From IMG/VR virus record IMGVR_UViG_3300028581_000099, positions 1-39,039 of that record: a stretch of DNA of 39,039 bases, one strand, 5' to 3'. This stretch comes from a virus. Below are positions 1 to 39,039 of this stretch, piece after piece. Under the pieces are notes generated by a model. The model was not told the DNA's origin and searched no databases. It saw only the letters and a program-made list of their open reading frames with translations. Every line of letters starts with the position of its first letter. The first letter of the stretch is position 1. The position numbers were made by a program, and so were the translations under genes.

Positions 1-249
1 GACCCCGCAGCGAACACCTGGGTTCCTGACCGCGTAGTCTGCGATGTCTTCAGCCCCAGTCCTTGTCTTACCGAAGCCGCGCCCTGCTAAGATTAGCCAG
101 ACTGTCCAGTCACCAGGAGGCGTGACCTGCTCAGGACGGGCTGTGGCCTTCCATTTAAGTCGCCAAGCAAGCAGCTCAAGGTCCGAGATCTCGAGGTGCG
201 CGAGGTTCGTCTGGATCAATGACAGTTCTTGCTTTGACAAGGCTGTCAT
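1..249 (-). CDS. terL: Terminase large subunit, N-terminal part (cut by window edge)
   Basis: This is the ATPase/nuclease motor that packages phage DNA into the procapsid. Reading leftwards from the ATG at 247-249 gives 83 codons that stay open to base 1. The visible part contains a Walker A motif, LAGRGFGKTRTGAE, near residues 53-66, preceded by WTVWLI, which is the usual TerL arrangement. The ATG overlaps the TGA of the small terminase gene (ATGA), so the two are translationally coupled. Walker B and the nuclease domain lie outside the window. The family call is firm. The packaging type (cos, pac or headful) cannot be told from this fragment. Confidence 0.93.
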   Translation of the reverse strand, partial: MTALSKQELSLIQTNLAHLEISDLELLAWRLKWKATARPEQVTPPGDWTVWLILAGRGFGKTRTGAEDIADYAVRNPGVRCGV

Positions 250-566
250 TTACTGTTTAGCTTCTCAATCAGTGCAGTGATTTGTTCTATCAGCTCGAGC
301 CGCATCTCAATGGGTCCGCCATCTGGGCCACTGATCTCGATCGACTTCTTCTTGGCGTGACCGTACTGAACCACTTCCTTGAGACAGTCTTTACGAACCA
401 TCAGATCGTGGTTAGGGTCAAAGGCCATCTCGGCAAGAGCCTCGAGTGGATCACCGTGCTTCTCGACGATCTTGTCAAAGATCTCTTGACGCTCGATGTT
501 GCGCTTATTCTGCGATCCTTTCTTGCGTCCGGATCCTTCTGGTTTAACGCCCTTCTGGAATGGCAT
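246..566 (-). CDS. terS: Putative terminase small subunit
   Basis: A 106-residue basic protein sits directly upstream of TerL and overlaps it by 4 bp. The N-terminus has the pattern PEGSGRKKGSQNKR, a Gly/Lys/Arg-rich start often seen in small phage DNA-binding and packaging proteins. A mostly helical body follows, ending in a Leu/Ile-rich helix (LELIEQITALIEKL) that could oligomerise. A good ribosome site (AAGGAG, 7 nt before ATG) supports the start. The call rests mainly on position, size and charge. No winged-helix signature is obvious, so it could be another packaging-associated protein. It is the first gene after element A and so probably the first gene of the late operon. Confidence 0.72.
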   Translation of the reverse strand: MPFQKGVKPEGSGRKKGSQNKRNIERQEIFDKIVEKHGDPLEALAEMAFDPNHDLMVRKDCLKEVVQYGHAKKKSIEISGPDGGPIEMRLELIEQITALIEKLNSK

Positions 567-637
567 AGCAGGCTCCTTAAATTCTAATTGGTTTCTATTT
601 TAGATCGTACAGCGCAATAACGTACATAGCCCTGCTC

Positions 638-799
638 AAAAACGCTATAGAGTGTTTTTTTAGGCTTAATTAGTTGTATTGAGTCATACAAGTTATTGAT
701 TTCATTCGTTCGTTCGTTCGTCTTCTAGTCCACGCAAGACTATAACTAGTTGTATTGATTCACTCTTTTTAGCCTATAAAAACCCTCTATAGTATTTTT
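638..799. repeat. Element A: 162-bp dispersed repeat with inverted arms
   Basis: It occupies the divergent intergenic region between terS (leftward) and the rightward regulator at 913. The outer arms are imperfect inverted repeats of about 28 bp, each containing CTATAGAG and an AGGCT block. Inside is a direct repeat (GTTGTATTGAGTCA near 673-686, GTTGTATTGATTCA near 750-763), about 77 bp apart. The centre has a CGTT tetranucleotide run followed by GTCTTCTAG and a small stem (GTCTT/AAGAC, 720-740). A second copy (element B) lies at 20120-20277. The left edge is 72 bp before the terS start codon, which suggests a promoter or regulator-binding role. The function is unknown. Confidence 0.8.
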
Positions 800-857
800 G
801 GGACGAGTCCACTGACAAAAGATGAGAATTTCAAGGCTCTTCACGCGCTTTGTACTA

Positions 858-881
858 ATTGCACAAAATGCAATCTATAAT
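858..881 (+). promoter_or_regulatory. Candidate operator and -10 box for the rightward regulator
   Basis: A 17-bp perfect dyad (ATTGCA, 5-nt spacer, TGCAAT at 858-874) lies immediately before a consensus-like TATAAT at 876-881. That is about 32 bp before the likely start codon at 913. No good TTGACA-like -35 is seen at normal spacing. A protein bound to the dyad would overlap the promoter, the usual geometry for an autoregulated repressor or an activator-dependent promoter. Both the promoter role and the regulator identity are inferred. Confidence 0.5.
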
Positions 882-912
882 AAGACATTGTCAATTAACC
901 AAGGAGAATGAC

Positions 913-1365
913 ATGTCACGTCCTGTAGAAGCAACATCGGCACTAGACTTAGACACCATTAAGCTTATTTTGTGGGCCAGTGAGTATGGTTCAGGGCACC
1001 CAAACATCAGCCGCTTGTACGATAAGGAGGCAGCCGATGGCCTGTCTCTCAGCCGCGGCACCTTTTTTAACGCAGTCAAAGGTCGTAGGGTCACGAGCCA
1101 AGTGCTTGACTCTATCGATGAGATGATCGCAATCCGCGGTTGGAGAGCCCAGTACCTCGCGCACCTTCAAGATGAGCACAAGAACAGGGTCATTCAAGCA
1201 TTCAAAAAGGCATGGACATCTTGCTCCGTATGCGGTCACGCATGCAGCAATTGTGGTGCAGCAGAGTCAGACAAGCGCAGGAAAGCAGTCACAGAGTTCT
1301 TGAAGACAGATCCATTAGACGTAGGCTGCAAGATCAAGGAAAGAGCTACGAGCCGCGAGGAATAA
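913..1365 (+). CDS. Putative DNA-binding regulator with a CxxC...CxxC zinc knuckle
   Basis: This is a 150-residue protein and one of only three rightward genes. The start at 913 is chosen because AAGGAG sits 6 nt upstream (901-906); an upstream in-frame start at 859 would overlap the promoter. The first half is helical, with a possible helix-turn-helix around SRGTFFNAVKGRRVTSQVL. Near residue 105 comes CSVCGHACSNCG, two Cys pairs that could hold one zinc ion. The C-terminus is charged. The gene faces away from element A and toward the terminator of the small-gene operon. Its isolation, orientation and the dyad upstream suggest an early or autoregulated transcription regulator, but no family was recognised. 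Confidence 0.7.
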   Translation: MSRPVEATSALDLDTIKLILWASEYGSGHPNISRLYDKEAADGLSLSRGTFFNAVKGRRVTSQVLDSIDEMIAIRGWRAQYLAHLQDEHKNRVIQAFKKAWTSCSVCGHACSNCGAAESDKRRKAVTEFLKTDPLDVGCKIKERATSREE

Positions 1366-1389
1366 AAAAGAGGGCCCATTGAGGCCCTC
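1364..1389 (-). terminator. Rho-independent terminator for leftward transcription
   Basis: There is a perfect 7-bp GC-rich stem, GAGGGCC/GGCCCTC (1370-1376 with 1383-1389), with a 6-nt loop. Read on the minus strand, the stem is followed at once by six T residues (1369-1364), the classical form. It ends the leftward small-gene operon, whose last stop is at 1430. In the rightward direction the stem follows the stop of the 913-1365 gene but lacks a T run, so it would work less well that way. Confidence 0.88.
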
Positions 1390-1442
1390 AATACTGCATC
1401 GGTAGTTTGTACAACAAGAGCATCTTACATCAGATCTCCTGG

Positions 1443-1670
1443 TCAAAACGCTTCTTTTGACACTTCTTTTCCACTTGTTCCTGGAAATCCTCTAACTCTT
1501 TCTGGGCTCTGTGAATAGCTGTGTTGAGCCGTCTTGATGATTTGCTGGAACAATTCTTGCAAGGTAGCGATGCGTCTATCTCGTGCTGCGAGCTCTTCTT
1601 TAAGCCGCTTGATCTCACTAATTGCTTCGCCCAGCTGCAGATCCATCTCAATAAACTCTTGGGTGTCCAT
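1443..1670 (-). CDS. Small coiled-coil protein, possibly frameshifted near its middle
   Basis: The 75-residue frame starts with a convincing acidic/coiled-coil stretch (IKRLKEELAARDRRIATLQ, residues about 20-38). After about residue 46 it degrades into Ser/Gly/Pro-rich sequence. The neighbouring frame (1430-1675, starting with an ATGA overlap to the 19-codon ORF upstream) shows the reverse: a poor N-terminus, then a natural helical C-terminus (AIHRAQKELEDFQEQVEKK). The simplest reading is one coiled-coil protein of about 80 residues ending at 1430, with an indel or a programmed shift near 1530-1545. It is the last gene before the terminator. The function is unknown. Confidence 0.55.
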   Translation of the reverse strand: MDTQEFIEMDLQLGEAISEIKRLKEELAARDRRIATLQELFQQIIKTAQHSYSQSPERVRGFPGTSGKEVSKEAF

Positions 1671-1671
1671 G

Positions 1672-1731
1672 TCATGATCCCAATATTATACTAACTAGGC
1701 CAGCAATCAATCCAAACAGTACGTCAGCCAT
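1672..1731 (-). CDS. 19-residue hydrophobic microprotein (single TM-like)
   Basis: This short frame reads MADVLFGLIAGLVSIILGS. It starts in a TGATG junction with the stop of the upstream gene (1731) and ends in an ATGA junction with the ORF starting at 1675. Both junctions are typical of coupled genes in this operon. Almost the whole peptide is hydrophobic and could span a membrane. It could instead be a non-coding leftover that happens to be open, since 20 codons is weak evidence. Confidence 0.4.
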   Translation of the reverse strand: MADVLFGLIAGLVSIILGS

Positions 1732-1991
1732 CAGAAGTTCTCCTTGTAAAATTCCTTGACTGCTTTTGAGAAGTCATCAAGGTTAAACTGTCCACCTTCA
1801 CCTTCACCAGGGCCTGAGTTGATCCAGATCCACAGAGTCCCCTTTTCAGGGTCAATCCTGACGGTCAGATCATTAACTTCTACCGTGTTCACGTACCTGA
1901 GTATGTTCTCAAGGCTCTTCTTGTTGACAACCGCGAACTCATCTTCGGCGTTAGGTTGAATCAAGTGACTTAGATCTACGCCATCAGCCAT
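1731..1991 (-). CDS. Conserved-looking phage protein of unknown function (86 aa)
   Basis: This is an acidic 86-residue protein with a likely beta-rich centre (LTVRIDPEKGTLWIWINSG) and a C-terminal amphipathic helix (FSKAVKEFYKENF). A GAGGAG site precedes the ATG at 1991. It overlaps the upstream gene by 8 bp and touches the 19-codon ORF downstream through TGATG, so it belongs to the coupled small-gene operon. No domain was recognised. Confidence 0.7.
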   Translation of the reverse strand: MADGVDLSHLIQPNAEDEFAVVNKKSLENILRYVNTVEVNDLTVRIDPEKGTLWIWINSGPGEGEGGQFNLDDFSKAVKEFYKENF

Positions 1992-2184
1992 TTGCTTTCT
2001 CCTCTCTGATCACTAGAGCAGCATCAGCCATGCGGAAGGCTTCTCTGATAGTCTCATACATGTAAGCTGCCCCGTGTTTCTCTACGAGCCCCTGGAGGAT
2101 CCTAGCAGCATAGTAGTCACGCAAGCTTGCTACCTCTACAGTGCCGTTAGTCTTCTCTTCAAAATGCAAGATCTCTTGTTCCAT
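1984..2184 (-). CDS. Small helical protein of unknown function (66 aa)
   Basis: The start at 2184 (MEQEILHFEEK) is preferred over the upstream in-frame start at 2214 because AAGGA lies about 7 nt before it. The longer form would also begin inside the end of the upstream Cys-rich gene. The product is a soluble helical protein with the pattern LRDYYAARILQGLVEKHG followed by an amphipathic helix. It overlaps the next gene by 8 bp. The function is not known. Confidence 0.65.
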   Translation of the reverse strand: MEQEILHFEEKTNGTVEVASLRDYYAARILQGLVEKHGAAYMYETIREAFRMADAALVIREEKANG

Positions 2185-2204
2185 GGTTTTTCCTTTTTGA
2201 CGGT

Positions 2205-2366
2205 TTAAATACAATTAGTACTGCAATTATTACCTACGCAGCAGGTCGTGCACACGATCAGGCGGCCGTTAGGTCCTGGGTTCGTGGTCACAACGCAGAG
2301 GGCGAAGGCAGCAACAGAAGAGAGGGTGAGGTAAGCTGCAAGGCAGCAGGTCATTAGTTTTTTCAT
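2205..2366 (-). CDS. Small secreted Cys-rich protein (53 aa)
   Basis: This short reading frame begins in an ATGA overlap with the gene upstream (stop 2363-2365). It starts MKKLMTCCLAAYLTLSSVAAFA, which looks like a signal peptide or an N-terminal membrane anchor. The rest contains a cluster of Cys residues (CTTCCVGNNCSTNC) that could form disulphides or bind metal. A Cys within the hydrophobic stretch could also make it a lipoprotein, although no clean lipobox is present. It is probably exported to the periplasm. The role is unknown. Confidence 0.6.
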   Translation of the reverse strand: MKKLMTCCLAAYLTLSSVAAFALCVVTTNPGPNGRLIVCTTCCVGNNCSTNCI

Positions 2367-2542
2367 GATTGTTCCTTAGATGGAAAGTTAATAAATACGC
2401 ACTGGTTGATGTGAATCTTGCCGTAGGCATCTGTGTAAGACTCCCCACAGCCTGCCATCCACTCAATCGTGATGATGGCCATGCCTGCTGCAAAGATGGT
2501 CATGGTGACGGCTGCAATCGCAATGTCAAAAAGCTTTCTCAT
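2363..2542 (-). CDS. Small membrane-anchored protein (59 aa)
   Basis: The frame of 60 codons is joined to its neighbours by ATGA overlaps at both ends (2540-2542 and 2363-2366). The N-terminal half is one hydrophobic segment, FDIAIAAVTMTIFAAGMAII. A short polar tail with two Cys residues (GCGESY, NQCVF) follows. The likely topology is one TM helix with a small outer or periplasmic tail. It is paired with another exported Cys-bearing peptide just downstream. The function is unknown. Confidence 0.6.
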   Translation of the reverse strand: MRKLFDIAIAAVTMTIFAAGMAIITIEWMAGCGESYTDAYGKIHINQCVFINFPSKEQS

Positions 2543-2682
2543 GATCGGCTCTCCACAACCTTTCCAAACACGAGGCTTGGGATTGATCTAAATTCACGCA
2601 GCCTATGCTGCTGGGGGTGAGGAGCCGGCTTATACGGCTTCATGGCAGTAAACGGTAATGCCTGAAAATTAGGTTGTTTCAT
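2539..2682 (-). CDS. Short Pro/His/Gln-rich peptide of unknown function (47 aa)
   Basis: The frame runs from an ATGA junction at 2680-2682 to another at 2539-2542. The product has a Pro-rich middle (KPYKPAPHPQQHRLREF) and no hydrophobic segment. The coupled starts and stops on both sides are the main support that it is translated. Confidence 0.5.
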   Translation of the reverse strand: MKQPNFQALPFTAMKPYKPAPHPQQHRLREFRSIPSLVFGKVVESRS

Positions 2683-2987
2683 ATGCCACTCCTTGTCTTA
2701 TAGGTCTGTAAGACGTCGTCAAGGAACTTGCAGCCCTTGGCCGTTGTCGTATACTCAACTTCGCGCTTGTCAAGCTCTGCTGTCTTCTTACTCAGCAGCT
2801 TCTTACGTGTTGCTGCCTTCAGGTACTTGTGAGCTGTCGCTGGCGACATCACATCTTGCTTATTGCACAGCGTTAATACTCTCATCGCGTTCATGGCTCC
2901 CAGCTGCGAGACCATGCCAACAATGTACTCCTCTTGCCAAGAGACTTTGTGGTCGTCTCTGATTCTTTGGGTTTGAAACATATTCAT
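2679..2987 (-). CDS. Putative winged-helix DNA-binding protein
   Basis: This is a 102-residue protein with helices (WQEEYIVGMVSQLGAMNAMRVLTL), then a likely recognition helix segment (MSPATAHKYLKAATRKKLL). A charged hairpin and a typical 'TTAKGCKFLDDVL' end follow, the layout of MarR/PadR-like winged-helix proteins. AAAGG precedes the ATG at 2987. It overlaps the Arg-rich gene upstream by ATGA. It probably regulates phage or host genes early in infection. The fold is inferred from pattern only. Confidence 0.65.
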   Translation of the reverse strand: MNMFQTQRIRDDHKVSWQEEYIVGMVSQLGAMNAMRVLTLCNKQDVMSPATAHKYLKAATRKKLLSKKTAELDKREVEYTTTAKGCKFLDDVLQTYKTRSGI

Positions 2988-3217
2988 GATGATGCCTTTC
3001 TCTTTCTGTGTATCAACATAATTCGAATGCGCAAGGTCGTGATCCGAGCAAACCGTTCGCTGCGTCTGGAGTGACTCCGTCTGCGGCTGGCTTGCTTGCT
3101 CGTGTCATACCGTGCCTTTTTCCTTTTACTACCAAACACTGCTGCCCGCACCTTCCTCTTTCTAGGGAGGTTAAAGGCCACTGCAAAATCGCTCCTGCGT
3201 TTACGCCTGCGCTTCAT
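2984..3217 (-). CDS. Extremely basic Arg/Lys-rich small protein (77 aa)
   Basis: The frame begins in a TAATG junction (3215-3219) and ends in an ATGA junction (2984-2987), so it fits the coupled operon exactly. About two fifths of its residues are Arg or Lys, in runs such as MKRRRKRRS, PRKRKVR and SKRKKAR, with Ser-Arg repeats in the middle. It would bind nucleic acid, much like a protamine or a basic virion or regulator peptide. Its last codons are also the purine-rich leader for the next gene. Because the composition is so biased, a non-coding explanation cannot be ruled out. Confidence 0.5.
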   Translation of the reverse strand: MKRRRKRRSDFAVAFNLPRKRKVRAAVFGSKRKKARYDTSKQASRRRSHSRRSERFARITTLRIRIMLIHRKRKASS

Positions 3218-3387
3218 TAGGCCAGCTCAATCATCAGGTCTGCGATCTCTGAGGCAGACATGTTATCGTACTCCTCAAGGTCTGCCTCTACTAACCGATC
3301 AAAAGCTTGAGGAGGGACCCGCAGGCCCACTCGCTTCATCTCCTTTAGCTCGGCCAATACTTCGCTGCGTAACCGTGATGTGCTCAT
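3217..3387 (-). CDS. Small hypothetical protein, ribbon-helix-helix-like size (56 aa)
   Basis: The frame starts in an ATGA overlap with the gene upstream (3384-3387) and ends in a TAATG overlap with the Arg-rich gene. The sequence contains a short strand-like segment (KRVGLRVPPQAFDRLVEAD) followed by two helices. This is the general layout of small ribbon-helix-helix DNA-binding proteins, although the match is only structural in feel. The coupling supports translation. Confidence 0.55.
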   Translation of the reverse strand: MSTSRLRSEVLAELKEMKRVGLRVPPQAFDRLVEADLEEYDNMSASEIADLMIELA

Positions 3388-3731
3388 GCTGCCTCCTGTG
3401 GAAGATAGTGACGAGCTTCTGCAAGGGACTCAACCCAGTCATCGCCGTACTGCTTACGCTTCCAGTTGTCGCGTTCGGTAGCAAGCCAGTAAGCTTGTTT
3501 CTTTAACTGAGAATCTGTCTCTTGAATGATCCATCCATTTTCACGCAACTCCTCGCGGCCCTCGAATGTCTGCTCCATCTTGTCGTGGTAAGCAGCCAGC
3601 TCATTGCAGCCGTTGATCAAGCCTTCGCGGTCATCGAAGCTCACGTGACGTGGACGGAAGCCATGTGTATCTTTATACCAGTCTGAGAAAATTCCGCCGA
3701 TCTCGTCGGTTGTCATATTTTCGTAGTTCAT
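3384..3731 (-). CDS. Phage protein of unknown function (115 aa)
   Basis: This is a soluble acidic protein, rich in Trp and Tyr, with the pattern FSDWYKDTHGFRPRH near the N-terminus and a long helical region (GREELRENGWIIQETDSQLKK). The 'FSDWYKD.HGFRPR' start is of a type often seen in small early genes of phages. It is coupled by ATGA to the genes on both sides. No enzymatic motif is visible. Confidence 0.75.
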   Translation of the reverse strand: MNYENMTTDEIGGIFSDWYKDTHGFRPRHVSFDDREGLINGCNELAAYHDKMEQTFEGREELRENGWIIQETDSQLKKQAYWLATERDNWKRKQYGDDWVESLAEARHYLPQEAA

Positions 3732-3901
3732 GCTGCCTCCTTAACAGTTACGCCTAACATCTCTGCACAAAACAAAACTTCTTTACGAAACGCTTTTGCA
3801 CTGCATTCGCTGCAATCAATAGTCATCTCGAAGTAAACATCAGCTGCAACTTCATCGCTGCAATTCAGAATAGACTGAATGTCTTTCATGTAGATATTCA
3901 T
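3728..3901 (-). CDS. Small hypothetical protein (57 aa)
   Basis: The frame starts in a TAATG junction (3899-3903) and ends in ATGA with the next gene. It has three or four Cys residues, including a C..C pair (DCSEC), and a helical C-terminal half. An internal Met at residue 5 could also serve as start. The function is unknown. Confidence 0.6.
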   Translation of the reverse strand: MNIYMKDIQSILNCSDEVAADVYFEMTIDCSECSAKAFRKEVLFCAEMLGVTVKEAA

Positions 3902-4074
3902 TAGATCGTCTCCGCTTGTACGTTAATCTTATAACCCAATGCTTTGATTGAGTTGATTGTTGTAGGCTTTAAAGTCTTGGTGCCGGCGATGTCAGCAAAG
4001 ATACAAGCTGTCTCGCAGACAGGGTACACGGTCTTTTGGCCGTAGACGTTGGTGATTCGAACTGTGATTTCCAT
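3901..4074 (-). CDS. Small hypothetical protein (57 aa)
   Basis: The start at 4074 is preceded by the recurrent polypurine leader AGAAAGAAGAAAGG of this phage. The sequence reads as a compact alpha/beta protein: a first strand pair (ITVRITNVYGQKTVYPV), then 'AGTKTLKPTTINSIKALGYKI', a helix-strand end. It is the second gene of the small-gene operon and joins the next by TAATG. No function is assigned. Confidence 0.65.
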   Translation of the reverse strand: MEITVRITNVYGQKTVYPVCETACIFADIAGTKTLKPTTINSIKALGYKINVQAETI

Positions 4075-4102
4075 TTGATACCTTTCTTCTTTCTAAGTGG
4101 CA

Positions 4103-4116
4103 GCCCCCGTAGGGGC
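4103..4116 (-). other. Intergenic RNA hairpin with UACG tetraloop
   Basis: On the leftward transcript this reads GCCCC-UACG-GGGGC: a 5-bp GC stem closed by a C(UACG)G loop, one of the very stable UNCG tetraloops. It lies in the 48-bp gap between the first two genes of the small-gene operon. No U run follows, so it is not a normal terminator. It could stabilise the 5' end of processed mRNA or attenuate transcription. Confidence 0.55.
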
Positions 4117-4122
4117 ATTTGA

Positions 4123-4356
4123 TTAAACTGTTTCAGTAAGGCGAGCTTGAATGCAGCTGCGAGTATCTGTGTGCTCAAAAAGAAAATACTTAACGCGGTT
4201 CATATATTGAATTGCTTGCTCGCCCTTACCAATTTCAACCATGTGTTGAGCGTCAGATAAGAGACCTGCAACATACATGTTGACGTTGTAGCAAGTAGAT
4301 AGTTCATGGTCTAACTGCTCTTGTGAGATACCGAATTGTTGTGTTAAGTTTGTCAT
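4123..4356 (-). CDS. First gene of the small-gene operon, unknown function (77 aa)
   Basis: This is a 77-residue helical protein (N-terminus MTNLTQQFGISQEQLDHELS) with the polypurine leader and GAGGA before its ATG. It is the first gene after the promoter-like block P1 (4395-4476), with its start codon 53 bp from the proposed -10 box. It is therefore likely expressed early and strongly. The sequence suggests a helical bundle; no motif was recognised. Confidence 0.7.
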   Translation of the reverse strand: MTNLTQQFGISQEQLDHELSTCYNVNMYVAGLLSDAQHMVEIGKGEQAIQYMNRVKYFLFEHTDTRSCIQARLTETV

Positions 4357-4394
4357 GTTATTCCTCTTTCTTCTTTCTTAGCCGCGCGGTATTG

Positions 4395-4476
4395 CTCGGC
4401 ATGATTAGATATTAGTGCAAAACCACGCACTGCGCGCACTTTTTGTAAATATATTTGCTATCACATGTACTAGCTA
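4395..4476 (-). promoter_or_regulatory. P1: conserved leftward promoter-like block
   Basis: This block resembles P2 at 20031-20112 over its whole length. Reading leftwards the shared parts are TAGCTAGTA, an A-rich stretch, a tandem repeat (AGTGCG twice, 4426-4431 and 4435-4440), GGTTTTGCAC, a -10-like TAATAT (4409-4414), then CATGC. The tandem repeat lies where a -35 box would be, suggesting an activator-dependent sigma-70 promoter. The -10 to start-codon distance is 53 bp, against 55 bp in P2. Confidence 0.6.
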
Positions 4477-4496
4477 CTTTCTAGCAGCCTTTCTGC

Positions 4497-4649
4497 AAAA
4501 ACGGTCCACCAGAATGATCCCAGAGGCCACTTCTATGTAAGGCTCATTAGTTACTATCAGCCTGCTGCCAGGTCATGGCTATGGCCCTTCTGGTTAGTCA
4601 GAGCACATCTGGGGCCATAAAGCCACCATCCCTATGCTACTTTTAGCCT
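4497..4649. repeat. Element C: degenerate third copy of the A/B element (tentative)
   Basis: Just right of P1 the sequence begins AAAAACGG and continues with blocks resembling element B: AATGATCCCAGAGGCCA against AGTGATTCTAGAGCCA, and CATTAG..ACTATCAG against CATTTA..ACTAACAG. Its right part has CTTTTAGCCT, as in element A. It lacks the CTATAG cores and the CGTT run. An internal inverted repeat (ATGGCCC/GGGCCAT) is present. The order P then element is the same as at P2/B, which is the best reason to consider it related. Confidence 0.35.
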
Positions 4650-4717
4650 GACTAGCTCACAGAATGAGCCACTGGTGCGCACTTCGTAGTAAAATGGGCC
4701 TTTTAGAGGAGAGCACC

Positions 4718-4924
4718 ATGAAGATTGCAACAGCGAAGAAGTTAGCTGACGAACATAATTTTGGCTTTGAGTATTCCAACAGCCAGCGTCTGTACATCCT
4801 ATCTGATAGGCAAGACGGATGGCCGAATCAGTATTTCCCAGGCAACGTGCTGCGCACACTTGATGAGAAGGTCTTCACCGAATTCTTCTTACGTGTAAAA
4901 GAAGCAGCTCCTGCTGCAGCTTAA
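4718..4924 (+). CDS. Rightward small protein of unknown function (68 aa)
   Basis: The start at 4718 (MKIATAKKLADEHNFGFEY) is set by GAGGAG 7 nt upstream; an earlier in-frame start at 4664 lacks such a site. The product is a small basic-aromatic protein ending in an Ala-rich tail (VKEAAPAAA). It is the only rightward gene in this part and meets the SNF2 helicase gene tail to tail, the two stops sharing TTAA. It is divergent from the small-gene operon across P1/C. The function is unknown. Confidence 0.65.
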   Translation: MKIATAKKLADEHNFGFEYSNSQRLYILSDRQDGWPNQYFPGNVLRTLDEKVFTEFFLRVKEAAPAAA

Positions 4925-6357
4925 CCAAGCCACTCTTTCCATTCATCACCAAGCACCTGGGCTGAGAGCATCTTTTTAGCCCGGAGTGCCTTGACGATCT
5001 TTTCGTCGACAGTCCTTGGTGCAATCAAGTCTACGTAGGTCACGGCGTTCTTCTGGCCAATCCTGTGTGCGCGGTCTTCAGACTGCAGCCGGTGTTCTAG
5101 GTTGTAGCTGTTACTGTAGTAGACCACGTTGCTGGCAGCAGTCAGCGTAATTCCAAATCCACCGGTCTGGGCATTGCCCACAAAGTACTTACACGTAGGA
5201 TCATTTTGAAAGCGCTTGACTGCTTCTTCGCGGTCTGTTGTTGATGTGTCACCAAAGTAGACGACAGTCGACGCTGCTCCATACTCCGTCTTCAGTGCAG
5301 CTTCTATCGCTGCGATGTCTGAACGGTAGTTTGCCCAGATGATCACCTTACCTGATGCCTCATCAAGGACTTCCATCAAGGCCTTCATCCTGTTGCTGTC
5401 TACAGGTATCACCTTACCATCGTCAGTAGTTAGGTGCCCACAGATCAGCTGATGCAGCCTGAGCAGCTTAGTCAGCACGATAGGAGCCGAGACTAGCTTA
5501 CCACCAAGCTCTGCCATCGCCTTCTCTTTTAAGCTCTTGTAGTGCTTGAGCTGCTCCGCCGTCAACTCAACCTCGTACACTTGGTAGATCTTCTCAGGCA
5601 AGTCTAAGCATTCATCTTTAGTCCTGCGACTAGACCAAGAGCCGATGGACTCTTTCAGATCGTCAAGGTTCTTGTAGCCCTTGATCTTTGTGAAGGCTCT
5701 ATTGCCAGCCGTGATCTTAACCATGTCCGCGTACTTTGCTCTGAAAGTGTAATAGCTAGTAAAACCTAAAAGATGCGGGTTTAGGAAGTTGGCTTGGCTG
5801 TACAAGTCCAAGGGATTATTCGTCACTGGTGATCCTGTGAGGATCCTACGGTAGTCTGCCTTCTTGCCGATCTTCACTGCTGCCTTAGTACGTTTAGCAT
5901 CTCTATTCTTGATGGTCGTCGACTCATCAATCACCATCAGTGTCTTGTGGCAATTCACAAATGACTCCGCAATCTTGTAGCTGCGGTCAAAGGCCAGTGC
6001 CTCGATGTTCATGACAAACACCTTGAGCTGCTGCAGTGGCACTAACAGGTTCTCATAGCTCTTCTTCAGTTCGGTGTTAGCTCCTGAATCCCAGTAGGTC
6101 CCTACCCAGTCAATATAGTCTGGCATGTGAACTGGCAGCTCGTTCGTCACCCAGTTGCGATATGACCCCTTGTTGCCTAAGATGAAGACTGCGTTGATCT
6201 TGCCGGTCGCGTAAAGCCAAGCAGCCGTGTCAACCACAATCTTTGACTTGCCAAGTCCCATCTCAAGGAACAGGGCAAACTCGTCCATGTCGCGGCTGCG
6301 GAAGAAGTCAAGATCCTGATGCTCAAACGGCTTTGTCTTGTACTTGTAGTCAATCAT
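4921..6357 (-). CDS. SNF2-family DEAD-like helicase/ATPase
   Basis: This is a superfamily 2 ATPase that probably translocates on DNA and remodels replication or recombination structures. It is 478 residues long. Motif I is EMGLGKSKI (about 32-40), motif II is DEST (144-147, in place of DEAH), motif III is LTGSPVTNNP, motif V is GGFGITLTAASNVVYY and motif VI is QSEDRAHRIGQ (about 425-435). The DRAHRIGQ box is diagnostic for the SNF2 group, and the protein is near the minimal size for a two-lobe core with no extra domains. It overlaps the 73-aa gene upstream by 8 bp. Phages often carry such a protein near primase and polymerase genes. The exact substrate is unknown. Confidence 0.92.
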   Translation of the reverse strand: MIDYKYKTKPFEHQDLDFFRSRDMDEFALFLEMGLGKSKIVVDTAAWLYATGKINAVFILGNKGSYRNWVTNELPVHMPDYIDWVGTYWDSGANTELKKSYENLLVPLQQLKVFVMNIEALAFDRSYKIAESFVNCHKTLMVIDESTTIKNRDAKRTKAAVKIGKKADYRRILTGSPVTNNPLDLYSQANFLNPHLLGFTSYYTFRAKYADMVKITAGNRAFTKIKGYKNLDDLKESIGSWSSRRTKDECLDLPEKIYQVYEVELTAEQLKHYKSLKEKAMAELGGKLVSAPIVLTKLLRLHQLICGHLTTDDGKVIPVDSNRMKALMEVLDEASGKVIIWANYRSDIAAIEAALKTEYGAASTVVYFGDTSTTDREEAVKRFQNDPTCKYFVGNAQTGGFGITLTAASNVVYYSNSYNLEHRLQSEDRAHRIGQKNAVTYVDLIAPRTVDEKIVKALRAKKMLSAQVLGDEWKEWLG

Positions 6358-6571
6358 TATTATTCAGCTCCTCAAAGCCATAGAACCACTCGTCTTTTGC
6401 ACTCCACTTAGCATGGTTCTCGACGCTGTGCACTTCTGTCGGTATCTTGAAGTCAGGAACCTTAAGGACTGCAGGCACAAGAGAGACGTCATACCACAGG
6501 CAGCGGTTGTACAAGAATTCCCTACGGACGAAACACTTGACCGGTGGAATATTAGCTACTAGAAATGTCAT
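6350..6571 (-). CDS. Small phage protein of unknown function (73 aa)
   Basis: This protein has the pattern MTFLVANIPPVKCFVRREFLY near its start and an aromatic end (KDEWFYGFEEL). It overlaps the SNF2 helicase start by 8 bp and the upstream 54-aa gene by 20 bp, which suggests coupled translation with the helicase. A purine-rich leader precedes the ATG. It may be a partner of the helicase by context only. Confidence 0.7.
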   Translation of the reverse strand: MTFLVANIPPVKCFVRREFLYNRCLWYDVSLVPAVLKVPDFKIPTEVHSVENHAKWSAKDEWFYGFEELNNND

Positions 6572-6716
6572 GTTCTTCTTTCTTCTCGATGACTACGTCA
6601 CCGTGTTGGTTGATATGGTGCGGCAGCCCTAACTCTTTTGCCTTGATCAGTTCACGATACTGCGCCTTCTGATTCATCTGCTGCCATGCTTCATGGTCTT
6701 TGTCTGCTTGGTTCAT
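6552..6716 (-). CDS. Small charged protein (54 aa)
   Basis: The frame starts at 6716 in an ATGA overlap with the gene upstream. The sequence is strongly charged and helical (KDHEAWQQMNQKAQYRELI), followed by 'GLPHHINQHGDVVIEKK' and a Ser-rich end. The coding signal comes from coupling at the start and a natural composition. The 3' end overlaps the next gene by 20 bp. No function can be assigned. Confidence 0.55.
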   Translation of the reverse strand: MNQADKDHEAWQQMNQKAQYRELIKAKELGLPHHINQHGDVVIEKKEEHDISSS

Positions 6717-6865
6717 TTCTCACTTGCCTTTCTTAACTCATAAAACTCCAGTAACGCATTGGCAAACATCACAGGAAAATCGGCATCTGCATTAGCCCTA
6801 AGTAAACCTTCTGCAATACCGCTTTGGTATAAATAGATGTTGTGTATTTCTTCGTTGGTAATCAT
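6713..6865 (-). CDS. Small helical protein (50 aa)
   Basis: The start at 6865 (MITNEEIHNIYLYQSG) is chosen because it forms an ATGA overlap with the preceding gene; the longer frame to 6898 would run back into that gene. The C-terminus ends RKASEK. This is the same coding-plus-leader cassette that ends the two MNNEPVAW paralogues (RKAQEK). The protein is acidic and helical, with unknown role. Confidence 0.6.
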   Translation of the reverse strand: MITNEEIHNIYLYQSGIAEGLLRANADADFPVMFANALLEFYELRKASEK

Positions 6866-7149
6866 TTCTCTTGTGCCTTTCTTAGTAACATAATGCAATC
6901 CTGAACTTCATCCACTGCCTCGTCATGCCCAGCCTCACGCAGTAAATCTTCAGCCCATTTCAAAGTGCCAATTACTTTCACCCTATCCTCATTTGTTAGT
7001 GCTTTTACTGGACGGGTATAGAGTGGAATAGCTTTAAACCCTTTATCTTTCCAATATGGGTCACTTGGAACAGTCATGGGTTCATTCAATAAAGCCGACT
7101 GTGGCTTTCCGTCTTTAGTCCATAGCCACGCTACTGGTTCATTGTTCAT
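6862..7149 (-). CDS. MNNEPVAW-type small protein, paralogue 1 (95 aa)
   Basis: It begins MNNEPVAWLW, has IPLYTRPVKALTNEDR in the middle and ends LLRKAQEK. A second gene (7403-7684) shares the start, the IPLYT.PVK.LT block and the end, so the two are paralogues from a local duplication. Its ATG overlaps the stop of the coiled-coil gene upstream by ATGA. Proteins with this start are common small early phage genes without known function. Confidence 0.72.
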   Translation of the reverse strand: MNNEPVAWLWTKDGKPQSALLNEPMTVPSDPYWKDKGFKAIPLYTRPVKALTNEDRVKVIGTLKWAEDLLREAGHDEAVDEVQDCIMLLRKAQEK

Positions 7150-7406
7150 TTCAATAGCTCCTTTCCATAAATTAAATTTAGGTTTCTATCTAAATCTTCT
7201 TTTAAATGGTACTTATTCAATTTGGCTTTCAACGCTTCTATTTCGGCTTGTTGACTACGCACAAAAGTTTCTAGTTTATCTACATCGGCATCAGTAAGGC
7301 ATACCTTGTACTTTGTTTTATCATCAGGGTCACGGAGAAGGCGGAAGCCATGCTTATTCCCCCATATTTTTAACTCGTCAATATCCCTAAATATTTTTAC
7401 GTTCAT
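7146..7406 (-). CDS. Small coiled-coil protein (86 aa)
   Basis: It has an N-terminal alpha/beta part (VKIFRDIDELKIWGNKHGF) and a C-terminal helical coiled coil (VDKLETFVRSQQAEIEALK). It sits between the two MNNEPVAW paralogues, with ATGA overlaps on both sides, so it may have moved or duplicated with them. The function is unknown. Confidence 0.65.
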   Translation of the reverse strand: MNVKIFRDIDELKIWGNKHGFRLLRDPDDKTKYKVCLTDADVDKLETFVRSQQAEIEALKAKLNKYHLKEDLDRNLNLIYGKELLK

Positions 7407-7684
7407 TTCTCTTGTGCCTTTCTTAATATTTCCTCAACAATAAATTTAAGACCCAGCACATTGATGTCTGCTGAATTTGGATTAACACCACAACATAAAA
7501 CCATACGATGCGTAAAGTCACCTATTTCCTCATCTGTTAATTCTTTTACTGGATAAGTATAAAGTGGAATGGTTTTAGCATCACCACCTTTAAGACGGCA
7601 CAGTTCATCTGCTTCTTCTTTTGTGAAAAATAAATCATGCGGTCTTCCTTCCCATACAGCCCACGCTACTGGTTCGTTGTTCAT
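7403..7684 (-). CDS. MNNEPVAW-type small protein, paralogue 2 (93 aa)
   Basis: This is the partner of the 6862-7149 gene. It shares the MNNEPVAW start, the block IPLYTYPVKELTDEE and the end EILRKAQEK, while the middle differs. The last codons and following ATG (AGAAAGGCACAAGAGAAATG) are nearly identical in DNA to those of paralogue 1. It overlaps the UvrD-like helicase stop by ATGA. The function is unknown. Confidence 0.72.
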   Translation of the reverse strand: MNNEPVAWAVWEGRPHDLFFTKEEADELCRLKGGDAKTIPLYTYPVKELTDEEIGDFTHRMVLCCGVNPNSADINVLGLKFIVEEILRKAQEK

Positions 7685-9189
7685 AGTTGAAAATACCTCC
7701 CTGTTCTCGGCATAATGATGTGCAGATTTTGCTTAGCCCGGGTGGCCGCAACGTAAAACACCCGTGACTCATCGTCTTCGTTCTCTTGATAGCTTGCATA
7801 GGTCTTTGGGCTGATGTCGGTCAGCAGCAAGACATTGTCTGCTTCCCCTCCCTTTGATCCGTGGATTGTGCTGATCTGTATACGAGGTTCACCTGACAGA
7901 GACTCACCTTGACGCAGCGCAGATAGGAAGTACTCCTTCTCCTCGTCGCTGATCCTGTCTAATGCGGTGTACCAGACAGCTGATGTCCGCAGCCCATACT
8001 TATCTTTGAGCTTAGGAAGATCAAGGGCTTCTTCAGTCACCTGCTTCAGCTCCTTAAAGCCGTGGTCGATCATCTGCTTACTCATGTGGCTGTAGACGAT
8101 CTTGGCAAGGTCTACGCTGATTGCTTCACCTTTCCTCAGCCTCTCCCAGGCGCGTATTGCTGTTAGTGCCTCAGACTTACGAGGTGAGAATCCTTGACAC
8201 TCGTAAGCAAAGCCTTCACGATGGCATAGGTCTACCAGCTCCTTGAGCATATAGACATTCCTAGCAAGCAGGAGCCACTTTCCTTCACGCAAGTCTACGT
8301 GATCTAGATCGTTATGGTAATGGATCTGTCCTGTGTGGGCAGCAGGCTTAAAGTTCTTTTCTCGCCGCCTTGATACTCGGTTGATAATTCCAGCACTGAA
8401 ATCGTGAACCACGGCGGGTATTCTGTACGACTGATCAAGAATCCGCACATCTCCTTCGAGTCCGATGAAATGATCAACGTCTGCCCCGGCCCAGCGGAAT
8501 ATTGCCTGATCGTCATCTCCTGCAATGTATGTCTCATCTGCATACTGTATTAACCTTTCTACGACCTGCCACTGAAGTCTTGACAAGTCCTGTGCTTCGT
8601 CGACAAGCAGTGCCTTTAACTTAGGGCAGAAGCCGCCGACTCTCATATTTTCTAACATGTCTGTGTAGTCAATCAAACCAGACTCATCTTTGTATTCCTT
8701 TAAACTTCTTGCAAAGTGATCAAGCTCAAACCAACCGATGTCATCGTCAGCTTGTTCTTCCCACTGCTGCTTTAAAGGTATGCAGCGAATGCGTGCCATC
8801 CCTTCTAAAAACTTTAGCTTATCACCGTGAGCCATGCCAGTCATAGTGCCATCTTCACCTTGGTTTCTTCCTGTGATCTCAACACCGATCTCGTCAGCCA
8901 GTTCTTGATAGTGGCTGTGCTGCATGACCTGCTGCCTTGATAATCCAAGCTGCCTGAACGCAAGGCTGTGAATCGTCCTGAAATACGGCATGTCATCAAC
9001 AGAGAAGCCAAAGCGAAGCCTCGCCTTGTCCCTGGCCTCTGCTGTCGCCTTTTTAGTAAAGCTGATGAAGCCGATCTGATCAGGCTTAACCCCCTTCTCA
9101 AGCAGCGACTCCACGATGTTCATGAGTGTTGTCGTCTTGCCAGTCCCAGGAGGACCTAAGATAATCTTTGCTTTAGATAATGCTGCCAT
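7681..9189 (-). CDS. UvrD/Rep-like superfamily 1 DNA helicase
   Basis: This is a 3'-5' type SF1A helicase expected to unwind DNA at the fork or during repair. With the start at 9189 it has 502 residues. Motif I is GPPGTGKT (12-19), motif Ia is ISFTKKATAEARDKA, motif II is DEAQD (197-201), motif III is GDDDQAIFRWAGAD (224-237), motif V is STIHGSKGGEADNVLL and motif VI is FYVAATRAKQNLHI. It is short for UvrD (about 720), with reduced 1B/2B inserts. The start at MAALSKAK is preferred; the longer frame to 9267 would overlap the primase gene by nearly 100 bp. It follows the primase with a 17-bp overlap, so it is probably part of the replisome set. Confidence 0.93.
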   Translation of the reverse strand: MAALSKAKIILGPPGTGKTTTLMNIVESLLEKGVKPDQIGFISFTKKATAEARDKARLRFGFSVDDMPYFRTIHSLAFRQLGLSRQQVMQHSHYQELADEIGVEITGRNQGEDGTMTGMAHGDKLKFLEGMARIRCIPLKQQWEEQADDDIGWFELDHFARSLKEYKDESGLIDYTDMLENMRVGGFCPKLKALLVDEAQDLSRLQWQVVERLIQYADETYIAGDDDQAIFRWAGADVDHFIGLEGDVRILDQSYRIPAVVHDFSAGIINRVSRRREKNFKPAAHTGQIHYHNDLDHVDLREGKWLLLARNVYMLKELVDLCHREGFAYECQGFSPRKSEALTAIRAWERLRKGEAISVDLAKIVYSHMSKQMIDHGFKELKQVTEEALDLPKLKDKYGLRTSAVWYTALDRISDEEKEYFLSALRQGESLSGEPRIQISTIHGSKGGEADNVLLLTDISPKTYASYQENEDDESRVFYVAATRAKQNLHIIMPRTGRYFQL

Positions 9190-10696
9190 TTGCGAAGTCC
9201 GGTGTCTTATGACCTTTGTCTTGGAATGAGAATGCAGGGACCGTCCAAACCGTTGCCCGCTTGCCATTCAACTTATACGCATGAGTCTCGCCGCCGTAGT
9301 CACGAATCGCTGAGCTGATCTGATTAAGCTTAAACTCCTTGAACTTTTGTTTGTCTAAGAAGTTGATGAAGTCAGCTAATCTAAACAGATGGCGATTGTC
9401 ATCTTGATCGTGAAACGGTTTACCAAGCAAGATCTCATCAATGTGTTTAGCTTGCGCCTTTCCTGTACAGTATCTTTCAAGCAGCTCAATGAACTGACCT
9501 TTCGGAGTTGAATCCTCAGGAGCCTCAATGATCACTACATCTGCAAGGAGTGCTTGGATCATCTGATTCCACTGATTCAGGTTCATCTTTGGCGGCATGT
9601 AATTCATTGCTTCCATGCAACGCTTCTGAAACCCTGCCTGATTCTGTAGATCTTCTGTCGACATTGACAAGCGTGTTCCGTTGTCCATATCAAGAAACCA
9701 GATAGGAGGATCGGTGTTGTACTTACTTAGGCTAGATAACCGAGGGGCTCCCTGCTGCATACCAACTCCAAACTTACGCATACGGCATAAGCCAGCGTTG
9801 CAGTGAGGACGAATAGGAGGCCTGCTGCAAGTGTATTGATAGTCGCTGTTCTGAAGTGAATGCATGACTCCAAAGACTTCTGACTCGGGCAGCGGAGGAT
9901 CCATGACATCGATATTCATCTGCATCACAATGGGCTGCCAGTCTTCTGGGTTCATCTTACGCGCCAAGACGCACAGATTAAATAAGCCATTGTTACGTGT
10001 GCCTTCAGGAAATCCCTGTGTAGCTAGCTTCTCTAAACATGGAGGTGCGTCCTTGAACTGGCGCTTCTTATTCTTACCTTCTTGAAACTTGAGCTTGATG
10101 AACTGAGCCCTTGTCATCTTGAGGGGCTCTGCAAAATTCAGAAACTCTTCAGGCGGCATTGGAGCACCTGACTCAGCAACGCCATAACGGCTACTAGCTG
10201 CTCCTTCAAAATAAGGCATGTTGATCCAGTTGCCGACGTCTCCACGGTCTGACAAGACAGCATCTTGCTTAGGAAAGATCTCAGAAGTTGGGTGACCAAG
10301 CAAAGAAGATAATTCAGCAAGCTTTCTCTTAACATCAGCAGCTGGTACAGGCTCAGAGAAAAACATATATATGTGGGCTCCGCCACTTTTACTTCGGCAA
10401 ACAACAACAGGTGCTTTTGCCTTTTTACAAGCTTCAACAGCTTCCTTTAGATCGTAGTTTTTATATTCGTCAATGTCAATAGCCCCAAAGAGACAACTGT
10501 TGTCTTCTCTGATAGGCACAATACCGATTCCTTTTTTCCCTGAGAGGTGATCTTCCCAAAGCTGGTCGGTGACTGGGGCTCGCTTAGTGACTGCAGTGCC
10601 CTGCACCTTCAAACCGGTATTCTTGCCATCGATGTCATAGGTACCATAAGCACCTGTGTGCCCTGAAAATAAGGCCATGAACCGTTGTGCAAGCAT
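9173..10696 (-). CDS. Archaeo-eukaryotic-type primase (TOTE-like AEP) with Cys cluster
   Basis: This 507-residue protein should synthesise primers for phage replication. The catalytic acid pair is in FGAIDIDEY (DID near 74-76). The second motif SKSGGAHIYMFF has the conserved His near 108. A third block, FPKQDAVLSDRGDVGNWINMPY (in parts, 141-162), follows. This set is typical of the AEP primases found in TOTE-type and many phage replicases. A Cys cluster at about 290-304 (YTC, PHC, LCRMRKFG) could bind zinc or an Fe-S centre, as in PriCT-like tails. The C-terminal 180 residues are unassigned and may bind helicase. The start is supported by a polypurine leader. Clustering with helicases and DNA polymerase fits. 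Confidence 0.86.
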   Translation of the reverse strand: MLAQRFMALFSGHTGAYGTYDIDGKNTGLKVQGTAVTKRAPVTDQLWEDHLSGKKGIGIVPIREDNSCLFGAIDIDEYKNYDLKEAVEACKKAKAPVVVCRSKSGGAHIYMFFSEPVPAADVKRKLAELSSLLGHPTSEIFPKQDAVLSDRGDVGNWINMPYFEGAASSRYGVAESGAPMPPEEFLNFAEPLKMTRAQFIKLKFQEGKNKKRQFKDAPPCLEKLATQGFPEGTRNNGLFNLCVLARKMNPEDWQPIVMQMNIDVMDPPLPESEVFGVMHSLQNSDYQYTCSRPPIRPHCNAGLCRMRKFGVGMQQGAPRLSSLSKYNTDPPIWFLDMDNGTRLSMSTEDLQNQAGFQKRCMEAMNYMPPKMNLNQWNQMIQALLADVVIIEAPEDSTPKGQFIELLERYCTGKAQAKHIDEILLGKPFHDQDDNRHLFRLADFINFLDKQKFKEFKLNQISSAIRDYGGETHAYKLNGKRATVWTVPAFSFQDKGHKTPDFANGSII

Positions 10697-10723
10697 AATT
10701 CTTTCTCTTTCTAGTTTTGAAGA

Positions 10724-10743
10724 GGAAGGGCCTAAGCCCCTCC
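10724..10743 (-). other. Intergenic hairpin between the basic protein and primase genes
   Basis: GGAGGGGC-TTAG-GCCCTTCC on the leftward strand forms an 8-bp stem with one mismatch and a 4-nt loop, just after the stop of the basic protein gene. The sequence after it (TCTTCAAAA) is not a T run, so termination would be weak. It may reduce read-through into the primase or protect mRNA ends. Confidence 0.45.
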
Positions 10744-10749
10744 AACCCT

Positions 10750-10986
10750 TTAGCCGCCTCTTGCGGCAGCCTTCAATGGAGCATTCGCTACATTGTCATT
10801 CTGCTGTGATGCTTTTACTTTGTTGACAGCCTTACGATACGCAGCATGCTTACGACGCTTACCCTTCTTTTGACCAGGTCCTGCCTTGCGACCTGGCCCC
10901 TTCTTCGTAGCATGAGGATTTCGCCCGTCAACTCTAGGGCTGTTTTTACCAGCACCGAGCATCGGCCAAATATCAGTAAGGAACAT
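10750..10986 (-). CDS. Small basic nucleic-acid-binding-like protein (78 aa)
   Basis: The start at 10986 (MFLTDIWPMLGAGKNS) has AGGAG at 6-7 nt; the longer frame would overlap the upstream gene by over 100 bp. The middle is very Lys/Arg/Gly-rich (KKGPGRKAGPGQKKGKRRKH), then a helical Ala-rich tail ending AARGG. It probably binds DNA or RNA non-specifically. It overlaps the upstream gene by 14 bp. Confidence 0.62.
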   Translation of the reverse strand: MFLTDIWPMLGAGKNSPRVDGRNPHATKKGPGRKAGPGQKKGKRRKHAAYRKAVNKVKASQQNDNVANAPLKAAARGG

Positions 10987-11740
10987 CTGCTTCTCCTGTT
11001 GGAGCACCTTCTGCAGGAGGCTCAGAGACTTTGACGATACCAGCAGTGACGTCTGATCCAAACTTCTTAGCTGCTTCATACAAGCCCTTGTCTGTGATCA
11101 TCAAAGGATCGTTAATCAACCAGCCATACCAGCTGTTTGTATCCTTTGTCTCCATGCCTGTTCCTACATGGTAGCTATGACTAAACGGAGGAGGTGTAAA
11201 TGAACGATCTCCAACTTTTACTTGCAAGCCCATCATCTGGCCAAGCCAACGACGGCTCTTCTTCAATTGTGTTGAAGACATGGCAAGCAGCGCACGCTCA
11301 AAGCCGCCATCAGAGACAACCATGACGTAGTGATACGCAGTCGTAACGATCAGGTTACCGTTAGCAAGTACGTCTTGTCCACGCTCGTTCTTCTTAGTCT
11401 TATTTAAGATGGTCTCATCTGTGTGTTCTTTTACAAGACCACCACCAGCTTCACGAGGAGTCCATTCAACATAGCTCTTCTTAAATGCGCAAGGAATCAC
11501 ACGGCCTTCTTTCATCAACTGTCCTGTTACGGTATTGATGATCAAACCTTCCTCAGCACCAGCAACCTTGGTAACTCCACGCAGCTCAGGAGACAATGCC
11601 TGTAATATCTTGAGGTACGGAATTGCGACGTCATTCGCACTTACATTCTCAAAACCTAAACCAGCATCAGCCATCATGTCATCTGCAAAGGCTACCAGTG
11701 GCATCTCTTGTTTTACTGCAATTTCATTCTTCTTACTCAT
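10973..11740 (-). CDS. Replication-associated phage protein, possibly ssDNA-binding (255 aa)
   Basis: This protein has an N-terminal segment 'DVAIPYLKILQALSPELRG', then 'TGQLMKEGRVIPCAFKKSYVEWTPR', a type of phage protein commonly found beside family A polymerases. Beta-rich regions and conserved Trp/Tyr could suit single-strand DNA binding, and the C-terminus is acidic (EPPAEGAPTGEADVPY), as in many SSB proteins. Two ATGs are adjacent; the second (11740) has better spacing to AGGAG. The SSB role is an inference from context and tail, not from a recognised OB-fold motif. Confidence 0.6.
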   Translation of the reverse strand: MSKKNEIAVKQEMPLVAFADDMMADAGLGFENVSANDVAIPYLKILQALSPELRGVTKVAGAEEGLIINTVTGQLMKEGRVIPCAFKKSYVEWTPREAGGGLVKEHTDETILNKTKKNERGQDVLANGNLIVTTAYHYVMVVSDGGFERALLAMSSTQLKKSRRWLGQMMGLQVKVGDRSFTPPPFSHSYHVGTGMETKDTNSWYGWLINDPLMITDKGLYEAAKKFGSDVTAGIVKVSEPPAEGAPTGEADVPY

Positions 11741-12303
11741 CATTTGCTCCTTTTAACTTTAGCAATTTGGCCGATGTATACGTTAAAAAGTTCAAGAGGA
11801 AATTCGGCACCACTTTCCACTTGTTCCCTGACGAATGCTGTCAGAGTCTGAGAATGAACACCCATCTTGCCGTTGTATTCGATGCCCTGCTGTGCTAGCT
11901 GGCTCTTGAATTCTTCGGCTCGTTCATGTTCACCCTTATTAAAGGTGATTGACACTTCGTCTTTAATCAGCGCCTCGTGGCCATGGTCCTGCAGCCAATT
12001 GAAACACTCATCACGCTTGTCATCACCAATCTTGGCAGAGTAGTAAGGTTTGACGGTCACTTCACTGCCGTCAGTCAATACAAACTTTGCCATACCAACC
12101 TCAGCCATCGCTTCAGGCAAAAGCCTTTCAGCAACGTCACGGGCTTGCTCCTTTAAGATCTTGAGGTGTGCTTCTGCCTCTTTGACCTGTTCATCACGAT
12201 CGATCAGCTCTTCAGCCAAACGACTTACTTTGCTCAAGCCACTATCAGAAGGTAAGTTCTGACTGTCGGCCAACATATCTTCAAGCATTTTGTCTGACTC
12301 CAT
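11740..12303 (-). CDS. Coiled-coil phage protein of unknown function (187 aa)
   Basis: The N-terminal third is acidic and forms a long coiled coil (AEELIDRDEQVKEAEAHLK). The rest is alpha/beta (GMAKFVLTDGSEVTVKPYYSAKI), with a helical segment EHERAEEFKSQLAQQG. A GAGGCGGA site lies before the ATG at 12303. The stop TGA overlaps the next gene's start. It is placed between polymerase-associated genes and the possible SSB gene, so a role in replication or recombination is likely, but no family was recognised with confidence. Confidence 0.6.
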   Translation of the reverse strand: MESDKMLEDMLADSQNLPSDSGLSKVSRLAEELIDRDEQVKEAEAHLKILKEQARDVAERLLPEAMAEVGMAKFVLTDGSEVTVKPYYSAKIGDDKRDECFNWLQDHGHEALIKDEVSITFNKGEHERAEEFKSQLAQQGIEYNGKMGVHSQTLTAFVREQVESGAEFPLELFNVYIGQIAKVKRSK

Positions 12304-12601
12304 TTAAATCCGCCTCAATGGCGTAGTACCGATGCTCTTGCCGATCCCACTTAAGCATCTTGATCTTGCCACCATTGAAACCGGCAGCAATCGCGACAGA
12401 CAGTCCGATAGCAATAGGGTCACCTATGGCTAGCAGATAATCGCTGTCTGAAAATGTTCGCAGCTTATCACGTAGGGCACGGATAGTTGGCGCAGTAGCC
12501 AACATCACCTGACCTGACGGAAGCAGCGTTTGAAGTTCTCCGTATTCTGCTGCAGGCAGCAGGTTAAACTTCATTGACTCTTGAACCACGTAAACGGTCA
12601 T
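12281..12601 (-). CDS. Phage protein of unknown function (106 aa)
   Basis: This is an alpha/beta protein with a hydrophobic core (DYLLAIGDPIAIGLSVAIAAG) followed by strands with many aromatic residues (MLKWDRQEHRYYAIEADL). The hydrophobic stretch has Asp and Pro in it, so it looks like a buried core rather than a TM helix. GGAGG precedes the ATG. It overlaps the nuclease stop by ATGA and the next gene by 23 bp. It is part of the replication operon. Confidence 0.65.
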   Translation of the reverse strand: MTVYVVQESMKFNLLPAAEYGELQTLLPSGQVMLATAPTIRALRDKLRTFSDSDYLLAIGDPIAIGLSVAIAAGFNGGKIKMLKWDRQEHRYYAIEADLNGVRQNA

Positions 12602-12999
12602 TGCATTCCTCCACTATGTATGACATGCACTTCTTTACAAAAAGGAGGCATGCCAAAGATTAAATTGTTCATACTCGCCCAATCAAAGGGCTTGCTGCAG
12701 GACCAGATCTCAAATAGAGTCATGTCACGTTGCACCTGGTAGATCTTGATTACAGTCTCGTTCCTTGCAAGAACGAACACGTTGCCACCTACCTCTTGAC
12801 GCTTACGGTGCCATAAATATTGTTCTGGTCTCAACTCACAACTGCCCTTCACATCTAGCACCTTAAGCTCTAACCAGACTTCAACTCCCATGTGACACAT
12901 GTTCACATCAGGTGTTCCTCTGGTCAAGGCATTTTCAACGCGCTCAACGTGGCCAGGTAGCTTGCCTTTGACAAGAGCCCAGAACTGGCTTTCTTTCAT
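12598..12999 (-). CDS. VRR-NUC-like PD-(D/E)xK nuclease
   Basis: The start at 12999 (MKESQFWALVKGKL) forms an ATGA overlap with the polymerase stop. The core has GTPDVNM, then VWLELKV (E-x-K), then LRPEQYLWHRKRQEVGGNVFVLAR. This is the typical order D...ExK...Q of VRR-NUC nucleases, which act as junction or flap endonucleases. At 133 residues it is the right size for a stand-alone phage VRR-NUC enzyme. The role is probably resolution of branched DNA during replication or packaging. Confidence 0.78.
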   Translation of the reverse strand: MKESQFWALVKGKLPGHVERVENALTRGTPDVNMCHMGVEVWLELKVLDVKGSCELRPEQYLWHRKRQEVGGNVFVLARNETVIKIYQVQRDMTLFEIWSCSKPFDWASMNNLIFGMPPFCKEVHVIHSGGMQ

Positions 13000-14858
13000 A
13001 GCTGCACCTCCACTGCTTCTCCCCAGCTTGGTCCAAGCTCGCAATCTACTTTCAATGGCACTTCTAAGTCCATGCATGTCAACATCTCCCTGCGAATCAA
13101 TCTTGCATGATCGAGATCTCTGACGCTAAAGTCAAGCTCATCATGAATAGTTAAATGAGGTACTTCACCAAGCTTATACAAATTCACCATTGCTTTCTTG
13201 ATCATGTCTGCTGATGATCCTTGAATCACTGCATTCATAGCCTTATGCACAAAGTAACGCTTCAATGGCAAACCATACTTATCTTCTGCAGCATCTTTAC
13301 GTAATGGAATTAAACCAGGACTATATTTAGGTGGACCAAAGAGCTGGAACCTACGGCGCCGCCCTGCCAATGTCTTGACGTAGCCTCGGTTAGTTGCGAT
13401 CCTTGTGCACTCTTCACCAAGAGCCTTGATGAATGGTACGTTTTCATGGTATTGCTCATATACTCGCTTTGCTTCTGCGGGTGGCAGCCCAAGTTGGCTT
13501 GCTGCCTTGGCTGCTCCCATACCGTAAGCAAGTCCTAGGTTTAACGTCTTAGCATTCTTTCTAGTAATGCCAGCCATCTCCGCAACAAGCTGATGGTAGT
13601 CCGTATCCTGATTTTCGACATATCTCTTACGAGCAGCCTCAGCCCCCGGGAAATTACGTAGATAGGCATAGTGAACCGTAACGCGAGGCTCTTGTTGTGA
13701 GTAGTCAAATACGCCCCATTGGCAACCATCATCAGGTATGAAGATGCCACGTATGAGCGGTGCCAAGACAGGATCACGCGCCGGGACCTGCTGCATGTTC
13801 GGATTAGCCGACGCAAAACGGCCGGATTTAGTGCCCCCACGGTCGTCCTTAACCTGGCGGAATGTCGGGTATATTCTTCCATTTTTTTCCATATTGATGA
13901 TCTTCGAATCGATAAATACTCCACCGGCTCGATCAAGTTTGCGGGCCTTTGAAATCAAGGAGAAAAAATCATGCGTACTACTTTCAAGAAACTCAGCAGC
14001 AAAACTAGCATTCCCCTTTTCAGTCTTTGGGTAATCCAGCTGCAGGCTATCACAGGCTGCTTGTATATCATCACCAGACCAGATGTCTATGTCCCTCTCA
14101 GCCACCTTTTTAAGTTGGTCCATGATCTGATCTTGCTCATCAAGTAGCTGCTTTTTTACGGCATGAGCTTTGTCAAGGTCGATACGAACGCCTTTCTGGC
14201 GCATAGCTACAATCACGTCGACAAGTTGTGTCTCAAGCTGAAATACTTCCCATAGCTTTTCGTCGTGTAGTAGCACCTCTTGTTGAGCAAATATTCGCAG
14301 CGGAAGATCTGCATCCTTACGACCGTATGGAGCAACCTCTGCTGCATGCAGCTGCCAGATGTTTTCTTTGACTTTGCTAGGATGGATGCCACGTCTGATT
14401 GCAGCTTCAGTCATGCCTGCTTCGTCTTTGTGTTCACCAAGATAAGCCTCAGCCAAGGCGTCAAGCTTATAGGTGAGTCTGTCTTCGTCTAGCAAAGGCT
14501 CTGCAATCTGCACGTCGTACTTGAGTCCGCCAACGACAACGCCTTCTGTCAAGAGCCATTCAAGGTCGTAGGGCAGGTTAGCTCCTACCTTAGGTATGTC
14601 TGTCTTAAGCATGTCCTTTAACCAAGCAAAGACATTCTCAGGCAGCAGGTTACCACCAGCAGCATGGCGCACGGGGTAATACTCTGAGAAGCCGTCATCC
14701 GTGGCTATTGATACGCCAACAATGTAGCCATCGCCTCTGACGCCGCCAGGACCTTTAGTCATTAGATTCGGATCGCGGGTCTCGCAATCGATCGCAATGC
14801 GCTTGGCCCTGAGCAGATCAGGAAAGTGCTTCGGTGGCTGATAAGATGATACGTCCAT
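12996..14858 (-). CDS. polA: Family A DNA polymerase with 3'-5' exonuclease domain
   Basis: This is the replicative polymerase of the phage, 620 residues from the start at 14858 (GGAAG site, 5 nt). Exo I is RIAIDCETRDP (D24, E26), Exo II lies in KVGANLPYDLEWLL and Exo III in YGRKDADLPL. Polymerase motif A is VFDYSQQEPRVTVHYA, motif B is KTLNLGLAYGMGAAKA and motif C is LTIHDELDF (about 569-577). All acid residues of both active sites are visible, so proofreading should work. It is about the size of other phage PolA enzymes without a 5' nuclease domain. It overlaps the deaminase end by 41 bp. In motif B the usual Phe after the Lys is replaced: the segment reads K-T-L-N-L-G-L-A-Y-G, so a Leu stands at the position that affects sugar choice and ddNTP use. 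Confidence 0.95.
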   Translation of the reverse strand: MDVSSYQPPKHFPDLLRAKRIAIDCETRDPNLMTKGPGGVRGDGYIVGVSIATDDGFSEYYPVRHAAGGNLLPENVFAWLKDMLKTDIPKVGANLPYDLEWLLTEGVVVGGLKYDVQIAEPLLDEDRLTYKLDALAEAYLGEHKDEAGMTEAAIRRGIHPSKVKENIWQLHAAEVAPYGRKDADLPLRIFAQQEVLLHDEKLWEVFQLETQLVDVIVAMRQKGVRIDLDKAHAVKKQLLDEQDQIMDQLKKVAERDIDIWSGDDIQAACDSLQLDYPKTEKGNASFAAEFLESSTHDFFSLISKARKLDRAGGVFIDSKIINMEKNGRIYPTFRQVKDDRGGTKSGRFASANPNMQQVPARDPVLAPLIRGIFIPDDGCQWGVFDYSQQEPRVTVHYAYLRNFPGAEAARKRYVENQDTDYHQLVAEMAGITRKNAKTLNLGLAYGMGAAKAASQLGLPPAEAKRVYEQYHENVPFIKALGEECTRIATNRGYVKTLAGRRRRFQLFGPPKYSPGLIPLRKDAAEDKYGLPLKRYFVHKAMNAVIQGSSADMIKKAMVNLYKLGEVPHLTIHDELDFSVRDLDHARLIRREMLTCMDLEVPLKVDCELGPSWGEAVEVQL

Positions 14859-15261
14859 TTTTCTTCCAAAATTCTTTAGCTTCTTGTTGTGGGTACTCTT
14901 GTCCATACACGATGCGCTGGCAGCCGGTGTTCATCAGCAGCTTTGCACAAGTCATGCATGGTAACGTAGTGACGTAAGCAGTATGAATCAAGCTTACATC
15001 CTTACATTGGAGGAGCGCGTTTTGTTCCGCATGAATAGCTTCGCATGCATCAAGGCCAGTCCCCGAAGCAAACTGAGCCCCAGGGCAAGGTATATCAATG
15101 CAATGAGCGCTACCAGCAGGAACCCCGTTATAACCGGTACCAAGCACGTGACCAGCAGCAGATACAAGCACGCAGCCGACAGACCGCCTCTTGCATGTAG
15201 CTCGTTTACTGACGAGATCAGCCATCCTGCTGAAATATTCATCTTTACTTAACCTTTCCAT
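14818..15261 (-). CDS. Deoxycytidylate (dCMP) deaminase
   Basis: It converts dCMP to dUMP, feeding dTMP synthesis. At 147 residues it carries the zinc motif HAEQNALL (H77, E79) and PCMTCAK (C102, C105), both intact, plus an N-terminal TCKRRSVGCVLV strand typical of the family. Extra Cys and His residues (HCIDIPCPG) match the second zinc site seen in some dCMP deaminases. The gene starts at 15261, overlapping the ThyA-family gene by 13 bp. Together they form a pyrimidine unit. Confidence 0.94.
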   Translation of the reverse strand: MERLSKDEYFSRMADLVSKRATCKRRSVGCVLVSAAGHVLGTGYNGVPAGSAHCIDIPCPGAQFASGTGLDACEAIHAEQNALLQCKDVSLIHTAYVTTLPCMTCAKLLMNTGCQRIVYGQEYPQQEAKEFWKKNGRIILSATEALS

Positions 15262-16046
15262 GACTTCATCTCACTTAAAAACTTCCTATGCAAAGGTAGA
15301 TCATTTGCAATAGACCATAGATGCTGCACAAGATCATCGTAACCAAAAAACTCGTCAAGATCAAAAGGAGCGTAGTCTCCAAGGATCTCACCATCTTGAC
15401 ACTCTTCTGCGCCTGCCCAATTGCTTTCATACAGGTGCTGACTTGCTGCGTAAAAGTGCAGCTGCCCAAGTTTAACGGTCAGGCCTTTGTCGCGTAAGAG
15501 AAGTGCAACACCAGCTGATAGCATACTGAAATTAAACCAGTCGTATGGAACACCTAGCCAAGCATCAGATGAACGCATGTTCATAAAGCAATGTAGGTAT
15601 CCACCTCTGATCATGAATTGGCAGCTGATGGTGCATGGTATGTCTTTTGATGCTCGTGGGTTAGAACGCCATATAGTCAACACGGCTTGCCTGCTGTCGC
15701 TATCGGCAATCAAAGACTGCAGCACATGACCTAATTGATCTCGTACCTTTGGTCCATAGGCTCCGAAGAATAAAATGCCGTCATCACTAAAATTGCCGAT
15801 CGCCTTGCTAAACGGCTGGATGGTAGAGACTCTATTGTCACCACTCATGATCCATGCTGCTTCGGCAGCCATGAACTTGTAGCCAAGTTTTCGTTCTTTG
15901 ATATTGATGACAGGCTGAGTCATATTGATCAATGACTTTAAGCCGAGCAGCTCCTTTGTCTTTTGACCACGGGGGCTTGACTCATGCCCGTTAGTCATGA
16001 CAAAATGAAGCAGTCCTTGCCAATTCATATTTGTTGTATTAACCAT
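15249..16046 (-). CDS. ThyA-family enzyme with the Asp signature of dCMP hydroxymethylase
   Basis: The start at 16046 has AAAGGAG 6 nt upstream, giving 265 residues. The family is thymidylate synthase: phosphate-binding Arg in DSRQAVLTIW (119), nucleophile in DIPCTI (C138), then MRSSDAWLGVPYDW (156-170) and LHFYAASQHLY. In thymidylate synthase an Asn follows the LG.P segment and selects dUMP. Here the same place is Asp (D169), as in T4 gp42, which makes 5-hydroxymethyl-dCMP. The surrounding NMRSSD and CT..CQF.IR also resemble gp42. The call is therefore dCMP 5-hydroxymethylase or a dCMP-specific methylase. A kinase and a MazG-like enzyme lie next to it. True thymidylate synthase is less likely. 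Confidence 0.8.
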   Translation of the reverse strand: MVNTTNMNWQGLLHFVMTNGHESSPRGQKTKELLGLKSLINMTQPVINIKERKLGYKFMAAEAAWIMSGDNRVSTIQPFSKAIGNFSDDGILFFGAYGPKVRDQLGHVLQSLIADSDSRQAVLTIWRSNPRASKDIPCTISCQFMIRGGYLHCFMNMRSSDAWLGVPYDWFNFSMLSAGVALLLRDKGLTVKLGQLHFYAASQHLYESNWAGAEECQDGEILGDYAPFDLDEFFGYDDLVQHLWSIANDLPLHRKFLSEMKSWKG

Positions 16047-17037
16047 TGAGAGCTCCTTTAAGTTCAGCCATAAATTCATCACGCTTGTTGAAACGTTTTG
16101 CAGCGGATGGGTGCATGCAGCGAACAACGTGGTGTTCCATGCGTAGTTCTTTTAATGTGTCAAAGGCCAATTGACCAAGGACAACAAGCTTCATGTAGGG
16201 GTTACGACGCAGACAGTCGCCGATAAACAAGCCGCCATTGCCAGAGTTAGCATTGATGTAGACTGCTCTTGTCTCATCAAAATGAATCTCATGCAAGCAA
16301 TTTGATAAAAACAAGCTGCTGTTGCCAATGTCGTACCAAGGCCAATCAATGGCTCTCATCTTGCTGTTCGTTTGATCGCCAACAATAACTAATTCAGCAT
16401 CACCAAGATGGCCCGCAAAGTTAGTAGCTCGCAAGTTAAGAGCAGGCTCATACTGACTCATCTGGCGCTCCATTAGGGTTGAGCAGACGCCATCTATGAA
16501 TCTATTCATATCTTTGCCTTCAACATCAAGGCGATACCCTATAACGTCATGGCGATGCTTAATACCATGGACGGAGAGTTGCTGACAATAGTCATCATCA
16601 TGCCCACCAAAGCCGCCGTGATAAAGCTGCTCGTAACGAATGCGAACTGCTTCAACGTCATCGTACATCTCTTCGCGCTCTGTCTTTAATTGATCAAAGC
16701 GTTCCTTGTGTCCTTCAGGAGAAAGGCCAATGATGTAGACACCAGCATGCTTACGCACAATGCGATCAATCATCCGGCCCATTTGAGGCCATGGACTTCC
16801 ACTTCGGTACACTTCTGCGTAGATCGCCTCACTCATCCAAAGCCTATCAATCACAACAAGGTGCGTCTTAGAAAGCTTTAATGCCCTGTGAAGCGCTGCA
16901 GTATGATACAGGTGCATCTTATCTTTCCAGCGATACGTGTTGTGCATGTAAACGCCGTTATAACGATCGCAAATTGCTTTGGCAAGTGTAGTCTTACCTG
17001 TGCCGTCACAACCGTCAACAATGATCAATCCTTTCAT
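16039..17037 (-). CDS. dNMP-kinase-like P-loop domain fused to a UDG-like domain
   Basis: This is a two-domain protein of 332 residues. Residues 1-190 form a thymidylate-kinase-like P-loop domain: Walker A GCDGTGKTT (9-17), VVIDRLWMSEAIY (61-73, the DR. motif) and a lid region rich in Arg and Lys. Residues about 205-332 resemble uracil-DNA-glycosylase-fold proteins: ELVIVGDQTN (215-224), VYINAN (259-264), KLVVLGQLA (283-291) and a final MHPSAAKRF with the HPS triad (309-311). The gene overlaps the hydroxymethylase start by 8 bp and the MazG stop by ATGA. The kinase may phosphorylate the modified dNMP. The role of the second domain is not known, and activity as a glycosylase is uncertain. Confidence 0.75.
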   Translation of the reverse strand: MKGLIIVDGCDGTGKTTLAKAICDRYNGVYMHNTYRWKDKMHLYHTAALHRALKLSKTHLVVIDRLWMSEAIYAEVYRSGSPWPQMGRMIDRIVRKHAGVYIIGLSPEGHKERFDQLKTEREEMYDDVEAVRIRYEQLYHGGFGGHDDDYCQQLSVHGIKHRHDVIGYRLDVEGKDMNRFIDGVCSTLMERQMSQYEPALNLRATNFAGHLGDAELVIVGDQTNSKMRAIDWPWYDIGNSSLFLSNCLHEIHFDETRAVYINANSGNGGLFIGDCLRRNPYMKLVVLGQLAFDTLKELRMEHHVVRCMHPSAAKRFNKRDEFMAELKGALNG

Positions 17038-17426
17038 GCTTTCTCCTTTCTAAGCAAGTCGTCGAGAACTGGTGCCTCCCAACCTGCAGGTTTTATAATA
17101 TCATAGGTAGATCCTCTTTTGCTATCTTCTGCAGTGATTGCTCTAACTTTTTTCATGTTAGCTTCGTGCACTCTTTTGAAGCCTTCATCAAAGGGTAGAT
17201 CAGCAAGATAAGCTGCTCCAAGAGCTACGTAGATAAGATCAATGATGCCGTCAAAATACTGCTCAAGATCACCAATCAAGCAAGCTGCTCTAATCTCGTC
17301 GAGCTCTTCTTGCATGTGGCGATTCTTAAGCTTCCAGATCTCTTCATCAGGAAAGTTAGGACCGTCAGTAGGTTCTAAGCCGAACTTCTTGTTAAAGGCT
17401 GAAACATCATCAAAAAGGTTTGCCAT
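17034..17426 (-). CDS. MazG-like all-alpha NTP pyrophosphohydrolase
   Basis: This is a 130-residue helical protein with HMQEELDEIRAAC and DGIIDLIYVALGAA, the E..E....D..D pattern that binds magnesium in MazG/PRA-PH family enzymes. It hydrolyses NTP or dNTP to the monophosphate. In a phage making modified cytosine it could remove plain dCTP, much as T4 gp56 does, though that is inference. It joins the kinase gene by ATGA. Confidence 0.8.
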   Translation of the reverse strand: MANLFDDVSAFNKKFGLEPTDGPNFPDEEIWKLKNRHMQEELDEIRAACLIGDLEQYFDGIIDLIYVALGAAYLADLPFDEGFKRVHEANMKKVRAITAEDSKRGSTYDIIKPAGWEAPVLDDLLRKEKA

Positions 17427-17428
17427 GA

Positions 17429-18283
17429 TTATTCTCCGACGTAGTCAAAGAGGGGCTGCCACTGCGTACTGCTTGACAGGGGTTGTGGTAGTTCTTTAAA
17501 CTTTGGCAAGAACATGTCTTTGCTTGTTGCTTTCTTGAGTCTCCACAAGACATTGCGGGCGTGACGCGGATAGAGTGGGGCAAAGATAGTTGCCAGGTAG
17601 TTGCTGTCGTAGTAAGCACGGAGACGATTAAACACTCCGTCGATGTCTTCTTTTTCAAGTACTTCCTTGTAGTCTTTAATTGAGGCAAATGTTCCAAATC
17701 TTTCATCTATTTCAAGTCCTGCTTTTTTAATAAGTAACTCAGTTGTTGCGTATTTCAGCTCGTTGATGTGATTTGCTGCGGCTCCAGTATCCTCGTCGTA
17801 GTTTGGAGTCGAGATAAACGCGATGCCATCGTCTGAAAGCAGGTTTTTAATGCCTTCTAAGATTCTGTAAGAACCAAGAGGCTGAACATGCTCTAGCACC
17901 TCAAAGCACGTGATGATGTCATAGCTTGTTCGTTCTAGCTCGCAGTCAGGAAATGCTTTTTCACCAACTAAGATAATTGAAAAGCGTTTAGCAGCAGCCT
18001 CTAACATGGGCTCAAGAGTCAACTTGTTGTAGTCTACTCCTGTGTAAGAACCATTACTAGGAACTAGGCGGTTACTGTACAGCATCTTTGCTAGTGGTTG
18101 CTCGCGACCGCAGCCAATATCTAAGATGTGGCTGTCTTTGTATCTTTGGTTTTGGTGTAAATATTTTGCTACGTGGGCCCAACGAAGGCAGTGTGCTATT
18201 AGATCGCGATGTATAATCTGTCTATGCTCAGCAGTATCGGCTGAAAGATGTGTTTTATCAATACTTCTATTTGGGTTTGACAT
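17429..18283 (-). CDS. SAM-dependent class I methyltransferase
   Basis: This is a 284-residue protein. Motif I is ILDIGCG (53-59), the acidic residue after strand 2 is in TGVDYN (D84), and motif IV/post is DIITCFEVLEHV (122-133), followed by FISTPNYDED. This is the pattern of UbiG-like small-molecule methyltransferases rather than DNA methylases with a DPPY or PC motif. The C-terminal 100 residues are phage-specific and helical. The gene lies directly upstream of the MazG-like and kinase genes, so it may act on a nucleotide or on a modified base. The substrate cannot be read from the sequence. Its ATG shares a short region with the divergent endonuclease start. Confidence 0.86.
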   Translation of the reverse strand: MSNPNRSIDKTHLSADTAEHRQIIHRDLIAHCLRWAHVAKYLHQNQRYKDSHILDIGCGREQPLAKMLYSNRLVPSNGSYTGVDYNKLTLEPMLEAAAKRFSIILVGEKAFPDCELERTSYDIITCFEVLEHVQPLGSYRILEGIKNLLSDDGIAFISTPNYDEDTGAAANHINELKYATTELLIKKAGLEIDERFGTFASIKDYKEVLEKEDIDGVFNRLRAYYDSNYLATIFAPLYPRHARNVLWRLKKATSKDMFLPKFKELPQPLSSSTQWQPLFDYVGE

Positions 18284-18297
18284 GAAAGGATTCTCCT

Positions 18298-19032
18298 GTG
18301 TTTAAAAAATCAAAAATGAACGAAAACGTATTTAACGATGCTTCTAAAGAAGCCCATTACTGGGCCGGTTTGATTGCTGCGGACGGCTGTTTGAGTGTGA
18401 AAAAAGGAAAATACAAAGACTATCCTTTGGTTATCATCTACCTTACCGGAGAAGATGGAAAGCACATTCAAGGACTGCTTGACTTTCTTGAAACTGACAA
18501 AAAATTGTTTACGCAAAAAGTTACCTCTGATTGGGCCAAACCAAACCAAATCAATGTAGGAACATCTTTTTGGTCTGAGCACATTTGGAACTGGCTCCAA
18601 GGTCATGGGATCACGGAAAGAAAAAGCTTGACCCTTAAAGTAAGCAGCTTGCTTGCAGATTCTCCTGATTTTTGGAGAGGAGTGGTCGACGGAGACGGAA
18701 CTGTCAACTTTGCCAAAAACAGAGGCATTAACTACCCTCACATTGGGCTTGGTGGCTCTCAAGACATGATGATTCAATTTCAGTCCTTTGTTAGTAAGCA
18801 CCTTGGAGTCACTCCCAAAGTAGGAACTTGCAGATCGATCTACAGGGTTGCCATGAATGGCCAGCCTGCTCAAGACCTGACTAGGTTCTTGTACGACAGA
18901 CCAGGGCCCGCGCTTCCTAGAAAGAAAGCTGCAGCCATGGCCTGTATTGATTGGAAAGGAAAGCATAGTAGCCGTCAGCGCAAAACTCTATTGACGCCAG
19001 ACTTAAACAGTCTCAGCGAACTCGACAGCTAA
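18298..19032 (+). CDS. LAGLIDADG homing endonuclease, free-standing, antisense to the operon
   Basis: This 244-residue protein has two LAGLIDADG motifs, WAGLIAADG (about 22-30) and FWRGVVDGDG (about 125-134), so it is a single-chain, two-motif enzyme that cuts long DNA sites. The GTG at 18298 has AAAGGA about 7 nt upstream; an ATG at 18316 is an alternative. The gene runs opposite to the operon between the methyltransferase and DUF932 genes and overlaps the DUF932 end by 30 bp, the mark of a recently inserted mobile gene. The codon pattern is more A-rich than in its neighbours. No intron or intein is seen around it. Confidence 0.9.
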   Translation: MFKKSKMNENVFNDASKEAHYWAGLIAADGCLSVKKGKYKDYPLVIIYLTGEDGKHIQGLLDFLETDKKLFTQKVTSDWAKPNQINVGTSFWSEHIWNWLQGHGITERKSLTLKVSSLLADSPDFWRGVVDGDGTVNFAKNRGINYPHIGLGGSQDMMIQFQSFVSKHLGVTPKVGTCRSIYRVAMNGQPAQDLTRFLYDRPGPALPRKKAAAMACIDWKGKHSSRQRKTLLTPDLNSLSELDS

Positions 19033-19989
19033 GTCAAGTGCCTGACGTTTACGGGTTGCTGCAGAGCCAAACCAAGCAGAAGTCAATCGCTTGTCTTGAT
19101 CTGTACCGGCTACGTGGTCGTAGTAATACGTGACTGCATTGAAAGCTCCCCACCAAGTACCGGCTGATGTTTTAAGCTCAGCACCTGGTTGGGTGTGAAC
19201 AATGTCAATGAGACGGTTTACTGTACGGCCAAGATCTGAGCGGCTTACGTTGCCGTCTTCAGAGGCAATCAGAGCAGCTTGATACTGATCAGGATTGATG
19301 AGCTTGCTAAAGAACTCCATGACTTGCTGGTCTTTGGCGCGCTTCTTAGACAAGAACTCGGCTTGGTCTTTGAATACGTCAAGGGCTTTCATAGCGAGGC
19401 CAACTTTTTCTGCTGCCTGTTGCTTGATCTCATCGCTAAAGGCGCGATCATGAGACATGCGGAAGGTAGCTTCATTGTGGGTATTGCCACGCAGAGCTTG
19501 AGTCAAGGTGTTGTTGCACACTACGCGGATCGGTGTGAACATGATCTGCAAGCTGCGACCCCAGATGTGCGGGTTATCAAGCAAGATGTATCCTTCGACT
19601 TCATCTTTGCCACCTAGCATAAAGCCGCCGTTGATCTTTGCAAGGCCCCATACGCGTTTGCCACCGTGCAAGCTGCCGGCTGTTTCCATCTTCATGTCGC
19701 CAGCTTTACAAAACTTGCTGAAGAACTCAAAGACCTCTTCATTTTGAGTCGGTGAATATTCGTTGCCGCAGATGCCGAGGATCTTGCTATCGGTATCTCT
19801 GACTAACGCGTAGTGGCTATTGATCTGCGTATCTAGATCATCTACAAACAACGCCTTTTTTTCAACGCGCCAATCAAGTTGAGCTGCCTTAAGCATCTCG
19901 ACAGGGGTCAAAGTGTCAGCGACAGGGGTACCAAGGCCGTGCCAAGGGGTCTCATTGGCGTAAGCCATCGTTTCTACTTCATGTGACAT
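19003..19989 (-). CDS. DUF932 / phage-plasmid-like protein, first gene of the replication operon
   Basis: The start at 19989 (MSHEVETMAYANETPWHGLG) is given by AAGGA and the polypurine leader; the longer frame to 20037 runs into P2. The protein has 328 residues, with the family's N-terminal 'ETPWHGLGTPV', 'YSPTQNEEVFEFF' and the centre 'RVVCNNTLTQAL'. It belongs to DUF932, widespread in phages and plasmids, with no settled biochemical role. It follows promoter block P2 and element B, so it is probably the first and strongly expressed gene. Its 3' end is overlapped by the endonuclease gene. Confidence 0.88.
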   Translation of the reverse strand: MSHEVETMAYANETPWHGLGTPVADTLTPVEMLKAAQLDWRVEKKALFVDDLDTQINSHYALVRDTDSKILGICGNEYSPTQNEEVFEFFSKFCKAGDMKMETAGSLHGGKRVWGLAKINGGFMLGGKDEVEGYILLDNPHIWGRSLQIMFTPIRVVCNNTLTQALRGNTHNEATFRMSHDRAFSDEIKQQAAEKVGLAMKALDVFKDQAEFLSKKRAKDQQVMEFFSKLINPDQYQAALIASEDGNVSRSDLGRTVNRLIDIVHTQPGAELKTSAGTWWGAFNAVTYYYDHVAGTDQDKRLTSAWFGSAATRKRQALDLAVEFAETV

Positions 19990-20030
19990 AGTAAATCCTT
20001 TCTTCTTTCTGTTTATGCAAGCAGAAGTGC

Positions 20031-20112
20031 TGTGCATGGATAGATTCTAGTGTGTAAAACCTCGTGCTTCGTGCTTTTTTAAACTATTTAAGCCTGGGAC
20101 TTATACTAGCTA
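20031..20112 (-). promoter_or_regulatory. P2: leftward promoter-like block before DUF932
   Basis: It matches P1 with the same order of parts: TAGCTAGTA, A-rich stretch, tandem repeat (AGCACGA twice, 20062-20075), GGTTTTACAC, -10-like TAGAAT (20044-20049) and CATGC. The -10 to start codon distance is 55 bp. The tandem repeat stands in the -35 zone. It lies directly left of element B. It probably starts the leftward replication operon; activity is not proven. Confidence 0.62.
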
Positions 20113-20119
20113 TTCTGCC

Positions 20120-20277
20120 AAAAACGCTATAGAGTGATTCTAGAGCCATAACAGGTTGGATTTAGTCATTTAACACTAACAGTAGGCTCGTTCGTTCGTC
20201 TTCTAGATTGCGCGAGACAATAATGGATTGGACTAATACACTCTTTTAAGGCTTCTAAAACCCTCTATAGGGGTTTT
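20120..20277. repeat. Element B: 158-bp copy of element A at the late/early operon boundary
   Basis: It aligns to element A (638-799) without gaps except one missing CGTT unit. Both ends begin or end with AAAA and CTATAGAG arms; the arms pair with each other within B (AAAACGCTATAGAG against AAAACCCCTATAGAG), as they do within A. The centre carries CGTTCGTTCGTCTTCTAG. The internal direct repeat is TTGGATTTAGTCA (20156-20168) and TTGGACTAATACA (20228-20240). The right arm forms AAAACCC-loop-GGGTTTT (20257-20277) and contains the stop codon of the 1400-residue protein. It may work as terminator, promoter region or replication signal. Confidence 0.8.
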
Positions 20278-23200
20278 GAGAATTGAGCAAGACCGCCACG
20301 AGCCTTCCTGACTAGCTCTTCTGGCTCAGTAACCCTGAACCATTGACCTTTGCCTACGGCTCCTGTATTTGGCCTCTCATACCCAGCAAAGCCGCCAGCC
20401 TTAGCAATACCCTCTAGGATAACATCCCGGCCTTGGGCTGCGTCAAATATCTCTTCACCGCGCATTGCCTGGTCTTGTGGCAGCTTATTAAAGTACCGAC
20501 GCATCAGAGCCACATCTTCTGGGCTGTATTGCTCTTCAAACTGCAGCATCCTGCCTGCCGGTATGTCAAACTGATTTACCATAGGAGGACCTGACTTGCC
20601 AAGCATCTTGTCTGTTCCGCGCTTTACCGCATAACTTGGCTCAGTCGTAACATCCATTGCCTTACCAGACTCAGGTGTGACACGTGTAGGACTTCCATGG
20701 AGGACTCTTAGAAGCTTTTCTGCAGCTGCCCTTGTCTTACCTACTCGCCCACCATCCTGGAGCCCTACGGGACCACCTAATTGAAATGGCACAGTGTACT
20801 GCACATCGTACCTGGTATCCTGGCGACTATCTTTTGGCTTAAACACCATTCCGCTGGCATAGCCTGGGCCTACTTTTTGCTCGTAGCCAAAGTTGTATCC
20901 TGAGACGTCTGTCTTTTGAGGTGACTTGTAGCCTGAAACGCCAGCCATCGCGCGCCCAGGTCCTACAGGGGTTGATGCCATAACGTTGCCTTGATAGAAT
21001 CCGTCTGGTGCTTGAGCTGGTCTATTGACACTAGCATTGACGTCCACGCCGCCCAGCTTATCTCGGTAAGCAGCAAAGAGTGCTTGCGCACTCATCATGT
21101 CACGTGTTCCTGGGTCGATGATGTTCGCTGCATTAACACCTACTGTCACAGGTCCTTTAGAGACTCCCATCTGGCCCGCTTCAATCTCCTTGCCATCTTT
21201 GTAGTGCCTCGCAGCATTCAAGACTGTCTGCACAAAAGGATCTTCTTCAAGTTCAGAGTCTGGCGTAGCCATACCACCAGCTTGGAATGGCATCGGCGTC
21301 TCTTCAGTCTCTTGCCCCTGTTCAGGAGCCGCTTGCTGAGGAGCCTGTTCCATACCAGGAATAGCTTGGACTCCTACTACAGGAGCTGCTGCAAATAACT
21401 TCTGACCTTCACCAGTAATCTTCTCGCGCATTTGTGGTGTGACATCTACTGAGAAAGCTCTTACAGAGGACCCCCTGTCGCTATCTGCAAGTCTCTTGGC
21501 TGTTTCTTCGTACAGTTCATTCTCTACGTCGGCCCATATCTGGTCTGACTCGTTTGTTTCACGAGTCATCAACTCGTCCCATTTTTGCGGATCTTCAATG
21601 TCTATACCCTGTTGGGCTGCGCGATTTGTTACCCTCTCATGTACATTTTGGTAATATTCATCTTCACCGATGTACCTGTATGGATCCTCTACAATCTCAT
21701 CTAGGTATTGCTCGTAAGACTTCCCTTGGCTAGAGAATATATCAACCTGGCCTGGTTCAGATCCAAACTCTTTTTTGGCATACTTGCCCAGGTAATTAGG
21801 AATAATCTCGTCGTAGATCTTTTTCTTGCCAATACCTTCTTTTGTAGTCATCTCAAGGTCTTGACCTTTTAGCATAGCCTGTGGACTAGGCATTACCATA
21901 CGATCGCCTTTTTGAACCATGTTTTGGCTACTCCAAGCCCTGCTTTCTTCAAGCAGCTTAACCCACTCAGCATCTTCTTCTGGAGTTAGCTTGCCTCTAA
22001 GTCTTATTGGAGAATTTTCATTGTATTTTTTAGACCACTCTTCTATCAAGCTTTCAAGCTTGTCTCCAGAATCATCCTTAGCAACAGGCCTTTCAAGTTG
22101 ACCCATAATATTTTCAGCTTTTTCCTTACCGATATAGTCGCCAAGCTCATTAGGAGCAATGTCTTTGTCAAATACAGGTCGATCGTTTTTTATGCCTTTT
22201 ATATTGATCATGCCATTTGGCGTATTTTCAGCCAGCAACGTATCAAAGTACTGATTCATGTTGTACCGCTTGACCTGCTCAGATCCTGGGGCAATGGCCA
22301 CCTTGTCATAACCTTCTTTGGCTGCCATATCAAGAATTTGTTTTAAGGCTAGCTCTTGGCTATTACTCTTAAACGGCGCGTCAGGAACACCCTTTAGTGT
22401 GTTCGTATTTAGCCACTTGTCGTATTCTTTGACTAATTGATCTTGGGCAGCTTGACCAGCAGGGGTTCCATCAACATCAAGTTCCCAACGTTCAATATAG
22501 TCTTTCAGCCATTCTTTTTGCAATACGCTCATCTTATCGCCGTGTTCCCAAAGAAGATCGTCTGCAGACATGCCTTGATACATATTCATTGGCTTTGCAT
22601 AAGCGACATCTTTAGGAACTGTCTTTGAAAATTCTTCAGTGGCTTTTCTAGTAAGGTCGTCTAGGATACTTTTTCTAAGAGCTCTGTTCGCAGGTGTGTT
22701 TTCAACAGCCCCAAGCCTATCTAGCTCGGCTGTTGTCTGCCTTTCAATATCGGGCAGTCTACGAGTCATCTCATCTTTAATATATCTGTCTCGTTCTTTG
22801 CGGGCACTTTGGTGCCAGTCAGACTGAATCTCTTCAACATACAAAATCTTTTCACCGTTAGGGCCCGTGCGGTCAGTTACCCTTGCATGCACCAATACGT
22901 TAGGATCATCAAAATGACCTGACTGATATACTTTATCAGAATTTTCAAATACTTCATCTATGTGAAGGGTGATTCCAAGTCTTGACTGCATGTCCTCAAG
23001 CATCCTGACTGCGTCAACGCCTCCCTCGTTTAATATCCTCACTTGATCTTCGTCAAGAGGTTCGTAACCGCGGTTACTTAGTCGATAATTAACTAGAGTT
23101 GTCGCCTTTTCCTTTGGAATAAATTTATCTTCCTTCTCTAACTGAAGTAATACCTCGCGATAATTTTTACCTCCTGGAGTCGTATATTTTTCAAACTTGG

Positions 23201-24467
23201 CGTGTCTTTGATCCATCAAAAATTGATTGTTGATGTCATCTGCAAGAATCTTGGCACTTGTTAAAAGTTCATATTCTTCTCTTGAAAAATTGGTGATAGT
23301 ATACTCAATCAACTCTTTTGCTTGATCTTCAGATATATCTCCAGACTTTTCTAAAGCAATTAGTTCATCGACTCTTGGGTTTTCAAGCCAAAAGTCAGCG
23401 GGCGTCATTGTCTTAAGAACGCTATTATCAATAATGTCACCGGTCTTATTGATCCTAAATCCGAACATTCTAGGATCTTCTGGGTTTACAACAGGCTCTA
23501 TGCCGACTTTGTTTAGTAGTTCTTTTTGCTTGTCAGTTAGCTTTGGTTGCCAGTTCGGATCAACACCTCCACCAAGAATAATAGGCTTGATACGAGGAGC
23601 AGGCGACTCAGCAGCCAGCGCCCTAACTTCGTCTTGGGTAATAGATTTTTTATCTTTAAGCTTTTCACGTATCTTCCGAAGCTCAAGTTCCTCTTTCTTA
23701 ACACCAGGAGCTTTTTCAATCTCCTTGAGGATCTGCTCTCCAGTTCCTTTTTTCTGTTTTAAGGTGTCGATGGCCTTGTCAACGGCAGAGAAGAACGACT
23801 TGACCTTACCAACCTTGCCGCCGTCTTCGTACTTTTGAATCAAGCCGCCAAGAGCCTTCTTGACCGGATCTTCTTCAAGCATCTCGCCGACTGTGCCAAT
23901 GGTTCCACCAAAACCTGTACCTACCGCATAATTGATCTTCTTAGGATCTACTGTAGGGCTTAGATATTCAACAGGAGAGGCGGCTATCTTGCCAGCAACT
24001 CCAAGCTCCTTGACAGGAGTCAATACACGTTTTAACCAAGCGCCTGGAATAGGGGCCTGGGCGAGCATCTCTCCACCTGCATTTGCAAAGTGTTCAAGAG
24101 CTCCTTTAGGGGCTTCAATGCCCATGTCTCTACGAATAGCATCTCTGATTCTGCCGGCCTTTTTATCGGCCTCTACAGCAAACTCAGGAGCGTATTTGTC
24201 ATCAACAATACCTGCCAATGCAGGAATAGCCACGGTGTTGTAATAGATTCCAGGGGTTCCTTTACCAACGCCAACCTTGCCTTCATCATCAATACCAGAC
24301 CACTGGCTTCTAAAGCCAGAGATTGCTTGCTTTGCTGCTCTTACAGGAGCCGATTCTTTTTTGCCCTCTAGCTGCTTAGTCAAGGACTTCATGCCCTTGA
24401 CCGTATCTGCTAGGTTCTTTTCTTTCTTGCCCTCGTACTTATCTTTAAGGTTGTCAAGATCAGCCAT
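20265..24467 (-). CDS. Giant ejection-type/polyvalent virion protein (1400 aa), possible C-terminal ART-like domain
   Basis: This is the last gene of the late operon. The N-terminal third is basic and helical. The middle (roughly 500-750) carries LYVEEIQSDWHQSARKE and later ELALKQILDMAAKEGYDKV, a pair of blocks typical of large polyvalent phage proteins that are injected with DNA. Residues about 1090-1240 have many alternating short strands (VTVGVNAANI, AMAGVSGYK, YDVQYTVPF), like a membrane beta-barrel fragment. Residues 1253-1392 start LRVLHGSP and continue TTEPSYA, resembling an ADP-ribosyltransferase fold, but the catalytic Glu is not certain. Gly-rich motifs (GGKVGK, QDGGRVGK) separate parts. 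It probably enters the host cell. Enzyme activity is inferred. Confidence 0.75.
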   Translation of the reverse strand: MADLDNLKDKYEGKKEKNLADTVKGMKSLTKQLEGKKESAPVRAAKQAISGFRSQWSGIDDEGKVGVGKGTPGIYYNTVAIPALAGIVDDKYAPEFAVEADKKAGRIRDAIRRDMGIEAPKGALEHFANAGGEMLAQAPIPGAWLKRVLTPVKELGVAGKIAASPVEYLSPTVDPKKINYAVGTGFGGTIGTVGEMLEEDPVKKALGGLIQKYEDGGKVGKVKSFFSAVDKAIDTLKQKKGTGEQILKEIEKAPGVKKEELELRKIREKLKDKKSITQDEVRALAAESPAPRIKPIILGGGVDPNWQPKLTDKQKELLNKVGIEPVVNPEDPRMFGFRINKTGDIIDNSVLKTMTPADFWLENPRVDELIALEKSGDISEDQAKELIEYTITNFSREEYELLTSAKILADDINNQFLMDQRHAKFEKYTTPGGKNYREVLLQLEKEDKFIPKEKATTLVNYRLSNRGYEPLDEDQVRILNEGGVDAVRMLEDMQSRLGITLHIDEVFENSDKVYQSGHFDDPNVLVHARVTDRTGPNGEKILYVEEIQSDWHQSARKERDRYIKDEMTRRLPDIERQTTAELDRLGAVENTPANRALRKSILDDLTRKATEEFSKTVPKDVAYAKPMNMYQGMSADDLLWEHGDKMSVLQKEWLKDYIERWELDVDGTPAGQAAQDQLVKEYDKWLNTNTLKGVPDAPFKSNSQELALKQILDMAAKEGYDKVAIAPGSEQVKRYNMNQYFDTLLAENTPNGMINIKGIKNDRPVFDKDIAPNELGDYIGKEKAENIMGQLERPVAKDDSGDKLESLIEEWSKKYNENSPIRLRGKLTPEEDAEWVKLLEESRAWSSQNMVQKGDRMVMPSPQAMLKGQDLEMTTKEGIGKKKIYDEIIPNYLGKYAKKEFGSEPGQVDIFSSQGKSYEQYLDEIVEDPYRYIGEDEYYQNVHERVTNRAAQQGIDIEDPQKWDELMTRETNESDQIWADVENELYEETAKRLADSDRGSSVRAFSVDVTPQMREKITGEGQKLFAAAPVVGVQAIPGMEQAPQQAAPEQGQETEETPMPFQAGGMATPDSELEEDPFVQTVLNAARHYKDGKEIEAGQMGVSKGPVTVGVNAANIIDPGTRDMMSAQALFAAYRDKLGGVDVNASVNRPAQAPDGFYQGNVMASTPVGPGRAMAGVSGYKSPQKTDVSGYNFGYEQKVGPGYASGMVFKPKDSRQDTRYDVQYTVPFQLGGPVGLQDGGRVGKTRAAAEKLLRVLHGSPTRVTPESGKAMDVTTEPSYAVKRGTDKMLGKSGPPMVNQFDIPAGRMLQFEEQYSPEDVALMRRYFNKLPQDQAMRGEEIFDAAQGRDVILEGIAKAGGFAGYERPNTGAVGKGQWFRVTEPEELVRKARGGLAQFSKPL

Positions 24468-24472
24468 TTGAC

Positions 24473-27400
24473 TTACTCCTGTGAGAGACGTTGGATCATG
24501 GCGTCTAGGTCCTCTTCAGGAGCCTGCTCCTTTTCTTCGGTGACTATCTTTTCAGACTCAGGCAGCACGCGGCCGGTAGTTCCTGCGATGCCCTGAAGGC
24601 GTTTGCTGGTGTTCTCACGGTCTTGCGTAAACTTCAAGCTGCTTCTTTCTAAACGAGATAGCGTGTCATCAATCTCTTGTGGAGTAGATGACTTCAGCAT
24701 CTTAGCAATCTCAGCAGAGCTCTTCTCGTCTAATGTTGTTCTGGCTTGTAAGTACTTTAATACCCTACCAACCACTGATCCCGGGGTTCCCATAGCAACG
24801 TCAATTGTCTCGCCAGCAATGTCTAAGACTCCGCTGCCAGACTTCAGGTCTTTAACAGCTTCTGCTTTTGGTTGGGTACGGCTGCCACGAACAATGTCTT
24901 GCGCGTTTCTAAACAACTCTGACTCGCGCTTCAAAGCTGCTTCAAATATCTCATATTCCTGGGGATTATCGAATAGGGCTTCAAGACGTTTACGTGTTGC
25001 GGGTGCCCCTATGATCCTTTGGGCCGCGTTAATTTGCTGCGGAGCGTCTTGAATCTTAGACAGTATGGCTTGCGTGGCTCCTGTTCTCAAAGCGTCACGT
25101 TCACCTTCGCTCATACCAGCAACTAGCTTCTTGGCTTGTTCAGGCAGTGTCTTAGGTGTCATGTACTCTTCGCGGCCAAGACGGAGGGCATCTAGCACTT
25201 CCATGTCACCAGCATATTTGGCACGAGCTGCTGCATACTCAGGGACATTTTCGTCAATGGCTCCGATGTACGCCTTACGAAGATCTTTGAGTGCGTTGGC
25301 TTCTGCCTTGCCCATACCTTCGCCTTTATAGCCCTTGTCAATCAAGGCGTCAATGCCTCGTTTGATGTAGTCAAGGGTTCTGACATCAGGTACCTTGCCG
25401 ATCTTAATAAGCTCACCTGCCTCATCAAGATCATAGATGTCTTTGAGGATAAACTTGCTTGGGTCTTCGCCGCGTAGCTCTGCTGCCCGCGCTTCTTTAC
25501 CTGCAATTCTCTGAGCTTCTTTAAAGGCACTCTTGAATGTATCGTCTTCTAATACCTTCATCAGGCGAGGATCGTCAACAGATCCATGAGCATAGGCTGC
25601 ATCATAGAGGTTATTTGCATTTGCACGAAGCTTACCAAGCAGGCTTGCTTCACTAGCTACATAGTCTTTGCCCTTGGCCAAGTCTTTAACGACTCTCTGG
25701 CCAACAACATCACGACCACCTTCAAGGCGATCTTCTAGAGCCTGACCAAGAATCTTGCGGCCAGATCCTGGAATCGTGACCACGGCTTCGCCAAGTGTCT
25801 TAGTAGATGGAGTGACGTCCATAAGTGTTGAACCAACACCCATAGCTCTATCTTTTTCCATCATTGTTCTTGCCTGTATAGGGTCAATCTCGTCCCTAGC
25901 CATGGCTTCTAATACCTTCTCGTTGGCTCTTTGCTCTACGCTAGAGGCTGAAGGCGCAACTCTATTCTTAATAGCTTTTCCTGCTTGGCCGATTGCTTGA
26001 GAGCCTTTTGCAATCAAAGGACCGGCGACAGCACTAGTAGCTCCACCTTGTAAGGCGCCTGCTCCTCGCTCACCTTCTGTTGCTGTACCAGCTCCTGCTA
26101 TGGCTCCTTGAACACCTGCAGTGCCCGCCATACGAGCAGTAGGGCCCTTCATAATCTGAGGAAGTACAGATGACAGACGCTGGGCTGCTTGCATAGTTCT
26201 AGTGGCTCCCATAGCAGACGCTACTTGGCCTCCAGGAACAAAGGCCGCTGCGACACTTGGAATTGCCCCACTGACCACTTCAGTGCCTAATGCGACCAGG
26301 GGGTTCTTTTCGGTAAATCTTTGATAGGCTTCACGCTCTTCACGAAGAACATCTTCGTATGGGCGCTTCTCCATGGCAGCTCTTACACGAGCTATTGCCT
26401 CATCGCCAAAGCCAAAACCTAGGCCTTGACCAACAGCGCGGCCGATATTGGCTGCTGATACGTCACCGCCGTCAGCGAATCCGATAGGTCCGCCTTTTGC
26501 TTTTTCTTCAGTATCTTCACTAGATACGGCTTGGCGGGCATAAGCTCCTGAGCTGATCTCAGTCAATCGTTTTTGGTTTTCAGTAACCCTACGAGCCGCT
26601 GCCTTTTGAGCTCTTTCCCAGATTGCCTTACGTGTTGCTGCTGGCTTGTTAATAGAGCCTTGAACGTCGATCAAGATCTTACGTTCGCCTTCGGTAGGAG
26701 CTGCTCCAAAGATTGCTTTCAATTGCGTCAGTGCGGTTCCTAGGACGATGTTCTCAAGGTCTGCAGTAGCCGTTTGGGAGTCAGATTGGCGAACACCAGG
26801 GATAATAGAGCCAACAGACTCACGAACCCCTGCAGTTCTGCCTTCATACGCTACGTCATTGAGTTTTAGTGCTTGACCAAATGCTCCAACAACTTCTCTA
26901 CCTGCTTCTACCTTATCTTGAAGTTCATCTTTAAGTTTTATCTCGCCCGCACTGAGTTTAGTAGAGGTTCCAGAAGTAACAATCTTTTTAACGCGATCAT
27001 TAAATTCAGGTGTTCCTGGAGCAAAGCCCTCGTCTGCTGCAATCTTACCTGCAGGAGATTGCGGCTTGTTACTAACGCCGCCAGATCCATCACCGTCACC
27101 TTTAATAAAAGTTAGCTTCTTGATACGGGCTTCTGCAATACGCTTAGCGTCAGGAGATGCTTTAGGATCTTGAATGACTTCGGTCAGCTTCTCTACTTCG
27201 GTCAAGCGATCTTTAGGAACAGTCTTTGAAAGGGCCGTCAGGGCAGACAACTTAGTCTGCATACCCGCGCCCTTGTTATCAATGCCTGCCAGGTCGTACT
27301 TCATTTGAAGATCTTCTAGCTCGCCTTTAGCTTTACGCTTCTGGCTCAGTACATCGGCTGTCACATCGCTAACACCACCCAAGGTCTCAAAAAAGCTACC

Positions 27401-27664
27401 TGTGCGGGTTGGCTTGCCAAAGGCTCCTGCAATACGGAAAGCCGTCTCTGCATCAGAAGGCCCCGCTTGACGTGAAAGAAGACGCTCACGAGCCTGATCT
27501 AGGATCGTTTGCTTTTCTGTGGCCTGCTTATCACTTTGATCAAGATACTTGCTCAACAGATCTTGCAGCTGAGTCGTATAAGGATTTTGACCTCTAGACG
27601 AGCTATAGCCCGTCTGGTTTGTCATGCCTAACTGTTCTTGTAGATCTTCATCTTCTAACGGCAT
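24473..27664 (-). CDS. Internal/ejection virion protein (1063 aa)
   Basis: This is a large, mostly helical protein with many Ala, Glu and Lys residues. The N-terminus is coiled-coil (LLSKYLDQSDKQATEKQTIL), the middle has a hydrophobic Gly/Ala stretch (VVSGAIPSVAAAFVPGG, GTAGVQGAIAGAG) that could insert in a membrane, and the C-terminal third is helical. A 'KGGPIGFADGGDV' motif occurs near residue 390. It lies between two other giant virion genes, the usual position of T7- or P22-like ejection proteins that form a channel for DNA. The family call is by composition and place. Confidence 0.68.
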   Translation of the reverse strand: MPLEDEDLQEQLGMTNQTGYSSSRGQNPYTTQLQDLLSKYLDQSDKQATEKQTILDQARERLLSRQAGPSDAETAFRIAGAFGKPTRTGSFFETLGGVSDVTADVLSQKRKAKGELEDLQMKYDLAGIDNKGAGMQTKLSALTALSKTVPKDRLTEVEKLTEVIQDPKASPDAKRIAEARIKKLTFIKGDGDGSGGVSNKPQSPAGKIAADEGFAPGTPEFNDRVKKIVTSGTSTKLSAGEIKLKDELQDKVEAGREVVGAFGQALKLNDVAYEGRTAGVRESVGSIIPGVRQSDSQTATADLENIVLGTALTQLKAIFGAAPTEGERKILIDVQGSINKPAATRKAIWERAQKAAARRVTENQKRLTEISSGAYARQAVSSEDTEEKAKGGPIGFADGGDVSAANIGRAVGQGLGFGFGDEAIARVRAAMEKRPYEDVLREEREAYQRFTEKNPLVALGTEVVSGAIPSVAAAFVPGGQVASAMGATRTMQAAQRLSSVLPQIMKGPTARMAGTAGVQGAIAGAGTATEGERGAGALQGGATSAVAGPLIAKGSQAIGQAGKAIKNRVAPSASSVEQRANEKVLEAMARDEIDPIQARTMMEKDRAMGVGSTLMDVTPSTKTLGEAVVTIPGSGRKILGQALEDRLEGGRDVVGQRVVKDLAKGKDYVASEASLLGKLRANANNLYDAAYAHGSVDDPRLMKVLEDDTFKSAFKEAQRIAGKEARAAELRGEDPSKFILKDIYDLDEAGELIKIGKVPDVRTLDYIKRGIDALIDKGYKGEGMGKAEANALKDLRKAYIGAIDENVPEYAAARAKYAGDMEVLDALRLGREEYMTPKTLPEQAKKLVAGMSEGERDALRTGATQAILSKIQDAPQQINAAQRIIGAPATRKRLEALFDNPQEYEIFEAALKRESELFRNAQDIVRGSRTQPKAEAVKDLKSGSGVLDIAGETIDVAMGTPGSVVGRVLKYLQARTTLDEKSSAEIAKMLKSSTPQEIDDTLSRLERSSLKFTQDRENTSKRLQGIAGTTGRVLPESEKIVTEEKEQAPEEDLDAMIQRLSQE

Positions 27665-27679
27665 ATTGAATCCCTTTAA

Positions 27680-29287
27680 TTATTTTCCACTAAACAGCTT
27701 GTTCATACCGTAGACGCTTGCAGCACCTTGCGCCAACTGAGATAGTGGAGAAGGTTGGTACACGCTTGCAGGACCTGTAGACGATGTACTTGTCGAAGTA
27801 GGAATCTCAAGGCCGCGGATAGCAGCGTTGAGGAACGCAGTATTGTTTCGGTCGTATTCTCTTTGCGACAAGAAGTCTGCATAGGCTTGGTCGAGTGATC
27901 TTTGAGCTTGCTGTTGTTGAGAGGCTCCTGCAGCTTCCAATGCCCCGATGTTCTGTAGGGCAAGACGCTGTTGTTGATCTCCAAGATTGCTAAATTGCTG
28001 AGATGCCTGCAGTTGACGTGTGTAGTCTTGGTTTGCAAGTGTTCCGATTTGCTGACCTGCTTGCAAGTTTTGTGTTCCTGTTTGACCGGCTAGCTGACCT
28101 GTCATTTGACCAAGTGCTCCTAATTGAGAACCTGCTTGAGCATATCTTGCAAGGTCTGCCCCTTCTAAGCCGGCAGCCGATTGACCAAGAGCGGCTTGTT
28201 GCTGCCCTCCAGCTAGCATACGCTGATAGTCTGCTGCGGTTAGTCCTGCGGTCGTCTGTCCTAGGGCTGCTTGCTGCCCACCAATCTGGGCTTGCTGACC
28301 AGAAGATGACAATAGACGCTGATAATCTGCTGCGGTTAAGCCTGCTGCTTGTGAACCTAGGGCAGCTTGCTGTTGAGCAGCTTGTAATTGACGAGATCTG
28401 TCTGCCTGCATCAATTGACCGGCTTGTCCGTAGCCTGCTTGAAGAGCTTGCGACTGTTGAGCCAATGTGGACTCTTGAGTGTCGCGTAAAGCACGGCCAA
28501 TAGCCTCACCTTGACGGCTTCCACCAAATTGACCAGACTGAATGGCTCTGTCTTGTATCTGAGGCAAAAATTGTTCTTTTAAGTTACGGGCTCCCAATTC
28601 ACCAATACGATTAACAACCTGATCGGTGTATGGGTTCATGTAGTCTTGAATTCCGCCCATACCAGTCTGTGCTCCCTGACCAGAAAGCATTGCTGCTTGC
28701 TGCATGTATGGTTGGGCAAGAGAAGCGGTGTCTGCTAAGCCGGCCGCCTGAGTCCCTGATAGAGCACTTCCAAATGTACCGCCTGCTTGTTGAAAGTACG
28801 GCTGCGCTAGGTTAGCTGTTCCTTGAACACCTTGATTTGTAAGGGCATTGGCCTGTTGCAGATAAGGTTGTGCCAAGGCGCTAGTATCACCGATCTGCTG
28901 GCGAAGAGTTCCTGCTGCTTCACCAAAAAGAGGAGCTGCCGCAGATGACGGATTGTACGTCAGTCCCTGAGCAAAAAATGGTGATGCTGCGCTTAAAGCA
29001 CTTCCAGATGCTCCTTGTTGAGCTGACTGGAGAGCTGACTGCATATATGGTTGATAGCTGGCTTCTAGCCCCGCCGTCTTATCATAGGCATATTGTTGCG
29101 CCGGATCTAGTTGGGCTATCCTTGGATTCGTATAAGCTTGGTATGGCTCTGCTGCAATCGCATTTGCCCTACTGATCAAGCCCTGCGTATAGTCAGAATA
29201 CCAAGTCGGCAGATCCTGAGTTGTCTCACCATAAGTGGTAACAGACGACGGAGGACTGCCTTGGAATAGAAAGTCAAGGATTCCCAT
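27680..29287 (-). CDS. Gln/Ala-rich repetitive virion protein (535 aa)
   Basis: The protein is built of short repeats. LAQPYLQQA-like units occur four times (residues about 130-200), and about three units of AAGLTAADYQRLL with GQQAALGQ follow near 315-385. The N-terminus starts MGILDFLFQGSPPSSV, a virion-associated start. The C-terminus has a Ser/Thr-rich linker (STSTSSTGPAS). The Gln/Ala pattern suggests long helices, perhaps a tube or needle-like internal protein. No catalytic motif was found. It belongs to the ejection protein block by position. Confidence 0.65.
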   Translation of the reverse strand: MGILDFLFQGSPPSSVTTYGETTQDLPTWYSDYTQGLISRANAIAAEPYQAYTNPRIAQLDPAQQYAYDKTAGLEASYQPYMQSALQSAQQGASGSALSAASPFFAQGLTYNPSSAAAPLFGEAAGTLRQQIGDTSALAQPYLQQANALTNQGVQGTANLAQPYFQQAGGTFGSALSGTQAAGLADTASLAQPYMQQAAMLSGQGAQTGMGGIQDYMNPYTDQVVNRIGELGARNLKEQFLPQIQDRAIQSGQFGGSRQGEAIGRALRDTQESTLAQQSQALQAGYGQAGQLMQADRSRQLQAAQQQAALGSQAAGLTAADYQRLLSSSGQQAQIGGQQAALGQTTAGLTAADYQRMLAGGQQQAALGQSAAGLEGADLARYAQAGSQLGALGQMTGQLAGQTGTQNLQAGQQIGTLANQDYTRQLQASQQFSNLGDQQQRLALQNIGALEAAGASQQQQAQRSLDQAYADFLSQREYDRNNTAFLNAAIRGLEIPTSTSTSSTGPASVYQPSPLSQLAQGAASVYGMNKLFSGK

Positions 29288-29288
29288 A

Positions 29289-31250
29289 TTAGACTCCCTT
29301 CAAGTAAGACAATGGACTCTTGGCATCTTCACTTATCTTGCCTTGAGCTAGGTTACGACCTTTTTGACGCCTGATCTGTTCACGCATCTGTTCAAGACGG
29401 TTTGCACCTGCCTCAGAAGATCCATTGCCTAACAAGGCCACTGTCTCTGCGTCAAATACATATTCACCATCAGACAAGACCGCATCAACGTCATCAGATC
29501 TACCGTCTGCACCACCGCCTACACTATAGCTTCTTACCATGTTCATGGCTCCGCCAGCTGACATACCTTTTGGAGGTGTGCCATACTGGTAGTAAGAAGT
29601 TCTAGGATTGCGGTTTACAGGTTGAGGACGACCTTGTGGCGTACCCTGCGGCATACCCTGCGGCATACCCTGTTGACGACCTTGTGGCATTCCACCGCCT
29701 GCAGGAGGCATGTTGCCTGTTTGCATGGCTTGGTTCAAACCTCCGCGCATCGGCATTCCGCGTCCCATACCACCGGAAGGCATTCCTGTTTGCATCATGC
29801 GTGGGTTCATTGGGGCAGCTTGACCACCATTAGCATACGCCTGCTTCATCTGAATCAGTCCACCCATGGCTGCTGCCTTAGGAACCAATTCAAATTTTGA
29901 AGGAGTAAAGAACTGGTGCTCACCACCTTTTTGACCGTATTGATAGATGTCGTCGCCATAATTTTGTTGGCTTCGCAAATAGTTATACAAGTCCATAGGA
30001 CGATTAAAGTTAGGATCTTGAGTGCTAGAAGTAGAGGCTGGCTGTTCGTAACCAGATCCGCCCTGACTTAACGCACCTGCTGCAAGCGTAATACCTGCAA
30101 GCGTTGTCAGCGGATTGTCCATTGCGTAATCAACCACTTTTCCTGCAACGCCTTTTAGGTCTCCTGAGTTGATGTCGCTAAACTCAAAACTCTTAAGCTT
30201 ATCAGTGAGTGTCTTAGGCAAAGGAGCTGTGCCAGGAAGTGCAGGAGGTAGTGCTTCTGGAGTTGGTGTAAAGCCAAACTCTCCTACTGTTCCTGACGGC
30301 GTGGCATTGCCGTAAACGTCTATGCCCTCGCCGAACCAAGAATCTGTTGTTCCACGAATTGATGGATCAAGACTGTCCATGCTGTAGCGGAATTCAGGAA
30401 GTCCGGCAACTTCAGAAGTTAACCCTGTCCCACCCATCGAGTTGATGTAAGGAGAAGAAGGCTGCTGGATACCAAATCCACTTTGCCCTTGACCTGGTGG
30501 CTTAAGGCTAAAACCAGAATCTGGAGCAGGCGGCTCTAAAGACAATTGATTTAGCGGGCTTATCTCAGGTGCTACCGGAGGAACTACTGGAGGAACTACA
30601 TCATCTGCTATTCCCGGCAATTGGTTAATGACGTCTCCAAGAGGATCTACAGCTCCACTGCCTGCAGTAGGATCGATAGCTGGGATGTCAAAGTTAGCCC
30701 CCATGTTAAGACCTTCACCACTAGGAGTGAACGCACCACCTGGAACATTGGCTCCTCCACCGGCTGCTACAGATGAGTCCACAGGAGGCAATTCAAAACT
30801 AGCTCCTAGGTCTATTCCTTCTCCACTAGGAGTGAACGCACCACCTCCTTCAGGTATAGCGCCCCCTGGAGTGGAAAAGTAATCAAATGCACCTTGAGTG
30901 GCTCCTGCAGTTACGCCTGCAATAAGCCCGCCTTTGATTGCTTCGTCAAAATCTTCACCTTGAACTAAACCGGCAGCTGTATTACCGGCAGCGGCTCCAA
31001 GTCCTGCACCGACCGCTCCTGCGGCGGCTCCAAATGCCCCCAGTGACGGGAGCATTGCAGGCCCTAAGATCGCTGCTCCTGCAACCGTAGCAACGGCTGT
31101 TATTGGGTCATCAAGGATAGGCTGAATGACGTAATCGTCAATTGCGCTGCCTACATCACTAAGAGCACCACCTACATCTTCAACTGCATCTCCTACTGAC
31201 TCAACAACGCCGCCAATGGCATCACTAATTGCTGAAACGACTCCACCCAT
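29289..31250 (-). CDS. Gly/Pro-rich membrane-active virion protein (653 aa)
   Basis: The N-terminus has an acidic amphipathic segment and a long Gly-zipper hydrophobic region (AAILGPAMLPSLGAFGAAAG) that can enter a membrane. The middle holds two near-identical units GGAFTPSGEG(I/L)(D/N)(L/M)GA and many Pro residues. Later come Met-Gln-Gly repeats (MPQG, residues about 525-540). The C-terminus carries GRSDDVDAVLSDGEYVFDAET, a conserved block seen in ejection-type proteins of environmental phages, then a basic helix. It probably acts during DNA entry, at the host inner membrane. Repeat content makes it variable. Confidence 0.66.
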   Translation of the reverse strand: MGGVVSAISDAIGGVVESVGDAVEDVGGALSDVGSAIDDYVIQPILDDPITAVATVAGAAILGPAMLPSLGAFGAAAGAVGAGLGAAAGNTAAGLVQGEDFDEAIKGGLIAGVTAGATQGAFDYFSTPGGAIPEGGGAFTPSGEGIDLGASFELPPVDSSVAAGGGANVPGGAFTPSGEGLNMGANFDIPAIDPTAGSGAVDPLGDVINQLPGIADDVVPPVVPPVAPEISPLNQLSLEPPAPDSGFSLKPPGQGQSGFGIQQPSSPYINSMGGTGLTSEVAGLPEFRYSMDSLDPSIRGTTDSWFGEGIDVYGNATPSGTVGEFGFTPTPEALPPALPGTAPLPKTLTDKLKSFEFSDINSGDLKGVAGKVVDYAMDNPLTTLAGITLAAGALSQGGSGYEQPASTSSTQDPNFNRPMDLYNYLRSQQNYGDDIYQYGQKGGEHQFFTPSKFELVPKAAAMGGLIQMKQAYANGGQAAPMNPRMMQTGMPSGGMGRGMPMRGGLNQAMQTGNMPPAGGGMPQGRQQGMPQGMPQGTPQGRPQPVNRNPRTSYYQYGTPPKGMSAGGAMNMVRSYSVGGGADGRSDDVDAVLSDGEYVFDAETVALLGNGSSEAGANRLEQMREQIRRQKGRNLAQGKISEDAKSPLSYLKGV

Positions 31251-31705
31251 TATCTTACTCCTTGACGTGGTGTTCCGAGCTGCAAGGTCACTCTATACTG
31301 GTTGTCTTGGGTCATTTCAACTTGATAGCCCATACCAGGATTAGGAGGATTCTTTGAAACAGTTCGGAAGATATTTAATAGACTTTGATCTTTGAATTCT
31401 GTGACTAATACATCGTATCCGGCTTTGTATGCGTCAACGACGAATTGAAAACCAGATTGAAGAAAATTTTCTGCAGTATCAGCGTTTAATGCTCTGAATT
31501 GACCCTTGCGAGGATCTTGGGGAGCTCCGTGAATGATGTACAAGGTATTGCCATAGCGCAAGAACTTGCTGTCAGGCATCTGTACTTCCTTTACGAAAGT
31601 CACATAAAGGAATTCAGGTGGGTATTCTGATTGCGTATTTTCGGAAGCTGCTTTCAGCAACTCTCCGACCTGGAGCATCTGTTGTTTGCTATCTACTAAT
31701 GGCAT
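31250..31705 (-). CDS. Phage protein of unknown function, acyltransferase-like fold possible (151 aa)
   Basis: This is a 151-residue alpha/beta protein with FLYVTFVKEVQMP, then FRALNADTAENFLQSGFQFVVDAYKAGYDVLVTEFKD and a closing strand QYRVTLQLG. The order of strands and helices brings to mind GNAT-like proteins found beside phage internal virion genes, but the acetyl-CoA loop (RxxGxG/A) is not clearly present. It lies just after the ketoacyl synthase gene, so a role with the acyl carrier is possible. It overlaps the next gene by one base. Confidence 0.55.
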   Translation of the reverse strand: MPLVDSKQQMLQVGELLKAASENTQSEYPPEFLYVTFVKEVQMPDSKFLRYGNTLYIIHGAPQDPRKGQFRALNADTAENFLQSGFQFVVDAYKAGYDVLVTEFKDQSLLNIFRTVSKNPPNPGMGYQVEMTQDNQYRVTLQLGTPRQGVR

Positions 31706-31708
31706 AAT

Positions 31709-32830
31709 CTATATCCTTGTGTTGAACAGTGCGGCGCTGAACACGTTGCCCATACCCGCACTCAAGCTCACCACTATGCCTTCAGGAACTTCAACCGGAT
31801 GCGAGAGGTATACATCGTCCTCCTCTGTCCTATTCAAGATCTCAGGCACAGTGCCCTTCTCCAAATCATCGAACAGCAAGAGGGTCTCTAAAAGTCCACT
31901 CGCTCCCATCGTATGGCCGATTCGTTGCTTATACGATGTCGCTACAAACTTGCTAGGCAACTGGTCTAAACATGCTTTTTCGGCTGCATTGTTAGATTTT
32001 GTTCCAGTGCCATGTGTCTTGACGATTTTAATTTGTTCTGGCGAAATTTGACAAACTTCAATGGCACCTTTTATAGCTCTTGTAAATCCTTGACCATCAT
32101 CGCGCTGGCCAATGGCATTTGACATGATCTCCGTGGCTGTATAGGCCGCGATAAGTTCAGCTTTTGGTGTCAATCCAGACTTCTTATTGGCTTCTTCGCT
32201 CTCAAATACTGCAAAAGCAGCCCCTTGTCCTATGAAGAAGCCAAAGTTTTTGCTGTCAAAGGCAGAAGGCACCACCTGGTGATCTGCTGCCATCTTCTCG
32301 GTTAGCGTGGCTCCGGCTTCGCCAAAGAACTGCAGAGTCATATTATTGACCTGGTCTTCAACAGCTAGAACAATCACGCGGTCAAACCCGTAGAACTTAA
32401 TCAGGGTCTGTACATCCATTAGCGCCTTAAGACTAGATGTGCACGCGGTTGCATCTGTTGATGTATGATCTATTTCACCGCACTGCGAGGCTACTCGTCC
32501 TGCGTAGATCTGGGTCAATGACAACGGCAAGAGCTTAAAGTTAAAGGTCATGCTGTTTTCTTTGCCGGTCTTCCTGCCTTCGTTGGCAAAGTTACTATTG
32601 CCAGAAGCTAGGATAAATGCAGTCTTACCAGTTTGAGTCTCACGCAGTAGCTTCATTAGCCCTGGGTCTAGTACCTTTTCTGCTACAATATGAGCAGGGT
32701 GTAGCAATCCAGTCTTGACTCTTGCGTAGCTATCTGGGAACCAATGAATCCGCTGTGGGAAGCTATGATCTTCGTAGACCTCAGTCTCTGTCGTGCAGAC
32801 CGTGCGACTTTCAGTCAGGAAGATTCTCAT
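31709..32830 (-). CDS. Beta-ketoacyl-ACP synthase (FabF/KAS II-like)
   Basis: This enzyme elongates acyl chains held on acyl carrier protein. The start at 32830 (MRIFLTESRT) overlaps the ACP stop by ATGA; a GTG at 32839 is an alternative. It has 373 residues. The catalytic triad is intact: Cys in DATACTSSLK (C130), His in KTHGTGTKSN (H273), and Lys/His in YKQRIGHTMGASG (K301, H306). Spacing is close to FabF (Cys to first His about 143, Lys to second His 5). The N-terminus is shorter than FabF. It is embedded in the virion gene block. A role in making a lipid for a virion protein or changing host lipid is inference. Confidence 0.9.
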   Translation of the reverse strand: MRIFLTESRTVCTTETEVYEDHSFPQRIHWFPDSYARVKTGLLHPAHIVAEKVLDPGLMKLLRETQTGKTAFILASGNSNFANEGRKTGKENSMTFNFKLLPLSLTQIYAGRVASQCGEIDHTSTDATACTSSLKALMDVQTLIKFYGFDRVIVLAVEDQVNNMTLQFFGEAGATLTEKMAADHQVVPSAFDSKNFGFFIGQGAAFAVFESEEANKKSGLTPKAELIAAYTATEIMSNAIGQRDDGQGFTRAIKGAIEVCQISPEQIKIVKTHGTGTKSNNAAEKACLDQLPSKFVATSYKQRIGHTMGASGLLETLLLFDDLEKGTVPEILNRTEEDDVYLSHPVEVPEGIVVSLSAGMGNVFSAALFNTRI

Positions 32831-33117
32831 TGAATCCACCCCATCGCCTGCTCAAAAGACTCAGGTTTACGTCTTCCATTTTCATTTAAAAAATCCCAGC
32901 ATTCCTGCGGGCCTGCTGCATGCATCTCTTTACTCTTCTCATCTTCTACGTCATATATCTCGCAGAGATACATAGTACACATTAGAAGGTCAAGACTATC
33001 AAGGCCAGCATCTACGAATGGCATGTCCATCTTATCAATAGGTTTTAAATCAGCATGAAACGGTTTTGCTTTTTTAGCTACTTCTTGCAGCAGCTTGAGG
33101 AAATCTTGTTCAGTCAT
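32827..33117 (-). CDS. Acyl carrier protein
   Basis: This is a 96-residue acidic helical protein with DAGLDSLDLLMCTMYLCEIY (residues 36-55). The DSL motif holds the Ser (S41) that takes the 4'-phosphopantetheine arm, preceded by FVDAGL, all as in ACP. It is slightly longer than bacterial ACP (about 78), with a C-terminal extension (FEQAMGWIQ). The stop is coupled to the ketoacyl synthase start, so the two probably work as a pair. The arm must be added by a host phosphopantetheinyl transferase; none is seen here. The start ATG follows the upstream stop directly. Confidence 0.88.
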   Translation of the reverse strand: MTEQDFLKLLQEVAKKAKPFHADLKPIDKMDMPFVDAGLDSLDLLMCTMYLCEIYDVEDEKSKEMHAAGPQECWDFLNENGRRKPESFEQAMGWIQ

Positions 33118-33345
33118 TTAGTCCACCATTTGTACGAAGCGTTCTGCCCAAATACGCCAGTCGTCAAAATCATTTGGATTAGGAACGTTCTTTTGGCTTA
33201 GTCCTGAAATAACGCAGAACTGTACGCCCCACTCCTGCCACTTGGTTTCGTCGTCTAGCCTCGCGAGCGGGCCATAAGTATCCAGGTCGAGTACGATCTG
33301 ATCTGCCCAATCTCTAAGACCTATTATAACAGGCTGCGTGATCAC
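33118..33345 (-). CDS. Small hypothetical protein before the ACP gene (75 aa)
   Basis: This is an acidic, Trp- and Asp-rich protein (WADQIVLDLDTYGPL, DDWRIWAERFVQMVD) starting with GTG in a GTGA overlap with the tail-hub gene. The stop directly abuts the ACP start. The conserved Trp/Asp pattern suggests a small folded virion or chaperone-like protein. No family was recognised. Confidence 0.6.
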   Translation of the reverse strand: MITQPVIIGLRDWADQIVLDLDTYGPLARLDDETKWQEWGVQFCVISGLSQKNVPNPNDFDDWRIWAERFVQMVD

Positions 33346-34985
33346 GTGGAACCCCCTGCAACAGCTCCAAGCACATTTCCGTCTGCAGGTTCAACGTGGG
33401 CAATAATCTGGCCCATTTGGTAATCACCATTGATTGTGTTTGAAGTGAATCTAAAACGAAGCTCTCTGCGCTCTTCTTTGAACCAGACAACTTGCTCGTA
33501 AGGATCTGATGGGTTTGCATATATGGTTCTTTCAGGGCCAGCTACCTCACCAGCCTTGGCGTTAGCTCGTCCGGTCAACTGAACAGTCATATTTTCAGAC
33601 TGCACAAAGTCAGGCTCTACCATCTCAACCCTGATCCACTTACTCTGAGGATTTCCACCGACTAAGAAGCTCATATCAGCTGTCTCAAAGAAAGAAGGAA
33701 CAGCCGTGATAAACTGGCCATTGATCTCGTTGACGCCTTTTTCATGCTGCCAGACAAGGAAGCCTTCTTCAGCTTCAATGATCCTTTGATTATCGTCTTC
33801 AGTGATCCTAAGATCTCCTGTCTCTGTGATCCTGTTTTGAGGAGCAAAGTCAGATTGCTGAACGCCAGTCAAGATAGGAGCAGCGTAGACAGGTGAAAAT
33901 TCGCCAGCTGATCTACCGCCGTTAGGCAGCTCGGTGTCATACCAGGTATTTTCTTTAATGTTATAGATCACGGCGTGTGAACACTCAATTGCATCACCAC
34001 GTGGATAACACCACCAGATCTCACCAAAACGAGGAATCTTAAATGCAAATACTCTTTGGGCTTGTGCTCTATTTAAACCGTCAAAGAAGTAGTTAATGTT
34101 GAGATTGTTAGGAATCTCACGGACAACGCCGTTAAACACTAAGAATCTATCTGTGCCGCACCAAAAGTATTGGCCATCGTATTCAATAGCAGAAGCAGCT
34201 GACAAGATACTAGAGTTACTACTGATTGTGTCAAATTGGAAGATCTGAGCACCACCGACAAAGGATGCGCGGATAACAGCGTCTGCTGACCAATAGAGGC
34301 CAGCAGGGGCATTTCCTGGACCACCTCTAAGTGGAAGTCCACGAACAATCTTCTGTGCCGCTACGCGTGCCGTACCTGATCCTGATCCAGTCAAGTCTGT
34401 TGGGTCACCGGCTACAGACCAACCAATAACTCCGTCTGATCCAAAGTAGGTCAAATATGGATGCAGGACGCATACGCCGCCTGAGACATTAGCTCCTGCA
34501 GGAAATCCTGTGATCTCAGTAAGGGGAGCCGCGCCTGTAAGGTTGCCAATAAATAATTGACCGCCAAGAGTATTACACAGGCAATTGGCATTTGGAGCCA
34601 CCTGCGCAACAAGAGTATTGTCAGGAGGTATATTAGTGCTGTCATAGACGACATCAAATTGCCAGATATTGTCATCACTTACTTGTAGGGTAGACGGCGT
34701 TCTATTGATTACTAAGCTTGTAGACCCAAACGGATCAATCAAAAACCTCTCAATAAAGCCAGCTGATCCTGAATGGAAGTAAGTATAGCTGTTTTCTGTG
34801 TACGTCTTTAGGCCACGGCTAATCTCAGACAAGAATCTGCTGATGGCTGTGTAGCCACCCATCTTACGAGGAAGTCCACGCTGAAAACGAACCCATTGTC
34901 CGTCTACGTAATAATCCCCCTCAAACCTGGTACCGTCACGCTTGATACCGGCCTGCGAACGAATGACGACAGGCGTTGTTGGCAT
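33342..34985 (-). CDS. Tail hub / DNA-stabilisation-like protein (P22 gp10-like)
   Basis: This is a 547-residue, beta-rich protein. It begins with VVIRSQAGIKRDGTRFEGDYY and contains repeated strand-turn segments (FGSDGVIGWSVAGDPTDL, EYDGQYFWCGTDRFLVFNG) and an aromatic part 'YNIKENTWYDTELPNGG', as in beta-propeller proteins that close the P22-type portal channel after packaging. The order with the adaptor-like gene upstream fits the P22 scheme gp4-gp10. It overlaps the 75-aa gene by 4 bp (GTGA). The identification is by pattern and place. Confidence 0.68.
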   Translation of the reverse strand: MPTTPVVIRSQAGIKRDGTRFEGDYYVDGQWVRFQRGLPRKMGGYTAISRFLSEISRGLKTYTENSYTYFHSGSAGFIERFLIDPFGSTSLVINRTPSTLQVSDDNIWQFDVVYDSTNIPPDNTLVAQVAPNANCLCNTLGGQLFIGNLTGAAPLTEITGFPAGANVSGGVCVLHPYLTYFGSDGVIGWSVAGDPTDLTGSGSGTARVAAQKIVRGLPLRGGPGNAPAGLYWSADAVIRASFVGGAQIFQFDTISSNSSILSAASAIEYDGQYFWCGTDRFLVFNGVVREIPNNLNINYFFDGLNRAQAQRVFAFKIPRFGEIWWCYPRGDAIECSHAVIYNIKENTWYDTELPNGGRSAGEFSPVYAAPILTGVQQSDFAPQNRITETGDLRITEDDNQRIIEAEEGFLVWQHEKGVNEINGQFITAVPSFFETADMSFLVGGNPQSKWIRVEMVEPDFVQSENMTVQLTGRANAKAGEVAGPERTIYANPSDPYEQVVWFKEERRELRFRFTSNTINGDYQMGQIIAHVEPADGNVLGAVAGGST

Positions 34986-36175
34986 TAGTAAGTTCCACCT
35001 TGAATTGGATCTAGTCCGATTGCAACCTGGGCAGCTGCCTGAGAAGCTGCAGTAAAGATAGCAATACCTGTTGCCGTTCCGCCTAGATTGATCAAGGCAT
35101 TGCCCGCTGTCGTTGCTCCTGTACCACCCTCGGAGATAGCGATCGGAACAGAGACGCCACCAGTATCAGCCGTCAAGACATCATTTCCGTCACTGTAGCA
35201 TATCGTTCTAGCTCCCTGGTTTACAGTCACGCCTGTGCCTGCAGCCGTTCTGATAGTCAGGGTATATGGACCTGTGGTATTATTCGCAACCCAGTACTGC
35301 TGTACAGTTCCTGGTACTATCACGCTGCGGTTACCGGTAAGGGCACCTGTAAAGCTATATGCAATCCTGTTTAATTCGTTACCTGAGAGAGTATAGGAGC
35401 CAGTTCCTGCAACGTTGATTGACGTATAGTCAAATGCAAAGACAGGGGATTGCCCGTAGCCGATGGTGTAGAAGTTAACTCCATCTGTCAAGATAATTGC
35501 AGAATCCCCTGGTTGAAATACCAAATTTGACGATCCATTGATCGTCTGGGTACCTGCAGGGTCTACGGTCAGGGCTCCTGTGCCTACGTTGCGAAGCTGA
35601 ATAAACCAGTTATTGCCAAGGGTTCCTGCTGAAGCTAGGTTTAAGACTCCGGCTCCTCCGTTCCACAAAAATGTAGTTGCTCTGTCAGCAACACCTGCCG
35701 TATACGTTGTTCCAAACGAGGTCAACGGCATAGCAAGTGATAACAGGGTTCCGATAGCAATTAAACCAGTCCCTGCTAAAGAAGCGGCATTCGCTGTAGA
35801 TACTGCCGCCCCATACTGAAGTGCTTCCCATTGGCCGCCAGCTGTTGTATTGTCAGTCAAATAGATCTGCCATATAGAGCCAGCAATAGGAGCGGCTACT
35901 TGGACGCCTGCATTGTTTCTGATGATGAATGTGTTTGCACCTACGTTGTTAAACAGGATTGCTTGTCCTGTAGACGCTTCTAACGCACTTGGCAGAGTCA
36001 AGATAAACGGGCCTGCAGAAGCAGTCACGTCCATGATGCCAGCAATTAAGTTTGTAGACGGTGCAGTCTCAAGAGCCCAGTCGTAGGTCGTGTTGGCAGT
36101 AAGCGAGACTTCAGAATAGCTGATCTCTGATGGGGAGATATTGCTACCTCCAAAGATATTTGTAAACACAGTCAT
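34985..36175 (-). CDS. Tail fibre/appendage-like protein with three beta-repeat modules (396 aa)
   Basis: The sequence is Thr/Ala/Gly-rich and beta-rich, built of repeated modules, each of about 100-120 residues ending in patterns such as GSIWQIYLTDN, DSAIILTDGVNF and ARTICYSDGNDV. The end has ISEGGTGATTAGNALINLGG, the 'GGTGATT' module common at the tips of tail fibres. No C-type lectin-like end was found, so it is not an obvious target of the nearby reverse transcriptase. Function: host attachment or fibre base. It overlaps the gp10-like start by one base. Confidence 0.7.
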   Translation of the reverse strand: MTVFTNIFGGSNISPSEISYSEVSLTANTTYDWALETAPSTNLIAGIMDVTASAGPFILTLPSALEASTGQAILFNNVGANTFIIRNNAGVQVAAPIAGSIWQIYLTDNTTAGGQWEALQYGAAVSTANAASLAGTGLIAIGTLLSLAMPLTSFGTTYTAGVADRATTFLWNGGAGVLNLASAGTLGNNWFIQLRNVGTGALTVDPAGTQTINGSSNLVFQPGDSAIILTDGVNFYTIGYGQSPVFAFDYTSINVAGTGSYTLSGNELNRIAYSFTGALTGNRSVIVPGTVQQYWVANNTTGPYTLTIRTAAGTGVTVNQGARTICYSDGNDVLTADTGGVSVPIAISEGGTGATTAGNALINLGGTATGIAIFTAASQAAAQVAIGLDPIQGGTY

Positions 36176-36176
36176 A

Positions 36177-36830
36177 TTAGGCCTCGTTTCTTACGGCGCC
36201 ACGGTCCAAGATCTTCTTGAGGTCTTCACCATTCAAGGCTTGGGCTGCCATAGCGTACATGTTTGTCCATACAGGGATGCGCTCGTCATTCTTCAGGAAT
36301 GGAGTCGCTTCTAAAAGTGTTGCATACAACAACAGGTTTGGTGCGTATTCAGTGAGCCAGTTTGTCTGGTTTGTGTCGTCTAGCAAAGCTGGCAGCTCGT
36401 AGTAAAGGATCTCAACAGGATACGCTTGGTCAGGTGTCGGAGCAAAGATCCAGTTTGTGTAGTTGTAGTCTGCATAGAATACAGGCTCGGCTACTTGAGT
36501 CTGATCAGGCCAATAGCTTCTGATGTACTCGTAGGCCCTTGTGAAGATCTGGACTCTGGTATTGTTTTGAACGCCTGTTCCAATGTTCATACTAATAGTC
36601 TCACGCCAGCGGTCTGGCTTAGGAATCACAGCAACACCAACTTGCATATTTGTTACGACAACGGCCTGAAAACCTTGAATCTTGAGGTCACGACTGATTC
36701 TGCGCTCTGCAAGGGTAATCAAGTTTGGAATCTGAGCAAAGACAATAGGGTCTGTGGAGGCAGAACCGCCACGCTCAAGATAGCTCCTGACGTCGTCCTT
36801 TAGTGTCGTAAATGTCATTGCTGCTGGCAT
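36177..36830 (-). CDS. Head-tail adaptor-like protein (P22 gp4/SU10 adaptor type)
   Basis: This is a 217-residue protein with DDVRSYLERGG, 'PIVFAQIPNLITLAERRISRDLKI' and 'TNWLTEYAPNLLLYATLLEATPFL'. These blocks match the phage adaptor group that binds below the portal. It precedes the fibre- and hub-like genes. Role: connects portal to tail in short-tailed phages. The family is known; the match is by eye. Confidence 0.75.
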   Translation of the reverse strand: MPAAMTFTTLKDDVRSYLERGGSASTDPIVFAQIPNLITLAERRISRDLKIQGFQAVVVTNMQVGVAVIPKPDRWRETISMNIGTGVQNNTRVQIFTRAYEYIRSYWPDQTQVAEPVFYADYNYTNWIFAPTPDQAYPVEILYYELPALLDDTNQTNWLTEYAPNLLLYATLLEATPFLKNDERIPVWTNMYAMAAQALNGEDLKKILDRGAVRNEA

Positions 36831-36839
36831 GGCTTATCC

Positions 36840-37304
36840 TTATGCTAAAAGACCAGGCAAATAGACTGTCTTGCCACTTTGTTTTACTGCTGTCAATTCC
36901 TGCTTCTTTAAATCAGTTGGGTCATAAGATACATGCACCCATCCGCTATCAGGAACACCTAGTGTGTAAAATTCTAATATCACTTGCGTGTAGTCAAGAT
37001 TTTCACTGATCCACTTAGCCAGCTCGTGGTTAGGAACTCCTGGGATCTCGATGTCTGCAGCGTTGCCGGTCATGTGATCTGAATTCTTGGCTCCGCCAAT
37101 GATCTGGTTTAACTTAGGGCTTCTATAGCCACTATTGACTTTAACACCTTTGCCAAAATGATCACGGGCTGGTTGAAGTATTTTTTCAGCCAGGCGCTGC
37201 AAATTTTGCTTAACATCTTCAGGAGGTGTATTGTCAACGCCAAGCCTGAGCCCGGTCTCGCTCTTTAGCATCTCCTGGAGGCTGAAGTTCTTACTTAGCT
37301 GCAT
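36840..37304 (-). CDS. Peptidase M15 endolysin
   Basis: This is a 154-residue zinc peptidase that cuts cell-wall peptide. Ligands are visible: SDHMTGNAADIEI (H77, D84) and GWVHVSY (H124). Earlier GYRSPKLN (59-66) is the typical substrate-side motif of the M15_3 group. No signal peptide or cell-wall-binding domain is present, so it needs the holin. It overlaps the holin end by 14 bp. It lyses the host from inside at the end of the cycle. Confidence 0.92.
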   Translation of the reverse strand: MQLSKNFSLQEMLKSETGLRLGVDNTPPEDVKQNLQRLAEKILQPARDHFGKGVKVNSGYRSPKLNQIIGGAKNSDHMTGNAADIEIPGVPNHELAKWISENLDYTQVILEFYTLGVPDSGWVHVSYDPTDLKKQELTAVKQSGKTVYLPGLLA

Positions 37305-37707
37305 CTGGCTTTTCCTTAGATTTCATGTCCATGATCTTCTCAAGGGTGCGTCCGCCAAAGTAGAACGACATGACTAACATGCCCCACTGGCCTAGCAGCT
37401 CGACATACTTCTCGTTAGCGTCTTGCCCAAAAGCTGACATCATGGCAAATATAAAATAGCCGAACAGAATAAATATAAGGGTCATGGGACGAATGTTCTT
37501 GGACAGCCAAGAGTCGCTAGTCATGTCGGCTTCTGCCCGCTTGGTGAGTTCTTGGGCTTCTATGTTGTCGGCATTGAGTTCGGCAAGCCTACCCTGCTGT
37601 TGCATCTCTAACAGTTCTTTTTGGGCCTTGGCCTTAGCTTCAGGGTCTGGAATAAACTTGTCCAAGACCTTCATACCAACATCAAACAACGCTGTTAATG
37701 GAAACAT
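37291..37707 (-). CDS. Holin of the 3-TM (GTA holin-like) type
   Basis: The start at 37707 (MFPLTALFDVG) has AGGAG 7 nt upstream and a TGATG overlap; the longer frame upstream would run into the previous gene. The product has 138 residues, with a hydrophobic first part, a charged coiled region (EAKAKAQKELLEMQQQGR), then two hydrophobic helices (PMTLIFILFGYFIFAMMSA, WGMLVMSFYFGGRTLEKI). This matches the GTA_holin_3TM group. It makes the membrane holes for the M15 endolysin just downstream. Confidence 0.86.
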   Translation of the reverse strand: MFPLTALFDVGMKVLDKFIPDPEAKAKAQKELLEMQQQGRLAELNADNIEAQELTKRAEADMTSDSWLSKNIRPMTLIFILFGYFIFAMMSAFGQDANEKYVELLGQWGMLVMSFYFGGRTLEKIMDMKSKEKPDAAK

Positions 37708-38162
37708 CAAAACGCTCCTAAAATAAACTTTAACCATAGCGTCACAATCAGTGCCGCCATAAAACAATAAAACTGTACCCGCCTTACTGCCTTCAAATCA
37801 TGCTGGAACTCTTCATTATCTTTGCGTTCCATGTTCTCAATGTCCAACTTAATCTTAAGTAGAGCATCCCATTCTTTAGCACCGTACTTCTTTACAAAAT
37901 CAATCTTTAACTTAGCCTCCTCATCGGAGATTTGTTTCTTATGCTGCCACTGCTCTAGAGCCTTGATTAACGCTCTTTGCTTCTTAAATTCTGCTTCCCG
38001 TCTTGCCCGTATGCGTTCTTGCGCTCTCTGCTGGGCTACATCTGTACCGTCTTTTTGTATGTTTTCAATCTGCTTAGAGACAGACTTGCCCGCTTCACGA
38101 GCAGAATCTAAGCCTGAACTAAGGCCCTTTACTCCTTCTGTTAAACCTAATGGATCGGACAT
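37707..38162 (-). CDS. Coiled-coil protein with C-terminal TM helix, possible spanin-like (151 aa)
   Basis: The protein has a long charged coiled coil (IRARREAEFKKQRALIKALE) and ends in one hydrophobic segment (FYCFMAALIVTLWLKFIL). It stands directly before the holin with a TGATG junction. Position within the lysis cassette suggests spanin or holin-partner function, but the C-terminal location of the membrane helix differs from the classical i-spanin, whose helix is N-terminal. No overlapping o-spanin (lipoprotein) frame was found. Confidence 0.62.
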   Translation of the reverse strand: MSDPLGLTEGVKGLSSGLDSAREAGKSVSKQIENIQKDGTDVAQQRAQERIRARREAEFKKQRALIKALEQWQHKKQISDEEAKLKIDFVKKYGAKEWDALLKIKLDIENMERKDNEEFQHDLKAVRRVQFYCFMAALIVTLWLKFILGAF

Positions 38163-38168
38163 AGAAAA

Positions 38169-38375
38169 TCATTTTCTAAAAACCATTTCTGAAAGATAAC
38201 TAATAAACGCACCGGCAACCGAGGCAATTCCCATCAACGCCCATAGAGAACCTTTTGAGCGCTCGGCCATAGCCACTAACTTTTTAATGTCGCTGTCCAT
38301 TGAGTTCACTTTATGTTCTAAATTTTCAACAGCATTAACTAGCTTGCCATATTCTATGGGATTGATTTCGCTCAT
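38169..38375 (-). CDS. Small XhlA-like membrane protein (68 aa)
   Basis: It has an N-terminal coiled coil (LVNAVENLEHKVNSMDSDI) and a C-terminal TM helix (LWALMGIASVAGAFISYL), the plan of XhlA-like hemolysin or holin helpers. It sits in the lysis cassette two bases after the stop of the 79-aa gene. It may help holin function. Confidence 0.68.
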   Translation of the reverse strand: MSEINPIEYGKLVNAVENLEHKVNSMDSDIKKLVAMAERSKGSLWALMGIASVAGAFISYLSEMVFRK

Positions 38376-38377
38376 AA

Positions 38378-38617
38378 TTAGCTTTCAAAATCAGCTTTAG
38401 TAAAATCAAATCGAGTAATTACGCTTAAATCTTCTACATCTGCCCAAATAGGATTTAGCTTTTCGCCTTCATAATCAGGCTGATTGTAGCCATCAGGATA
38501 GACTTGTGTATCTTGTTTTCTAGTCATAGAACCTTTTAAAAGATTCATAAACTCCTCATGCTCAGAAGTGCCGATAAGCGCATCTAAATCCTGTCTAGTA
38601 TTGATAATTGTTTTCAT
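38378..38617 (-). CDS. Small phage protein between the RT and lysis genes (79 aa)
   Basis: The sequence starts MKTIINTRQDLDALIGTSEH and ends with PIWADVEDLSVITRFDFTKAD. Proteins with this plan are frequent beside tail and lysis genes in environmental phages, with no known function. GGAG 8 nt before the ATG supports the start. It overlaps the reverse transcriptase end by 23 bp, so they may be co-translated. Confidence 0.68.
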   Translation of the reverse strand: MKTIINTRQDLDALIGTSEHEEFMNLLKGSMTRKQDTQVYPDGYNQPDYEGEKLNPIWADVEDLSVITRFDFTKADFES

Positions 38618-39039
38618 GCTTTTTCTCCAACCAAGTATATAAATTATAACAATTTGACCAGCTTGCGTGACCTCTCCAAGATGCTAAAAACTTATCTAAG
38701 TTCTTATTATCATTGTATTTTACATATTGAGCAATTTTTCTCTTTGCTCGCATTACACTTTCTTTTCTTAGTAGCTTGTAGTTATGCCAAATTCTGTAGC
38801 CTAAAAAGTTAATCCCGCTTTCAATTGGCGCACAATGCCATTTACTAATCCGCATACCCATTTTTTTACCAGAAAACTCTGCAATTTTGTAGAAATCATC
38901 AATTAATTTTTGTTTGTCATTACTTAAAATGACAACATCATCCATATATCTAGCCCATTTTCTATACCCTAATTCATGGTGAATATAGTTATCCAGCAAT
39001 GAGCCATATACATTAGCAAATAATTGGCTAGTTAGGCTG
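38595..39039 (-). CDS. Reverse transcriptase, DGR type, C-terminal part (cut by window edge)
   Basis: The frame stays open to the right edge; the visible fragment has 147 residues. It begins SLTSQLFANVY, the DGR form of motif 4 (SQ where group II intron RTs have SP), then RKWARYMDDVVIL with the YMDD catalytic box, GMRISKWHCAPIESGINFLGYR (motifs 6 and 7) and the end LASWRGHASWSN, typical of RTs of diversity-generating retroelements. The N-terminal motifs are outside. In DGRs this enzyme copies a template RNA with adenine errors into a target gene. Template repeat, variable repeat and accessory Avd are not seen in the window. It is placed in the late operon. Confidence 0.88.
   Translation of the reverse strand, partial: SLTSQLFANVYGSLLDNYIHHELGYRKWARYMDDVVILSNDKQKLIDDFYKIAEFSGKKMGMRISKWHCAPIESGINFLGYRIWHNYKLLRKESVMRAKRKIAQYVKYNDNKNLDKFLASWRGHASWSNCYNLYTWLEKKHENNYQY

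Follow-up and report, generated by a model that had tools for sequence, protein, structure and literature searches.

We asked what purpose is served by two similar stretches of about 160 bp, each of which heads one of the two transcription units of an uncultured tailed phage. The window, that is, the whole stretch of DNA that was analyzed, is a 39,039-bp fragment of a freshwater-type phage (IMG/VR record IMGVR_UViG_3300028581_000099), and the full gene layout is visible in four near-complete relatives of 55 to 58 kb (G003, G004, G016, and G017). The minus strand holds nearly all the genes, arranged as a late unit, which begins with a TerS-like gene, takes in those for terminase, portal, capsid, and tail, and finishes with the gene at 20265-24467, and an early unit, which leads from a DUF932 gene to the genes for deaminase, thymidylate synthase, polymerase, primase, and helicases. 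Element A stands at the head of the late (terminase) operon and element B at the head of the early (replication) operon, while beside A, running opposite to the two units, lies the gene of an orphan protein, here called Reg. No hint of the host was found, the primase having no relative in the bacterial genomes searched. The genes next to the elements are the following.

246-566, minus strand: TerS-like gene that opens the late operon and lies downstream of A (phrog_15261; adjoins the terminase large gene).
913-1365, plus strand: gene of Reg, an orphan protein of about 150 amino acids and candidate cognate of the P2 sites listed below (alignment, model, and correlations).
19003-20037, minus strand: DUF932 gene that opens the early/replication operon and lies downstream of B (protein scans).

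A preliminary description of this DNA had given the position and content of both elements correctly and had aligned them without gaps except for one CGTT unit. The two share two ungapped blocks, one of 51 nt with 78% identity and the other of 94 nt with 76%, and the block offsets, 19482 and 19478, differ by the four bases of that unit. Taking their natural ends, CAAAA...TTTTG, A extends over 637-800 and B over 20119-20278. Since they gave the top two scores in a scan of the window for long imperfect inverted repeats (26 for A and 25 for B), well above the next best (16), they are not a chance finding. The left edges precede the start codons of leftward operons as described earlier, that of A lying 71 bp before TerS and that of B 82 bp before DUF932. 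The parts of the two elements are as follows.

637-800, minus strand: element A, between the divergent TerS and Reg genes (alignment and inverted-repeat scan).
637-659: outer site P1 of A, TerS side, CAAAAACGCTATAGAGTGTTTTT (its CTATAG is nearly invariant in 58 elements).
666-685: inner site P2 of A, TerS side, TTAATTAGTTGTATTGAGTC (sequence and family alignment).
686-705: AT-rich spacer of A (21 ± 1.2 nt in the family).
706-722: core of A, tandem CGTT on the plus strand (CGAA on the gene strand).
741-769: third half-site (M) and inner P2 of A, Reg side, jointly an imperfect palindrome of about 26 bp.
779-800: outer site P1 of A, Reg side, AAAACCCTCTATAGTATTTTTG.
20119-20278, minus strand: element B, between the end of the late operon and the head of the early operon (alignment and inverted-repeat scan).
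20119-20138: outer site P1 of B, DUF932 side.
20148-20168: inner site P2 of B, DUF932 side, CATAACAGGTTGGATTTAGTC.
20188-20200: core of B, TCGTTCGTTCGTC.
20220-20247: third half-site (M) and inner P2 of B, late side.
20258-20278: outer site P1 of B, late side, AAACCCTCTATAGGGGTTTTG.

The last late gene (20265-24467) reaches into B, its stop codon being the TAG of a CTATAG (20265-20267).

Copies at the same sites were found throughout one uncultured phage genus, and whole-record searches gave exactly two per genome wherever both sites were covered. Relatives fetched via the DUF932 gene had B at the identical site, and those fetched via TerS had A wherever the contig covered the site. Among primase relatives, the elements were present at 83% identity or above on contigs reaching a site and absent below 50%. 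The exact core CGTTCGTTCGTCTTCTAG was present in three further contigs. The named isolates 023Pt_psg01 and DSL-LC04 (first 50 kb) showed no comparable inverted repeat, and the upstream regions of distant DUF932-bearing phages were unrelated. In five genomes scanned, no single arm occurred away from the two sites, giving exactly four arms per genome. The preliminary description had taken the pair for a shared regulatory or replication signal of an undescribed kind and had made this depend on related phages keeping it in place; close relatives do carry elements at both sites, and we retain that view.

In one clade defined by Reg (L140, L141, L151, L153, L164, L165, and near copies), A has the opposite orientation but keeps its place and its neighbors. 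An inversion, terminal inverted repeats, and the presence of two copies are what a small nonautonomous (MITE-like) mobile element would show, but the copies occupy the same two sites across the genus and never others, their flanks have no target duplications, and no transposase was recognized, so that we hardly credit this explanation at all.

The anatomy of the family was determined from an alignment of 58 distinct elements. The element is near-symmetric, and its orientation was read in all cases from the CGAA core, with L140 and L141 assigned by hand. Each arm includes the outer site CTATAG and the inner palindromic P2; the interval separating the two arms holds a conserved (CGAA)n core together with an AT-rich spacer. 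The arm consensus was CAAAA-A-C-[GC]-CTATAG...TTTTT-A-G-[GC]-C-[AT]-[AT]-AACAGAGTGTATCAATAC, and the left and right consensus sequences agreed at nearly every conserved column. The center of CTATAG was 33 bp from the center of P2 in both arms (standard deviation, 0.3 to 0.4), and the core was 30 ± 1.2 bp from the right P2, freely variable length being confined to the part that separates the third half-site from the core. The left P2 together with the third half-site forms an imperfect palindrome, and the right P2 is palindromic in its center only. The core was the most conserved segment, with a mean pairwise identity of 87%; the adjoining spacer of 21 nt, 80% AT, had an identity of 44%, its length and composition being conserved but not its sequence. 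Inverted arms held at a fixed spacing suggest a bridged complex.

Inverted arms could equally be the stem of an RNA, and RNA of either strand is predicted to fold strongly (z scores of about -5.4 and -5.6). The elements would then encode a long hairpin, either as a separate small RNA or as an RNA acting in cis, such as an antiterminator. Two similar copies at the heads of the main transcription units recall putL and putR of phage HK022, two similar RNAs of about 70 nt that start the two main early transcription units and act in cis within the transcript (PMC9378689). The variation of the arms was that of DNA, however. Pairing mismatches between the arms comprised 112 G-U and 124 A-C combinations (71 and 101 in a reduced set), and since selection on an RNA made from one strand would strongly favor G-U, the arms do not behave as an RNA stem. 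The outer, CTATAG part showed no covariation within the element (observed, 0.737; permuted, 0.732; P = 0.38). Both results, together with the inversion of A in place, led us to reject the RNA hairpin. No consistent hairpin was found in the core, and Rfam gave no match at the gathering threshold and chance-level matches only at a relaxed E value. Unlike the put sites, A lies upstream of promoters, which were found on both its sides, and we regard an RNA role of any kind as improbable.

The inner, P2 part did covary within the element (0.699, versus 0.616 permuted; P < 1e-4). The preliminary description had noted that the arms change between elements and yet stay complementary within each, which is borne out for P2 and fails for CTATAG. 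Its further step, selection on the dyad as such, did not survive, since covariation is limited to the inner sites and there extends over both elements, with no asymmetry between G-U and A-C. Within a genome, arms taken one from A and one from B match as closely as two arms of a single element, which points to shared sites of one trans-acting protein, or to gene conversion between the sites, and not to base pairing.

Alignment of the flanks revealed -10-like boxes beside A in both directions and beside B on its early side; a consensus promoter scan of the window, used by itself, called none of them. The promoter of TerS is placed as follows.

570-628, minus strand: sigma70-like promoter of TerS, TGTACG-18-TAAAAT (by alignment, not by consensus scan).

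In most relatives 46 to 47 bp separate the -10 region of TerS from the last CTATAG, a distance that in rare cases is lengthened by insertions of about 30 bp; at B, the distance from CTATAG to the -10-like box was mostly 79 to 89 bp and in one case 144 bp. The promoter spacing tolerates insertions of about 30 to 65 bp. A palindromic motif like GCTRGTANNNGTCCYAGC is found just past B in nearly all relatives (20093-20111 in the window), and a similar one occurs in L164/L167 and L168 within the insertions, about 30 bp long, that part A from the TerS promoter; another regulator may use it as its operator. A short GC-rich hairpin followed by TTTT immediately precedes the -10-like box at B (20057-20080) and has a counterpart in the same place in about 16 relatives, 55 to 71 nt past B on the coding strand (122 nt in one), with many G-U pairs. 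This hairpin is weak in the present window; it may terminate late transcription once B has been read through.

The preliminary description had also brought up a phage RNA polymerase promoter. The CTATAG sites would in that case be outward-facing promoters of a phage-encoded or virion single-subunit enzyme; CTATAG is nearly invariant, and the element end TCACTCTATAGGG resembles the end of the T7 promoter, CACTATAGGG. However, scans of the large proteins against PHROGs recognized no such enzyme (a search with PF00940 was uninformative, its controls also being without a match), half of the CTATAG sites would transcribe antisense, and no isolated CTATAG arms were found elsewhere. The early unit, moreover, closes with a canonical intrinsic terminator (1389-1370), which is consistent with the host RNA polymerase. 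We regard this proposal as very unlikely.

The protein named in the preliminary description as a possible binder, the 913-1365 product Reg, emerged from the correlations with P2 as the best candidate. The element was located 65 to 906 bp upstream of Reg in all 47 Reg loci on viral contigs. A model of Reg built from 31 aligned homologs, of modest to low confidence (pLDDT 65.7), has predicted helices at residues 13-25, 32-41, 48-55, 62-75, and 77-98, whose order and size appear HTH-like by inspection. The helical region is followed by a conserved CxxC...CxxC, and the two CxxC pairs look like a zinc-binding knuckle. The family phrog_2328 (transcriptional repressor) was weakly matched by 16 of the 31 members (best E value, 4.4e-4). 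Pfam, PDB sequence, and fold searches returned nothing useful, and Reg had no match in named phages and was not found outside the genus.

The divergence of the P2 sites was then compared with that of Reg and other proteins by Mantel tests, which are liberal for related genomes and here comprised several comparisons, those for B being based on 10 or 11 genomes. Over 31 A loci, the distance between P2 sites of A correlated with the distance between Reg proteins at r = 0.72 (partial correlation given TerS, 0.70), compared with 0.27 for TerS, the gene on the other side. The correlation was best for Reg residues 29-75, the HTH region (0.74), and lower for the C terminus (0.55); given TerS, the respective values were 0.72 and 0.50. 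Leaving out the divergent inverted clade, the signal was still 0.61. In the comparison that took in B as well, the value for A was 0.74. The P2 sites of B, 17 to 20 kb away from Reg, correlated with Reg at 0.63 in 11 genomes, against 0.28 for Pol, 0.25 for DUF932, and 0.26 for TerS. The P2 sites of A and B correlated with each other at 0.66, and at 0.40 once the Reg HTH region was accounted for. For the outer sites of B, no such link with Reg was seen after correction for Pol. Reg ranked first in a scan of the early-module genes. In a wider gene scan, from which an antisense frame within Reg was set aside, a variable late gene (687 amino acids) scored about as well as Reg, in seven genomes only; in the same seven genomes, the values were 0.83/0.63 for Reg and 0.72/0.54 for the late gene. 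That late gene is a homolog of the window gene 29289-31250, inside which two 80-bp direct repeats are found 105 bp apart (30662-30846).

The inverted copies of A form one clade on the Reg tree (support, 99/95) but are scattered on the TerS tree, where four changes are needed, at least two of them forced by well-supported branches; Reg and A have thus moved together against TerS. The TerS and Reg trees disagree, although the genes are less than 400 bp apart in the window, a conflict that suggests recombination within or close to element A.

Holding the same two positions and changing in step with Reg, which probably grips them, the elements have the appearance of a switch, or of replication start points, for the whole genus. 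We give about an even chance to the reading that A and B are Reg-bound DNA control sites switching the two operons. They would act as double-stranded DNA, one at the head of each transcription unit, with Reg binding the inner palindromic P2 in both arms of both elements and a second factor recognizing CTATAG at the outer sites. Being inverted and rigidly spaced, the arms would be bridged around the CGAA core and the bendable AT spacer into a compact nucleoprotein complex, presumably by looping. Such a complex could set the nearby sigma70-like promoters, those of the late operon (TerS) and of Reg itself at A and that of the early operon (DUF932) at B, and in this way coordinate the change from early to late expression, if that is the direction in which the regulation works.

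Regulators with coevolving operators are already known. In Cluster A mycobacteriophages, a DNA-binding phage repressor and its stoperator sites diverge together between relatives (PMC6550527), and Reg and its putative sites resemble this and the lambda-type OL/OR systems in that regulator and sites diverge together; here, the regulator and the adjacent site appear to move as a cassette. Unlike the many single 13-bp sites of Cluster A, the sites here are two compound 160-bp elements of mirrored arms, and unlike known repressors, Reg shares no detectable sequence family beyond the weak match above, and no integrase or lysogeny gene was recognized among the proteins scanned.

Several points count against a switch: the low confidence of the Reg model, the weak repressor match, the small number of genomes compared for B, the late gene that scored nearly as well as Reg, and the insertions tolerated between element and promoter. 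In addition, the AT-rich spacer and the core, both conserved, have the look of an origin as well. The rival we take most seriously is that A and B are paired replication origins, or an origin and a fork-stalling site, with Reg as the origin-binding protein and the AT spacer as the DNA unwinding element. Next to the most conserved core, at both sites, the spacer is kept in length and composition and not in sequence; the element occurs in either orientation at A, and Reg adjoins A. Paired phage origins are likewise known. The lytic Bacillus phage SPP1 has oriL and oriR about 13 kb apart, each with direct repeats and an AT-rich region and both bound by one phage protein, gp38 (PMC6316719). A and B resemble them as two similarly built AT-rich sites many kilobases apart with a single candidate phage protein for both, but the SPP1 origins are made of direct repeats and an unwinding element, whereas A and B, known from sequence, have inverted arms around a core and stand each at an operon head. 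Origins would not require one element per transcription-unit head, and Reg is more like a repressor than like an initiator. The GC skew at fourfold sites did not change sign at A or B in the four near-complete genomes, which is weak evidence against origins. Taken together, these points make paired origins possible but on the unlikely side. As to its magnitude, the skew on the coding strand in these genomes was about -0.1 across most of the early unit; in the late unit, and in the 5 kb that directly follow B, it was about -0.3.

The transcription-switch and origin roles could coexist in the same elements. Rather unlikely, in our opinion, is a scheme going further, in which one orphan protein and the paired 160-bp mirror-armed elements would serve as transcription switch and paired origins at once, the protein and its adjacent site being swapped between phages as a specificity cassette and the distant second site following. 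The probability left over is shared by the RNA, the RNA polymerase promoter, the mobile element, and explanations that we have not thought of.

The element family itself, with its mirrored compound arms, fixed placement at two sites, and orphan partner, had no match in the libraries and literature searched. With it, a whole uncultured aquatic phage genus is given a control element, conserved and hitherto undescribed, along with the protein that is probably its partner, and the early/late switch of such phages becomes testable from sequence alone. With regard to method, hairpin-like inverted arms can be told from RNA by the symmetry of their mismatches and by covariation across loci.

One further observation concerns the small genes of the early unit. 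Gene ends and upstream segments are repeated at 6713-6898, 6862-7149, and 7403-7684, which suggests that a small early gene, about 95 codons long, has been duplicated.
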